Shown: piece after piece, positions 1-64,000 of the stretch
Numbering within the stretch: position 1 is the stretch's first letter
How the letters are laid out: each line of letters begins with the position of its first letter
From: Bolinopsis microptera
Lineage: Eukaryota > Ctenophora > Tentaculata > Lobata > Bolinopsidae
Direction of reading: 5' to 3'
Assembly (NCBI RefSeq): GCF_026151205.1
Contig: NC_087075.1
Span: forward strand, 8,173,303 to 8,237,302
DNA: 64,000 nt
Notes under the pieces: model-generated
The model's database searches: none
Told to the model about the DNA's origin: nothing
What the model saw: only the letters and a program-made list of their open reading frames with translations
Translations under genes and position numbers: made by a program

Positions 1-606
1 TACTTCATTATAGTTGGATTCGGGAAGCAGTTCAATTGTGCTTTGCACGGAACAACTTATATCACGAGACCGCCATTTCTGTTGAACCGAGAGATTGCAA
101 ATCAAACTAGTTTCAATTTCAGATCACCTTTTATGTGTTTATTTGTGGTGGACTGGTCAGTATACAAACGTGGCACGTGCGGGCATATTTCTCAGTTTGA
201 GTTACGAATTGCTTCATGCCTGAGTTAATTAATTCTTTGTGGTCGACTTGCTTTCGATCAAAACTTCATTAAATGAAATCGCTTTAGGGACATGTGTCAA
301 AACTTCATTACTACCAACGCGCACCAATTAGACACCACCCTTGCAGTTGCTCTATGTAGTCGAGTTTTTCTTAGTCAGATTTGGTTGACTGTTATTTCTT
401 TTTGAGGTCTCGACTTACTGGGCCGCGCTCAGCCTGTCATTCCGCCAAATCTTTATTATGTTAATGAACATAATAGCCTGGGGTCCTCAGGTAAGTCTCG
501 ACAAACAGCTGATCATACGGTAGGCGTATGCGCGCTATATCTACGCCTTTGGCAAGATCATAGGACATAGAAGTTCAAGGAAATTTAACAACCATAACTT
601 TAAACT
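1..606. other. Non-coding stretch, nothing recognised
   Basis: Only short open frames with no recognisable protein motif are present, and no tandem repeat stands out. I see no gene here. Confidence 0.5.
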
Positions 607-607
607 T

Positions 608-782
608 ACTTGCTGGACAACAAACGCAGCCACGTCGTAATTCTCCCAATAACTGCTGTGTAGAAGAGCTGGCAGGATGAGAGAAGGAAAAGAGCGCAGA
701 GCTTCAGGATAGCTTTACAAATATGAGGACCAGTAAATAAAATTGTCACATGTGACGTGGCTGCGTTTGTTGTCCAGCAAGT
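608..782. repeat. Small hairpin repeat (MITE-like)
   Basis: About 28 bp at 608-636 (beginning ACTTGCTGGACAACAAACGC) returns as its reverse complement at 753-782. Together they enclose roughly 115 bp of unrelated sequence. The near-perfect arms and the short length fit a non-autonomous DNA transposon. I could not identify a clear target-site duplication, so the superfamily is unknown. Confidence 0.6.
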
Positions 783-1945
783 GTTTCTCTCATTCACTTT
801 CGATAAGACACAATGAAAATTCTTACTTAACCATAAGATTCGGAATTTTTCAACCGTTGAAGAATATCGGGCATTTTTCAGAATTTGGCCGCCAAATTTT
901 TTTAAAGGCCTAACTCAAAATTCTAATACAAAACTTAAGGTCATGAGGCGATTCTACGTCGATTCTGAAAATTTCATGAAAAAATATTGAAACCCTATTG
1001 AGTTCTATTGTTTTGAGCGAAGTCAGTTTTGCAAATATCGCGAACTGATATATGGGCGATTTTGTTCATTTTTTGCAACTATTTGAACACAGAATCCACA
1101 GTTAGGTAGATATTGAGCTGATAATCATAGAGAATGTGTAGTATAGGCTTACCTTCCATATAAAGTTAGTTTCATTCAAAAATATTGATATTTGACCAAT
1201 TTATGGGCCAAAATCGATCAAATTTGGTGCGTATGCTCAAATACGGTCATATGGTTTTTGGCTCATAACTCAGTCATTTTTTGTCCAATCTTGATGAAAA
1301 TTCATATACGAGTTCAGGGGACCACTAGCTACAAAAAGAGCACCTAAAATTTGGGTTTTGGGCATGTTCAGGGTATTTGGCTAAATTGGGCCTGATTTGG
1401 ACCAAATATGGGCGTGGCTGCCCCACGGGCACCGTTTGGCGGTTTCACAAAAAAATCAGGGTGAACCCCCCCCCTTCCCCCCCTTAAGGCATAAGGAAGC
1501 ATTGTTGAGTTCTGAAACCAAGTTTAATCGATTTCTCGTGCAATTTTAGGTTAGGAGTGATCATCAAAATAAATTTTGAACAAAGTCGATATTTTGGTAA
1601 ATTTCTAGCTTTCTGTCAGAAAATAAATCTTCATTCTATTAGGGGTAATATAATTGGATGTAACTACAGTACAGCTGTACTTACACCCACTTTCACAAGC
1701 ATGCAAGCTCACCTGGTCCAAAGAGCGGGAAACGGAGAACGAGCTCTGGTGACGTCATAGTCACGTGACCTCAGGCTCATAATCACGTGACCTCAGACCC
1801 AATCAATTGGGTTCTGGCCTGTTCAGCCCCCTGTCACCCGATCTTGAGGTGACGTACGACAACTCGTTAACCCAATCGATGTCTGGAGGGCTGCAAATTC
1901 GCACTCAGCGCTCATTTTGACCTCACGCAAGTAATCAGCTCGCGG
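783..1945. other. Non-coding, AT-rich repeat-like stretch
   Basis: No gene is recognised. Around 850-1000 there are phrases such as AAAGGCCTAACTCAAAATTCT that resemble the arms of the palindromic elements at 19180-19345 and 37414-38133, so part of this stretch is probably an old member of that family. A poly-C run lies at about 1468-1486. Two CACGTGA boxes lie near 1763 and 1784. Confidence 0.45.
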
Positions 1946-1948
1946 TGG

Positions 1949-2270
1949 GCAAACACCTAAAAAAGCAAAATGCAAAGATCAAACTGCCACAAACTGGTAC
2001 AAACTGCTACTAACTAGAACTGCTACAAACTGGCACTAACTGCCACAAACTGCTACTAACTGGTGCAATCGCGCCCAAGCATTCGCGCGCCGTTTGTCAT
2101 GCAGCAGTTAGTAGCTATAGTGAAGCGACCGTGGGGGTCACCACGTGATACACAGTTTTTGGCAGTTAGTAGCAGTTTGTAGCAGTTTGTAGCAGTTTGT
2201 AGCAGTTTGTAGCAGTTTGTGGCAGTTTATTTGCACTTTGCTCCTCCTGTGTTGTGTTTGCAGAAAACAC
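1949..2270. repeat. Foldback-like element with CAGTTTGTAG tandem repeats
   Basis: The left half (about 1970-2063) is built from units such as CTACAAACTG and CTACTAACTG. The right half (about 2100-2232) is built from the complementary units CAGTTTGTAG and CAGTTAGTAG in tandem. Outside these, both ends share GCAAACAC (inverted). The arrangement, tandem repeats inside inverted arms, is that of foldback transposons and resembles the larger element at 33938-34939. I found no convincing target-site duplication. Confidence 0.55.
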
Positions 2271-3332
2271 GTCTTTTGGCCCGTAAGAGCTCCTTTTGGC
2301 CCGTAATATAAGAGCTGCTTTACTGTTTACTAATACTGCCGTTCCTTGACGGATGTTACTCGTCTACAGTCTAAATTTCTTCGAAGTAGCGCGCGCCGCT
2401 TTCTTCTCGAAATGTTATGGCCCAATGGCAAGTGCTACGAAGTAGCGCGCGCCGGGTCAAACCATTAACAATGGTCAATGCCGTTCCCTGAGAAAAGGTA
2501 TAGCGTATGTGGGTTTTTGTTAAAACACCTCCTCCCGTATTATTGAGAATAAATTTATTTTTCATTACACAATTGTGTACTTCAGTCGTATAGTAAACCG
2601 GCAGAAAAGCATGAAATGCTTTAATGATAAAAGATTTGTTTGTTACATAATCATGCTTTTTTTGAGTCGAGGAATACAAAATATGATGTTAACAAAACAA
2701 AACTTTAAAGAACGATCAAAATTCTGTCAACGTTTTATAAAACTCTGTGACTGTTAAAAAGTATTAGGTAAGTGATTCTTTTAATCCTGCCTTGATGGTT
2801 TGTAGCTTTTTCTCCTGTTTCCCATTTTGAGGAAGTCAACCCTCTTCTTAGAAATTGTGCAGTAGAGAGTCGACGGGTCTGAGAACTACAACGAATGAGG
2901 CATGATATCTTCTTCTACAGTCTTTTTAAAAACTTGTTAACGATTCTGAGTTATATTATTGTCATAACAACGAATAGAATTTAAAAAATAGTTATTAGTT
3001 ATTAGTTACTCTAATAACTAAACTTTATAGTCATCTGATCGTGACAATCATTTAAGTAGCTCATCTCTAATAATAATAACTAGACTTTATATGTATAATA
3101 GTCATCTCGTGAAAATTACTATATTTTTAATACTATCATAACAATGGATAGAAGTTAAGAAGTAGCTCAACTCTAGTTAATTGACGATGTCAACCCATCG
3201 ACGATGCAAGAATGCTAGTTCGCGCGGCGCGTCGAAGCGGCGAAGTCCTCCAAAACTCTAGTCTCTAATGTTTGGCCCTAACGGTTTGGACCTAACGGTT
3301 AGGGCCAGGGTTAGAGTTTCAGCATATGCTTC
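2271..3332. other. Non-coding stretch with short local repeats
   Basis: No gene is recognised. The phrase CGAAGTAGCGCGCGCCG occurs twice (about 2379 and 2438). An AT-rich stretch at 2985-3110 repeats TAATAACTA and GACTTTATA phrases. Just before the MULE element the phrase CTAACGGTT occurs twice (3270-3300). Confidence 0.45.
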
Positions 3333-5114
3333 CGGTGACCGACAACTAGGAACCTCTCATTTCGGCCTCCCACAGGTATCACATCACATGGCCCAATCAG
3401 TGACGTATCATTTGTGATGTGATCCATATTATAACCATCCTAACAGCCGGACAACCAAGAACCTGGGTAGGGTTCACATGTCAGTTTAGTAAGTAGCTGT
3501 GTATTATGAAGTATATTAAGAAGTGTTTGAGCTCTCGGTATGTGTTCACATTACGGACGTGAGCCGGGTCCGAACGATGTGAGCCGGGTCCGAAAGGGGC
3601 TGGTTCTCGTATCCAAGGATGTGAGCCGAGCATGCAATGGGAGTGATACGAGACATAAAATCACAAGTGCGGGAGTTGATCAGCTGTTAATATACAATCG
3701 CACTTCTGGTATATATACTGAAACGTGAACATGAAGAGTATCGGTTTCAATTCAACATGCCTGCTTTCTCCAAATTCATCGAAGGACAGAGAGGATCTCA
3801 ACAGCTGGTGGACACGGACGGTTACATCTACTCCAGAAAGAAGGCTAAAGATACAGCCATCCACTCTGCTTGGCGATGCCGGAAGCACAACCCTCCTACC
3901 AAGTGTCCCAATCATGCCTACCTCAACCTGTCAGATAACGCTTTATCCCTTGGCTCCAAACTCCACAACCACCCTGCTGACAACGCTGCACCACAGAAGC
4001 GTGAAGTCCTCTCCTCACTGAAGCGGAAAGCTGCTGAACAGCCCTTGTCGGTGACCCAGAACCTCCTCTCTGAAGTCCTAGCAGATTCAACCTCAGAAGC
4101 TAATCAGACGCTACCGAACATGGAATCCCTCGCGCGGGTGGTACAACGCAGTAGAGCCAAAGCGTCCGGATCTGCACAGCACTCTGAAGCGAAGACCTCA
4201 GAAGAATTCCTCCTCCCATCTACCTGCACCTCCACGAGACGGGACGAGCCCTTTGTTCTCTTCGACGGAAAGACAGATCGGAACGTACGAGTCGTTGCCT
4301 TCTCTACAGCCCGGAACCTTGCTTATGCTACGCTGGCAGAGTACAACAACTGTCCCAGTTGCTGATGTTGAGGAGGTGTTCTACCAAATAACATACTACA
4401 TCCAAGCTAACTATCCTCAGTTAATGGTTGTGGTAAATTATTTCGAGAAAACCTACCTTGGGTCAGTAACTGTCGACAGTGAGGAAAGGGTTCCTCCCAA
4501 GTTTCCTTTGACGTTCTGGAATCACTATTCCAAGACGTTGGAGGATCCGGAGTTTCCCCGGACCTCTAACATGGTCGAGGGTTTTCATCGTGGATTTAAA
4601 TCCAGGGTGAATCGACCCAAGCCGACCGTGCAAGAGTACTTCCGTGCTATTCGGGAGCAGCAGGTGATCACTGATTACCATATCGATCGACTGGGTGTTG
4701 GAAAAACCCCTTCTAAGAAAAGGATTAGAAGGAAAACTTCCAATGACCAGTTGTTCCAGATCTGTTCCAAATACTCGGATTGCTCTAGCAAGGTTGACTA
4801 TCTGTTTGAGATTGCCAAATACTTTGGCCATGAGATTGATATTGAGTAATGTATTCTGTATGTAATTATTATGTTGGGTTTGAACTATCATTATCTTGAA
4901 AAAAATCTTTGTCTTAATTAATGAGTGCAGAAATATATACAGCACAGCTGTGAAATCGGTGGACACCTGAAAGTTTAAAGTATCTCCAGAGGTTCCTAGT
5001 TGTCGGGGATATGTCATGATTGGTTCCTAGTTGTCGGAGCTGATTGGATTTCCCAAGCTTGCATGTTAATTAGTTAACTAGGTAAAATTGAAAGGTTCCT
5101 AGTTGTCCGTCAGC
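3333..5114 (+). mobile_element. Internally deleted MULE (Mutator-like) DNA transposon with FLYWCH domain
   Basis: The element is bounded by short inverted ends containing GACAACTAGGAACC (left at 3341, right inverted at about 5095) and by a near-perfect 9-bp direct repeat, ATATGCTTC at 3324-3332 and CTATGCTTC at 5115-5123. Target duplications of 9 bp are typical of MULEs. The inverted terminal motif is repeated inside the right end (near 4991 and 5028), and a diverged copy lies inside the left end (near 3446). The body carries the FLYWCH and transposase remnants described separately. The central catalytic region is absent, so this copy cannot be autonomous. Confidence 0.7.
3757..4849 (+). pseudogene. 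MULE transposase remnant: FLYWCH zinc finger plus transposase C-terminus
   Basis: The first frame (3757-4365) starts MPAFSKF and contains a FLYWCH-type zinc finger in its first 75 residues: the WRC motif, a second cysteine (TKCPNH) and the paired histidines in KLHNHPAD. It then reads DEPFVLFDGKTDR, the usual entry to the transposase domain of FLYWCH/MULE proteins, and hits a stop at 4363-4365. A second frame from about 4357 to 4849 carries the end of a MULE transposase, including FPLTFWNHY and RTSNMVEGFHRGFK. Compared with full proteins of this family, the middle of the DDE domain, by my estimate 150-200 residues, is missing between the two frames. The most likely reading is an internal deletion derivative whose mobility would depend on an intact relative. 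Confidence 0.75.
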
Positions 5115-5149
5115 CTATGCTTCAAGTTCAGTTAGGGCATAGGGATTGG

Positions 5150-5290
5150 GTTAGGTATGGGGCGGGGTTGGGATCAGATAAGAGGGTTAGGGGTTTCGAA
5201 TAGTATGTAGAAATTCAGGGCCACCGGCCTAGAGAACGTGTTAAAAAAGTTACGTGACAGTCAAGTGTACAGTGATTATTATTAATCATC
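5150..5290. repeat. Dispersed repeat, copy 1
   Basis: This stretch is closely similar, in the same orientation, to 15594-15713. Shared phrases include GGTTGGGATCAGAT, AGAGGGTTAGGG, TAGAGAACG and GTTAAAAAAGT. It lies just outside the MULE right end. No coding potential is seen and the family is unknown. Confidence 0.65.
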
Positions 5291-6315
5291 GTCCTAATCT
5301 TAATTAATGATAATCAATATTCATGTAATTCGAATTTGATTTCATACATAAAAACTGCTGACCCTCTCAAATAATTGGTGCACGCTTCATATCAAGGATG
5401 CTCTGTATTTAAAAATAAAAGATTTAAGTCAGCGCATGAGCGCAATTTATCATATTTATTATACAGAGAAGCGTTTGTTATATAGCTGCAACTTTGAGTG
5501 GTCTCAAAACAAAGGAAAAATAAAAATAAAAAACAACAAAGGAAAAAAGTATTGTCACGTTCTCACACTCTCAATTCAGAATTTAAAAAATATATAATAT
5601 TTATCGAGAACAAAGAGATTTTGTAGCTATTTTTTATACTAACGCATCTCACACGTCAAATTGTAGCATCGCGATCGCACGTTACATTTTTATTGAAGAC
5701 AAAGGACTTGAATCTGAGGGTAAAGGTCCACGCCTTAGAGTGTTTGAGTATAAAGCGGGGGTGCTGCGGCAAGCAAAATGCAACGTAGCTAATTTGTATT
5801 TATTTCCCCATAACTCAGTGGTCATTGCAGAATTCTAAACGATTTAATTTGTAATTTGTCCCATAACTCAGTGGTCTTTACTGGACGTTTTAATTTTCCC
5901 GTATCTCAGTATTTTATTATAGAGTTTGGCATATTTACTGAAGTACCTTATCTGCTTGGCTGTTTTCCAAAGCCTGTAATCCCCCTATATCGTAAAGGGA
6001 CGACTAAAACATTGTACAGTATTCTGTATTAGGCCTTTGTAAAGAAGCGTTTTACCTTTTTCATTCCAGGCCTTCTAGATCTTGTAGCTGTTGAAGGCAA
6101 CATATCCCAGGTTTATGCTACGCTGAATATCAGCTTTGCCACACATTAAGACGGACCCTAGATCGAGTGATACCTTCCCTCGATCTTCCCTTGCTTGATT
6201 CCCCGACAATAATCTTGATTATTTGCATAAAATTTATCAAATATAAGATCATAAACCCTTCTGATCAGGTAGTAACGTTTATAAATTGCCGAATCACAGC
6301 CGCAGAAAAGAAACC
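5291..6315. other. Upstream region of the LDLa GPCR gene
   Basis: The stretch is AT-rich with no recognised gene. A repeated phrase, CCATAACTCAGTGGTC, occurs near 5809 and 5862. The promoter of the GPCR gene must lie in the right part, but I cannot point to a defined TATA box or initiator. Confidence 0.4.
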
Positions 6316-7326
6316 ATGAAAACAACCAGTTTACTGCTAATAGCACTAGTAACTGCAGGAATCGGAGCCAGGGAACTTGAAACCAACACTTTAGCGACAC
6401 ACAAACAAGGTAATATTGAAACCTTCGGTCCTTCAGAAATACACAAAATGACAGTGAGCAACTGCACCCGTGTCCTGCTCCGACGCTTCCTCAAGGAGAA
6501 ATGTTTGATCAACAACAAATGGTACTACAAGTGCACAAAATCTAATAGATTTTACAGGATCTTTCGTGAGACGTGTGAGGAGACTACTTTCTCCAGAGTT
6601 TGTCCTAATGACACAACTTTTTATCAAGCCTGCGGACACGACAGTTGCGGATCGCATAAGAAAGATACCTATAAAAAGTCAGCGGATACTAATGATCTGG
6701 AGCCTATCTATGGTCCAAAAGTGGCAGTGTGTGGAGAACCAATCTGTGTGTCGGTACCCATGAAGAAGACGTCCTTCCTTGTAGGAAATCCTTATTGGTT
6801 AAACGATTTAGTCTCAAAAACAAACCAACATAAAGTGGGCACAATCAAGAATAAAAACAAATGGGATTTGACACGATGCAAAGAAACCAGTAACTGCGAG
6901 AATGAGATTGAGGGAGTAAAAAATGATCACTACAGCTGCGGAAAAACGTACGATTATAAATGCGCCATCCCCGACAGGAAGAGCATAGAGAAACAGTTGC
7001 TGTGTGATAAAAAATGTGACTGTAAATTATGTGACGATGAAGCAAGATGCCACAACATGACGGTTGGGTTTTTCTGCGAGGAAGAGAATGATAGGAAGGT
7101 ATACATTACGCCTGGGCAAATCATAGATGTATGTGATGGTATCAGGGAAGGCTGTTACACTGGATTTCAATTTAATTTTTTCAATATGCTTTGGCGGAAA
7201 TGAGATTTGCAATGCACCCTTAAGCCAAAATATAAAAATCTTATCGCCTCTATCCAAATGCTCGATTCCTGATCCTGTTTCTCTATTCCTGATCTGTGAA
7301 GACTATGAAGACCAGATGAACTGCTA
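6316..7326 (+). CDS. LDLa-domain GPCR, N-terminal ectodomain (first exon block)
   Basis: The ATG at 6316 has a good context (AAACC before ATG) and begins a signal peptide, MKTTSLLLIALVTAGIGA. The following 280 residues are cysteine-rich and secreted in character, ending in LDL-receptor class A style sequence (CDDEARC ... ITPGQI ... VCDGIREGC). After about 7155 the plausible coding frame changes from frame 1 to frame 2, where ICNAPLSQN and CEDYEDQMNC continue the ectodomain. The simplest explanation is a 1-bp change in the six-T run at 7176-7181. A short intron (donor at 7099 or nearby) is the alternative. The block ends at 7326 against a transposon and joins in phase to the exon at 10158. The protein is expected to be the extracellular part of a seven-transmembrane receptor. 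The ligand is unknown. Confidence 0.7.
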
Positions 7327-10135
7327 GTACAGACAGATCCGTCTGAAAAAATCGATCTGCTGACACTCAAAGCTTTCAGAGGATTTTTGACGTTTTTGAG
7401 TCCCATTAGGTGCCCTTTATGGCTGACCAACTTTTCCAAACTTTTCCACTTGTCTTAAGGCCACTTTTTGCCACTTTACCACTTTTTACCACCTTTCTTG
7501 TTTGTCGAATATCTTTAGTTGTGAACATCGTAGAAGGTTACGAATCAATCGAGTGTGTTCATATTACCATGAAGAAAAACTTTTGTTCTAACAATTTTTA
7601 CGTCAGATAATCAGATAATTGGATAATTATCAATTAGCTAATTAGCAAAATTCGAAAAAATTTTTATCGGCTCAAAATGATCGGAATAGCTTAAAACACG
7701 GAAAAAAGTAGTTTTTAGAAAAACTTTGAAAATTTGTCACTTACATTTTTTTTCCGAGACTTGGAAAAATTTCGAAAATTCAAAATATTTTTTTCCGCCA
7801 AAAGTGATCAAATTGCATGAAATGCGGAGAAAAATGCTTTTCAAAAAAACTTAGTGAATTTTTCGTTTCAAGAATACTTAAATCGCCAATATTTGTAGTT
7901 GGAGTTCAGTAAATCGCGGCAGATTTTAGTAATCAGGAATTACTAAGTGGAAAGGTCTGAAACTGAAAAACGTTAACCATACGATATAAGAGTTTCATAA
8001 CTAATTACAATACAGCCTTATCGATTTTCACAGAAACTGCACCAATGGCACAGTCAAGATCGAAAGACGAAACGATAGCCTGCTGTACTATCATTTTATT
8101 GATTTCAATGATGAATCAGTGGGGTTAAGATAATCACATTTGTAATAAATAAAACCTCTCTGTACCGTCAATTGTGCTAATCTAAACCGGCCTACCTGGA
8201 TTACCAGACCTCTTCTTTTCCTCAACAATCAAACCAAGTTGTTCATATCGCATTTGGTGGGCGATGTAAGTACATATCGAGCTGTATTCAATCACAATAC
8301 GACACAATACGTGTATATTATATTATGGCCCTTAATGAGGTTTATGAAACGCTTAATACCGTGAAAAACCCGGTATGGAGACGTTTTACAGTTTATCACG
8401 AAAACGTATACTTGGCCTCATGGCTCATTTACAGTTCGAAGAAGGCAAGAACAGACCAGGGAAACTAAGGAACAGCCAGGTCCAGGAAGCAAGTGTAAAT
8501 ACACCTTCCAACATCTACTGTGACTTGTTTTGTATTGTACTGCATACCGCTTCATTTGCTATGCGGGATAAAATCACCCCCATATGTCAGGGTCGGCTGA
8601 AAGTAATATCAACAAGGGTAACATACGGGCAAGGATAAGATTTAGATACGAGCGTCGAGCAAGGGGTGGTACTGGTAAAGAACCGATAATAATTCATTCA
8701 GTGAAATGTTCCACGAGAGTCAGGATATTTTTGAAATTGCTAATAGAGACAGATCCTGATCAGGAAGCTGAAGACGATTTACACAAGTATTTTGAAAGCT
8801 CCTGCTAATAAAATCTTTCGTATCACTTATATGTTTTAAATATCCCCCTCCAGGCTGATCAGGAAGGATTGTTAATGTTATTGAGGATGTTGATTTGAAA
8901 TCCGGACGTTGTGAAGTAAAAATACAGGTTCTTTCCGCACGATATTCGGGGCCCATGATAATCAGCTCGGGATTAATGTGGGACAGATCGAAATTCGAAG
9001 AGCATTGAAAAGAGCGAGTTGACATTTTAAGCTTTCTGGTCTTTTCTTGCCTTCTTTGAGCTGTCAAAGAGTCATGAGGCCAAGTAGACGTTTTAGAATT
9101 AGAACGTTTCATATACCTCATTAAGGGCCATAATATAATATACACGTATTGTGTCGTATTACTATTGTGATTGAATACAGCTCGATATGTACTTACATCG
9201 CCCACCAAATGCGATATGAACAACTTGGTTTGATTGTTGAGGAAAAGAAGAGGTCTGGTAATCCAGGTAGGCCGGTTTAGATTAGCACAATTGACGGTAC
9301 AGAGAGGTTTTATTTATTACAAATGTGATTATCTTAACCCCACTGATTCATCATTGAAATCAATAAAATGATAGTACAGCAGGCTATCGTTTCGTCTTTC
9401 GATCTTGACTGTGCCATTGGTGCAGTTTCTGTGAAAATCGATAAGGCTGTATTGTAATTAGTTATGAAACTCTTATATCGTATGGTTAACGTTTTTCAGT
9501 TTCAGACCTTTCCACTTAGTAATTCCTGATTACTAAAATCTGCCGCGATTTACTGAACTCCAACTACAAATATTGGCGATTTAAGTATTCTTGAAACGAA
9601 AAATTCACTAAGTTTTTTTGAAAAGCCTTTTTCTCCGCGTTTCTTGCAATTTGATCACTTTTGGCGGAAAAAAATATTTTGAATTTTCGAAATTTTTCCA
9701 AGTCTCGGAAAAAAAATGTAAGTGACAAATTTTCAAAGTTTTTCTAAAAACTACTTTTTTCCGTGTTTTAAGCTATTCCGATCATTTTGAGCCGATAAAA
9801 ATTTTTTCGAATTTTGCTAATTAGCTAATTGATAATTATCCAATTAACTGATTATCTGACGTAAAAATTGTTAGAACAAAAGTTTTTCTTCATGGTAATA
9901 TGAACACACTCGATTGATTCGTAACCTTCTACGATGTTCACAACTAAAGATATTCGACAAACAAGAAAGGTGGTAAAAAGTGGTAAAGTGGCAAAAAGTG
10001 GCCTTAAGACAAGTGGAAAAGTTTGGAAAAGTTGGTCAGCCATAAAGGGCACCTAATGGGACTCAAAAACGTCAAAAATCCTCTGAAAGCTTTGAGTGTC
10101 AGCAGATCGATTTTTTCAGACGGATCTGTCTGTAC
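7327..10135. mobile_element. 2.8-kb long-inverted-repeat transposon, copy 1 (TA target site)
   Basis: The element begins GTACAGACAGATCCGTCTGA and ends with its reverse complement. A TA dinucleotide lies on each side (7325-7326 and 10136-10137). The outer arms, about 1 kb each (to about 8350 and from about 9115), are nearly identical inverted copies. Between them lies a core of roughly 0.75 kb. No transposase is recognised; the 66-residue open frame in each arm looks like a by-product. A TA duplication is what Tc1/mariner-type transposases make, but the superfamily here is an inference. Related copies lie at 20103-22630 and 56156-56703. It sits inside the LDLa GPCR gene. Confidence 0.8.
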
Positions 10136-10157
10136 TATGCTCTCATTCCACAATCAG

Positions 10158-12541
10158 TCCACTAACATGTAATGTGAACGGTCACTCAACTACGATCTCC
10201 GAGTACATTATCTGCAAGGACTTGATTCTTTGTGATGACAATTTGGATGACGTCTGCATTAACGCGGAGTTTCAATGTACGATACACAAACACAAGGTTT
10301 GCGATGGAGTTAACGACTGCTTAAACGGAAACGACGAGAAAGACTTCTTCTGCAAGGATTTGGTTCGCCAAGAGATTAACTGTGTCAGACGACTCTCATA
10401 CAACAAGTCTGTTACAAAAATACCCCGACAATGGATCATGGATGGGCCAGGATGGGGTGGTGGATTGCATGAACATGATAGATGAAGATCCTAACTCGTG
10501 GTTAAGGGAGTGCGGCTGCGGAACGCAAGCGATATACTCGTTTTCTGGCAAGAGTATTAAGGATTGCAGTCTGATCGCCCAGCTTAAGTGTCCAAAATCA
10601 GACAGCAGAATAAACCTAGATCGAGTGTGCACTGGAAAATCTTATAACTGTGATTCCCAGGTATGCTTTGCGGCCCGAAAAGATTACGTGGTCATGAGTC
10701 GAGTAAAAACGAGAATAAAAAACGAGGTCGTAACATTACTTTACTGTTTACAAGGACTATACAGCCTTGAGAGCTTGGCAGGAGAATGTGCTCATGCCAG
10801 GCTTACTCATCAAAGGAGAGTTCATGGAATTGAAGATTCCTATGTCATAAATTCACAGAAATATGCCAAATCCTACATTGATTGCAGACATCTGTTTGGA
10901 GAGTATTTGGTGTATGTGTCGTGCGCCGGACACTGTTATCAACAGGACGCGTGTCCCATCAAACCTCTTACTCCTTCAAACTGTCTCAACTTCCCCAAAT
11001 CAAAACTGGTTTTCTCACTGGCATGGGACGACACCTTAGCCATGGCCGTTAAAAACAGCAATGGGTTCAGCAAGGAGTATTTTGCCTGTAAGAGTGGACT
11101 TTGTATTGAGTTTGATAAAGTTTGCAACTTAGAAGATGACTGCAACGATCAATCCGACGAGGAGAACTGTATAAACAATTTCAAGTGTGAATCAGGCGAG
11201 TTTATTCCTCTTTCCAAGAAGTGTGACGGAATATTCGACTGCTACGGTTACTCTGACGAGTGTAACACTGAGTGTTACAACCAAGTAAAAATGTTCAACC
11301 ACTCTTCACTACTTGTAGTTGCGTGGGTTTTTGGGATAACCGCCATTTTCTTGAACGTATTCACTCTGATAAACGGGTTGAGGGAGTACCCGAAACTAAC
11401 AAAAGAGACTGCTCTGATAAACAAGTGTTTTGTCTTGATGATTACAGTAGGTGACTTGCTGCAGGGAGTCTTCCTGCTCCTCTTGGCAGTAGTGGATACC
11501 TTCTTTAACACCACCACCTGCATCACACAATTTGAATGGACCACAAGTAAACTATGCACCGGCTTGGGAATTCTCTCCACAATCGGCTCTTTAGTGTCTC
11601 TCTACTCAATGACGATCCTCAGTATCATCCGTGCTTCAACCATTGGATCCCTTGTTGCACCCGCGGACGGTTTGTCTAGGAAAAAGAAAGTATACCTAGC
11701 TACTACAGTGATAATAGTGTTTTTAAGCGCCCTTCTCTTCGCTATATTTCCAGAAATCACATTGGAGGACTATTTTGTTCAAAAACTCAACTACAATGAC
11801 AATCCTCTTTATGTGGGAGCTCCAAATAAGAAAAAGCACATACAAATCTTGGAAGCATACTATGGGAGATCATCAATGCATGCAGATATGCCTTGGGAGA
11901 CTATTCAGAACCTTGTGAAGGTCATGTTTGAGAATGATCATGTTGTGGGATCAAACGTTGGTTTTTACGGTGAAAATGGATTTTGTTTGTTCAGCTACTT
12001 TGTCAGAGAGAACACTCCCTACCGATGGTTCTCCATTACTGTCCTCTCTACAAATCTGTTCTGTGTGCTGATAATCGGATGTTGCTACATCATGGTTAAC
12101 ATGCTTGCTACCAGAATTTCAGGTGCTGCTGCTGGCAACAGGGCTTCAGAGGCTGCCAAAAGAAACCGGAAACTCCAGAGGAAAATCACCATAATAGTCA
12201 TGACAGATGTCTTGACGTGGCTGCCATTCATCATGGTGTGCGTTATTAACTACACAGAGTTGATCGATACCTCAAACTGGTATTCTGTGTTCTGTATATT
12301 GTTCCTCCCGATCAATTCAATCATTAACCCAATTGGGATCTATGATGAGACAGTGTATGATTTCGGTAAACTCATTCTTAACAAGATCAAGCAGACCTTT
12401 CAGTATGATTATCTGAGTTGCTTTATAACAACTCAAGAAACGAAGCAGGAAGAGACGGAAATGAACCAAATAGACAGAACAGGGGCAAAAATGAAGAGCG
12501 AAGGCGGTCAAAATGGAGAAGAAATAGGGAAATCTCGATAG
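10158..12541 (+). CDS. LDLa-domain GPCR, remaining ectodomain and seven-transmembrane domain
   Basis: The acceptor CCACAATCAG ends at 10157, and joining base 10158 to 7326 restores an open frame (..MNC-Y-PLTCN..). LDL-receptor class A motifs follow: CDGVNDCLNGNDE, CNLEDDCNDQSDE and CDGIFDCYGYSDE. At 10441-10456 a 10-bp duplication (GATGGGCCAG before GATGGG) shifts the frame; the downstream frame then runs to the TAG stop at 12539-12541. Seven hydrophobic segments lie at about 11300, 11410, 11555, 11690, 12035, 12180 and 12280. The DRY position reads SIIRAST and the NPxxY position reads NPIGIY. This is the architecture of LDLa/relaxin-receptor-like or GRL101-like class A GPCRs, acting at the plasma membrane. 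With two frame breaks it may be a pseudogene, or the breaks may be assembly errors. Confidence 0.8.
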
Positions 12542-12596
12542 ACTCTACTTATTGCTTTTGTTACTTTTGTTACTACAGATTTTGTTACTTTTCACA

Positions 12597-12602
12597 AATA
12601 AA
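12597..12602 (+). terminator. Polyadenylation signal AATAAA after the LDLa GPCR gene
   Basis: A canonical AATAAA lies 55 bases after the stop codon of the GPCR reading frame, on the same strand. Confidence 0.6.
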
Positions 12603-13051
12603 AAGTTATAATTTATCAAAAAACAGCTATTTTAATTCCAATCCCGAGGAAAACTGAACTTTAGACCGATGTCTTCGTGGAGGTTGTGACTCAGACTGAA
12701 CTGGCTGTGCACTCTTTTAGCAATTATTGGTTGTTCCATATAGTTTACTGGTTAGCGATAAATAATCACACTGATATTGTAAAATAACTGATACTTTATG
12801 GATAAAACTTGAATCCCGCAGTGTAGTAACTCTATAACTCTAACTGTATAACTATAAACGCAACGATCGGGTAAACTGTATTATCGATATCTTGGATTGC
12901 TCAACCATGCAGTCCAATAAAATTAAAGAAAGAACGCGAATTGTACTGTAGGCAAAAGTATCCAACTGTTAGTCCCAATTTATAAACATAACTTTTTTTA
13001 ATTAATAGGCTAGCACACAAAATGTCACATGCTACTTATTCGACCCCGCTG
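12603..13051. other. Space between convergent genes
   Basis: This short AT-rich interval lies between the 3' ends of the plus-strand GPCR and the minus-strand carrier gene. No further gene is seen. Confidence 0.5.
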
Positions 13052-15812
13052 TCAGCCGAGCAGGGGCTTTCGTTCTTCGATGGTCTTATCTTTCTTCATG
13101 TCTCTGATTTTCCAGCAGTAGATGAAGGAAAAGATGGACTGAAACGAGGGAGCGTAATGGTTCAATATAAAATTATGTGAATTATTCTCTCAATTAGAAA
13201 CGATTTTTATCAAAAATAAAAATTAACTGCAGAACTTGTATAACTCATGTCTAACTAAAAACTGTAATTTTACCTGCGCAATAAAAATAAATCCTAACCC
13301 TCCAGTGGACTCTTCAAACGGGATGTAAAGAGACAAAATCCCTGCAAAAATCAAACTTTAAACCTCTAAACAACGATTACAAGACTCAGTCTGGTCGACA
13401 CGAGAAGAACTTTGACTAAACATTTGATATTGATATCACAAACAGTAAAATAACCTGCAGCAAAGGAACCAATACAAGCGCCAAGTGGGAAACAAGAACA
13501 GTACACAGAGACTATCGTGTTGGATGCTGAGATGGACATCTCCCCTCCATTCCTCAACTGAAATACCCAGTCTCATATCCTTATTAACTCTGTCACTACA
13601 CTAAATAAATTAAGATTGAAGTTAACAGTAAGATATTGTTTTATGTTCGCTAAAGATCAGATTCGCATAGTGTGCACTTCGACATGATTATTGGTTAACG
13701 TCGTCATGGTGACTGTTGCTATGGTTACTAGAATATATTTTACCTTGTAAACTTCAAACATGATGAGCAGTATTGGAGTGCATCCCATTGGTACAAAGAA
13801 TCCCAACAGAGCCAGCACCAACATAACCTGCATTTTAGATGTTGCTACCTGAGGGAAAGTTGAAGTTCATGATATTGATAGTGAAAAGACATGTACTCTT
13901 CATTTTATTTATATTAGGGATACATTCAAAGAAATTCAAAAAGGCATAATAAAGGTCAACAGTAACACTGTTCTAACTAAGCTACGTAAGTGAAGGCTTA
14001 AACTCACATGGAATAAAGGTATAGGTCCAATGAACATGTAAAGGAAAGGCAGAATTACAGCTGAGAACATTACGAAAAAATAAGGGTTGAATCTATCGAT
14101 TAACCAGCCTGAAAATGGTAAGTTACCTGACAATTTTACCTAGGAAGTTCTTATATGAATAGCAGATAAATAATAGAAGCGAATTAGAATATGGTTTAGA
14201 GTTTAGACACAATAGCGTATATCAAATAGTCCTGTCGTAAAATCCACTTGTATACAGGCAGACCGTTAGAAAACGATGACGAAGATAGTGCTGATTTTGG
14301 TTGTTGAGTGTAACCACTACACACTAACCTAAAGGAGGTGCACTTATGATAATGGTGCTGGTGTTGACGAGAAGTGCAAGTCCGGTCCATACCACCGTCT
14401 CTCCCAGAGCTCGTTCAACAAATGGAGCCAGTGTTGGGAGGTGAAAATAAAGTAGAATCTGAGAGTAAGAACGAAAATAAAGTTTCCAAGATATTGAAAG
14501 TTGAAATCTTAGTAAAATCATTAATGAGCATAAAATATTTCCTTGTGTTTGAAGAGCGAGAACAAAAAACCTGACAAGCAGCACAGTGCCAGGCAGCCAT
14601 CATTATCCAGGGGTCCTTGTACACCTTCATACTGTCGTTAGTGTCAGTTTGATCGGGCAGGGTGTTAACACGTGGTATGGTGAATTCTAACAGCACACAG
14701 CAAGCGATTATAATACCTGGACCCCAGAACGCTAGACTGTGGAGGAAAGGGTGGAGTTATTTTAAGAGGAGGAGATTACTTGGTTTAAATAAGTTGGAAC
14801 ACTATTTTCGAGAGAATAATCAGCAATTAAAAGTACCTGTAACCTCCAGCGTCATACAGCAAACTGCCCATGAAAGGTCCGAAGGCTTGTGCCCCGTTCA
14901 AAGCAGCCTCTGCCAGGGCTGTAACAAAAGCAACTCGGGTGGGGATCATTTTGGTAAGCACTCCAAAGGAGGGAACGGAGACGAGTCCAATTGCGATGCC
15001 GGCTACCACTCGGAAGATACCGGAGAGAACAATGTAGAGTGTGTTGTTCGTGATTCTGTTGAAGAAACTGAAATTTAGATTAATTAGATATAAGTAAAAG
15101 GAAAGGACGTCTGCTTTATAATACTTATAGAAAAGAAGATTTAAGTCTTTTTGATGGTTGACTTTTCGATTCATTTAAATTGTTTACCGCTATTTTCACT
15201 AGCCTATTAATGATAAAGATAATTCCGAGAGTACCGGAACCAGTCATCAAAAGCGGCTTGTAATTGAAATTTTCCATCAGCTGGGCAGTGGGGGCACAAG
15301 AAATGAGGAACCTGAAATGATGGAAATGAAAATTGGTATTAGAACTGGACTAGGAATTATCAAATAAATCAGAGAAGACCAGAGACCAAATCATGCTGCA
15401 TTTTACAGACATAGTTTATTTTTGTCATTAAACAAGTACCAATGAAGTAATATTTACCCGACTGGGACCACGCCAAGAATAACTCCGTCCCAAACCGACG
15501 ACACATTTCTATCAGCGTGATAGAGAGGCAGAAATGGGGCTGGTAGAGAGTACAGCATAAACGCCAGCGCTGAAAATACGAGCGTAACTAGAGGGCTAGG
15601 GTTGGGATCAGATTAGAGGGTTAGGGTTTCGAAAAGTCGTTCAGAACCAGCTAGAGAACGGGTTAAAAAAGTCACGTGACAGTCGAGTGTAGAGTGATTA
15701 ATCATCATCCGTGAAGCTCACCTAAAACAACCGTAACGACAGTGAAAGCGTATATCAACATGGGTTTGCTCAAATTGTGAGCCTTTTTTGCGGTTGCCCC
15801 AACTCCTTCCAT
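13052..15812 (-). CDS. MFS transporter, SLC18B1-like, 11 exons
   Basis: The exons, read on the minus strand, are 15812-15722, 15587-15458, 15311-15204, 15055-14837, 14736-14571, 14458-14329, 14108-14008, 13848-13744, 13557-13455, 13341-13274 and 13138-13052. All phases agree and give 435 residues, a normal length for a 12-helix major facilitator carrier. Diagnostic segments include LNGAQAFGPFMGSLLYDAGG in helices 4-5, GWLIDRFNPYF after the central loop, and EMSISASNTIVSVYC late in the protein. The order and spacing match vesicular amine/polyamine-type carriers of the SLC18B1 group, so transport across a vesicle or lysosome membrane is expected; the substrate is inferred only from the family. 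The C-terminus ends ERKPLLG, an acidic dileucine sorting motif. The third intron appears to use a GC donor. Confidence 0.88.
15056..15203 (-). other. Probable GC-AG intron of the MFS gene
   Basis: Frame can be kept between the flanking exons only if the donor is AATAG|GCTAGT at 15203 and the acceptor is TTCAACAG ending at 15056. The protein then reads FIINRITNNTLYIVL, which lines up with the same helix in SLC18B1-type carriers. The GT candidates nearby leave the wrong phase. Confidence 0.6.
15594..15713. repeat. Dispersed repeat, copy 2, in first intron of the MFS gene
   Basis: This matches 5150-5290 in the same orientation (GGTTGGGATCAGAT, GGGTTAGGG, TAGAGAACGGGTTAAAAAAG). It occupies almost all of the intron between the first two coding exons. 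Confidence 0.65.
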
Positions 15813-18415
15813 AGTTATATCACCTGATTCAAACTAAAATGTACCTACATAAATAGTTAGTAATTAGAAATTTGGTATTATTATATTGGTCATCTGCACT
15901 TCGTAGTTACTGAAGAGGGTCGGTGGTAGAGATTTAACATTGAAAGCTCGCTGTGGACAGGGTACTACTACTAGGTATCCACTATCCTCGTCTCCTGGCC
16001 CAAGAAGGAAAAATTTAATTCAATCGAACGTGAATACTTGATCAATCTCGAATTTCCTACTGGCAGCTACCCAATCTAGTTAAAATTGACCATAATATCC
16101 GACACAATTCTATTTCAATTTGCCAAGTGCAGCCAACAATATTAATGTTTCGAGAGAATTAACACAGTTATTAAGGGAATGACTAAGGTTGTCAGCCATT
16201 TTATACCGATGGTTCATATCCCCTGTTTAGAAAATGAGACCAGATGTAACACAAGAAGAAGTGGCAAAATTAGTTAAATTAATTACAATTTACGACAAGA
16301 TTAATTTGACCAAAACCCATAATCATGGGTAGAGTGAACCGCTGCCAGTGTCTCTCTTTTCCAAACAAAAGGAAATGATATTAATTTGAGGAACCGTCCG
16401 CAAATGCAAATGATGATTATGGGTTTTGGTCAAATTATATATATTAATATATATATTATACTTCACGACAATTTGTTTTTTACCTAATTTCGTATAACAT
16501 GCTGGCGCGTATTTTGCGCAAATTTCTTAAAAACTTCCACATAACTATTTCTTATTCTGCTGAACTACTTTCGATGAGTCTTAAATCTTAATGCCTGGAA
16601 AACAATAAAGGGGATATAATAGTATAGGGGGTAAATAGTATTGTGAATATAACGGCAACGGTAATGCTTGCCAGCATTGTGATTGATAAATATGCGGTGT
16701 AAAATAAACAATCGTACAATTAACAACTAACGATAATTTCTTAACAACCATAACCGTATGTGTGCACATTAGTTAAAATAGTATGCACCGATCGAATGAT
16801 CGATAGGAAAGTCGGTGGAAATGGAATCGAGTTTCACCATTCTTACATAACACGGCTGCTGTAAGCTCGAAATTAATATGAAATTCCATTGAAACTCTTG
16901 AAATTGATTAGAGGTCAGTTTTATAGGTTTCTCTATATAATTTAGCGATTTTGTTCGTGCTTAGTGTTAAATGTTGTTTAGAGCACAAATGTGCAGAGAA
17001 AAAAAACACAAACGGATGATGCTGAGGTCAGAAGAGTGAACAAGAAAACTAAAGTAGAATATGGAAAGGAGGAAATGAAAGGCACACCATCCAAACGGTC
17101 TCAACAAACAGTGTAACAAGTGAAGTACAAACAAGATGTTCATACCTGTGCTAGATTCTAATGCTAGATTCCAATTCCTACTCTATAAATTACTCAAGTT
17201 CAGCAATTACCAAACCACAAAATATGCGACAAATACTCGTAATAACACTATAGACATTCCCCCTGAAGTAGATCAGTCGTGAAGACTCAGAAATCTGAAA
17301 TATAATCACTGACCAAGTTTCGCTAATCCGAGTGGTCTTGAAAGCTGATGAGGAATATAAATCATCGCCACTCTGGTATAAAACTTAGCCTTTGAACATA
17401 GGAGGAATTCTGGAGCGGTTTGAAAAAAGTGTAATTGAGCTGCAAATTTGGATTACTTTCTCACTCGCTTTTGGATAAGATTATCAATATTGATTTTTGG
17501 TTTTTTTATATATTTTTTTGTATTTTAAATGCTTTGATAAAAGTAAAACACGCTAGTTAGAAAATTGAATCAAAATCTGATATTTCGAACACTAACAAGC
17601 TATCAAAACAAATGAATGAAAATTAAAAATATAATTTAATCAAATGGGAATCAAAACAACACATCAGTCACATAATTGATTTAAAATTATAAGCTTGGAG
17701 TTAAACTATAACTTCAAAACTAAAAACGATTCTAATTCACCAAGTGAAAAAGTTGTTATCCGATACTGCCTAAACGAAATGTCATAACTTAATATAAAAC
17801 TTATTGCAACAGAAAGCAACTTGTCGCTAAATTAATTTGTATTTTACTTAATAATTCACTTTGCCGCTCCAAACATGCCATGCAAATTGACTGAAGTTGT
17901 AATGATCGCTAAATTCTAATGACCACAGTTCAAATACTACAAAGTTGGTCATGAGCCTAGCTACTGATTACGATAAGTACCAGAGATAATAGGTAAGTTT
18001 CATATGTACTGATACTTATAGTACTTATCTAAAGTTATAATACGTACTATTACTTATAGTTCGCAACTTATGTACATCAAGCGAATTGAAGAACAATTAT
18101 TTACATAAGTAGTTCACAATTCCTATAATTCTTGACGGTTGCACTGAATTCGTACTCAACTAGAACTCTCGAGTTGTACGTGATTCGTACTTAACTCTCG
18201 AGTTGTATAGTTACGTGATTCGCCACCTCACTTTACTATATATCGCACATCATTTTGGTTTCAGGAATCAAATGATAAACATGACATAAAATTCTCAATT
18301 TGAACCTCACAGTGCATTATTATCATTTGATCCGAGCAACCCGATAACTTCTCAATTACGTTTAAAATACTTTATTTAAAATACGACAAAGCACAAATAC
18401 TCAAATATAAGAATC
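15813..18415. other. Non-coding region upstream of the MFS gene
   Basis: No protein-coding gene is recognised in 2.6 kb. It contains the hairpin at 16308-16438, a TATATA run near 16435-16460, and AT-rich unique sequence. The MFS promoter and 5' untranslated exon should lie at its left end. Confidence 0.45.
16308..16438. repeat. 131-bp hairpin repeat
   Basis: TTTGACCAAAACCCATAATC at the left end returns inverted (GATTATGGGTTTTGGTCAAA) at the right end, enclosing about 90 bp. This is probably a tiny MITE. No target duplication can be asserted. Confidence 0.55.
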
Positions 18416-18419
18416 CGTT

Positions 18420-18770
18420 GTACTATATAGCTCATCATGTGACCTATATAGTTCATTATGTGACCTATATATTTTATCATATGACCTATATAGTTCATCA
18501 CGTGACCTATATAGTTCGTCGTGTGACCTATATAGTTCGTCGTGTGACCTATATATGTCATCATGTGACCTCTAGAGTTCATCATGTGACCTCTAGAGTT
18601 GTCCATGTGACCTATATAGTTCATCATGTGACCTCTAGAGTTGTCCATGTGACCTCTAGAGTTCTTCATGTGACCTATAGAGTTGTCCGTGTGACCTATA
18701 TAGTTCATCATGTGACCTTTAGAGTTCATCACTTGACCTCTACAGTTCGTCATGTGACCCAGTACGGCAT
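18420..18770. repeat. 21-bp minisatellite (ATGTGACCTATATAGTTC unit)
   Basis: Around 17 tandem units of about 21 bp alternate between TATATA and CTAGAG variants. Because the unit length is divisible by three, long open frames appear on both strands (18376-18786 minus, 18418-18891 plus). They are made only of the repeated peptide and are not genes. Confidence 0.85.
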
Positions 18771-20100
18771 GTATCATTACACTCATGTTCAGCAGTTTTC
18801 TTTCTCCTCTTTGATATCTCCCTCTTCTTTCTGTCAGAGGTCAGGTACAAGCTCCTCTCTAACCCTCCTCTGTTTCCTTCGTCATATCTGAAGAGATTTG
18901 GCATCAGCACTATATTTTAAAAACATTTTTGTAATTCACTTCAGTTTTTCTCCATAATCGGTGAATGTATTATAAATTTAAATTTTATTTATACATTGTG
19001 TTCACAAAACAATTATTAGTGTTACAAGCAGTTATTATAGTGTTTAAGTTTTCAGTTGTTATCATGAAATTCAAATTAATAAAGAGAATTTATAAAGCGA
19101 AACGATTTATTATAATTATATAGGTGCATCTGTTGCCATTTTACTGACGCCACAAAATCAACTTAAACTGGAAAAATCGTCAAAAAACGAGGTCCGAAAT
19201 TTTCAAAATCGAAGACAAAATTTTCTAAGGCCTATCTTAAAATTCTGATAAAAAATGAATCTCCTAAATGGTCCTTAGAACATATCCTGAAAGTTTCAAG
19301 GTGATTGCTCAAAAAATGTAGGAGAAGATAGATTTTTAGACTCGAGTTTCTGGCGCTTCGCCTGAATTTCGAGGGTAAGGACAAAAGGAAATTATAGCAT
19401 GTGCGGTATCGCGATTTATCACGTTTTTCGCGACAAATCGCGATTTTTCAGATCCTGGCCTCACGACAAATCGCGATTTTTTCAGTTCTCCGCGTCAAAT
19501 TGCGCATTTTCCTTTAAATCTGAGGACCAAATTCGCGTATTTTCCTTTAAACCTGTGCGCCAAATATCACGTTTTCTATAATTAGTATATGAAACCAATC
19601 AGTATCACATCCACAACCTTCCGAATGTAGGTACGGACTTCAAAAAACCGAAAAATATATTTTCGGCTAAGAATGATCAGGGTAGCATGAAATTAAAGTA
19701 TGAACAAAAGTAGTTTCCAAGAAAACTTTGAACATTGTTGACTTAGAAAATGTTCGGTCCGAGTCATTCTCGATACGTACCTCTGAAAGCAGAGCTCCCG
19801 CTTCCGAGCTCGTATTGCGAAGGGGAGGCCTGCCTTCCGAGATCGCATTACAAAGGGGAACCCTCGAGTCCAAAATCGTATATCGAACTTCGAAAACCGA
19901 AAAAAATATTTTTGGCTCATAATGATCAGGGTAACATGCATTGTCACAACATCTACAAAGCTGCCATATAGCCTGACTGACAACTTTCTCGACTGACTGA
20001 CAATGTTTCTTCTTTTCCCCATTTAGAATACAAATATTAGTACATTTTAGCTTATGATTAATATTATATTTTTACCTATAGTTTACCCAGATGAAACATG
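18771..20100. other. Non-coding, repeat-derived region
   Basis: 19180-19345 resembles one arm of the palindromic element at 37414-38133 (shared phrases GCTCAAAAAATGTAGGAGA and AAGGCCTATCTTAAAATT). 19415-19575 is a degenerate tandem array of ACAAATCGCGATTTTTCAG-like units. 19640-19740 and 19880-19940 share a third repeat (AATGATCAGGGTA). No gene is recognised. Confidence 0.55.
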
Positions 20101-20102
20101 TA

Positions 20103-22630
20103 GTACAGACAGATCCGTCTGAAAAAATCGATCTGCCGACACACAAAACTTACAAAGGATTTTTGACGTTTTTGAGTCCTAATAGATGTCCTTTATGGCT
20201 GACCAACTTTTCCAAACTTTTCCACGTGTTTTAAGGCCACTTTTTGCCACTTTACCACTTTTTACCACCTTTCTTGTTTGTCAAATATCTTTAGTTGTGA
20301 ACATCGTAGAAAGTTACAGATTAATCGAGGGTGTTCATATTATCAGGAAGAAAAACTTTTGTTCAAACAATTTGTACGTCAGATAATCAGTTAATTGGAT
20401 AATTATCAATTAGCTAATTAAGTAATTAGCAAAATTCTAAAAAAAATTTATTGGCTCAAAATGATCGGAATAGCTTAAAACACGGAAAAAGGTAGTTTTT
20501 AGAAAAAAAAAATTTTCAAGAATACTTAAATCACCAATATTTGTAGTTGGAGTTCAGTAAATCTCGGCAGATTTTAGTAATCAGGAATCACTAAGTGGAA
20601 AGGTCTGAAACTGAAAAACGTTAACCATACGATATAAGAGTTTCATAACTAATTACTAAATTACAATACAGCCTTATCGATATTCACAGAAACTGCACCA
20701 ATGGCACAGTCAAGATCGAACCGATAGCCTGCTGTACTATCATTTTATTGATTTCAATGATGAATCAGTGGGGTTGTGCTAATCTAAACCGGCCTACCTG
20801 GATTACCAGACCTCTTCTTTTCCTTATCAATCAAACCGAGTTGTTCATATCACATTTGGTGGGTGATGTAAGTACATATCGAGCTGTATTCAATCACAAT
20901 ATGACACAATACGTGTATATTATATTATAGCCCTTAATGAGGTATATGAAACGCTATATAACGGGGTGTTTCTATACCGTACACTTCTCGTTTCTCCCGT
21001 GAGAGGCCCGGTATAGAGAGGTTTCACAGTTTATCACGAAAACGTCTACTTGGCCTCATGGCTCTTTGACAGCTCAAAGAAGGCAAGAAAAGACCAGAAA
21101 GCTTAAAATGTCAACTCGCTCTTTTCAATGCTCTTCGATCCGTCCCACATTAATCCCGAGATCATCATGGCCTCAAATATCCTGCGGAAAGAACCTGTAT
21201 TTTTACTTCACAACGCCCGGATTTCAAATCAACATCCTCAATAACATTAACAATCCTTCTTGATCAGGATCTGTCCCGTCGTCTCTATTAGCAATTTCCA
21301 AAATATCCTGACTCGGATCTCGTGGAACATTTCACTGAATTAATAATTACCGCGACCGGTTCTTTACTTCCCCTTGCCCGACGCTCGTATTTAAATCGTA
21401 CCCTTGCCCGTATGTTACCCTTGTTAATTTAACTATTAGCCGACCCTGACATATGGGGGTGATTTGAGGTATCCCGCATAGCAAATGAAGCGGTATGCAG
21501 TACAATACAAAACAAGTCACAGTAGATGTTGGAAGGTGTATTTTCACTTGCTTCCTGGACCTGGCTGTTCCTTAGTTTCCCTGGTCTTTTCTTGCCTTCT
21601 TTGAGCTGTAAAAGAGCCATGAGGCCAAGTAGACATTTTCGTGATAAACTGTAAAACCTCTCTATACTGGGTTTCTCGCGGTATAAAGCGTTTGATAAAC
21701 CTTATTAAGGGCCATAATATAATATACACGTATTGTGTCATATTGTGATTGAATACAGCTCGATATGTACTTACATCACCCACCAAATGCGATATGAACA
21801 ACTCGGTTTGATTGTTGAGGAAAAGAAGAGGTCTGGTAATCCAGGTAGACCGGTTTAGATTAGCACAACCCCACTGATTCATCATTGAAATCAATAAAAT
21901 GATAGTACAGCAGGCTATCGGTTCGATCTTGACTGTGCCATTGGTGCAGTTTCTGTGAATATCGATAAGGCTGTATTGTAATTTAGTAATTAGTTATGAA
22001 ACTCTTATATCGTATGGTTAACGTTTTTCAGTTTCAGACCTTTCCACTTAGTGATTCCTGATTACTAAAATCTGCCGAGATTTACTGAACTCCAACTACA
22101 AATATTGGTGATTTAAGTATTCTTGAAAAGAAAATTTCACTAAGTTTTTTTGAAAAGCATTTTTCTCCGCGTTTCATGCAATTTGATCACTTTTGGAGGA
22201 AAAAAATATTTTGAATTTTCGAAATTTTTTCTAAAAACTACCTTTTTCCGTGTTTTAAGCTATTCCGATCATTTTGAGCCAATAATTTTTTTTTAGAATT
22301 TTGCTAATTACTTAATTAGCTAATTGATAATTATCCAATTAACAGATTATCTGACGTACAAATTGTTTGAAACAAAGTTTTTCTTCCTGATAATATGAAC
22401 ACCCTCGATTAATCTGTAACTTTCTACGATGTTCACAACTAAAGATATTTGACAAACAAGAAAGGTGGTAAAAAGTGGTAAAGTGGCAAAAAGTGGCCTT
22501 AAAACACGTGGAAAAGTTTGGAAAAGTTGGTCAGCCATAAAGGACATCTATTAGGACTCAAAAACGTCAAAAATCCTTTGTAAGTTTTGTGTGTCGGCAG
22601 ATCGATTTTTTCAGACGGATCTGTCTGTAC
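20103..22630. mobile_element. Long-inverted-repeat transposon, copy 2 (TA target site)
   Basis: Same family as 7327-10135. The element starts GTACAGACAGATCCGTCTGA, ends with its reverse complement, and has TA on each side (20101-20102, 22631-22632). At 2528 bp it is slightly shorter, with small deletions in the arms. Its central core lies in the opposite orientation to that of copy 1. No transposase gene is recognisable, so it is probably non-autonomous. Confidence 0.8.
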
Positions 22631-22789
22631 TAATGAACGAAAGTAGTTTCCAAGAAAACTTTTTTCCCCAAACATTTTTAGAAACCTAAATTAAAAAGTT
22701 GGCCCTTTTTGGCCCCTTGCCCAGATTTCATGGGGGGCGATGGCCCCCCCCCCCCTGCCCCCCGCTTCCTACACCCCTGCCGTACCCCC

Positions 22790-23078
22790 CAGTGGCGTAA
22801 CGTTGCCTGTTGGCGCCCCCCTGCCGAAAAAAGCGCCCCCCTGTTGGCGCCCCCTCCCCTTTTGGTGCCCCTCCCTAAAATTGAACAAATTAGGTGATTT
22901 TAATGAATACGCCGGTAAAATCTCTAAAAAAGTGTGTATCTAGAGCAAAACGCGCAGTTTTGCTAGTACTTTAGTTAAGTTTTCGAAATTGTCCCACATT
23001 CAAACGACGATTTGGCGCCCCCCTAAGACGGCGCCCCCCTGCACAGCGGGGTCAGCAGGGCCTTTCGTTACGCCACTG
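22790..23078. mobile_element. 289-bp hAT-type MITE
   Basis: The ends are CAGTGGCGTAACG and its exact reverse complement CGTTACGCCACTG. They are flanked by the 8-bp direct repeat GTACCCCC (22782-22789 and 23079-23086). Terminal CAGTG-type ends with an 8-bp duplication are the signature of hAT transposons. The interior has GGCGCCCCCCTG phrases and no open frame, so it is non-autonomous. It landed in a C-rich stretch that begins near 22745. Confidence 0.85.
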
Positions 23079-24425
23079 GTACCCCCTGCCACCTTAATCT
23101 AGCATGTTCAGAAGTTCTGACCATTTGTTAACTATTATAGCTGCCCAATTAGCATTCCTTAGTCTAATATATAGTAGATTATTATAGGTCGATCTAACAA
23201 TTATGATACAACATTGGTATAAGGGCACGGATCAAGCGGTTATAAGACAGTATTTCGTCAATTTTGTCACACTCAGAATATGGTACCTCTTTTTTACTGT
23301 GAGGTGTCCTCAAAACCCTTTCAACTCATTATTTTATGGTTCTTCTACCGATCATAGCCATAAAATATGTTGTTCTGAAAAGTTAGCTAATACAGGCACT
23401 TGGTTATTGGGAAAGGAGGTAAATTCTGTCACATCATATTATGGAATTTGAAATTTTCGGTGAATTGCCGAAATCATTTATATCTGATTTTGGTTTGAAA
23501 GGCGGGAAAACTCTATATAAGGCCGATACAGTTGATTTTATACGAAAAAAATTATACGAAATCGTTAATAGGTTAAATTTCGAAACAATGATAACCAATT
23601 AACCATTAGGAAGGTTTATAAAACCAAAACATATCCAAATAATTTTTGAACAAAGCTTATCTGACGTTCATAAGGCTAAATAACAACCAAACATTTTCAA
23701 GTTCCAACTCCACCGGGAAAGTCGATCACATGCCACGCCCATGTTTTTCACTGATTTTTAACAGGTAAAAATTTCTAAATCGTCAATTTAGACATGAAGG
23801 AGCATGGTTGGAGCTCTAACCCTGCCGTTTTCTGACAAAAGTGCTTAAGTAACATTTTGGAAATTTCGGGTTTTTTTGTCTAACTTTTGTTTTTGGGTCA
23901 AGAACTATCCCTGAGGACCATTGGATACATTCGCCGACCCCCCGAAACCCCCTTTTTGGAACCCCCTAAAATGCAAAAAATGGTCATTTTTCTGAGAAAA
24001 GTGCTTAAGTAACATTTTGGAAAACGGGTGCCGTTTATTTCAAAAATGGTGCCATTTCGGGAATTGAAAATGGTGGCATTGTTTTCTACGTCAAAAACTG
24101 GACTAGTGACGGCAATTTAGTGATCGTGGGTCTTTTGGCCTGGGAAAAAACAATTTATGTCACTTAAGCACTTTTGTGAAAACGGGCTCGTTTTCTCACA
24201 AAAGTGCTTAAGTGCCATTATACGTTTAATTAAATGTTGATTCTGCCAACTGAAACTATATAATCGGTACTAACAAATGTAAATTTTCACGGCGGATTGA
24301 TTGGTGATGGTCATAAACTTCAGAAACGCTAGCTTCGCCGTCAAAATTGCCGATTTGTCAATGCAGAACGTTTCAAAATATACGTCATAATTTGCTTTAA
24401 AATTTGTTATTCTCTTATAAGTTGA
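23079..24425. other. Non-coding flank with AAAAGTGCTTAAGT repeats
   Basis: 23203-23451 holds an 82-residue open frame with no recognisable motif. From about 23825 to 24215 the motif AAAAGTGCTTAAGT occurs near 23837, 23997 and 24200, and once inverted near 24161. The same motif, mostly inverted, lies on the far side of the DUF7869-like gene (near 27322, 27500 and 31485). This suggests sub-terminal repeats of one mobile element. Confidence 0.5.
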
Positions 24426-25077
24426 GACTGGAGGGATTATCGACAGGCAAGGGAACATTACCAAAGAGATAGAAGCGATTTGCCTCACTGCTCCTTCTCT
24501 GTTGATATGGAGAAAGTTCTTTTACTACCACACATGCCGGAGTACAAGGAGGCGATTTTTACAAGACGCCTTGTCACATTTAACGAGACCTTCGCGAGGC
24601 TGGGGTCAGACGGAGCTCCTTTAGCGATTCTTTGGAATGAGTCAATCGCAGGAAGGAAAGATGAGAATGTGTCCTCGACTTGGATAAAGGCAATAAAACA
24701 TTTTGCCGCAGGCAAGATTGGTGGTAGCAGGGAGATCATTTTTTTGGGCAGACAATTGTTCTGTTCAAAACAAGTGTTGGACTTTATTTACTGCCCTATG
24801 TTCAATTATCAACAGCCCAGATGTTGACCTGGACAAGATAACGGTCAAGTATCTTGAGCCAGGGCACACCTTTATGAGTGCATACTCATTCCACCATAAA
24901 GTGGAGTTGTCCATTAAACAATCAGGTCAACTTCATGATTATAAGGACTTTGTTCAGGCAGTTGAACAGGTGGGTACTGCGATAAGCATGAACTGCACAG
25001 ACTTTGAATCGTGGCCAAGGTCCTACGGAAGGTCATTAACACAAGCAACCGTTGTAAAACTGAGAGACCTCTCTTAA
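24426..25077 (+). pseudogene. DUF7869-like (transposon-associated, DDE/RNase H-like) protein, broken
   Basis: Frame 3 opens just after a stop at 24423 and reads REHYQRDRSDLPHCSFSVDM and then RRLVTFNETFA. At about 24733-24739 a run of seven T shifts the frame. In frame 1 the hallmark FWADNCSVQNKCWTLFTAL follows, then KYLEPGHTFMSAYSFHH. This D-N-C-x-x-Q-N-K block followed by E-P-G-H-T-x-M is how I recognise the DUF7869 class, common in transposon-derived proteins of invertebrates and oomycetes. That assignment is from memory of the motif and should be confirmed by profile search. The N-terminal part is not seen upstream. A likely C-terminal exon lies at 26711-26965. Confidence 0.6.
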
Positions 25078-25117
25078 AACTACAATAACATAAACCCGCC
25101 ACGCAAAGGGTTTATAT

Positions 25118-25235
25118 AACAGATCATCCCGCGCTAGCGGGATGATCTGATAAACACATACGAGTGCGCGCAGCGCACGAGTTTTGTGTTAATATGTAAT
25201 CCCGAAGCGCCAGCTGAGGGATTACATTTATTTAG
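25118..25235. repeat. Cluster of three perfect hairpins
   Basis: Three adjacent palindromes are visible: GATCATCCCGC-GCTA mirrored at about 25121-25146, GTGCGC-GCA-GCGCAC at about 25164-25178, and TGTAATCCC ... GGGATTACA at about 25196-25228. They follow the DUF7869-like frame directly. Function unknown. Confidence 0.6.
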
Positions 25236-25338
25236 CCCTGAGCGTGAAGTGTTTATGGATTATAATTATCTCCGGCGATTTCGACAAGGGATTTATACTT
25301 TAGAAGAGAGTGATAAAATTTCATGACTTAACAGTAAC

Positions 25339-26157
25339 TTACCAGATTGGATGTCCACCAAGGATAATAGGAGATTTGTGAGGGTGATTGAAGAGCGGGA
25401 GGGTTGAGTTCTTTGATGTGACATCTGGGTGAGAGTAGCGGAGATAAAGCAGAAGACAGTAAGCCAGGGTGTTGGTTTTTCCTAAAGGGTCGTAATGAGT
25501 GACTATTTTTTTCTGCTTGTTGATGTTTTGGAGTCCTGGTTGCTTGTTTTTACTCCTCCTTTCTGTGTAGGTAATCTTGTGGGAGTTACTGGTTGTTTGT
25601 ATCGTGATGGAGTCGCTCCTCATCTGATAAAGTTCATCTCCACCTCTTATAGCGAAAGTTTTGGTCATTAGATAAATGAGAGTGAAGAGCAGTTTGTTTC
25701 CTGTCTCTACACCGAAAGCTTTTCTCCATATAATAGTAGCTTCTCATCCGATTCTGTGATGATGTCTGCTTTTTTCACTGTAGTATCCTCCTCAGATTGT
25801 TTTGTTTTACAGTATCCATCGAGAACATTACGGAAATGAGCAAACCGCGCCGTTTCGTTGTGAAAAGGTCCAAATCTTCGTCCCAATCCCTCAATCTTCG
25901 GTTTAAAGCGGTAAAGACAGAATACATAGTCTTCATCTTCAAGTCAAATCCAACAGAAACAAGAAAGCACTCTAAAATGTAGTTGAGTCGTTGAACAGGA
26001 ATTTGGTCAAAGTCATTGAAGTCACGAGCAAATCTGGATGACATGACTGAAGCCAAGAATTAAATTTGTTTAGAGCCCAGTTGTTGACTCTAACTGTACT
26101 GTCCGGAACACGATTGGAAAGCAGTTCATCAATCTGAATGTCAAACCGATCTGTCAT
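25339..26157 (-). pseudogene. Tyrosine-recombinase-like (DUF3504/Crypton-type) gene fragment
   Basis: Read on the minus strand, the segment begins MTDRFDIQIDELLSNRVPDS, then gives STVRVNNWALNKFNSWLQ, then the hallmark KKADIITESDEK, GVETGNKLLFTLIYL, KTFAIRGGDELYQMRSD and a late TLPLFNHP. This order matches the DUF3504 proteins (ZMYM/QRICH1/KIAA1958 relatives), which derive from Crypton tyrosine recombinases. At least two single-base shifts separate the pieces (near 25730 in an A run, and between 25800 and 25870). The last exon ends ATCTG|GTAAGT at about 25343, a strong donor, so a further exon with the catalytic tyrosine should follow, but I cannot find it. The fragment lies antisense between two parts of the DUF7869-like gene. 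Confidence 0.65.
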
Positions 26158-26359
26158 AGTGGAGCAATAGCTTGAACGTTAGCAGGAACAAGAGCTGGAA
26201 GGAGAGCAAGCAAAACAATACTATTTTTAGGGCACGGACAAGGGTAGCTGGCTAGTCGCCAACTTCTCACGCCACGCGTTGGAGAAATTCCAAGAATTAG
26301 CTGCTTTGGCAACGTTCCCAGGAATTTGCGTGTAAAAGAAGTGGACGGTTACGATGTTT

Positions 26360-26452
26360 CATATCACGTGGTGCGCTTTCGTGTCACGTGGTATAGACTC
26401 GGCGTATGCTATTGGTGGCACGTGGTACGCACGTGACGCGCCCACGTGATCG
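26360..26452. promoter_or_regulatory. Cluster of five CACGTG boxes
   Basis: Within about 90 bp there are five CACGTG hexamers (ATCACGTGG, GTCACGTGG, GGCACGTGG, GCACGTGAC, CCACGTGAT). They sit 200-300 bp upstream of the first methionine of the minus-strand recombinase-like fragment and 260 bp before the plus-strand exon at 26711. CACGTG is the canonical E-box bound by bHLH factors. A promoter role is inference. Confidence 0.4.
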
Positions 26453-26710
26453 CGCGTCTAACTGTTCTACTATTATCGAGTTCTAATCAGCAGTATCATT
26501 GATTATTGTAAGTCGGAGAATTGAATGATAAACATCAGTTACGACTAAAAAGCGGGCCGGGTTTATACAAATTTCCGGGGCGGGATGATATCACCTTGAG
26601 ATGTTTATCTAACAGCGGGCCGGGCTGAGTGATAATATGATCCCGCGTCGAAATCCCGGAGATATTTATAAGATGTTTAAGTTGTAAGTTTCCAGCGTGG
26701 GTTTGTAGAA

Positions 26711-26965
26711 ATGGAATGGAAAACAAATCATGACGAGGTTTCCTTTCATTTCACTCCATTTCTCAGACAAAAAGACGAGAGACTCATTTCCATAGGTTGC
26801 AAAATAGCTTTCACCCAGGAAGAGCCCCGGGGGATCTCTACTCCCAAAAAACAAGACATTATACGTAAACTGTGCAGGCTTATGGCCCCGAGTAGTAGGG
26901 TATTCTGGATGAACTTGCCTGATAGTACTGCAGATATAACAGATCTTAATCGAGTGTTTGACTAA
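26711..26965 (+). CDS. Probable C-terminal exon of the DUF7869-like gene
   Basis: A plausible acceptor (GGTTTGTAG) precedes an open frame containing EEPRGISTPKKQDIIRKL and then LMAPSSRVFWMNLPDS before a stop at 26963-26965. The EPRGI-x-x-x-KK-x-DI block followed by R-x-FW-x-NLP resembles, as I recall them, the ends of the same protein class as 24426-25077. This suggests that the two are exons of one gene separated by about 1.6 kb. That interval contains the antisense recombinase fragment. I can give no independent function. Confidence 0.4.
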   Translation: MEWKTNHDEVSFHFTPFLRQKDERLISIGCKIAFTQEEPRGISTPKKQDIIRKLCRLMAPSSRVFWMNLPDSTADITDLNRVFD

Positions 26966-27714
26966 AAATCATCTATTTCTTGTATTATTTACCATTTATT
27001 TATGTACAGTATTACTTACAATTATGTACAGTATTACTTACAATTATATCGCGTTACGATATCAATAATTCGCAAATCATTGGTCTTTATGAAGAAAGCC
27101 TCATCTGAGTTCTTAATTTAATTTCTAAAGAAAGAAACTTATTTATTATTATCCCGTACTTTCACCAATCAACTCTTCGTTGAAATGCTGGTAGAATTCT
27201 GACTATTTTTTAATCCGCTGGGGAGAAGGGATTGTTTTCGTGTTCTTAAACTACCACCAATCAATTTGTCGTAAAATTTTAGGTCAGAATGATCGCAGAT
27301 AAAGTCTCCACTAATGTGGCTGTACTTAAGCACTTTTCTCAGAAAACGAAATTTTCAAATTTTCTATTTCAGCGCGTCCCCTTTTTACAACCAATGTTTC
27401 ATCACAACAGTTTAAGGCTAATTTTTCGTTTTACTTTCGATGACCAATGGTTTCAACGGGTCATTTTCATCAGAACATGTAGTATTTGCCGATGTGACTG
27501 TACTTAAGCACTTTTCTAAGAAATTAAAACTATAATTTGTGATTTTGAGGCACTTTCCGAGAAGTTAGGATGATGAAACCTTGTCAGAAGTCTCAAAAGT
27601 CGACAAAGTACCTTAGAAACATAGTGGGTGCAGTTTAAATTGGACAGTAGCTAGCCCAGAGCAATTACAGAATTGAAATCTTTAAAGGATGGTGTGTGAC
27701 TGTAACGGGTCCGC
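26966..27714. other. Non-coding interval with inverted AAAAGTGCTTAAGT motifs
   Basis: No gene is recognised. ACTTAAGCACTTTT occurs near 27323 and 27501, in the orientation opposite to most copies at 23.8-24.2 kb. This fits the right-hand sub-terminal part of the putative composite transposon. Confidence 0.45.
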
Positions 27715-29470
27715 ATGACTGTTAAAGTCAGTACGTTTAACGCCTCGAGGAAGATCGCAGGATTCCTAGTCTACGCTACTCTTTTCATCATTGCTACGAC
27801 ACTCAATTTTGGGACATGGAATGTTTGCGGTCTATCGACCACATACAGGCAACACTTCGTTGCAGAGGACATTGACAGATATAACTTAGACATTTTAGCA
27901 CTTCAGGAGACCAAGACACGTGAATACTTGGAAACAACACTCCCTGGACATCATCGATTGTTTTTGTTTGATCAGAGACACGATAGACACGGTGGACTTG
28001 GGTTTATTGTTAACAAGCGTTTTTTGGCATGTATAGTATCGCATCATCAGATCAGTGACAGAGTTGTTTATATGGACTTTAAATTAAGTGCTAAAAGGGT
28101 GGATCAACCACCTTGTCATATCAGAATTGTTAATTGTTACAGCCCTACGAATCCCAAGTCAGTTCAGAATCCCCGATTAGCAACCCAATTTTACGATGAG
28201 CTACTCGAGGCTATTAGTGTTCCTGCTAGATTTGAAGTATGGATGTTAGGCGACTTTAATGCCAAACTTGGCAAAAGAAGCCCTGTTGATGTAGAAAATG
28301 GTTTACATGTGAATATTGGTAGACATGGTGTTGGGAGGAGGAATGAAAACGGTGAAAGGTTGCTACACTTTCTCACTGCTAATGGCCTGTTTGCTGCCAA
28401 CACTTCATTCTCCCATAGCAGCAGACACATTACCACACGGACTGGTTGGATTCGGGATCGAGCAACCAGGAAAAGTAAACCTTATTTCCAACAGATTGAC
28501 TTCATACTCTGCAAGTCCAGAAGCAAGGCACTGCTAACTGATGCCAGGTCATATGCAGGTACAAAGCACCGCAGTGACCACAAACTTGTTGTTGCCAAGG
28601 CAGATTTTTCGCAGCGCTTCAAGTTGTACAAGGAGAGCAGAGCATTTCAAAAGACTTATAACACAACAACCTTGATTGGAAGCAAACAAGCTCAACAACA
28701 ATATCAGCAAGAACTTCGTCAGAAACTTGAGCAAACTGTATCAGATCCTGACTTTACCTCCAACAACACGGAACAGCAATTTGATATGCTTTTTGGTGAA
28801 GTTAAAGAAGCTGCTGTTTCCACTGTGGGTTTTCGCGAGCCACAGCGAAAGAGGAATCATTCCTCTGACAGTCAAGTTGTTAGCATGTCTGAAGAAAGGA
28901 AACAACTTTTACAACAACTGAACAACAACGAATACAGAGACAGGACAGCTCTCAGAGCTAAAATTAACAGGCTCTCAAACGACATTACTAAACGGTTGAA
29001 AACATTGAGAGTTGAGTTAGCAAACAGCCTAGCTGACTCTATAGCCACCATAGACGAAGGACGGAGAATGTTTGAAGCTGCTCGTCAACTATCAGGCAAA
29101 CAGAAAACGGGTGCAGGCTCAGTGTCTGTTTTCAACACTGACAACCAACTGGTAGATAATGAACGAGACAAGGCTGAAATCATTCGCCAGTATTTCGAAG
29201 AACACTACACTGGACCTGACAGTGAACCACCACTAGAACCGTTCACAGGTAACCCTAGGCCCCTTCAAAACCCCATTACAGCGTTTGAAGTTGAGCTTGC
29301 GGCCAAGAAACTCAAGAACGGTAAAGCTGTTGGACCAGATGGGATCCCAAACGAATTTCTTAAACACTCTCCTGAAATCTTTTTTTCCACATTTGCACAA
29401 CTTACTAATCGATCCTTTGAGCTCCATGAACATGTACCTTCCAAAGGCAAGCATCTCAGTACACTGGTCC
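27715..29470 (+). pseudogene. LINE endonuclease and start of reverse transcriptase
   Basis: The frame opens with ATG at 27715. Endonuclease motifs follow in order: LNFGTWNVCGL, LALQETKTR, MLGDFNAKLG, GRRNENGERLLHFL, QQIDFILCKSR and, near residue 285, HRSDHKLVV. This pattern, especially GDFNAKxG followed by NENGERLL, is that of AP-endonuclease LINEs of the RTE kind. The reverse transcriptase begins at KKLKNGKAVGPDGIPNEFL. After about 29460 the reading no longer matches a reverse transcriptase, although the frame happens to stay open to 29535. Around 50 residues of the fingers region are missing. The encoded enzyme would nick target DNA and prime reverse transcription. This copy is inactive. 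Confidence 0.8.
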
Positions 29471-30210
29471 TTGGCAGAATGCCTATAAACCTGGCCATAG
29501 TTGTGCAAATATCGTTTGGACCCAGCGAATACTAGTGTCAGTTGTCAAGGAAAAACGCTGGTCTCTTCATAAGATGGGCATTGACATGTCCTCTGCTTTT
29601 GATACCATAAAGAGGTCGGTACTACTTGACATTTTAGCTGATGCTGGTTGTAGTGAGGACGACATTCGACTGGTAAGGTATTTGCTCGCAAATACTAAAC
29701 TTAAGATCAAAGTGAACTCAACAATATCGGGAGAGTTTATTGTCACGATTGGAGCTTTTCAAGGCGACAGTTTGTCTGGAAACTTGTTCACTGTATATCT
29801 GGCAGCAGCACTTTACCACCTGCGTGCTGTTATGTCCTATCTAAGACCTAACCCTCCCATAGCTGAGAATCTGTTACCCCTCGAGTGGGAGTACGCAGAT
29901 GATGTTGATTTTACTGATGAGGATAAAAGCAATTTGGAGTCTTTGTTGCCAATATGTAAAGAGATATTGGAAGAGTGGAATCTTTTTGTCAATGAGTCAA
30001 AAACCGAGTTCACCCACTTCTATCTGGCCGGCAAGAACGAGGTTGATAACAAAGGAGAGACACTCAGAGGTAGAGAACCTTGGAGGTCATCTATCTCTTT
30101 AGGCTCTAAGTTGTGTAGCATCGAAGATGTCAAGAGACGATGTATACTTGCTAACATTGCTTTTCAGAACTACAAAAAAGTCTGGGAACAAGGTAGACGT
30201 ATACCCTTGA

Positions 30211-30678
30211 CGTATACCCTCCCTCCGCAACCTCCTCACCAAAACGAAGACCACACCCCCTACTCACCTCACCCCCAACACCATCTACGAAATTTCCTGC
30301 TCACAGTGCCCCTCCAAATACGCCGGACAGACCTACAGACCCTTGGTCCACCGCATGAAAGAACACGAACGATGTTACAGACTCAACAACGCCATCGACG
30401 AATCCACAGACAGAATCAAATCAGCCCCTGCACATCATGCCCTGACCACCGGCCACACCATCTCCTGGAACAACATCGAAGTCCTCAAATCCCTCACCTC
30501 ACGCTCCCAACTTGACCTCACAGAACACGCAGCTATACAAATACGACAACCAGCTATGAACAGAACAGACCGCGCACCCAAATGTAGTTCCCTCTGGGAC
30601 CCCATTCTTCCTAAAATTGCCAAATCCTTAAAGTCCAGACCATCTGGCATTTCCTTCTCAACCTCAACAGAAGACTAA
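30211..30678 (+). pseudogene. GIY-YIG endonuclease domain of a Penelope-like element
   Basis: The frame is open from the insertion boundary to the stop at 30676-30678. It reads NTIYEISCSQCPSKYAGQTY and then RPLVHRMKEHE, which is the Y-x-I-x-C-x-x-C ... Y-x-G-x-T-x-R-x-L-x-x-R-x-x-E-H core of GIY-YIG domains in Penelope-like elements, with the zinc-finger-like CxxC inside it. PAHHALTTGH is the conserved histidine-rich segment after it. The reverse transcriptase that should precede the domain is absent, so this is a dead 5'-truncated copy. Confidence 0.85.
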
Positions 30679-30877
30679 AATTTTTATTGACATTGTACTG
30701 TAATTTTCACTTTCCCACCCACACCTCCCCCACCCTCCATCCCTGACACCACTCAATCACATATAAGCATTGTCCACCACATCACATTCAGCTGACGACG
30801 ATTAACACATGTTTATTGAAAGCTTCTACAAGTTAAATCATCGTATCTCTTATATGTTTTTAACCCAACTCCACTCG
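30211..30877 (+). mobile_element. 5'-truncated Penelope-like element
   Basis: The fragment is flanked by the 12-bp direct repeat GTATACCCTTGA (30199-30210 and 30878-30889). It encodes only the GIY-YIG endonuclease end of a Penelope-like element plus about 200 bp of 3' untranslated sequence. Variable target duplications of this size and severe 5' truncation are usual for Penelope-like elements. Confidence 0.85.
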
Positions 30878-31857
30878 GTATACCCTTGAAGATTCGACTC
30901 AAGATATATGAAGCACAAGTTGTTTCAATACTGATGTATAATTGCAACAGTTGGGCAACATCTAAACAACTCCTTCAAAAACTTGATGTCTGCCATAGGA
31001 ATCATCTCCGTACGATCATCGGCATGACCTACCCTAATGTCATACGAAATGTGACTCTATACAAACGCTGCGAAGTTGTTCCACTAAGTGAGCGTGTTGC
31101 TCGTGCACGGTGGAGAATGCTCGGTCACATCCTCCGCAGTGATAATAACTCACCTGCCCAGCTTGCCTTACATTTTGCTGTAGAGAGTCAGAGTTTGATG
31201 AGAGGTAGAGTCGGACGACACCAGTCAAACTTGTTAAAAACTATTTTGAACGATTTAAGTGACAGAACCTTAGACTTGTAAATACAGACGATTTATACCA
31301 TTTAAGACTTTTTGCAACAGATAGAAAAGCATGGAGAGAGTTAAGCATGATTTAGTTTATTCTGTGTTATTTTTCTCTTGGTGACTTATCAGGTCATCAA
31401 GATGTTCTTTATGTTCTATTTTTGATTTGAATAAAGTTATATAATAATAATAATAAAGTCAATTTGCACAAAATGAACCTTGTGTTACTTAAGCACTTTT
31501 GTCAGAAAACGGCAGAACCTACCTAATAACCATACCTTGATAAGAATTCAATATTCTTCCAGAAATTATGGGTAGGTTATTATTCAGCAAATTGGAACTC
31601 AAGTTTAAAAATGTTGAGGCTAATTTTGCTAAGATACCGAAATGTGACACAATTCACTTTTCCTGCCCCAACAGTAAAAATTCAATGTGACAAAAATTGG
31701 CATGATTTTCTATATAAATATTTCCTGTATAAATCAATTCAAACTATAATCAGAACAGCTCTTGATGTGAAAGAAAATGTATCTAACTTTTACAATAACT
31801 TATGTGACGAAATTTACATTTCTTGCCCCTGCCCCCTATTTTGAAGAATCAGATTAA

Positions 31858-33907
31858 AGGACCAGTTAACTGAAAAATTTGTAGTCTCCAATTTGGCTTA
31901 GATTTAAATCAGCTGTGACAAACTGGTAAAGAATCGTATCGCCGAAAGAACCAACTCTCTAGCGTACTTGTAACGCGTGTTATTGCAATAATAAGCTGTG
32001 GCCTCGTGACGTCATAAAGTCCCTCAGTGCGCGCTTGCATAGCGTAATTTACATTACAAATGTTTATCATCGTCAATAAAACACGTGTAACTCACTCGAA
32101 TTTTAGAATTATGACTATTATCCTAGTTCTCCAAAATCCTTATAGTTTTGGCTATCATCCTAACTAAAGGAATAGCTGATTTGATGTACAGTGCTCACGT
32201 CATGATTTTAAACAGTGATATAGGTTCTTGAACAGTGGCGGGTGAATGTACGGTTAGAAAGTTTCTGATATTACAGTTCTTATAAATCAAGAGGCTTGCA
32301 TATAATGAACATATGTGATAATTTTGGATTGTTTTCATTGCTTAATTACACAAGCAGGGAGACTGTACCGATTATTTTTCCCCAGTCCATGAAAATCTAA
32401 CGAATTTAGAAAGGATCTAGATAAGTAGGAGTTTGTTCAATTCCGAGAGCAATTATAGTTATAGCATAGCGAAATTTCTAACATTAATCCGCATGTGTCA
32501 GCCAGTACAGGAGACAATAAGTCTGGATACTTTACGGCCGTTCCTCTGGGACTATTAGCAGAAGTAGCTTCTATCAGAACAGTGCCGTGGGAACAGAATT
32601 CCCGCCAAAATACCCGGTCTACCAAATAGTAATACTGATGGGATCGGAGTGTACAGTGTGCGGTGTGTTTTGAATTAGACTTACGGCTTACCTAGTTGTT
32701 ATCCTAATTGCATTATCATCGGTACATAACATAAATAAACTACTGGTAAGTTTAAATACCAAGTGCAAACGTGTTCAGTCAATCGACCCTCGAACAACTA
32801 TAGAATTTCCAAGACCCTATTATTCTCTGGCCATATATTACGGCACGATCGATTGTTAGGTGGCTAAACGACCAACGTTAATCGATACAATTCTAAAACT
32901 ATGAGCTAGCACTTTAATCTAAAAATACACTTTTTATATTACTCCTGATTTTTACATTTCACGTAAAACATTGTCGCCACAGGTTGATCATGGACACTAA
33001 CAGCTTGATTTGAGATAAATGACTAATGAGTTTCTCTAAAGTTAACTCTAAAGTTGTGTAGTCCAGTCATTTATGGACATTTATGGAAATGAACCTGCAA
33101 ATATTCAAATACTCACGAAACTTTGCACAGACCTTCCCGAAGGTATGAATAAACGATTTTCGTTTGGAGACATTTTTTGACCGTGGAGAAAACCCAGGAG
33201 GGCCACGCCCATATTGACCCAATAACGTAACCGACCCCTTGCTTCTGAAGGTCGTAGAGACTTCAAAATAGGCTTGAACGAAGCCGCATATGCATGTTTA
33301 TATAGGAGTTATTGAGCAACACATGGCCTAAAATCCTTGCTTTTCGATAAATTCGCCAAAAACCATTTTGGGCGTGGTGCTGAGCCCATTTTCGATAGGA
33401 TCGTGATATAGTCTTTAGAGAGGGTGCAAAAGAACCGCAATTAGCATATTAATATATGACTTACGAACAAACATATGCCTTAAAGTGCTTACTTTTTCAT
33501 TTATTGGCGAAAAACTGATTTTCGGTTCCAGAAATCATGCAAAACTATGGATATCTAATAAATTGGGCTATGAAGGCCCTAAAGGTTTTTGAATGTGTGC
33601 AAATTGTGCAGAATGGCCATGTTTATATACAACTTATGAAGCAACATGTACCCTAAATTACTTACTTTTCGAGTTATTCGGGGAAAAACATTGTATTATG
33701 TCCATTTTCTACCTGTAAAATACAGTCTCACGAGCTCTTCTGCGCGCGCAAGGGACTTTATGACGTCATCGCCAAAATAATACAAACGCTATTTACACGC
33801 GTTAGAGAGCAGTTAGAGATTTAGGAATTTCGACACGTTGCTTAGTTTGCTATTTGTCACAATCTGTCAAAATATGAGGACAACTTTTTTTTCAGTTAAC
33901 TGGTCCT
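31858..33907. mobile_element. 2.05-kb TTAA-flanked DNA transposon (non-autonomous)
   Basis: The ends are AGGACCAGTTAACTGAAAAA and its inverted copy. TTAA lies on each side (31854-31857 and 33908-33911), the target used by piggyBac-type elements. Diverged similarity between the arms continues for about 180 bp and includes TGACGTCATAAAGTCCC in each arm. Inside, three diverged repeats of about 170 bp (around 33290, 33450 and 33620) share phrases such as GCTTACTTTT and TTCGCCAAAAA. No transposase is recognised. The piggyBac assignment rests only on the TTAA site. Confidence 0.7.
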
Positions 33908-33937
33908 TTAAAATATAATGTTACCTCACCATCATAC

Positions 33938-34939
33938 GGCAACTTGGTCGTTTAGCTCCGGACAGTCTATGCAACGTCTATGCAACGTCCATGCAACAAC
34001 AAAAGAACCGTCTATGCAACGTCTATGCAACGTCCCTGCACAATGAACACTCTATGCACACTCCCTGCACGGTCAGTCTATGCAACATCTACGCAACGTC
34101 TATGCAACGTCTCTGCAACGTCCCTGCACAGTACCATATGAACACCGGCTACTAGCCGGCTACTAGCCGGCTACTAGCCGGCTAGTAGCCACTTTTGTAA
34201 TAACAGTTCCTCAACTTCACATTACCAACCGGCTACTAACCGGCACTTGAAAAGTGGTCACTAGCCGGCTACTAACCGGCTACTAGCCGGCTAGTGACCA
34301 CCAAGTGGCTACTAACCGGCTACTAACCGGTCACTAGCCGGCTATTAGCCGAGCTCTAAAGCAGACCTACTAGTAGCCGGTTCCAAACCGGCTACTAGCC
34401 GGCACTTAGAAAGCGGTCACTAGCCGGCTACTAACCGGTTAGTAGCCGGTTAGTAGCCACTTGGTGGTTACTAGCCGGTTAGTAGCCGGTTAGTAGCCGG
34501 CTAGTAGCCGGTTTAGAACCGGCTACTAGTAGGTCTGCTTTAGAGCTCGGCTAATAGCCGGCTAGTGACCGCTTAGTAGCCGGTTAGTAGCCACTTGGTG
34601 GTCACTAGCCGGCTAGTAGCCGGTTAGTAGCCGGCTAGTGACCACTTTTCAAGTGCCGGTTAGTAGCCGGTTGTTAATGTGAAGTTGAGGAGCTGTTATT
34701 ACAAAAGTGGCTACTAGCCGGCTAGTAGCCGGCTAGTAGCCGGTGTTCATATGGTACTGTGCAGGGACGTTGCATAGACGTTGCATAGACGTTGCATAGA
34801 CTGACCGTGCAGGGAGTGTGCATAGAGTGTTCATTGTGCAGGGACGTTGCATAGACGTTGCATAGACGGTTCTTTTGTTGTTGCACGGACGTTGCATAGA
34901 CGTTGCATAGACTGTCCGGAGCTAAACGACCAACTTCCC
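33938..34939. mobile_element. 1-kb foldback element (MULE-type 9-bp target duplication)
   Basis: The whole kilobase folds on itself. The outer arms are tandem units of TCTATGCAACG (left) and CGTTGCATAGA (right). The inner part is tandem CCGGCTACTAGCCGG-type units in both orientations. The ends share TTGGTCGTTTAGCTCCGGA in inverted form. CCATCATAC is duplicated exactly on both sides (33929-33937 and 34940-34948). A 9-bp duplication is typical of Mutator-like transposases and of classical foldback elements. There is no coding sequence; the minus-strand frame at 34722-34946 is repeat-derived. Confidence 0.85.
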
Positions 34940-34948
34940 CCATCATAC

Positions 34949-35729
34949 CTATGACGATAAATTAGTTATTTTGCCGACAAGGAGCAATTAATAGAGTTAT
35001 AATTTGTTTTGTGACAAAATTGACATATTTTTACCATGTTGAGATGGTACATATAATTGTGCCAATGTTAACAAATTACTGCCACATAATAATTAATGTG
35101 ACCAGTGAGCGGTGCGTGGTTGAAATAGTGTTGTTTGATCCATAGTGCTTAAGCTGGTAGTGGTATATCAATATTTGCCCAATTTTACACATGTTGAGAT
35201 CAGAAATAACTATAAAATCGATTTGGAGAGAATTTTGATAGAGACCCCCCGGCCCCCTTAATGTACTTCAAGTTTTACAACTGTGACAGAAAGTTACAAT
35301 TGTCAGTATTTTATAGAAGTAAAGAAAATCTGGTAGATCTTGCTCTCCTCTTTTAGAAAACGTCACAAAATCAATCCATAATCGAACCCCACACCGAAAC
35401 AAGGTTCCGGTAAAGCAGCAGTCACAGTTTAAATTTATTGGTGATCTCCATCGTACCTAGAATGGGATGTGTAACTTGAATTTAAACGATCCACAGTTTT
35501 TACTTGCCAGAGCTTAGAGTTGATATCATATTTGATGATGAATCAATAATTTCGAATTATGTTGTACGTTTAGTTACATCTGATTGAAAGAGAAACAGAA
35601 AAACGAGGCGAATTGAATAATAATCTAGATATTTTGAAAAAATTTAAATTCCCGCAATCAGGAAGCTTTTCTCTCCGCAGGTGACGGTGAGTAGCTATAG
35701 GAGTCACTATGATGCAGTAACTGATGTGA
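34949..35729. other. Non-coding interval
   Basis: No gene is recognised apart from a solo end of the TTAA-type palindromic MITE at about 35200-35257 (GACCCCCCGGCCCCC followed by TTAA at 35258-35261). A TTTATT at 35434-35439 (AATAAA on the minus strand) could serve the upstream minus-strand gene but is 290 bp away. Confidence 0.5.
35200..35257. repeat. Solo end of the palindromic TTAA MITE
   Basis: This matches the right terminus of 37414-38133 (AACTATAAAATCGATTT, GAGAATTTTGAT, CCCCGGCCCCC) and likewise abuts TTAA. It is a truncated copy. Confidence 0.6.
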
Positions 35730-36080
35730 TTAGGGCATATTAATACAAAAGTCAGCCTCCTTTATCAAACTAATTATACAAGCCCTCTTAGAAACTCCTT
35801 TCGCTCTATTTCTTTTCTTGCATTGACCCTCATATATCTCATCGAGGCACCATTTCAAGTCTCCGCACCAACCTTTTCTCTTGCATTTTCTGAAATTATC
35901 CTCGCACTTCTGTTTCTCGCATTTTGCTGCTGCGACATTCAAAGTTTCAATCAATTTTTCATCAGCGCTTGGATCCTCATCTAAAGTACCCCAACCAGAA
36001 TCGTCGTCTTCTTCGAATTCAGACTGCACCAGGAAGACGAGAGAGGAGACAAGGAGGATTAGTGTCAGAGTGCGCTTCAT
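35730..36080 (-). CDS. Small secreted eight-cysteine protein
   Basis: The ATG at 36080 starts a 116-residue protein, and the first in-frame stop is TAA at 35730-35732. The N-terminus, MKRTLTLILLVSSLVFLVQS, is a clear signal peptide. It is followed by an acidic stretch (EFEEDDDSGWGTLDED) that could be a propeptide. The mature part has eight cysteines (KC-EKQKC-x5-KC-x4-WC-x4-WC-x7-QC-x11-AC-x9-FC), enough for four disulfide bonds, and is basic. I do not recognise the family and assign no activity. Being intronless it could be questioned, but the signal peptide and regular cysteine spacing argue for a real gene. Confidence 0.6.
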   Translation of the reverse strand: MKRTLTLILLVSSLVFLVQSEFEEDDDSGWGTLDEDPSADEKLIETLNVAAAKCEKQKCEDNFRKCKRKGWCGDLKWCLDEIYEGQCKKRNRAKGVSKRACIISLIKEADFCINMP

Positions 36081-37082
36081 CGCCAAGTTGTAGAGAAGTG
36101 TAGACTGTAGAGTGCTGAGTTGAGGAAGAGTGAGGGCGTAGAGTCCAGTATCCAGGAGGAGTAGCAGAAAAGTGAGTGGAGTGTCTAGGTTGGGTGGGAA
36201 TACACCTCAGGTCGCGAACTAAACAGTAAACAGACACTTCCCTGGGAGGTGTAAACAACTCTCTGGGAGTTGTAAACAATAAAAAGTAGTTCAGGTAACT
36301 CTAGGATAGCTGTCTTATTTTATTTCTTGTTAAACTACTACAAGTTTATGCACTAACCTCGGTGTTTTATTTTTGCTCCGATGGGAATGATCAATGTTTA
36401 TGGGTTAAACGTTAGCCACGGACGGGTAGCTAAGTTGAGTAAACAATAGTTACCAGGGTGCTGCGTTGGTCACGTGTTAAAAGGTTTGACAATAAGCATG
36501 GCTTTATGTTACCATAGTAACAGTGTTATCAACAGGTAGCAATACACTAAAACATGGACCATGTCTTTAAATTCCCCACCACAAGTCTAGCTTAAAACTA
36601 ACAATAGTAAGATAATATAATACAAGTTATAAAATAATATAGATATTATTTGATATGATGGATCTGACCTGTACATTTGTCCCATTACAGCGCTTTTAAC
36701 GACTGGGGGGAGAAGTGTAGAATCTGTGTTCAGTACTGATACCTGTATTGTTTCTATATACTATGGTTATTGTTACTATTATATATGGTTGAAACTCTAT
36801 CATGAAAAAGCAATCTTAATTTCATATTTTCATGATACATAATTTTAATAAATTAGTATTTACTAGATATCTTTATAACTATAAGAATAAGATGAACATA
36901 TCCTTATGTACTTGTTACATCCACACTACACTATCATATTTATCATTGAAAATTGGTGAGTTAAATGATAAGTTGTGACGACATGACACATGTAAAAACT
37001 CAAGGAGTGCAAGAAAGTCTACACAGTTAGTTAACCTAACCATAGTTATGCAGTTTAACCATGCCAATAAAATAACACAGCA
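36081..37082. other. Interval between the small secreted gene and the thrombospondin-like gene
   Basis: No definite exon is seen. GTTACCATAGTAAC, close to an RFX X-box, lies near 36508. Further 3' exons of the large minus-strand gene could lie here, but none shows recognisable domain sequence. Confidence 0.4.
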
Positions 37083-40000
37083 TCAAATTAATAACCCAAA
37101 TACCTGAATATTCTCCAACACATCTACAATCTCATCCCTGTCAAAGTTGAGATGAGCCCCGATCAGTCTCATCTTATCCTCTCTGGCAAGTGAGGGTTTG
37201 AACAGCAGTGTGTACAAGTAGTCCTCCTCGTGTAGCAGTCTGTGTATGATGCGTATTTCGTCTATCTGTCCTGTAGAGTTTATATCGTCACCATGGTGAT
37301 ACCAAGTCGTAACCATGGCGATACAAAGTACGAGATACATGGTCAGTTGACGACATGGTGATAACATGACGACGACATGGCGTTTTTATTTTTGCCCCGA
37401 AAACAGTTGTTAAGGGGGCCGGGGGGTCTTCATCAAAATTCTCACAAAATTGACTTTATAGTTGTTTCTGGTAGAAGGGAGTGATATCTACCAGCTGCTT
37501 TTGGTCCCATGGAAAAATATTGTTCCTAGCCGAAATTATCGCCGGTCCAAGGTCAGCGCTTATGTGTAATTGTATTGCGCGAGCGATTTTCAATCGCAAC
37601 TTCTGAAAATCGAGTCTAAAAATCTATCTTCTCCTACATTTTTTGAGCAATCACCCTGAAACTTTCAGGATATATTCTAGGGACCATTTAAAAGAGATCG
37701 TTCAAGCCAAAATTTTGAGATAGGCCTTTAAACAAATTCAATTTTGAAAATCTTGAACCTCGTTTTTTTACGATTTTTTGAGGTCCAAGATTTTCAAAAT
37801 TGAATGAAAATTGTTTAAAGGCCTATCTTAAAATTTTGGCTTTAACGATCTCTTCTAAATGGTCCCTAGAAAATATCCTAAAAGTCTCAGGGTGATTGCT
37901 CAAAAAATGTAGGAGATGATAGATTTCTAGACTCGATTTTCAGAATTTGCGATTGAAAATCGCTTGCGCAATACAATTAGACATAAGCGCTGACCTTAGA
38001 CCGGCGATAATTTCGGCTAGGAACAATATTTTTCCATGGGACCAAAAGCAGCTGGTAGATATCACTCCCTTCTACTAGAAACAACTATAAAGTCAATTTC
38101 GAGAGAATTTTGATGAAGACCTCCCCGGCCCCCTTAACTGAAATAGAAATAAAACAAAACACCCTGGGTTTTTATCACAAAACATTTCTGAACATGTCTC
38201 CCGCTGTGGTCAAAAGCTTGACTAACCACTACAAAATATTTGTGTTTGAGTATTAATTACCCTTGAAGTACTGGTCCCCATCAGACCCCACAACTAACTC
38301 CTCACTGACCGGGCCCACATTAACAAACTCCTCACTCTCGACGTACTGTTTAGTTTCACCCATGTTGTGGTAGAGTCTGATGTTCTTATACTGCATATCG
38401 TACCTGTGATCATATAGTGGAGGTTATACCGTTAGCGAGGTGGAGGTTGCTATGGTTACTGTCGCAGTCAGGTACCACGGTTACTGATTGGTACTGCACG
38501 GTTACTGATTGGGACATAAGAATGAATTTGTGGTATCACGGTTACTGAACGGTACCTAATAACGAAGTAAAGCCAAGTGTCGAGAGTGACTTCTTCCTCA
38601 GATTCTACAGTAAACTCTGCGTACTCCCCAACCAGCTTAAGCTCTGAGAATAGGATTTATTTATCTACTTTATATACGAATATATTGTAAATTGTTACGG
38701 CTGAAAGTGAGAATCCAAAAATTTTCATCGTCAATCTCAGCTTTCGAAAATTTCACAGATAATAAAAAGTTCAACAATTACGACTTAATGTGCACATTAT
38801 TTTACCAGAAGTTATGGAAACGCAAAGAGTCTGTAGGTTTGTCTGTTTGTTTTTACAAATAATAGGATAGCTTGTTCCGTTTTCTGGAGGTTGTGCGATC
38901 TTGAACCAAGCACTACAGGGGAGATTGGTCAAGATAGGGCCATTCCAAAGGCCAGGGTAGTAATTCAAATTCCTTATATTCTTAATATCATTATCATCAA
39001 TCTGATACGAAACACGAGCATTATAATTGTTACTAAATGACTAGAATTACACAAGTGAAGATAAAAAGTGGATATTCTCCTAGCATATCTAATAACAAAA
39101 CATACAATAATAAAAACCTGATCTGGAAGCTCCTACTGATGCCCAATCCAGACAACTCCCCTAATTTTATCACGTGACTATTCCCGTTCAGATTAGCAGC
39201 GTAGTTCTGCGGAGTAAGACACCGGGCGGCTGTATTAGCGAAGGTAACGTTCCACTGACCAAACGAGTAGAGACCTGCCGTTGTGAGGTCAGTGTTATTA
39301 CTGTTGAATTGGAGGTTCGTAGTGAGATATCTTTTAAGGTCCATTAAAAAGATATTTGATATTTTCGTCGCTTTTGAGTTTTGACCCTTTCATAGAATGT
39401 TGTATGTTGGAACATGCTAAACTATTTCTTTTTACTCTTACAATTTTGTAAATCAGATTTAATAAACTTACCGATCCTGCCTCCTCGTATCCTCTTATCG
39501 TATAGGTCGCCAGTATCTACAACTGAAGTGACTGTGTCTACACTGTCTACTTGTTGTACTGTGTGTATAGAGAGGTGTATTCTACCAGTTGAGGGGTGGT
39601 GGTGTAGTCTCCATCTGGGTGGTAACCATGGTAACGGGGTGGTTATCATAGTAATAGGCTGGTTACCATATATGGTAAAGGGATGGTTATCATAGTAACT
39701 TATAACTACAAAGCTACATGGCTAGAACTAGAAGTACCCGACCTACCCCCAATAGTTAATCATATTCATTATTTCTTACTGAATTAGTTATACTACTGAT
39801 ATCGACACAAGATGCTACCAAAGCCTCTCTCACGCTACTAAAATTTGGATTTTTTTAAACGGGTCGTCAGCATTTAAACGTGGAGTGCCTTACCAGCATT
39901 TCTAAACGCTTTTTGATTCGAAAATCAAAGTGATTCGAAGCTTCTGAGTTCAGTTGGCCTTGCATATGTGAACCATGTGTGAACCACTCTGGCAGTGCTA

Positions 40001-43000
40001 AAAAGAATAACACGTGATACCGAGAGAGGGCTCACCGTAGCAGAGGGAGTGGTTTTGTTGAGTAAATGATATAAAATGAGCAAGGTTACTACTTATCCCG
40101 CGCGGAGTTCAGGTGGTCTTAGTATTGAAGTTTCCTCGCATAGCAGAAGAAAACTTACTTACTTTCATTGCTTGTGCGGCAATATTGGTTATTTTAACTC
40201 GTAATTTTTCTCTTTTCGCGCTTTAAAAATATTTCACTACTTCAGAGTACTTGAAAGAAAACTCAAGAATACATCGATTTAAGGAGTTTGTAAAATATAA
40301 AAAACATAAATAACTATCGGCTATTATCCAGAGTTCGGCATAAAACTACAGTCACCGCGATAACTGACAATGGTAGTTGGTACCCTACTTACTGCCTACT
40401 AGGCTATGGTTACCATGGTATCCCCTCCAGAACCAGCTAATTGTCACCATGGTCACTATTATTTCCAGATGATACTAAAAAGTTGTGATTATTCCTGACC
40501 CGTAAAGGTTGACCAGTTTGCAATACACCCTATTGACTCTGCGAGTGTGCAGGTACTTTTACTTGTTTATTTGTGCCAACACGAAGAGGTACAGGGGGTA
40601 CAGTTACCTCTCCGTGCTCAATGTTATGGGTTCAACTGGAGCACAGTATAAACATATCCATCACTGATATGAACAAACCCTCAGGGATAATATGTTTTAA
40701 TGGAGGCCAAATTGTGTATCTTATCAGCTCTGTTTGTTTTGTCTGTGCGAACAGCCTCAGTTTTAAAAGACACTAATCATCAGTGGATTGTTTACACATT
40801 GGAATCAGTCACTCCTCTAGGAGCAAAGAGTAGTGTTACAGCTCAACCTTTACAGGTTAAAATATTGTTAACATCAGCACTTCAGCAGACAGCTTGTATC
40901 AACTATAACAACTCATGAGGAGGGACCCTGCCAAGATATCTTGAATCTTATAAGCAGGGTAGTGGGCACCCTTCAGAACACATACTTTATAGTGAACTGT
41001 AGTCAATAGTACCAAACTAAGCAAGCTGTAGCGCGTTACTAGTAAAACTAGCAGTCCTTCTGTTCCTCATAATCCCCTTTCTCACACTTTGTCTCTTTCT
41101 CTTACCCTCTAGTTCCATGGCCAATTTGTCACTGTATTAAGGCCACAGATATATTTGATTTTTGGATCTCTTTAGCAGTTCGGATCTAAATGTTTCAAAT
41201 GGTTTTGTTTCTTACAAAACAAGTTTACTGATTGACATATCCTCTATAATTTTGAGTTTACGAATTTATAAAATGCAAACTTTAAAGAAATCGTGTCTCA
41301 ATTCTCTTTTCTTCTTTTTCAGTTAGACTTAGCTACTAGAACTTACAAAAGGTTTTCAAGTATTTAGAAATTTTTGGTTAATGTAACGATAATGATATAA
41401 CTGGCTCCAAAGCGAGAAATGAGGTAACCAGAGTGCTGGATACAAAATTTAAAATGGTTACCTCATAATCTAGAGTTAGTGAGCAAACGTGAAACATCGA
41501 TACATAGCAAACTTTAAATTTAAATGTGACGGGGAACATAAGTCCAATATTATAGAGGTGTAATGGATAAAAACCTAGGAGAAGTAATGTTTTAGCAAGT
41601 ACAAAAATTCGAATTTAGAAGGCATAATAACTTTTAAGCATGGGATTTTATGAAATTTTTGCCTTTAATAATTTTATTTTACAAAGATAACTGCGAAACA
41701 AACACAAAACAGTAAAACACAGTAAACTATTGTTTAGTTGTAATGGCGACTCAAATATTTTGCGATATTAGCGATTATCAAAAAATGCGTTTAAAATGAG
41801 AATTGGTTTACCTCTTATAAAAAAAAGGTAAAATAGTCTACAGAACAATAGTTTGATGTTGTGGCAAAACCACTAAGAAAAAACAGCAAACTTATATTAA
41901 ACATATAAGTTATTATTTGCATTTATTTGAAGTACGCCCCCGCCCAAATTTAATCCTCAAAACAATATACTGATTTGTTTGGCTCATCCTAAAATTTATG
42001 TAAATCAGTTTTGCGGGAACTCAGTTTACGCTAAGTAAACAGGGACAGTTACTGTTGACATATAATACCTAGAGTGGTGCGGTTGCCATATCCTCATCTA
42101 TAGAAATAGTCTGATAAGATGTATAATAAGATCCTACGCTACAAGTAAAACTAGCAGCCTTCAGACACTTCATCTTTTTAAATTGTCTACTTTACTAGTA
42201 AAGTCTCGGAAGAATTGCCCTGAAGCTACTAGAACAAAAAGTTTCAAAAGACCGATATTATTAGAATTCCGAACATCTTAGTTTAAGAACCACTGTCTCT
42301 CAGAGTTAAATGATTAATAACGTGTCCTAGGAGCGAAAAGACCAGCCAACAGAGAGTGCCGATCATGCACAACGATGTTGTGGTGTTGATGGATGGGTCT
42401 TCCTGCTAGGCTCTTGTGACAGAACGAATGAGACCGAAGTAGCGGGATGAAGAAATGATACTGCCGGAAGTTGGAACATTTTTAGTTATAATTTACAGGT
42501 AAGTCGCCTTGAAAGGGAGTTAATACGTGGTCAGCTATGATATGAAACCCGTTATTTATTCCTGGATGAATGAATGTATCATTATATTATCGAGCCAAGA
42601 GATCCTAAAAAATGAACTTATAAATTAATAATCACTTTAATGGAAGGAGCTTAAAATTTGTCCCCATATCTAAGATACTATTTTATTTTAAAATAAAATC
42701 ATCGCAGATACAGATAAATTATCAATAAACTCAGGGTATAACATTATCCTAACAGAATCACAAATTAATGTTTAGTTGTAACTACTTAGGCGACTAAACT
42801 TAAAAGCAAATAAAGAACAAAGGAAAAAATATTTAAGACTGGCGTAATTGATCCACGTCCGAGAGAAATATGCGTTACAAGCCATACTCCTGTTTTGCTA
42901 TTACCGCTTGTACACAATTGCAAGTAAAACTAATGGAATACGTACAGGGAATCATTAGTTTTTAATGAAGATTAATGTTCAATATTGTAAAAAATGCAAA

Positions 43001-46000
43001 CATTATATATAAACTTATATATAAGTATATATATATATATTTACATTTAAATGTAGCCAAGCAAAATTAATTCCCACTCGAAAACCATCTAGGAATCCCC
43101 ACTATAAGGAATTTACGATTCAATTCAAACTAACAACTGTTAGTTGAACTACACTATACATTACCTCATAGGCGAGTAAACCGCTACCAGTCTATCCACA
43201 GCGATAGGAAGAACAGAGGACAAGTTAACTGTGAACAGATAGCTCCCTATCAGTGGGATGGCGGTGCACATTACTCCTTCATCTCTACCGAAGAAGTAGT
43301 CTGGGGAGAGAGCAGTTTTAGAGATCCTAACAAAAGTGGAACGCCACCTTCACCAGACACCATATGCGATCTTTTTAAGGAGAATGGATACTTTATGAAG
43401 AAATTTATGGAAGAAAATTTATGGAAGAAATTTATGGAAAAAATTTCTAAAATATGAGGGAGGGGATTTTTTAGACGTTTTGAACTTTATAAATGCATTT
43501 AAGCCCAACTTCCACTCCTCCCTTCCTCCGCAAGAGGTTAAACTGAGATCTAACCTCAACCTTTACTTACTAGGAGCGGTAAAAGCAACTCCCCACAATG
43601 AGAAGGCCAGATCACTGCAGGCTAAGTTGATGTAGGCTTGATGGTAGGACTTCTTATATCGGCCCTTGATACAGAACAGAGACACCAAACTAGCGTTTAT
43701 CAGAACTGAACTACCTGCCGGAGTTGGAACATTTTCTTAGTTTATTTAATTTTAACAGGATAACCCAGTCTCCGCCCTTGAAAGGGAGCTTAATACTCTG
43801 ATATAAGACTATATTATGGACCAGTTCCATTATTTCCTGGTATTGACTACTCTAACATGTTTAATACACCGGTAAATTCAGTTGTAATGCTTCCGAGAGA
43901 GTCCTTAAAACAGTTACAGTATTATATTACTTAAGTTATAATACACTTTACACTGAATGGAGCCTTACAACCTTTAGTAAAACCCTCGTATCTTATCAAA
44001 GATATTATTAGTACTATGGTTACTATGGTAATAAAATCACCCGGGTATTCAGCTGAAAGTTATAATGCAACTGCAAGGGTATTCTAGGACAATGTGAATC
44101 CTAGACAAAGGAATCCTAGACAAGAGGATCCTAGGACAATGTATTGAGTTTGTAAATAATTGATCTTTGAGGTGCAGATCTTAAATCTTTAAATTAAGTT
44201 TCTCAACAAATCGCAACTTTAATCATGGCTAAAATAAATATTCCTCACATACATGGTGAATTGATCAAAACGTACCGATGAGAAATAGTAGAGCGATACC
44301 AAGCCATCTCCAAGTTTGTCTACTCATACCGCCTTGAGCAGTAACCATGGCAACAGTACCAAACATTTCCCCAATGCTTGAATTACTCATCCTATAGGGA
44401 ATGTATGTGAGGTAATTTGTAAATGAAGATTTAATGTTCTATATTCGATAAAAAAGTGCAAATCCATGATATGATGTCGACGGCTGTTCTCAAAAAATAA
44501 AATACTAGTTTAATTACCTGTTAGTAGAACTAGTTTGACTAACCGACTCTTTAGACACTAACTAATTAAACAAACAGCTAACTTATACATACCTAACAAT
44601 CCAGACCCCGACTGACTCTAACTTGAAAACAAACTGAACACTTGTAACAGAACCGGAATCAATGATTCCGGGAATCATGGAAACACTGAGTTCCCAGAAC
44701 TATGGTAACTGACAACCCAAGTTCTGGTTCACGCAACCATGAAGAGATATTTAGATTAATTATATTCTATTTACACGCTATGAATTGTGTTAGACTTTCT
44801 CCAGATCAGATTACGGACGCTTCACTTCACTTGCAATGGAATTGTAGGACAGGTACCGGCTCAGCTAATTTGACAGTTTAAAATAGGTGCTTATTTGACA
44901 GGTTCTAGATATATTTTAGTGCAAGTTGGATTTCTGCAGATCACAATTTGACTTTTGTGAGAAATATTTGGATTCGGTAGAAGGTGGTCATTAAGAATTC
45001 CCGACCATTTCTCTGCAATTTCTCAAATATGCATCGGAGAATGAGATTTCATCGAAATTATAGCTTCTCCCAGTGAATAGTATTAAAACTGTTAGGATTC
45101 TAATTAAAAACAAATTTATATAACTAGATCAAATACGCGTACCTACCGAATGAAATAAATATGTTGTAAGTCAATAACAAACGAGCTAGTAACTTCGGTA
45201 TTGATTGAGAATCTTGGTATTTAAATTTGAATAGAGGCTTCACAAAGTTTTGAGGATTCAAAATGAATCAATACTAATTGTTAAATAAACTTGTACAAAA
45301 CAATACTATTTGTTTTTAACTGATTCGAAAATCAGGGTCTCCAGTACTCCAGTACGGAGCAAGCAGAGTTCCGTGTGATAATCTAACAAAATAAGTCAGA
45401 AGTAGAATCATATAACATTACAATTCACGCATCAAGCGCGTTTTTGCCCAAGGGTATTCTATGAAATGAAATAAATTCCAAGTCAAGCGGTTATTGCGAT
45501 ACGATTAAAACTTTAAAACAATTCTCAAAATTTTCGAGTCAACAAGCTGAGCCACGGGAAAGCGCTAAAAGATTTCTTTTGCAACAAATAATCGCAGTAG
45601 TAATAAAAAATCAAAAAATGTGCTTTAAACCTTAAACCTTAAATAATAAAATAGTGAAAACAGAACTAGTCAAGAATAGCTATGAGTGCAAATAAATCGC
45701 ACAGAAAAATGTTTGATCAAGAATTAGGTGCTATAGCATTTCTTAGGACATTAAAATATGAAACACACGTTTGCTAAAATTATTTGTTACATAGTAGTGT
45801 TGAAAGTTTTAAAATTTTAGTTATATATAGATTGTAGATATATGGCGATCCCACCCTTTCAGATGATAGTTCAGGCGTAAATAAAACTATTTGATAACTC
45901 AAAATCCCCGCAGATGTGAAGTTTGCTTCAACGTACATGCACTTTGTTGAAGTAACGTGATACTTCACACGTTGCTTAAACACCTGTTAGTTAGTGAGCC

Positions 46001-49000
46001 CCAAATTCGGTTGACATGAGAACACTGGTGCTACTGCTGCATTCCTAACGCATTCCTAAACTTAATTCTCAAGTTTCCACACCTTCTGGCACGTGCGAGT
46101 GGAGCAAGTGAGAGGGGCCAGATGTTCAGTTGTTAATCAAACTATTTCGGTATGAAAAACACCTAGTGTAAGGAGTACAAAATCCTACTCCTCGACAAAA
46201 TTAAAACAGCGAGATTTAAAGTGTTGGTGATTCTGTGATCAATTTCGGAGAAACTATAACTCCTGGAAATCCGAAATATCAAGATTTATTTGCACCTCAA
46301 CGGGTTCAGAGAGAGAAATTCTCTCTCTTTAACTGTGGAAAGAAGATGAATTAGAATTGGGGGAGAGAGAAATGTGCAGCAGCAGTTTGAAAGTTTAATT
46401 TCAAACAGTTCATTAATCTAGTTGACTTGGAGAGGTGGAGTGAAATATGTATCGTTTACATAATATGTTCAATATACTCAACGTTGTTGATTTCATATTC
46501 TCTCGAATATCCTGTACACCACTGACACTGCGACTAAAGGCACTAATGACAAATAAAACAATAACAAAGTAACAAAAATAGCCAATATTTCGGTACACCA
46601 TATTCAACAATATACTCAAAGATATTTACTAAGAGCTTAATTACAGTATCTCTGATCTTGCACCTTTACGTCCGGTACAGTACGCAGCTTTATAGTCATT
46701 TTACTGATCCATTAATACCCAGATAAACGGACAACGGGACGAGAAAAGTAAAACCACCTACTAGCCGATTCAGAGAATAATAAAACGATACAGCAGACAG
46801 CTATCCTCTGTAACACAATTCAATAGTTCTCGAGAGTTGAGTACTCTTTTGTTGTTCCTTTAAGCAACAACAAAAAAGTTGCTTGTCATTAACTGATACT
46901 GATGTGGTTGATAAAAACTAATGCTATGATAGAACTTGCGTTAAACACAACGCTGCGTTGTAAGGGATGGCGAGCTTTGATATTTTAGCCTCAGTAGCCA
47001 ATGAAAATACCCGATACCGCGACTAAAGTGACCAATAGGTTTTAAGGTGGTTTGGCAGATCCATGAATAACATCACGTGATCCATGAATAATATCACGTG
47101 ATATACAAATAAAATTAGGTGGTAGGTCCACAGTATAATGGAATTCTACCCTGGAGAATGGTAGCTTAATCTAGATTGGGCGAGAAAGTGGTGTCTGGCA
47201 GCATAAAGTATAGCGTCCTGGAGGGGGGTTCTTAAAACATATACCTTATACGTCCTGGAGGGGGGTTCTTAAAACATATAGCTTATACGTCCTGGAGGGG
47301 GTTCTTAAAACATATAGCTTATACGTCCTGGAGGGGGGTTCTTAAAACATATAGCTTATACGTCCTGGAGGGGGGTTCTTAGAACATATAGCTTATACGT
47401 CCTGGAGGGGGGTTCTTAAAACATATAGCTTATACGTCCTGGAGGGGGTTCTTAAAACATATACCTTATACGGTGGAGAGTCAGGCTAAGGGCTGAGAAA
47501 TGAGACATTCAACAAGTTTAATGGAGCACTGTCGAGCTAAGCAAATATTTAGCAAATATTTTTAATGGAGACTGTTGATTAGTTGAATATTCGAATGTTC
47601 TGTTTAGCTGAGTACTAGCTGGTTCATATATTTGCAAACCTTTTACCGGTCCACACGATCTAGTCCTAACTCAAGAGTAACTTTAGAAGCGTTACCAGTG
47701 GTGAAATAAATGAGTTGAATGAACGAGTGTACTTCATAGCTGCGGAGACCAGGTAACATTGGTCAATCAGAGTCCATGATTTATAGCAAGTGGAACACTA
47801 AATATTGTGTGCTAAACCCACTGAGATGATCGTTAAGATCAAGAAACGAACCCTTTACTTAGATACTGATACAGGAGTACAGCTACAGGGCATTACAACA
47901 TTATTACGTGTTCTAAAGAAGGGATATATTTTAGTAATTTCGTTAGCCAGATTCACGGCAAGTTTGCGCAGTTTTTTGTATACTAGTATAGCCTGTGAAG
48001 ATTTAAAAAAGGTGTTTCAACGATGCTTTGGATTGTCAAAATCAGCTTCAGGCAAGTATTTTCATAGCGAGTAATCACTTCGAAGTTCGAACGATAATAT
48101 TGAATATTCATTAGAGTCACAATGTAACTACAGCCTTCGGACAACATAGAATTATAAGATGACCCCGACTCGAATTTAGAAATCTCACTCGGTCAGCTGC
48201 ATCTTTAAAACTTACAACTACATACTCGAAGAAAAATACCGAACATTAGAACGAACCGATAATAAAGTACCGAATATGCGTAATATACCGAATCCGGACT
48301 ATCTGAAACCCGTATCATACGTCTCAAGTAGTGAAACATAGCTTCAAGTAAATAACTTAATGATAAAGTTAAATAACTTTAATAAATGTTAATATAACAT
48401 AAACTAACACAACACAACATCTATAACACAAAATAACGAGGTTTACTACACAATTACGGTTAGCGAGTACCAGGGTTATAAAAAGCAATATCCCCTGATA
48501 AGAGAAACCTTATCTAAGTACTCAGTACTCCTGATATAATATACACGGCCAGTTACAACATGTCTGATATACCCCTTACATAACCAGTCACTGAGTTGGT
48601 ACTACGGTTACTATTGTAACCACCGTTATTATGCTTACTATCGGGCGTCTTTACTATGGTTACCATAGTTACCACTATAGATTACCACGAACATGAGAGA
48701 TGCAGTGGGAAGCCTTAGCACTTGCTTAGCATACAAAAACTAGGAGAATTCGAATAATACATTTTAAAAGTTTCATTGTAAAATTTTCTTTAATTATAAA
48801 TGTATAACTGCCAAGAAAACAGTTACATTTGAAAACCGGAGTAATATAAGCGTTGATAACAGCACGAAAAGCAAGCTGCTAATTATAACTTATTAAATTG
48901 GTAACCATGGGCGACAGCCTATTACTATGATAATTGGTGGTAACAGACTATTACTATGGTAACCAGATAAGCGTATGCTACTATGGTAACCAGGTAACCA

Positions 49001-52000
49001 TATTATAACAGCTTGTTAAAACACGAGATGAGGAATACCGGCTCAGACACCCAAGAGATTTGGAGATTTATGGCGGACAGATAATATCTTAGTATAAAGA
49101 CAGCGCGTCAATCGTTCATAAAAAAGCACTTTGGACTCTCCCAAAGAGATGTCTTGAGACGGAGCAATGGGAAATAGTACCATTTATGATAAAATGATAA
49201 GCTGATAGACATCAAAGAAATATAAAATAAGAATATCGAGGTCCGAGGAGACCGATCAGTGATCACATACTGATGGTTAACATGCGTGGTAAAGTTAAAG
49301 GTCACATATTACAGGGGAGGGGATCTGGGAGAGGAGGTTATACAGTAAATTGTAAAACCTCGCTAATGAATTTATCCAGAGAAAGTGAATAGAAAATGAA
49401 AAAAAGTGATTGATGAAGATGAACTGAGAAAAGCGGAATTGAAGTACAAGTGCTCAGGATCGTGAGGCTTTAAAATGCCCATTTCTACCGTCGATGAACA
49501 CGGAGTTCCGTATTTGAACAATTAAATTGGAAATCAAATAACAAACGAAAACAAGCAAACGAACCCCATGCTACATTGGTTTGAACCCACATCACACAAA
49601 TCTATATTTCGATCATTTAATACTTAAGTCATTTCTGAGCTTTTTGTCTTTGTTGTATGACAGAAATGAGCTTCTTGCAAGTTATTTCGATTGCATGAAG
49701 GTTTAGACAACTTTAGAACTATTTTACGAGAAATAAAATAAGTAATTTTAAATTTCACAAATTGGAATGCGCGCGTAGGCGCGCGCTGTCATGGTGGATA
49801 TGAAATGATGTTTTTTTATTAGGCTGAAAACGTTCGGAGTATTAAATTTAAAATCTCAATATTGCCATAGTGTCGCGCGGATATGCTGATGTTCTGTTCA
49901 GTTTTATCAATCAGTGTTTACAGATCTATTTTGAAACCTGAGGAGTTCAGTTTTTTGTTCGCGTACTGCTGTAATATCATGCCCGTCCCAATCGAGTGAT
50001 AAAATTAAAATAGAACAAATAGCTCCAGCCTCCAATCTACGATAGGATAAATTTCAAGAAAAGTTATCAAAAGTGTCAAGTTTTGTGTACAAGAAAAACC
50101 TGTAAGCCTGGTTGAAGTCCCATGTAACATGTTTAGGATCCTGATATATCAGGTTTGTGGTGATCTTGTTATTGGTCTCTGTCTTGGACGCTGTGGAATA
50201 TCCTAAATTAAGTGGGTCCCAGACATTTTAGTAACTGTCAGTAATATTCTCTATGAAGTTTTTAAAAACTACAAAGAGCTCAAAATTACAGTTTCTATTT
50301 CAGGAACTGACAACAGAACGATCAACGACGCCCAAAACTCCTCAGGGACATAATATAGGGAATGCTATCGATCAAGTGTGCAAAACTTCGTCCTGTATTA
50401 TTATATGAGTGTGGTTATATATAGTGTATGGTTTGAATATCTCGATATATTTTACTAGTCAAAAGGTATGAGACAGTTTATTAAGTTTTTCTATATCTCC
50501 ATAGCAACGTAATTCTTACTTTCTTATCGCTTGAATATATTATCCTCATAACATCCTCATAACCAGAAAGTAGAAAGTCAATTCATAAAAACAGTGTCAC
50601 CGAATAATGATCTAACCTTAACTTTACTTGTAACTATGGATACAAGACATTTAATGAGTTTAGAATTGAAGAAAATTCCTGTTCCTTTGACGCAACGCCG
50701 AAACTTCATTGGCATGAGATTTGAATATACTCGATTCTCACATTTCAGAAAGTTCTTGGGAAGAAGCTGATAACATTTTGGTTATCGATACTATGTTATC
50801 AACAAGCCCACTTCCTCAAATTGTAACAATGTTCCTAGGTATGTCGCAGAAGTAAAGGTGAACCCCACATCTTTATCAGACCACAGCTTGGTCGAAATTC
50901 AGCTTGGTTTTAATATGACTGGAAGAAAGAAGAACGAAACCAGCAAGATCGACCCAAACTCTTTCAGGGCAGTTGACTATCACAAAGCCGATTTTGTGGC
51001 AATCAGTGATTGCCTTCAGAAAGTCGACTGGCTGAAGCTCTGGGAACTCTGTGACGAGGACTTGAACGCTTTTCTGGAATTGTTCAAGCTAACAGTGCTC
51101 CAGATTACCTTGGAGTTCTCCCCAAAGAAAGAGAGTGCAGCGGAGATTACCTCAAGAAAGAGAAGAGGGAATAAGCACGTTTATGTCATGAAAAGAAGAC
51201 GAAGGAAGATGAATGCTAGGATACGTGCATTACAGGAAATGAATCCTAGCTCGAGTTTAATCCCTAAACTGAAAACGGAGGTTTCACTGCTGTGTTACTC
51301 CATACAGGAAGGGACCCTTGAGAAACTGAACAAAAAAGAACTCCGGGCAGTCGATGCAATAAAGAAGAACCCCAAATACTTCTTTTCGTATGCCAAGCGT
51401 CTCCAGAAGACCAGATCTACGATCCCGGTGTTGAGAGATGAGACTGGGGCATTAGTGGACGACCCCAGTATCAAGGCAGAGTTACTTCAGAAGCAGTACC
51501 AGAAGGTATTTAGTAACCTTATGAGTGCCGATATTGATGAATGTATGAAGAGCCAAGGATTACCTCAGGGACTGGATTCCGGATTCAACGAGCTAAGCTT
51601 CACAAGAAAAGATATCATTGAAGCATTAGGAGAACTGGATCCCTATTCAGCCGCACCTGACGGAGAGATTCCTGCTAGGATACTCACAGCCTGCAAAGAA
51701 CAACTTGCAGACCCGCTAACACTCCTCTGGCAGGAATCGTTCAGCAGTGGGTATATACCAGCGGAATTAAAGACCCAATATATCACCCCTATCTATAAGA
51801 AGGGGGACAGAACGGACCCAGCAAACTATAGACCAGTGTCTTTAACCTCGCACATCATAAAGACATTTGAGCGTGTAATCAGAAAAAACCTGGTTCGTCA
51901 TTTGGAAGAGAACATGATGATCAATACGAACCAGCATGGGTTCAGAAAAAAGAGGAGTTGCATGACGCAGCTTCTCAGTCACATCGAACAGATCTACAAA

Positions 52001-55000
52001 TCACTCAACAATGATGAAGAAGTTGATGTGATTTACCTCGACTTTGCCAAAGCTTTTGACAAGGTCGACCATGCAGTGCTGCTAGCCAAGCTTGGTCGAT
52101 ACGGAATTGGTGGTCAGGCTTTAAGGTGGATCAAAGAGTTTTTGCTAAACAGAAAACAAACAGTCGTTGTTGAAGGTCGCAAATCATCCTTCCAGCCAGT
52201 GGCAAGCGGGGTGCCACAAGGGACAGTCCTAGGACCGATCCTATTTATCCTGTACATCAACGATCTGTTGAACAGCATTAGCTATAGTAACGGATTCAGC
52301 TTTGCAGACGACACAAAGCTGATTGGGGCTATCCGAGGAATGAGTAGTGTGGAGTTACTGCAAGATGATCTCAACATAGTCATCGAGTGGTCACATGTTA
52401 ACAACATGGAGCTACACGAACAGAAGTTTGAGGTTGTAAACTACCCCCTGAATGGATCAAAAGCTCTAAGAGAGCTCCCGTTCTACCCAGAGACTGTTGA
52501 GTATACTACACCAAAAGGACACGCAATATCACCACAGGAAACTGTCAGAGACCTTGGAGTGTATGTTAGCAGCAGTAGGTCATGGGGTCCTCATATTGAG
52601 AAGACAGTTCAAGGAGCTAGAAAAATGGCGGCTTGGACATTGAGTGCCTTTAGAGACCGGTCACAAGTAGTCATGCTGACTTTATACAAAAGCATGGTTC
52701 GCTCCAAGCTAGAGTACTGCTGTCCAGTCTGGAACCCTACAAAAGTCACAGAGATACAAAAGCTGGAGACTGTACAGAGATCCTTTACTAGAAAGATATC
52801 TGGCACTGGCTGCCGTGATCTCCAGTACTGGGACAGGCTGAAGAAGCTTAAGTTGATGTCCCTTCAGAGGCGGAGAGAGCGTTATTCTATTATTCATGTA
52901 TGGAAAATTCTTAATGAACATGCTCCAAACGATACGGGCTTCGAGTTCAAGTCTCATCAAAGGCATGGTATTAAGGCAGAGATCCCAGCCATGAACAAAA
53001 ACGCACAGTTGTCGGTAAGAACAGATTACGACAACAGCTTTAGAGTTAGAGCAGCTCAGCTCTTCAACGTGCTCCCATCGGAGCTCCGGAGTATCACATT
53101 GCTAGACAGTTTCAAAGTTGGTCTAGGCAGATTTATGGAACAGTACCCAGACACAACACCGGTTCCGGGATACACTCCGACAAACGATAACTCAATGCTG
53201 AGCTGGAGGAGGACGCACTCGATGCAGTTGTCCTGAGCACTCACCAAAACGTACCAAAACGTACGTACAGTGAAGATTTAACTTACCGGACCACCAGAGA
53301 ATCTCCTTTCTGTTAGCTGCACCAGCTGTACTGTGTATCGTTACTGACTTTATCTGTAGACCTGACACGCGTGGTTGATAGTGTCAACATTGTTCAAAAT
53401 CTCAAATCAAACATATTTAGATGGCAGAGTCAATTACCATAATCCCGATGACCCCACTCCTATTCCTCCTCGTGCAGTAACTAAGAACTCAAAGAACGAC
53501 TGATAAAGCTACCAGAAGTTGCTCTTAGTTACTAGTAGTTTCATTAAGTTACCACGTCTTGTGAACATTTATTAATCCTGGTAGTAACCGATAGTTACCC
53601 TTGGTTACGCCTGATTACCCTTAGTAACCAAAAGTTACCCCTGATTACCACCAGCAACCAATATTTACCCTTAGTAACTAATAGTTACCCCTGGTATTAA
53701 CCAACAGTTACCCCTAGTAACCAATAGTTACCCCTGGTTACCCCTAGTTACCGGTAGTTGCTCCATAGTAACAGTTATCCCATTTCCCCTCAGCGCAGTT
53801 GTTAAAAGTATGGTAATCATGTCTCCAGGTAGCGAGATAAAACCTCACTATCTTCTGACTCTGGTCTTGTTTCTTGTGAAGCTCCTGGTAACCGAATATA
53901 ATCCCTGGGGAGGAATTAAAGTGAGATTTAGTGGCCGAGGGATAAGCGCTGGTTTTATGATATCTTGGATAATTTACGATTGAAAGAATGTCAACAAGCA
54001 TTCCGTTACTTCTGGCATTCATTGTCAACTTGGAGTGTCTGATTCAATCTCACCTATAGTGCCCGTATCTATGGTAGGGTACCGTTCATTATCTTTAACG
54101 TAAAACGTGCCGTCAAACTGTAACTCTTCAAACCTGAATATTTTCATTTAACTCTGTGGTTAGTAACCAACGGTTACACTTACTACAGTTATATTGGACA
54201 TCGAATATTCACATTTTCACAGCACTGTGTTACAATTACTACAGTTAGCGGACAGACCCACTTTCACCATACTAACATATGGAAAACATATCAAAGAGGG
54301 TGATAATAAGATATCCTTTTCGTAAATTCAATGATTGAGGAATTAGAATTCAATTTTCTTCATCTACAAAATATGTGAAAACAAGAGTAAAGGTGGTGAA
54401 CTGGTTTTAGAAGAGCAGCTCCACAATTTTCAGCAAGGAAATTTCCAGAAGAAATCTCTAGAATGTACCGACCTGGTTTCTCCGAGCAGAGCTACAGGAC
54501 TAGTTAGTTTGGCAGCACTTTCCTCGTACATTAGCGCTTCTAAATCCACATCATGTCCCTTAGACCGGACCCTCCACCGAATATCACCTGGCTCCCTGAC
54601 AAACATTCCAATTACATTCCAATTACATTCCAATTACATTCCAATTACATTCCAATTACATTCCAAATACATTCTAATTAACGTTCCAATGTTACTATTT
54701 ACAATACTTGTTAACTTTATTATTGAAAGTGATATTCCCAGAGGATGCTTTTAAAAATTATTATCTGATAGCCAAAATTTCTAAAGTAAAGTGAGTTACT
54801 CGACCTTAATAAGATACCAGTAAAGAAAGTCATAACGATGATAATATGATCTTGAACTAAAGTAAGTTACAGTAATATCACAATGTACCTGCACTAAAGT
54901 AAGTTACAATAATATCACAATGTACCTGCACTAAAGTAAGTTACAATAATATCACAATGTACCTGCACTAAAGTAAGTTACAATAATATCACAATGTACC

Positions 55001-58000
55001 TGCACTAAAGTAAGTTACAATAATATCACAATGTACCTGCACTAAAGTAAGTTACAATAATATCACAATGTACCTGCACTAAAGTAAGTTACAATAATAA
55101 TATCACAATGTTACAATGTACCTAAAGGTACTAAGATCCATTAGCTGACTGGTAGCGAAGTTGAACTCGCTGACTTCCTTATCAAACGGACAAATATCCT
55201 CGACATCTGCAACTCCGTCTCCGTCAGCATCGGCATCATTTACCTGGGGTAACAATAAATGTAGTTGTCAGCATCGGCATCATTTACCTGGGGTAACATT
55301 AAATGTAGTTGTCAGCATCTGCATCATTTACCTGGGGTAACATTAAATGTAGTTGTCAGCATCGGCATCATTTACCTGGGGTAACATTAAATGTAGTTGT
55401 CAGCATCGGCATCATTTACCTGGGGTAACATTAAATGTAGTTGTCAGCATCGGCATCATTTACCTGGGGTAACATTAAATGTAGTTGTCAGCATCGGCAT
55501 CATTTACCTGGGGTAACAATAAATGTAGTTGTCTGCATCGGCATCATTTACCTGGGGTAACATTAAATGTAGTTGTCAGCATCGGCATCATTTACCTGGG
55601 GTAACATTAAATGTAGTTGTCAGCATCGGCATCATTTACCTGGGGTAACATTAAATGTAGTTGTCAGCATCGGCATCATTTACCTGGGGTAACAATAAAT
55701 GTAGTTATCAGCATCTGCATCATTTACCTGGGGTAACAATAAATGTAGTTGTCAGCATCTGCATCATTTACCTGGGGTAACAATAAATGTAGTTCTTTTT
55801 TGTGTTTTTTTTTTTCAAATTCTTTCCGGTAAGTTAAGGTGTAGCAAAATGGGATATGTTTTTTTAACTATCAACATACAATAACAAAGCGCGAGTTAAT
55901 TAATTTGCAAACTTATATAAAATGCATAAGAAAAATTCAGTTATACTATGTTTGTACAAACAAACAAACAAACGAACATGTACTTAATTACAGTATACTA
56001 CTACCACTAAATTACTACTACTACTCAGTTACCACAGTAGATCACAGTTGGTATCTTTATCAATTATCCCATTGTTTATGTCTATTTCTTTACCTAATAA
56101 TCTTGTGAGCTGACAACTAATTCAATAAATTTTGGCATCGTTTTTCGGTGTTATTGTACAGACAGATCCGTCTGAAAAAATCGATCTGCCGACACACGAA
56201 GCTTTCAGAGGATTTTTGACGTTTTTGAGTCCCATTAGGTGCCCTTTATAGCTGACCAACTTTTCCAAACTTTTCCACGTGTCTTAAGGCCACTTTTTGC
56301 CACTTTACCACTTTTTACCACCTTTCTTGTTTGTCGAATATCTTTAGTTGTGAACATCGTAAAAGGATGCAGATCAATCAAGTGTGTTCATATTTTCAGG
56401 AAGAAAAACTTTTGTTGAAACAATTTTTACGTCAGATAATCAGTTAATTGGATAATTATCAATTAGCTAATTAGCAAAATTCTAAAAAATTTTTATTGGC
56501 TAAAAATGATCGGAATAGCTTAAAACACGGAGAAAAGTAGTTTTTAGAAAAACTTTGAACATTTTTCTCTTAATTTTTTTTTCGAGACTTAAAATTTCTG
56601 AAAATTCAAAATACTTTTTTCCGCCAAAAGTGATCAAATTGCATGAAACGCGAAGAAAAATGCTTTTCAAAAAAAATTAGTGAATTTTTCGTTTCAAGAA
56701 TACCAATATAGTAGTCTCATATCATGAGCAATTCAAGTACCTGTTATGAGAGAACACTGCTGCTGAGAAAAATTTGGATTATGAGATTTAGTTTAGGAAG
56801 CACTGGGTCATTTTAAGGAAATCTATATATAGTGTATATATAGTGTATATATAGTGTATATATATATATTATATATTATACAGTAGTTATATGTTCTTTT
56901 GTTGTACCTTTGCATTAGTATTATAATTTTGGTGTTCAGACTTCAGTAATGTTTTAAAAAGTTTAGTAAATGTTGTTTTCGTAATTATATTTATTCGGGA
57001 CGTTACAGAAGGAATTGATTTAATGTAGTTGGAGGAGTCCCAATTCTCCTCACGTCCATAAATGGAGTTTTCTTTTATCATATTTATAGTATACATTGTA
57101 TAATATACTAGCTTACTTCGTTTTTCGAATTAGTGGGCGTGTTCCACATCTATCTCTCCAGTAACACGTAGCAGTATCAAAACAGCAGCTCGGGTAAATT
57201 ATTAAACGGTAAGTCACGTGTCACAAAGGATATAATCGCAACATCCTGACGCTGTCTGTGTGTTGGGAGTGTATAAGTATTAAAGTATTAATTAAGTAGC
57301 AAGAGGCCATCTATATCATGTTCGTACTGTGATTACAGTCACACAAGGTATAATAGGGGTGAAAAGTTACGTGATAAAAGGAAGGCCACGTGATAAAAGG
57401 TCACGTGATAAAAGGAAGGCCACGTGATAAAAGGTCACGTGATAAAAGGAAGGCCACGTGATAAAAGGTCGCGTGATAAAAGGTCACGTGATAAAAGGAA
57501 GGCCACGTGATAAAAGGTCACGTGATAAAAGGAAGGCCACGTGATAAAAGGTCACGTGATAAAAGGAAGGCCACGTGATAAAAGGAAGGCCAGGCCACGT
57601 GATAAAAGGTCACGTGATAAAAGGAAGGCCACGTGATAAAAGGTCACGTGATAAAAGGAAGGTCACGTGATAAAAGGTCACGTGATAAAAGGAAGGCCAC
57701 GTGATAAAAGGTCACGTGATAAAAGGAAGGCCACGTGATAAAAGGTCACGTGATAAAAGGAAGGCCACGTGATAAAAGGTCACGTGATAAAAGGAAGGCC
57801 ACGTGATAAAAGGAAGGCCACGTGATAAAAGGTCACGTGATAAAAGGAAGGCCACGTGATAAAAGGTCACGTGATAAAAGGAAGGCCACGTGATAAAAGG
57901 TCACGTGATAAAAGGTCACGTGATAAAAGGAAGGCCACGTGATAAAAGGTCACGTGATAAAAGGAAGGCCACGTGATAAAAGGTCACGTGATAAAAGGAA

Positions 58001-61000
58001 GGCCACGTGATAAAAGGTCACGTGATAAAAGGAAGGCCACGTGATAAAAGGTCACGTGATAAAAGGTCGCGTGATAAAAGACGCGAGTAAGGTCTCATTG
58101 AACCAGAGGTATCAGGCAAATAGTGCGATTCTGCTCCTGCCTTAACACTAAATCGTATTATGTGCGGCAAATTTGGAGACAAAAAACCGCAATTAAACTG
58201 AAAAAAACTCTCAATCCTCATAGAAGGGTTTATGATCAGACTGGGGCTAGTTGAGCTGGTAATGACTGATAAGCATAAATGTGTAATGTGTAATGTGTAA
58301 CAAACATGTGTATATAACCCAAAGTGACTAAAGTTACTCAATTTCAATCTGTTGAGGGATTGCGATTCAGCTTGACCAGTCATTCATTTGCCAAGATTCA
58401 CCCTCTTTTGTTTTTTTCCGGGCCAGAAGAAAACTACCGACTGCCAAGGTATGATGCCAAGGCAGTCGAGACCTTTTATTGAGACCCGATATAATAATAA
58501 TCTTTTGTATATTATATGTTTTTCCTGATTTTTGAAATAATATATATAATAAAAGATATTTCATTGTCTTTTTGGGGCCTTTCTTCCGGAGTTGTGACTT
58601 GTGAGCGTTCGTGGAAACTGGCCATAAATAGTTCCTGGCACGAATTGTATCACAGCTCGGGAATCGCTTACCAATGTTTGCTAATATTGTAAATTAGTTG
58701 CTAAATTTCTTTTCCTTTTGTATCTTAAGCACTTTTGTCAGAAAACGGCAGATCTAATTAGCACTGATTACCAAATGCAATTTGTATGTCACTGGCCGAG
58801 TTTTTCACCTTTTTTCGTGTTTTTGTTAACTTTTATGATGTTTTTCCGCGCGAAAATGTTGATATTATCTGTCATCGATTTTATAGTTTTATCAAAGTTT
58901 ACCCTACTAGATCTATTAAATAATAATATTGCTATTATTTATCTTCGTCAATACATATTATTATACGCAAAATAGAAAATGCTTTTCTACACTACTGCAA
59001 AAAATCTGTTTCCAGATACCGCTGGAGAATGATATACAACGAATTTCTGCCATTTATAACACCATCCCAAAACAGCAATCCAACACCAGAATCATCTGAT
59101 TTTCAATATGAAACTATCAAATCGAGCACCAACGAAAATATATCTGAAACAAACCGAAAACAATCATCAACAAAGCATAGACTATACGGGATAGGACTAA
59201 TGGCCCTGACGAGCATCTTCGCCACCTTCAACGCATCAATAGCAAAATACCTGCAACACCTCCCAACTGGTGAGCTGGTGGTAATAGTGGGGCTCTACTC
59301 GCTTTGTGCTTCCTGTTTGGTCATCACTATGAGCGGGGTGTCTCTGTTTTACTTTCCTAATAAGAAGCTGGTCGCTGCTAGAGTTTTGGTGGGTACTGCT
59401 TCTTATGTTGCCAGAGTTTGGAGCTTCCAGATTCTCCCGTTAGGAGATGCCAGTGCGTTGGTTTCCACAGCTCCACTCTTCACAGGAGTTATAGCTAGAA
59501 TATTCATCAAGGAAACACTGAGTTTGGTGGATATTCTCTCCATGCCGGTGGGGTTATGTGGTGTAGTTCTCATATCAAAGCCTGTGATCTTGTTTAAGAC
59601 AGAGGAAGATCATGACCAGCCGCCGTGGTACAACTCCTTGGTACCTGTCTTCTCTGCTGTCACCCTAGCTATGATCAATGTAATGCAGAGGAAGCTAGGT
59701 GGATCAGTAGACAGTGTAATAATCTCATTTTACATTGTGGTGGCACAGCTGTGTGTTGGTACTGGATATGAGGCTGCTTTCTCTGGCAAATTCTTCGAAC
59801 AGCTACCCAAATGCTTGGCTCCCAGAACTCTTCTTGTGCTCTCGGGGGTTTGTCAACTTGCTTACTTTGTCACAGCTAACTTGACGTTAAAGTACGAGAA
59901 AGCTACCACCTCAACTCTCTTTAGGAATGTTGATACTGCGCTGGCGTTCTTTGTACAAGCAATAGTGTTTGGGGTGTCTGTGGAGACATTTTCGGTGGTC
60001 GGAGTGCTTTTGATTATGTTGGGAACCGCTGGCCTTACTCTAGCTAAAATATGCAATTTTACCTGTGGTGTAGAGTTCTGATTTTTAATTTTTGGGGGAA
60101 GCTTTCCTTGTTACTATTTTGCACACTTTTAGACGGAGGCAAGAGCCAATAAATATTAAATAAGGTATGATAGGTATGTACGTGTTAACATGATGTTATG
60201 AGATGTTGAAATTATGATGATTTATGAGATTACTGAATACTGACGAATCTGGAAAAATAACAAAGTCAAAAGATTTTATAACGGCAACGCGTAACGTAAC
60301 TGGCAAGCGCTCCCACCAGAATTTAGTAGCTTCTTAATCGTTGTAAACTCTTGCAGTTTTATGTACGAAAATAGGTGAAATCTTCATCTCAATGGTCTCA
60401 TTATATTCGACCCCTAATAATAATATCTTCAATCTTGCCGAATTAAAAGCATGGAAAAGGACTCAATACATTAATGACAAGCCATTTACAATGACTAATA
60501 ATAATTATAAATAAATAATATAATATATAAATAATAACGTACCATGTAGTGTGGCCATGACTTGGAGTCGTCACATATATCCCCCTTAAAGTCCTTGTCT
60601 TTATTCTCCTGACCAGGATTAGCTCTGTACACACAGTTATCTTGAGTGTTAGGATGGAAGTCTCCGTCTATATCATCGTCACAGCTGGCGAGAAAGTTGA
60701 CAGTTAGTGTTATATTTAGTTACATGATACTTGTCCTTGTCTCTTCCAACCGGATATTATCCAACTATCAGTATTTCAATCATGAGACTAATAAACAGCG
60801 AACTACTCCATCATTTGATACTAAGTAATGGGTACTTTAATAGTGATAGTGATTAGTGACCACCACACCATAATTTGACTACTTGATAACTAGTTACTAG
60901 TTACCAGTTAGTAACTGGCAGTACTAACCTATCTCCTATTCCATCTCCGTCTGTATCCCTCTGAGCAGAATTAGACTCGTACATACAATTATCACATTTA

Positions 61001-61040
61001 TCATCTACACCGTCGCCGTCACTATCTTTACCAGTGTTAT
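37083..61040 (-). CDS. Thrombospondin-like gene: TSP3 repeats, TSP C-terminal domain and LamG-like domain (14 exons seen, 5' incomplete)
   Basis: The exons on the minus strand are 61040-60929, 60684-60543, 55243-55122, 54595-54473, 54133-54054, 53904-53752, 53361-53287, 50190-50100, 39614-39472, 39274-39118, 38912-38805, 38643-38556, 38403-38261 and 37270-37104. All 13 junctions keep phase, giving about 567 residues. Exons 1-3 are calcium-binding type-3 repeats (DSDGDGVDDKCDNC, DADGDGVADVEDICP). Exons 4-10 form the thrombospondin C-terminal lectin-like domain (QFDGTFYV, GIIFGYQ, RFYLATW, QDPKHVTWDFNQAYRW, GDLYDKRIRGGRIGLYSF). Exons 10-14 form a LamG/concanavalin-fold domain (SFQISAWFKIAQ, NIRLYHNMGE, FKGQIDEIRIIHRLL). 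The product should be secreted extracellular matrix or adhesion protein. No N-terminal exons (signal, EGF) are recognised. The last exon either uses donor CAG|GTATTT or reads on to TGA at 37083. Confidence 0.88.
37414..38133. mobile_element. 720-bp palindromic MITE flanked by TTAA
   Basis: The two halves (about 355 bp each, meeting near 37770) are inverted copies. The ends are GGGGGCCGG and CCGGCCCCC inside TTAA sites (37410-37413 and 38134-38137). It lies in the last intron of the thrombospondin-like gene. Relatives are the solo end at 35200-35257 and the partial arm at 19180-19345. It is non-coding. Confidence 0.75.
39615..42339. other. Part of the 10.5-kb intron of the thrombospondin-like gene
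   Basis: No firm gene is seen. Several GTTACCATGGTAAC-like motifs occur (around 39626, 39660 and 40404). One weak plus-strand exon candidate at 40700-40855 is listed separately. The rest is AT-rich unique sequence. Confidence 0.45.
40700..40855 (+). CDS. Weak candidate first exon with signal-peptide-like start
   Basis: The ATG at 40700 gives MEAKLCILSALFVLSVRTAS, which looks like a signal peptide. The frame runs to a possible donor, TTTACAG|GTTAAAA, at 40855. No downstream exon or homology is recognised, so this may be chance. Confidence 0.15.
42340..44390 (-). pseudogene. Incomplete rhodopsin-family GPCR nested in the thrombospondin-like gene
   Basis: Exons on the minus strand: 44390-44276 (ATG, MSNSSIGEMFGTVAM, start of helix 1), 43714-43571 (LINASLVSLF, then YINLACSDLAFSLWGVAF, helix 2 with the conserved aspartate) and 43300-43165 (the cysteine of GVMCTAIPL before helix 3, then PIAVDRLVAVYSPM, the D-R-x end of helix 3). 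Phases agree. The next in-phase exon, from 42460, reads SSSRYFGLIRSVTRA and meets a TAG, but the same frame then resumes as TSLCMIGTLCWLVFSLLG, a plausible helix 4. I find no helices 5-7 downstream. The receptor may therefore be a decayed copy, or its remaining exons were missed. The ICL/helix-3 sequence is class A, and opsin-like ancestry is possible but unproven. Confidence 0.6.
44391..47211. other. Intronic sequence, nothing recognised
   Basis: This AT-rich part of the large intron of the thrombospondin-like gene, upstream of the nested GPCR, carries no recognisable exon. Two CACGTGAT boxes lie near 47075 and 47094. Confidence 0.45.
47212..47471. repeat. 37-bp minisatellite, seven units
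   Basis: The unit contains ACGTCCTGGAGGGGGGTTC followed by TTAAAACATATAGCTT. Seven nearly identical copies differ mainly in the length of the G run and in ACCTT versus AGCTT. Confidence 0.85.
47472..50099. other. Intronic sequence with GTTACCATGGTAAC-like motifs
   Basis: No gene is recognised. The 89-residue frame at 47805-48074 lacks any known motif. Around 48595-48675 and 48900-49000, phrases of the type CTATGGTAACC recur in a loose cluster. Confidence 0.45.
50838..53236 (+). CDS. CR1-like reverse transcriptase, open over about 800 residues
   Basis: The frame is already open at the truncation point (YVAEVKVNPTS) and first shows the end of the AP endonuclease, LSDHSLVEIQL. Reverse transcriptase motifs follow in order: QYITPIYKKGDRTDPANYRP, NQHGFRKKRSCMTQLL, IYLDFAKAFDKVDH, ASGVPQGTVLGPILF, and the catalytic FADDTKLIG. 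A long C-terminal part ends LRSITLLDSFKVGLGRFM. This order and the wording of each block match CR1/Jockey-group LINEs. No stop interrupts the frame, so insertion is probably recent. Because the endonuclease is missing, the copy is not autonomous. It is the longest open frame in the window. Confidence 0.88.
50838..53265 (+). mobile_element. 5'-truncated CR1-like LINE
   Basis: The element begins inside its endonuclease domain and ends shortly after the open frame, where ACCAAAACGT is repeated (about 53241-53260), as CR1/L2 elements often end in short direct repeats. It lies antisense in an intron of the thrombospondin-like gene, and its 3' end is only some 20-40 bp from the splice donor at 53286. 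No target duplication was identified. Confidence 0.8.
54604..54675. repeat. 11-bp tandem repeat (ATTCCAATTAC)
   Basis: About six copies lie immediately upstream, in the sense of the gene, of the thrombospondin exon at 54595-54473. Confidence 0.8.
54852..55110. repeat. 37-bp minisatellite carrying copies of a splice donor
   Basis: About seven units of 37 bp each contain TATCACAATGTACCTGC and ACTAAAGTAAGTTACAATAA. Read on the minus strand, every unit contains GCAGGTACATTGTGA, which repeats the donor of the adjacent exon (TTTAG|GTACATTGT at 55122). The array fills the intron directly downstream of that exon. Confidence 0.85.
55244..55795. repeat. 44-bp minisatellite carrying copies of a 3' splice site and exon start
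   Basis: Around 13 units of 44 bp contain CAGCATCGGCATCATTTACC followed by TGGGGTAACA. Read on the minus strand each unit gives TACCCCAG|GTAAATGATGCC plus GATGCTGA, which is the acceptor of the exon at 55243 and its first 20 or so bases. The array begins at the exon's own acceptor and extends upstream through the intron. Confidence 0.88.
55796..57366. other. Intronic sequence with a transposon arm and AT repeats
   Basis: This part of the large intron between exons 2 and 3 of the thrombospondin-like gene contains the solo transposon arm at 56156-56703 and a tandem ATATATAGTGT run at about 56822-56880. No gene is recognised. Confidence 0.5.
56156..56703. mobile_element. Solo arm of the long-inverted-repeat transposon
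   Basis: It starts GTACAGACAGATCCGTCTGA and follows the left arm of 7327-10135 for about 548 bp, ending at TTTCAAGAATAC. The preceding dinucleotide is TT, not TA. It is a truncated relative with no second end. Confidence 0.75.
57368..58082. repeat. CACGTGATAAAAGG minisatellite (E-box array)
   Basis: About 0.7 kb consists of alternating units of 14 bp (GTCACGTGATAAAAG) and 19-21 bp (GAAGGCCACGTGATAAAAG). Nearly every unit contains a CACGTG hexamer, giving dozens of E-box sites. It lies 0.9 kb upstream of the SLC35G-like gene and within an intron of the antisense thrombospondin-like gene. Confidence 0.9.
58083..59028. other. Region between the E-box array and the SLC35G-like gene
   Basis: No gene is recognised. 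Near 58723-58751 is another copy of ACTTTTGTCAGAAAACGGCA preceded by CTTAAGC, the dispersed motif seen around the DUF7869-like region. The promoter of the SLC35G-like gene must lie at the right end. Confidence 0.4.
59029..60081 (+). CDS. SLC35G-like (EamA/DMT-fold) transporter, single exon
   Basis: The ATG at 59029 opens a 350-residue frame, normal for ten-helix drug/metabolite-type carriers. The first 50 residues are hydrophilic, then MALTSIFATFNASIAKYL starts helix 1. Two EamA halves follow: the first includes ARVLVGTASYVARVW and LPLGDASALVSTAPLFTGVI, the second LVPVFSAVTLAMINVMQRKL, NLTLKYEKATTSTLFRNVDT and a last helix before KICNFTC. The repeat structure, helix count and the P-L-x-x-A-x-A-L-x-x-T-x-P segment match SLC35G1-type membrane proteins. 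The substrate is unknown. It lies antisense inside an intron of the thrombospondin-like gene, and an AATAAA follows at 60148. A retrocopy origin would explain the absence of introns, but no poly-A tail is seen. Confidence 0.85.
   Translation: MIYNEFLPFITPSQNSNPTPESSDFQYETIKSSTNENISETNRKQSSTKHRLYGIGLMALTSIFATFNASIAKYLQHLPTGELVVIVGLYSLCASCLVITMSGVSLFYFPNKKLVAARVLVGTASYVARVWSFQILPLGDASALVSTAPLFTGVIARIFIKETLSLVDILSMPVGLCGVVLISKPVILFKTEEDHDQPPWYNSLVPVFSAVTLAMINVMQRKLGGSVDSVIISFYIVVAQLCVGTGYEAAFSGKFFEQLPKCLAPRTLLVLSGVCQLAYFVTANLTLKYEKATTSTLFRNVDTALAFFVQAIVFGVSVETFSVVGVLLIMLGTAGLTLAKICNFTCGVEF
60148..60153 (+). terminator. Polyadenylation signal AATAAA of the SLC35G-like gene
   Basis: A canonical hexamer 67 bases after the stop codon on the coding strand. 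Confidence 0.6.
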
Positions 61041-62779
61041 CTGGAGTGGTATTATCAAGTTAACTCAAGGTAAAACCAAGGGGACTGCTGCCATGGCAAA
61101 TGAGAGACTGTCGCCATGGTTACCAAGGTACTGAAACTGATGATGCGTGTTTATTCAAGAGTTTTACAGTTTTGAGGACCCTGTTGACGTGATGATTTTC
61201 AAGAAGTGAGTTTTACCTCACATGATGAGCAACTGGCTGAGTGACAAAACCACTTCAGACTTACAAATTTTTTGACAGTCCTGGATCTCCTTTTCAAGAT
61301 CATTATCATTATCATTATTTCTTTATTCAGATTACAAGATACCAAAACGGTTATTTCTAACTCAGTAATTTCCCAGCCTCCACCGTTAGGCAAACTTTCT
61401 CCGTCAGAGCCGAACAAGTGCTCCAGATCACGGATTTGTTTTAAGATCTGGTTTCTACCAGTCTACTTTTAGGGTCGACAAACTAACTTCCCTGTAACTA
61501 CCTCAACCGTTCAATCGTGCAGTAAATACTGCTCCACCTTTTTATTTTACGTCGGCTTCCTGGATGGATACTTCATAATTACTTGGATATCGCATGAACG
61601 ATTCCACTTCATTTATACTATGTGTCTATGTTACCCGCGGTATATTGCGAATATCCAGACGATTTAACGTTAAAATATTGCTTGAAGCTGTTTAACAGAT
61701 TTGAATTAATTTACGAATTCTAAATTTGTGACAGTCTTCATACCACAAATATTAGCCAATCTGAGACGGTCAGCGAGAGCTAACTTGTGCGTTATTCGAA
61801 CTTAATATTGGGTAAAGGACTAGACAGGTATCTGGTATATCCGTTTTAAGCCTGCAAGAAATTAACTATTTATTTAAGCAAATTGAAGTAATTTTAGCTT
61901 TAGTCTGACGACTGAACTAAAGGGCTATTTAGCTGAAAGACTCGGTATTTGATTTAACGGCAGACAACTATAATTGGTAAGAGTGATCGTCGGTTTTAAG
62001 CAACACTCAATAGACATCCTTTGGTTTACAATTTACATTAAAATTGTGTTCAGAATAATCTTATTCAATGATCATGAAGAAAGAAAGAAAGAATTCCTCT
62101 GGGGAAACAAACTAAGATCGAACAGAGGGAATGGTTTAGAAAACCCGACAAGACTTTACGAAGAAGAAACAGCTAAAACTATGTAATATTATTACTAGTC
62201 CGAAGGAAACCTGGGCAGTATGCAAGAAGCCTGACCTAGTCCGCGGACCACCGCCGGACCAGTCTGCGGACCGAAACCTGTCGAAAATATTATGCTTGTT
62301 GGATGATGTATATTATATATATATATATATATTATATAACTTGTTTTATTCTATTCCACTTATTTTATTTACGGGATCATTCTTCCTGTCAGTGATGTAA
62401 ATATATTGACAGCATCTCAATGTTTCTACCGTTTTAACAATTGAATTTTTTTTTCTTTAAATATTTGTTTCCGGGAAGATAAAACATATGGTCTAGGATC
62501 TGTATATTAAGAAAATCAATGAAATTAATAGAACATGATAAAAGCATTAAAAGAAGTAAAAAGATTGCGGCACAAGTTTGTTTTTGCTGACAATATGTTG
62601 AAAGCAAAGTTACTACGTAAATTTAGAGTCTTTTATATTCTCATCTTAGAAACACAATGACCCAAAACAAAACATTAAAACTCTGAAGAAGTATCTCATT
62701 TCTGATCATGTGCGAGCTCTAAGAACTGTAAGAATGAGACAAATATTGCTTTATATCTGGAGATCTCGAGCTCAGGATT
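61041..62779. other. Interval between the GPCR and the first recognised thrombospondin exon
   Basis: No EGF-like or further type-3 repeat exon is recognisable, so the 5' part of the thrombospondin-like gene is unexplained. 61270-61440 read on the minus strand ends in (AATGAT)n after GAATAAAG and looks like the 3' tail of a LINE. A (TA)n run lies at about 62310-62335. A GGACC-rich palindromic stretch lies at 62237-62273. Confidence 0.4.
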
Positions 62780-64000
62780 TTAACTTGTTCTTTCGCCACT
62801 GGAGGGGTCTTGATCTCTTCTGTAGAATGAATTACTAGGTCTGACAGATGTCCCTGAAGGAAATTTAACTGTTTCAAGCTTGTTCGTCACTCTTCTGTGA
62901 TAACTAAACTATTGACATTAATTGTAATGAGTTGACAAAACATTATTTATCATTACTAATTCATTAATTATGCTTAATTAATAATTATTACACATCTGCT
63001 ATTACGCATAAATGTATTATTCCACAAATTTTCTTACTTCTTACCTCGAAATATCCTAGTAGAGACATGATGAGTAACGCTATCTACAACAGTTGAACGC
63101 CCATTTAGCTGAAACCACAAGAACTCTCTAAAGCTCAGAACCGTCAGACAGTAAATGTAAAAGTTGCTGATGGTATTAAAAGAGAGGCACACCCCTGATA
63201 ATCTCAAGAAGTCTGTGTGGAAGAAACCTTGGCGGTCAGGGTAATTTGACTCTGCTATACGGTATATAGCATAAGGTAGGATTGATATACAGTACATGAT
63301 AGCCGTGAACACTGCGGTCATCATTCCCTGCCACCGCTGGGTCCCTCCACATTTCTTGGAATGTTTTCTGGATTTTATGAGGTGGAAAAGCAGTACGACA
63401 GTAACTAATATTACTATGAGATTAGGAATTACCATGAAGGTGAAAAATTGGATGGGTTTTAGTAACTCCCATCGCTTGGACGAGAAATGATAACTGCACA
63501 CACTAGTTCTACAGTCAAACCGGACATCTTTACTGTCCACAATAAGGAATATCGCAGGAACAGCCAGAGACAGAATCCAGAGGAACGCACAGCAAAAATT
63601 AGCTTTTCCTCTGGAGAGAGCACTACTGCGTAGAGGACGCTTCACTATGATGAGCTTACTAGATGTGAGAGCACAGATAAAGAGAAGACCTGCCAGACTG
63701 AAATAGTAGGTCCCATACGCGGTGAAGAAACACAGAGCATCACCCAGCATCCATCCATCCGCTACCATCGCTATAAACTTAGGGAGCACGTAGACGATCG
63801 AAACCATGAGGTCACTCACAGCTATGTGATGGATAACAGATGTTATAAAAGGATGCAGTTTGAGAGCTCTGTACTTGACACTGGCTACCAGGATGATAGT
63901 GTCCCCGATGAAGGAGGAGAGGAGCACGAAGAGGTAGTAGCTAGCCAGGGCGTATCTTTTAGAAGTTTCTATACCAAACTGGGATTTGTCGGAGTATTCT
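62780..64000 (-). CDS. Rhodopsin-family GPCR, 5' end beyond the window
   Basis: The frame is open from the right edge (EYSDKSQFGIETSKRYALAS) to 63045, where CGAG|GTAAGAAG is a strong donor. The next exon, 62853-62780, follows acceptor CCTTCAG in phase and ends TSVRPSNSFYRRDQDPSSGE before the TAA stop. Helices seen: the first from about 63950, the second with HHIAVSDLMVSIVYV, the third after the cysteine in GDALCFFTAY, and the seventh with NTISNFYIYCL. The usual D-R-Y is replaced by TSSKLIIVKRPL and NPxxY by SNFYIY, so this is a divergent class A receptor. The ligand cannot be inferred. If unspliced, the protein would stop six bases into the intron (RGKK). Confidence 0.85.

Follow-up and report, generated by a model that had tools for sequence, protein, structure and literature searches.

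Splice-junction minisatellites at both edges of a thrombospondin exon in the ctenophore Bolinopsis microptera

The thrombospondin exon and its flanking arrays

The window analyzed here is a 64,000-nucleotide stretch of Bolinopsis microptera contig NC_087075.1 (positions 8,173,303 to 8,237,302), and positions below are those of the window unless a contig or locus is named. A thrombospondin gene was found on the minus strand, including a 122-nt exon at 55243-55122 that was called by homology and is predicted to encode VNDADADGDGVADVEDICPFDKEVSEFNFATSQLMDLSTF and a split R. Based upon homology and reading frame, this exon would comprise the final type 3 repeat of the thrombospondin and the beginning of its C-terminal domain. 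On the same strand and the same basis, it is preceded by a putative type 3 repeat exon (60684-60543), ending in phase 0 at ATG|GTACGT, and followed by an exon starting at 54595, which begins REPGDIRWRVRSKG... in the TSP C-terminal domain after the acceptor TTTGTCAG|GGAGCC and whose first 90 bases (54595-54506) were used for joining. The three exons join in frame, and the resulting peptide matched COMP (3fby, E 3.5e-21) and thrombospondin-2 (1yo8, E 7.6e-19), both alignments lying where the type 3 repeats give way to the C-terminal domain. Pfam TSP_3 was detected at E 0.00042, which is below the Pfam cut-off, and a TSP_C match was located at C4:8212757-8212918 (minus), within the window and on the strand of the 122-nt exon. 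Type 3 repeats thus run into a TSP C-terminal domain, as in a thrombospondin gene, and the homology to COMP and thrombospondin-2 together with in-frame joining supports the exon proposed at 55122-55243 in a first-pass annotation of this DNA. The intron upstream of the exon is approximately 5.3 kb long, of which the array described next makes up the last 551 bp only.

The acceptor-side array (55223-55794) was recovered by TRF as 13.0 copies of a 44-bp unit with 97% matches. Each unit spans the exon-intron boundary, comprising 23 intron bases and the first 21 bases of the exon, and in the minus-strand reading CCCCAG|GTAAATG was present in 13/13 units. The 21 exon bases common to the units (GTAAATGATGCCGATGCTGAC; 55223-55243) follow the true acceptor AG|GT (55244|55243), assigned from the sequence and from a phase-0 intron position that recurs in the C3 paralog (L002). 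The decoy part of the array (55244-55794, minus strand, by TRF and sequence) consists of 12 full units (55794-55267) and the 23 intron bases of the unit that includes the exon start (55266-55244). The G of GT in the 12 decoy acceptors lies at 55771, 55727, 55683, 55639, 55595, 55551, 55507, 55463, 55419, 55375, 55331, and 55287, and that of the exon's own acceptor at 55243. Four of the 44 unit positions vary. At one variable site eight units read TTTAATG and five read TTTATTG, the latter being the three outermost units, a central one, and the one next to the exon, a pattern that loosely fits homogenisation sparing the edges, as in amphioxus, despite the one central exception.

The donor-side array (54856-55099, minus strand) contains 6.6 copies of a 37-bp unit with 99% matches (TRF). 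Seven GTACATTG donors are present, namely the exon's own at 55121 and six decoys at 55073, 55036, 54999, 54962, 54925, and 54888. The true donor reads TTTAG|GTACATTG (GT at 55121-55120) and, with part of a diverged first repeat, occupies 55100-55121; the distance from this first repeat to the next copy is 48 bp vs. 37 bp elsewhere. GCAG|GTACATTG occurs only at the six decoys, and this difference from TTTAG indicates that the 37-bp unit consists of intron sequence that includes an AG|GT and is no copy of exon coding bases. Each unit combines a donor AG|GT with early intron sequence, and no exon coding bases are clear in it. Against the usual donor consensus, the decoy CAG|GTACAT is a slightly better fit than the true TAG|GTACAT. 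The same 526-bp downstream intron carries a third array (54603-54690, minus strand, by TRF and sequence), an 11-bp AATTGGAATGT repeated 7.9 times, which stops 7 bases short of the next exon and does not repeat the junction.

Most of what the first-pass annotation had reported for the two arrays was recovered. TRF returned both the 44-bp and the 37-bp periods; the upstream units do repeat the acceptor and some 20 coding bases (21 in each of the 13 units); the count of about 13 acceptors and 7 donors for one exon agrees with 12 decoys and 6 decoys beside the exon's own sites; and the junction bases AG|GT, whose absence from the units would have told against the description, are present in 13/13 44-bp units and at all six decoy donors. 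The GCAG|GTACATTG given there as the donor context held for the six decoys and failed at the exon's own donor.

Predicted effect of the decoys and age of the upstream array

In computed joins, all 12 decoy acceptors led to a premature stop 10 or 15 residues past the junction, and all 6 decoy donors added YIVTL after the R, followed by a stop. The proposal that cryptic acceptors could lengthen the calcium loop was therefore rejected, since all 18 decoys reach early stops, while the reading of the locus as an exon with many decoys was correct at the DNA level. The exon-adjacent copies are most likely those used, because they alone lead into the remainder of the exon with the frame intact. The stops would also suit a regulated poison splicing, in which decoys are retained as a means of controlling how much functional mRNA is produced. 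This is quite improbable, as AG|GT windows and the remaining unit bases showed no clear difference in conservation (mean percentile of the AG|GT window ~0.61, with many ties) across 13 arrays, 11 of which were chosen for containing such a word, and no array was detected by TRF at the equivalent junction of the C3 paralog. No clear evidence of selection on decoys was found in these 13 arrays.

A 944-bp stretch of the locus matched only itself in a genome-wide search that passes over simple repeats and very common words. Within the reach of that search, the single match points to units that were born locally, and a dispersed repeat family was rejected on the same ground. In the C3 paralog, the equivalent exon follows TTGCAG|GTGTTTGACCGAG (a junction also written TTGCAG|GTGTTTGAC), with intron position and phase as in the gene of the 122-nt exon, and the upstream exons end alike (CDDSTTWPQA in the paralog vs. 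CDDSKSWPHYM). Since the upstream intron, which is the one this comparison covered, is common to both genes and TRF finds no array at this junction in the paralog, the 44-bp array is younger than its intron.

This age bears directly on the possibility that the introns arose from the arrays, through tandem copying of a piece of exon containing AGGT. Units with AG|GT fit such a model, and a precedent exists in potato, where a boundary-crossing duplication is reported to have made a new intron (PMC4974935). At the upstream junction, the C3 paralog shows the intron to predate the duplication, position and phase being identical, and the ~5.3 kb of this intron extend far beyond the 551 bp of array. 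Intron birth was accordingly rejected for this junction and is very improbable as an account of the locus.

Junction arrays elsewhere in the genome

Comparable arrays were found at other exons, which is counted in favor of reading the two arrays as junction-adjacent minisatellites of an already described kind. Another exon of the same thrombospondin gene, assigned from reading frame with no Pfam match, has three copies of a 30-bp donor unit TACAG|GTACATTACAT (L005), and in a C7 thrombospondin paralog a TSP_3 exon (E 6.5e-9) carries 3.2 copies of a 39-bp acceptor unit (L001). Donor arrays were also present at a dynein AAA_7 exon (L008, E 3.9e-7), a urocanase exon (L015, ~95 units, E 5.1e-14), exon 1 of a CDK1-like gene (L007, 10 copies, PDB E 8.8e-13), and a putative sushi exon (L096, 54-bp unit, E 0.002, below cut-off), and acceptor arrays at two neighboring putative dynein exons (L009), where the matches to Dynein_heavy (E 1.1e-6) and AAA_lid_11 (E 0.0017) each fall below cut-off. 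Three further junction arrays (L010, L011, L016) adjoin exons recognized by open frame only; at L011 a frame further along has a 5-phosphatase-like match that is weak (E 0.0068, below cut-off). Nor is the 122-nt exon the only one in the genome with arrays at both edges. An exon matching nucleolar GTP-binding protein 2 (GNL2; L095, PDB E 6.2e-14) has arrays at both edges, with 8 acceptor units (L095:499-838) and at least ~73 units of a 38-bp donor array (C1:1105103 to at least 1107888), and the open-frame exon of L016 is boxed between 3.1 copies of a 24-bp acceptor unit and 14 copies of a 48-bp donor unit. Together with the 122-nt exon, two-edge arrays thus occur at 3/15 junction-array exons read, which is not an unbiased rate, 12 of the 15 having been reached by following arrays.

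Sixteen of the loci (L007-L018, L095-L098) were picked from arrays with repeated splice-like words. Six of these have an exon with a domain or PDB match, three an open frame only, and at the remaining seven (L012, L013, L014, L017, L018, L097, L098) no exon was found at the array. L098 was dropped as an acceptor array because its downstream peptide recurs in L099, probably as part of a dispersed element.

To estimate abundance, 73 exon matches to Myosin_head, chosen without regard to repeats, were examined. Some TRF array lies near an edge in 17/73, and the junction itself recurs in tandem at two, with a 40-bp unit in ~22 copies including L099 (L093) and a 26-bp unit in 2 copies (L092); five loci were read in part at the sequence level (L066, L082, L084, L092, L093) and the rest judged by TRF unit alone. 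A 48-bp duplication beside a donor at L082 was not counted, as AG|GT is missing from its second copy. Both junction arrays are in one gene, the source of 3/73 matches, and the chance of two random hits there is ~0.001, which suggests, on very few data, that junction arrays cluster by gene. A search for Pkinase returned 30 loci (L019-L048), 27 of them covering nearly the whole domain and 3 about three quarters, one with an internal stop. Each was matched in a single open stretch, indicating few introns, and these loci were excluded from the junction count.

Splice-like words are over-represented in arrays, and a position at an exon was established for part of these arrays. Counts are of overlapping placements, not of arrays, and are dominated by a few large arrays. 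Three near copies of CAGGTAWG gave 1313 placements vs. 131 for the reversed word; by locus, among the matches listed, 9 arrays were on contig C1 with 0 for the control, for which C1-C7 together held 3 or 4 loci. Outside arrays this word was approximately twice as frequent as its control (15 vs. 7 in 242,491 bases, which include the Pkinase loci). Within arrays AAGGTAAG gave 1556 vs. 8 placements, and outside arrays 8 vs. 8. CAGGTAA gave 11128 vs. 183 placements, inflated by the 8-bp CCAGGTAA family. CAGGAAWG, intended as a neutral control, gave 381 placements vs. 51 reversed and was rejected in that role, as several of the listed arrays resemble CAG|GAATG acceptors. This enrichment beyond reversed controls is not explained by mere tolerance. 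A more far-reaching reading, considered less likely than not, is that splice junctions are preferred sites of minisatellite birth in this genome, with about one junction per hundred affected and clustering by gene, so that exons of widely conserved genes such as GNL2 and the CDK1-like kinase come to lie beside many near-perfect decoys.

The units also invite an explanation by recursive splicing, in which choice of a decoy acceptor would rebuild the donor ATG|GTAAAT and the spliceosome would step on to the exon, such that the arrays erase their own mistakes. The juxtaposition of acceptor and donor in all 44-bp units and decoy donors, and again in units of L009, L010, L011, and L015, speaks for it. 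However, some junction arrays have no AG|GT (CAG|AT at L001, CAG|TG upstream at L095), AG is lost in ~7% of L015 units, and the exon itself begins GTAAAT and so would be removable. Furthermore, units of 37-44 nt would be very short as introns in most animals. Recursive splicing is thus considered unlikely. An assembly artefact, with repeats expanded or collapsed, is more improbable still: copy numbers derive from a single assembly and may be wrong, but the 44-bp units differ at four sites and several independent exons carry similar arrays.

Interpretation and comparison with known systems

Minisatellites over exon-intron boundaries were named mirages in the amphioxus Adh3 gene, as recounted in PMC3087553; the first-pass annotation had known of no standard description for such a paired arrangement, and one does exist for boundary minisatellites. 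By analogy, the arrays described here belong to this known kind. The 44-bp units span the exon-intron boundary and both sets of units hold AG/GT splice signals; the 37-bp array is a less perfect mirage. In the explanation judged probable, both arrays are junction-adjacent minisatellites of the mirage kind, locally born and tolerated by splicing. A segment over the acceptor of an old intron and the first 21 exon bases would have been tandemly duplicated, then expanded and homogenised into the 44-bp array, and a similar course, beginning with the first part of the next intron, would have given the 37-bp array, with unequal exchange or slippage as the presumed expansion process. Splicing would stay on the exon-adjacent copies, any transcript using a decoy would meet an early stop and be discarded or non-functional, and the arrays would persist as tolerated decoys. 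Counting against this reading are the slightly better consensus fit of the decoy donors, the enrichment of splice-like words in arrays, and the lack of clear exon bases in the 37-bp unit.

If birth is indeed biased toward junctions, either a birth process aimed at junctions (transcription- or splicing-coupled) or a splicing machinery with an unusual capacity to ignore or re-splice decoys would be needed. Such loci are natural experiments in splice-site choice, offering near-identical sites of which, at the 122-nt exon, the exon-adjacent copy alone is readable, and could show how the spliceosome chooses among many equal sites. Should the abundance hold, this lineage would lend itself to a genome-wide study of boundary minisatellites and of their part in intron growth and perhaps intron gain. 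For specialists, the features worth attention are the boxing on both sides, the numbers of copies, and how abundant the arrays seem to be.

Among openly licensed papers, no ctenophore report of junction-spanning minisatellites was found. Recursive splice sites (ratchet points) are known from long introns and are not known in the form of tandem arrays anchored at a coding exon. What they share with the arrays here is AG|GT, recursive splice points being defined as a juxtaposed acceptor and donor (PMC8605326). Duplication of an AG|GT segment over a boundary is common to the potato case and the present one, though no new intron is apparent at the exon here. Human internal tandem repeats at exon-intron boundaries, with units of ~30 bp on average, are likewise boundary minisatellites and were reported to form novel introns in recent paralogs (PMC2812944), whereas the upstream intron here is older than its array. 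In amphioxus, mirages are also described in the globin genes BflGb6 and BflGb9. They lie on the acceptor or donor side, with AG/GT in many units and homogenisation that spares the edges, and RT-PCR suggests that splicing there is regular (PMC3087553). As in that description, tandem units lie over an exon-intron boundary and many contain AG/GT. Relative to what is described there, the arrays in B. microptera differ in occupying both edges of one exon, in having dozens of copies elsewhere in the genome, and in their ctenophore host, and their abundance (2/73 sampled exons) and clustering within genes may be new.

Introns flanking the 122-nt thrombospondin exon

The 526-bp intron downstream of the 122-nt thrombospondin exon contains an 11-bp array of 7.9 copies (window 54603-54690), separated from the next exon by 7 bases. 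Both ends of this intron therefore carry arrays. On the other side of the exon, the 5.3-kb upstream intron contains a CACGTG-rich 34-bp array of approximately 20 copies (window 57362-58080). A 384-aa frame was also found within this upstream intron on the plus strand, antisense to the thrombospondin gene (window 58927-60081); judged by eye it looks like a membrane transporter, and is perhaps a nested gene.

Other open frames in the window

Thrombospondin exons lie on either side of a 321-aa minus-strand frame (window 63034-63999), which is still open where the window ends and by visual inspection resembles a G-protein-coupled receptor. Furthermore, an 820-aa open frame on the plus strand (window 50774-53236) reads, again by eye, like a putative non-LTR reverse transcriptase.

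Observations at other loci

Within the donor array at a dynein AAA_7 exon (L008:1060-1360), one unit reproduces a longer stretch of the exon's end (~34 bases), suggesting that a single junction gave rise to units differing in reach. The peptide YDHQLHSQEF(M/L)KRYLMTW was present at two unrelated sites, namely L098, whose tandem array was first taken for an acceptor array, and L099, a locus tied to a myosin array (L099:2758-2958, minus-strand coordinates). One of the two copies adjoins a tandem array, and the peptide probably represents a dispersed element.
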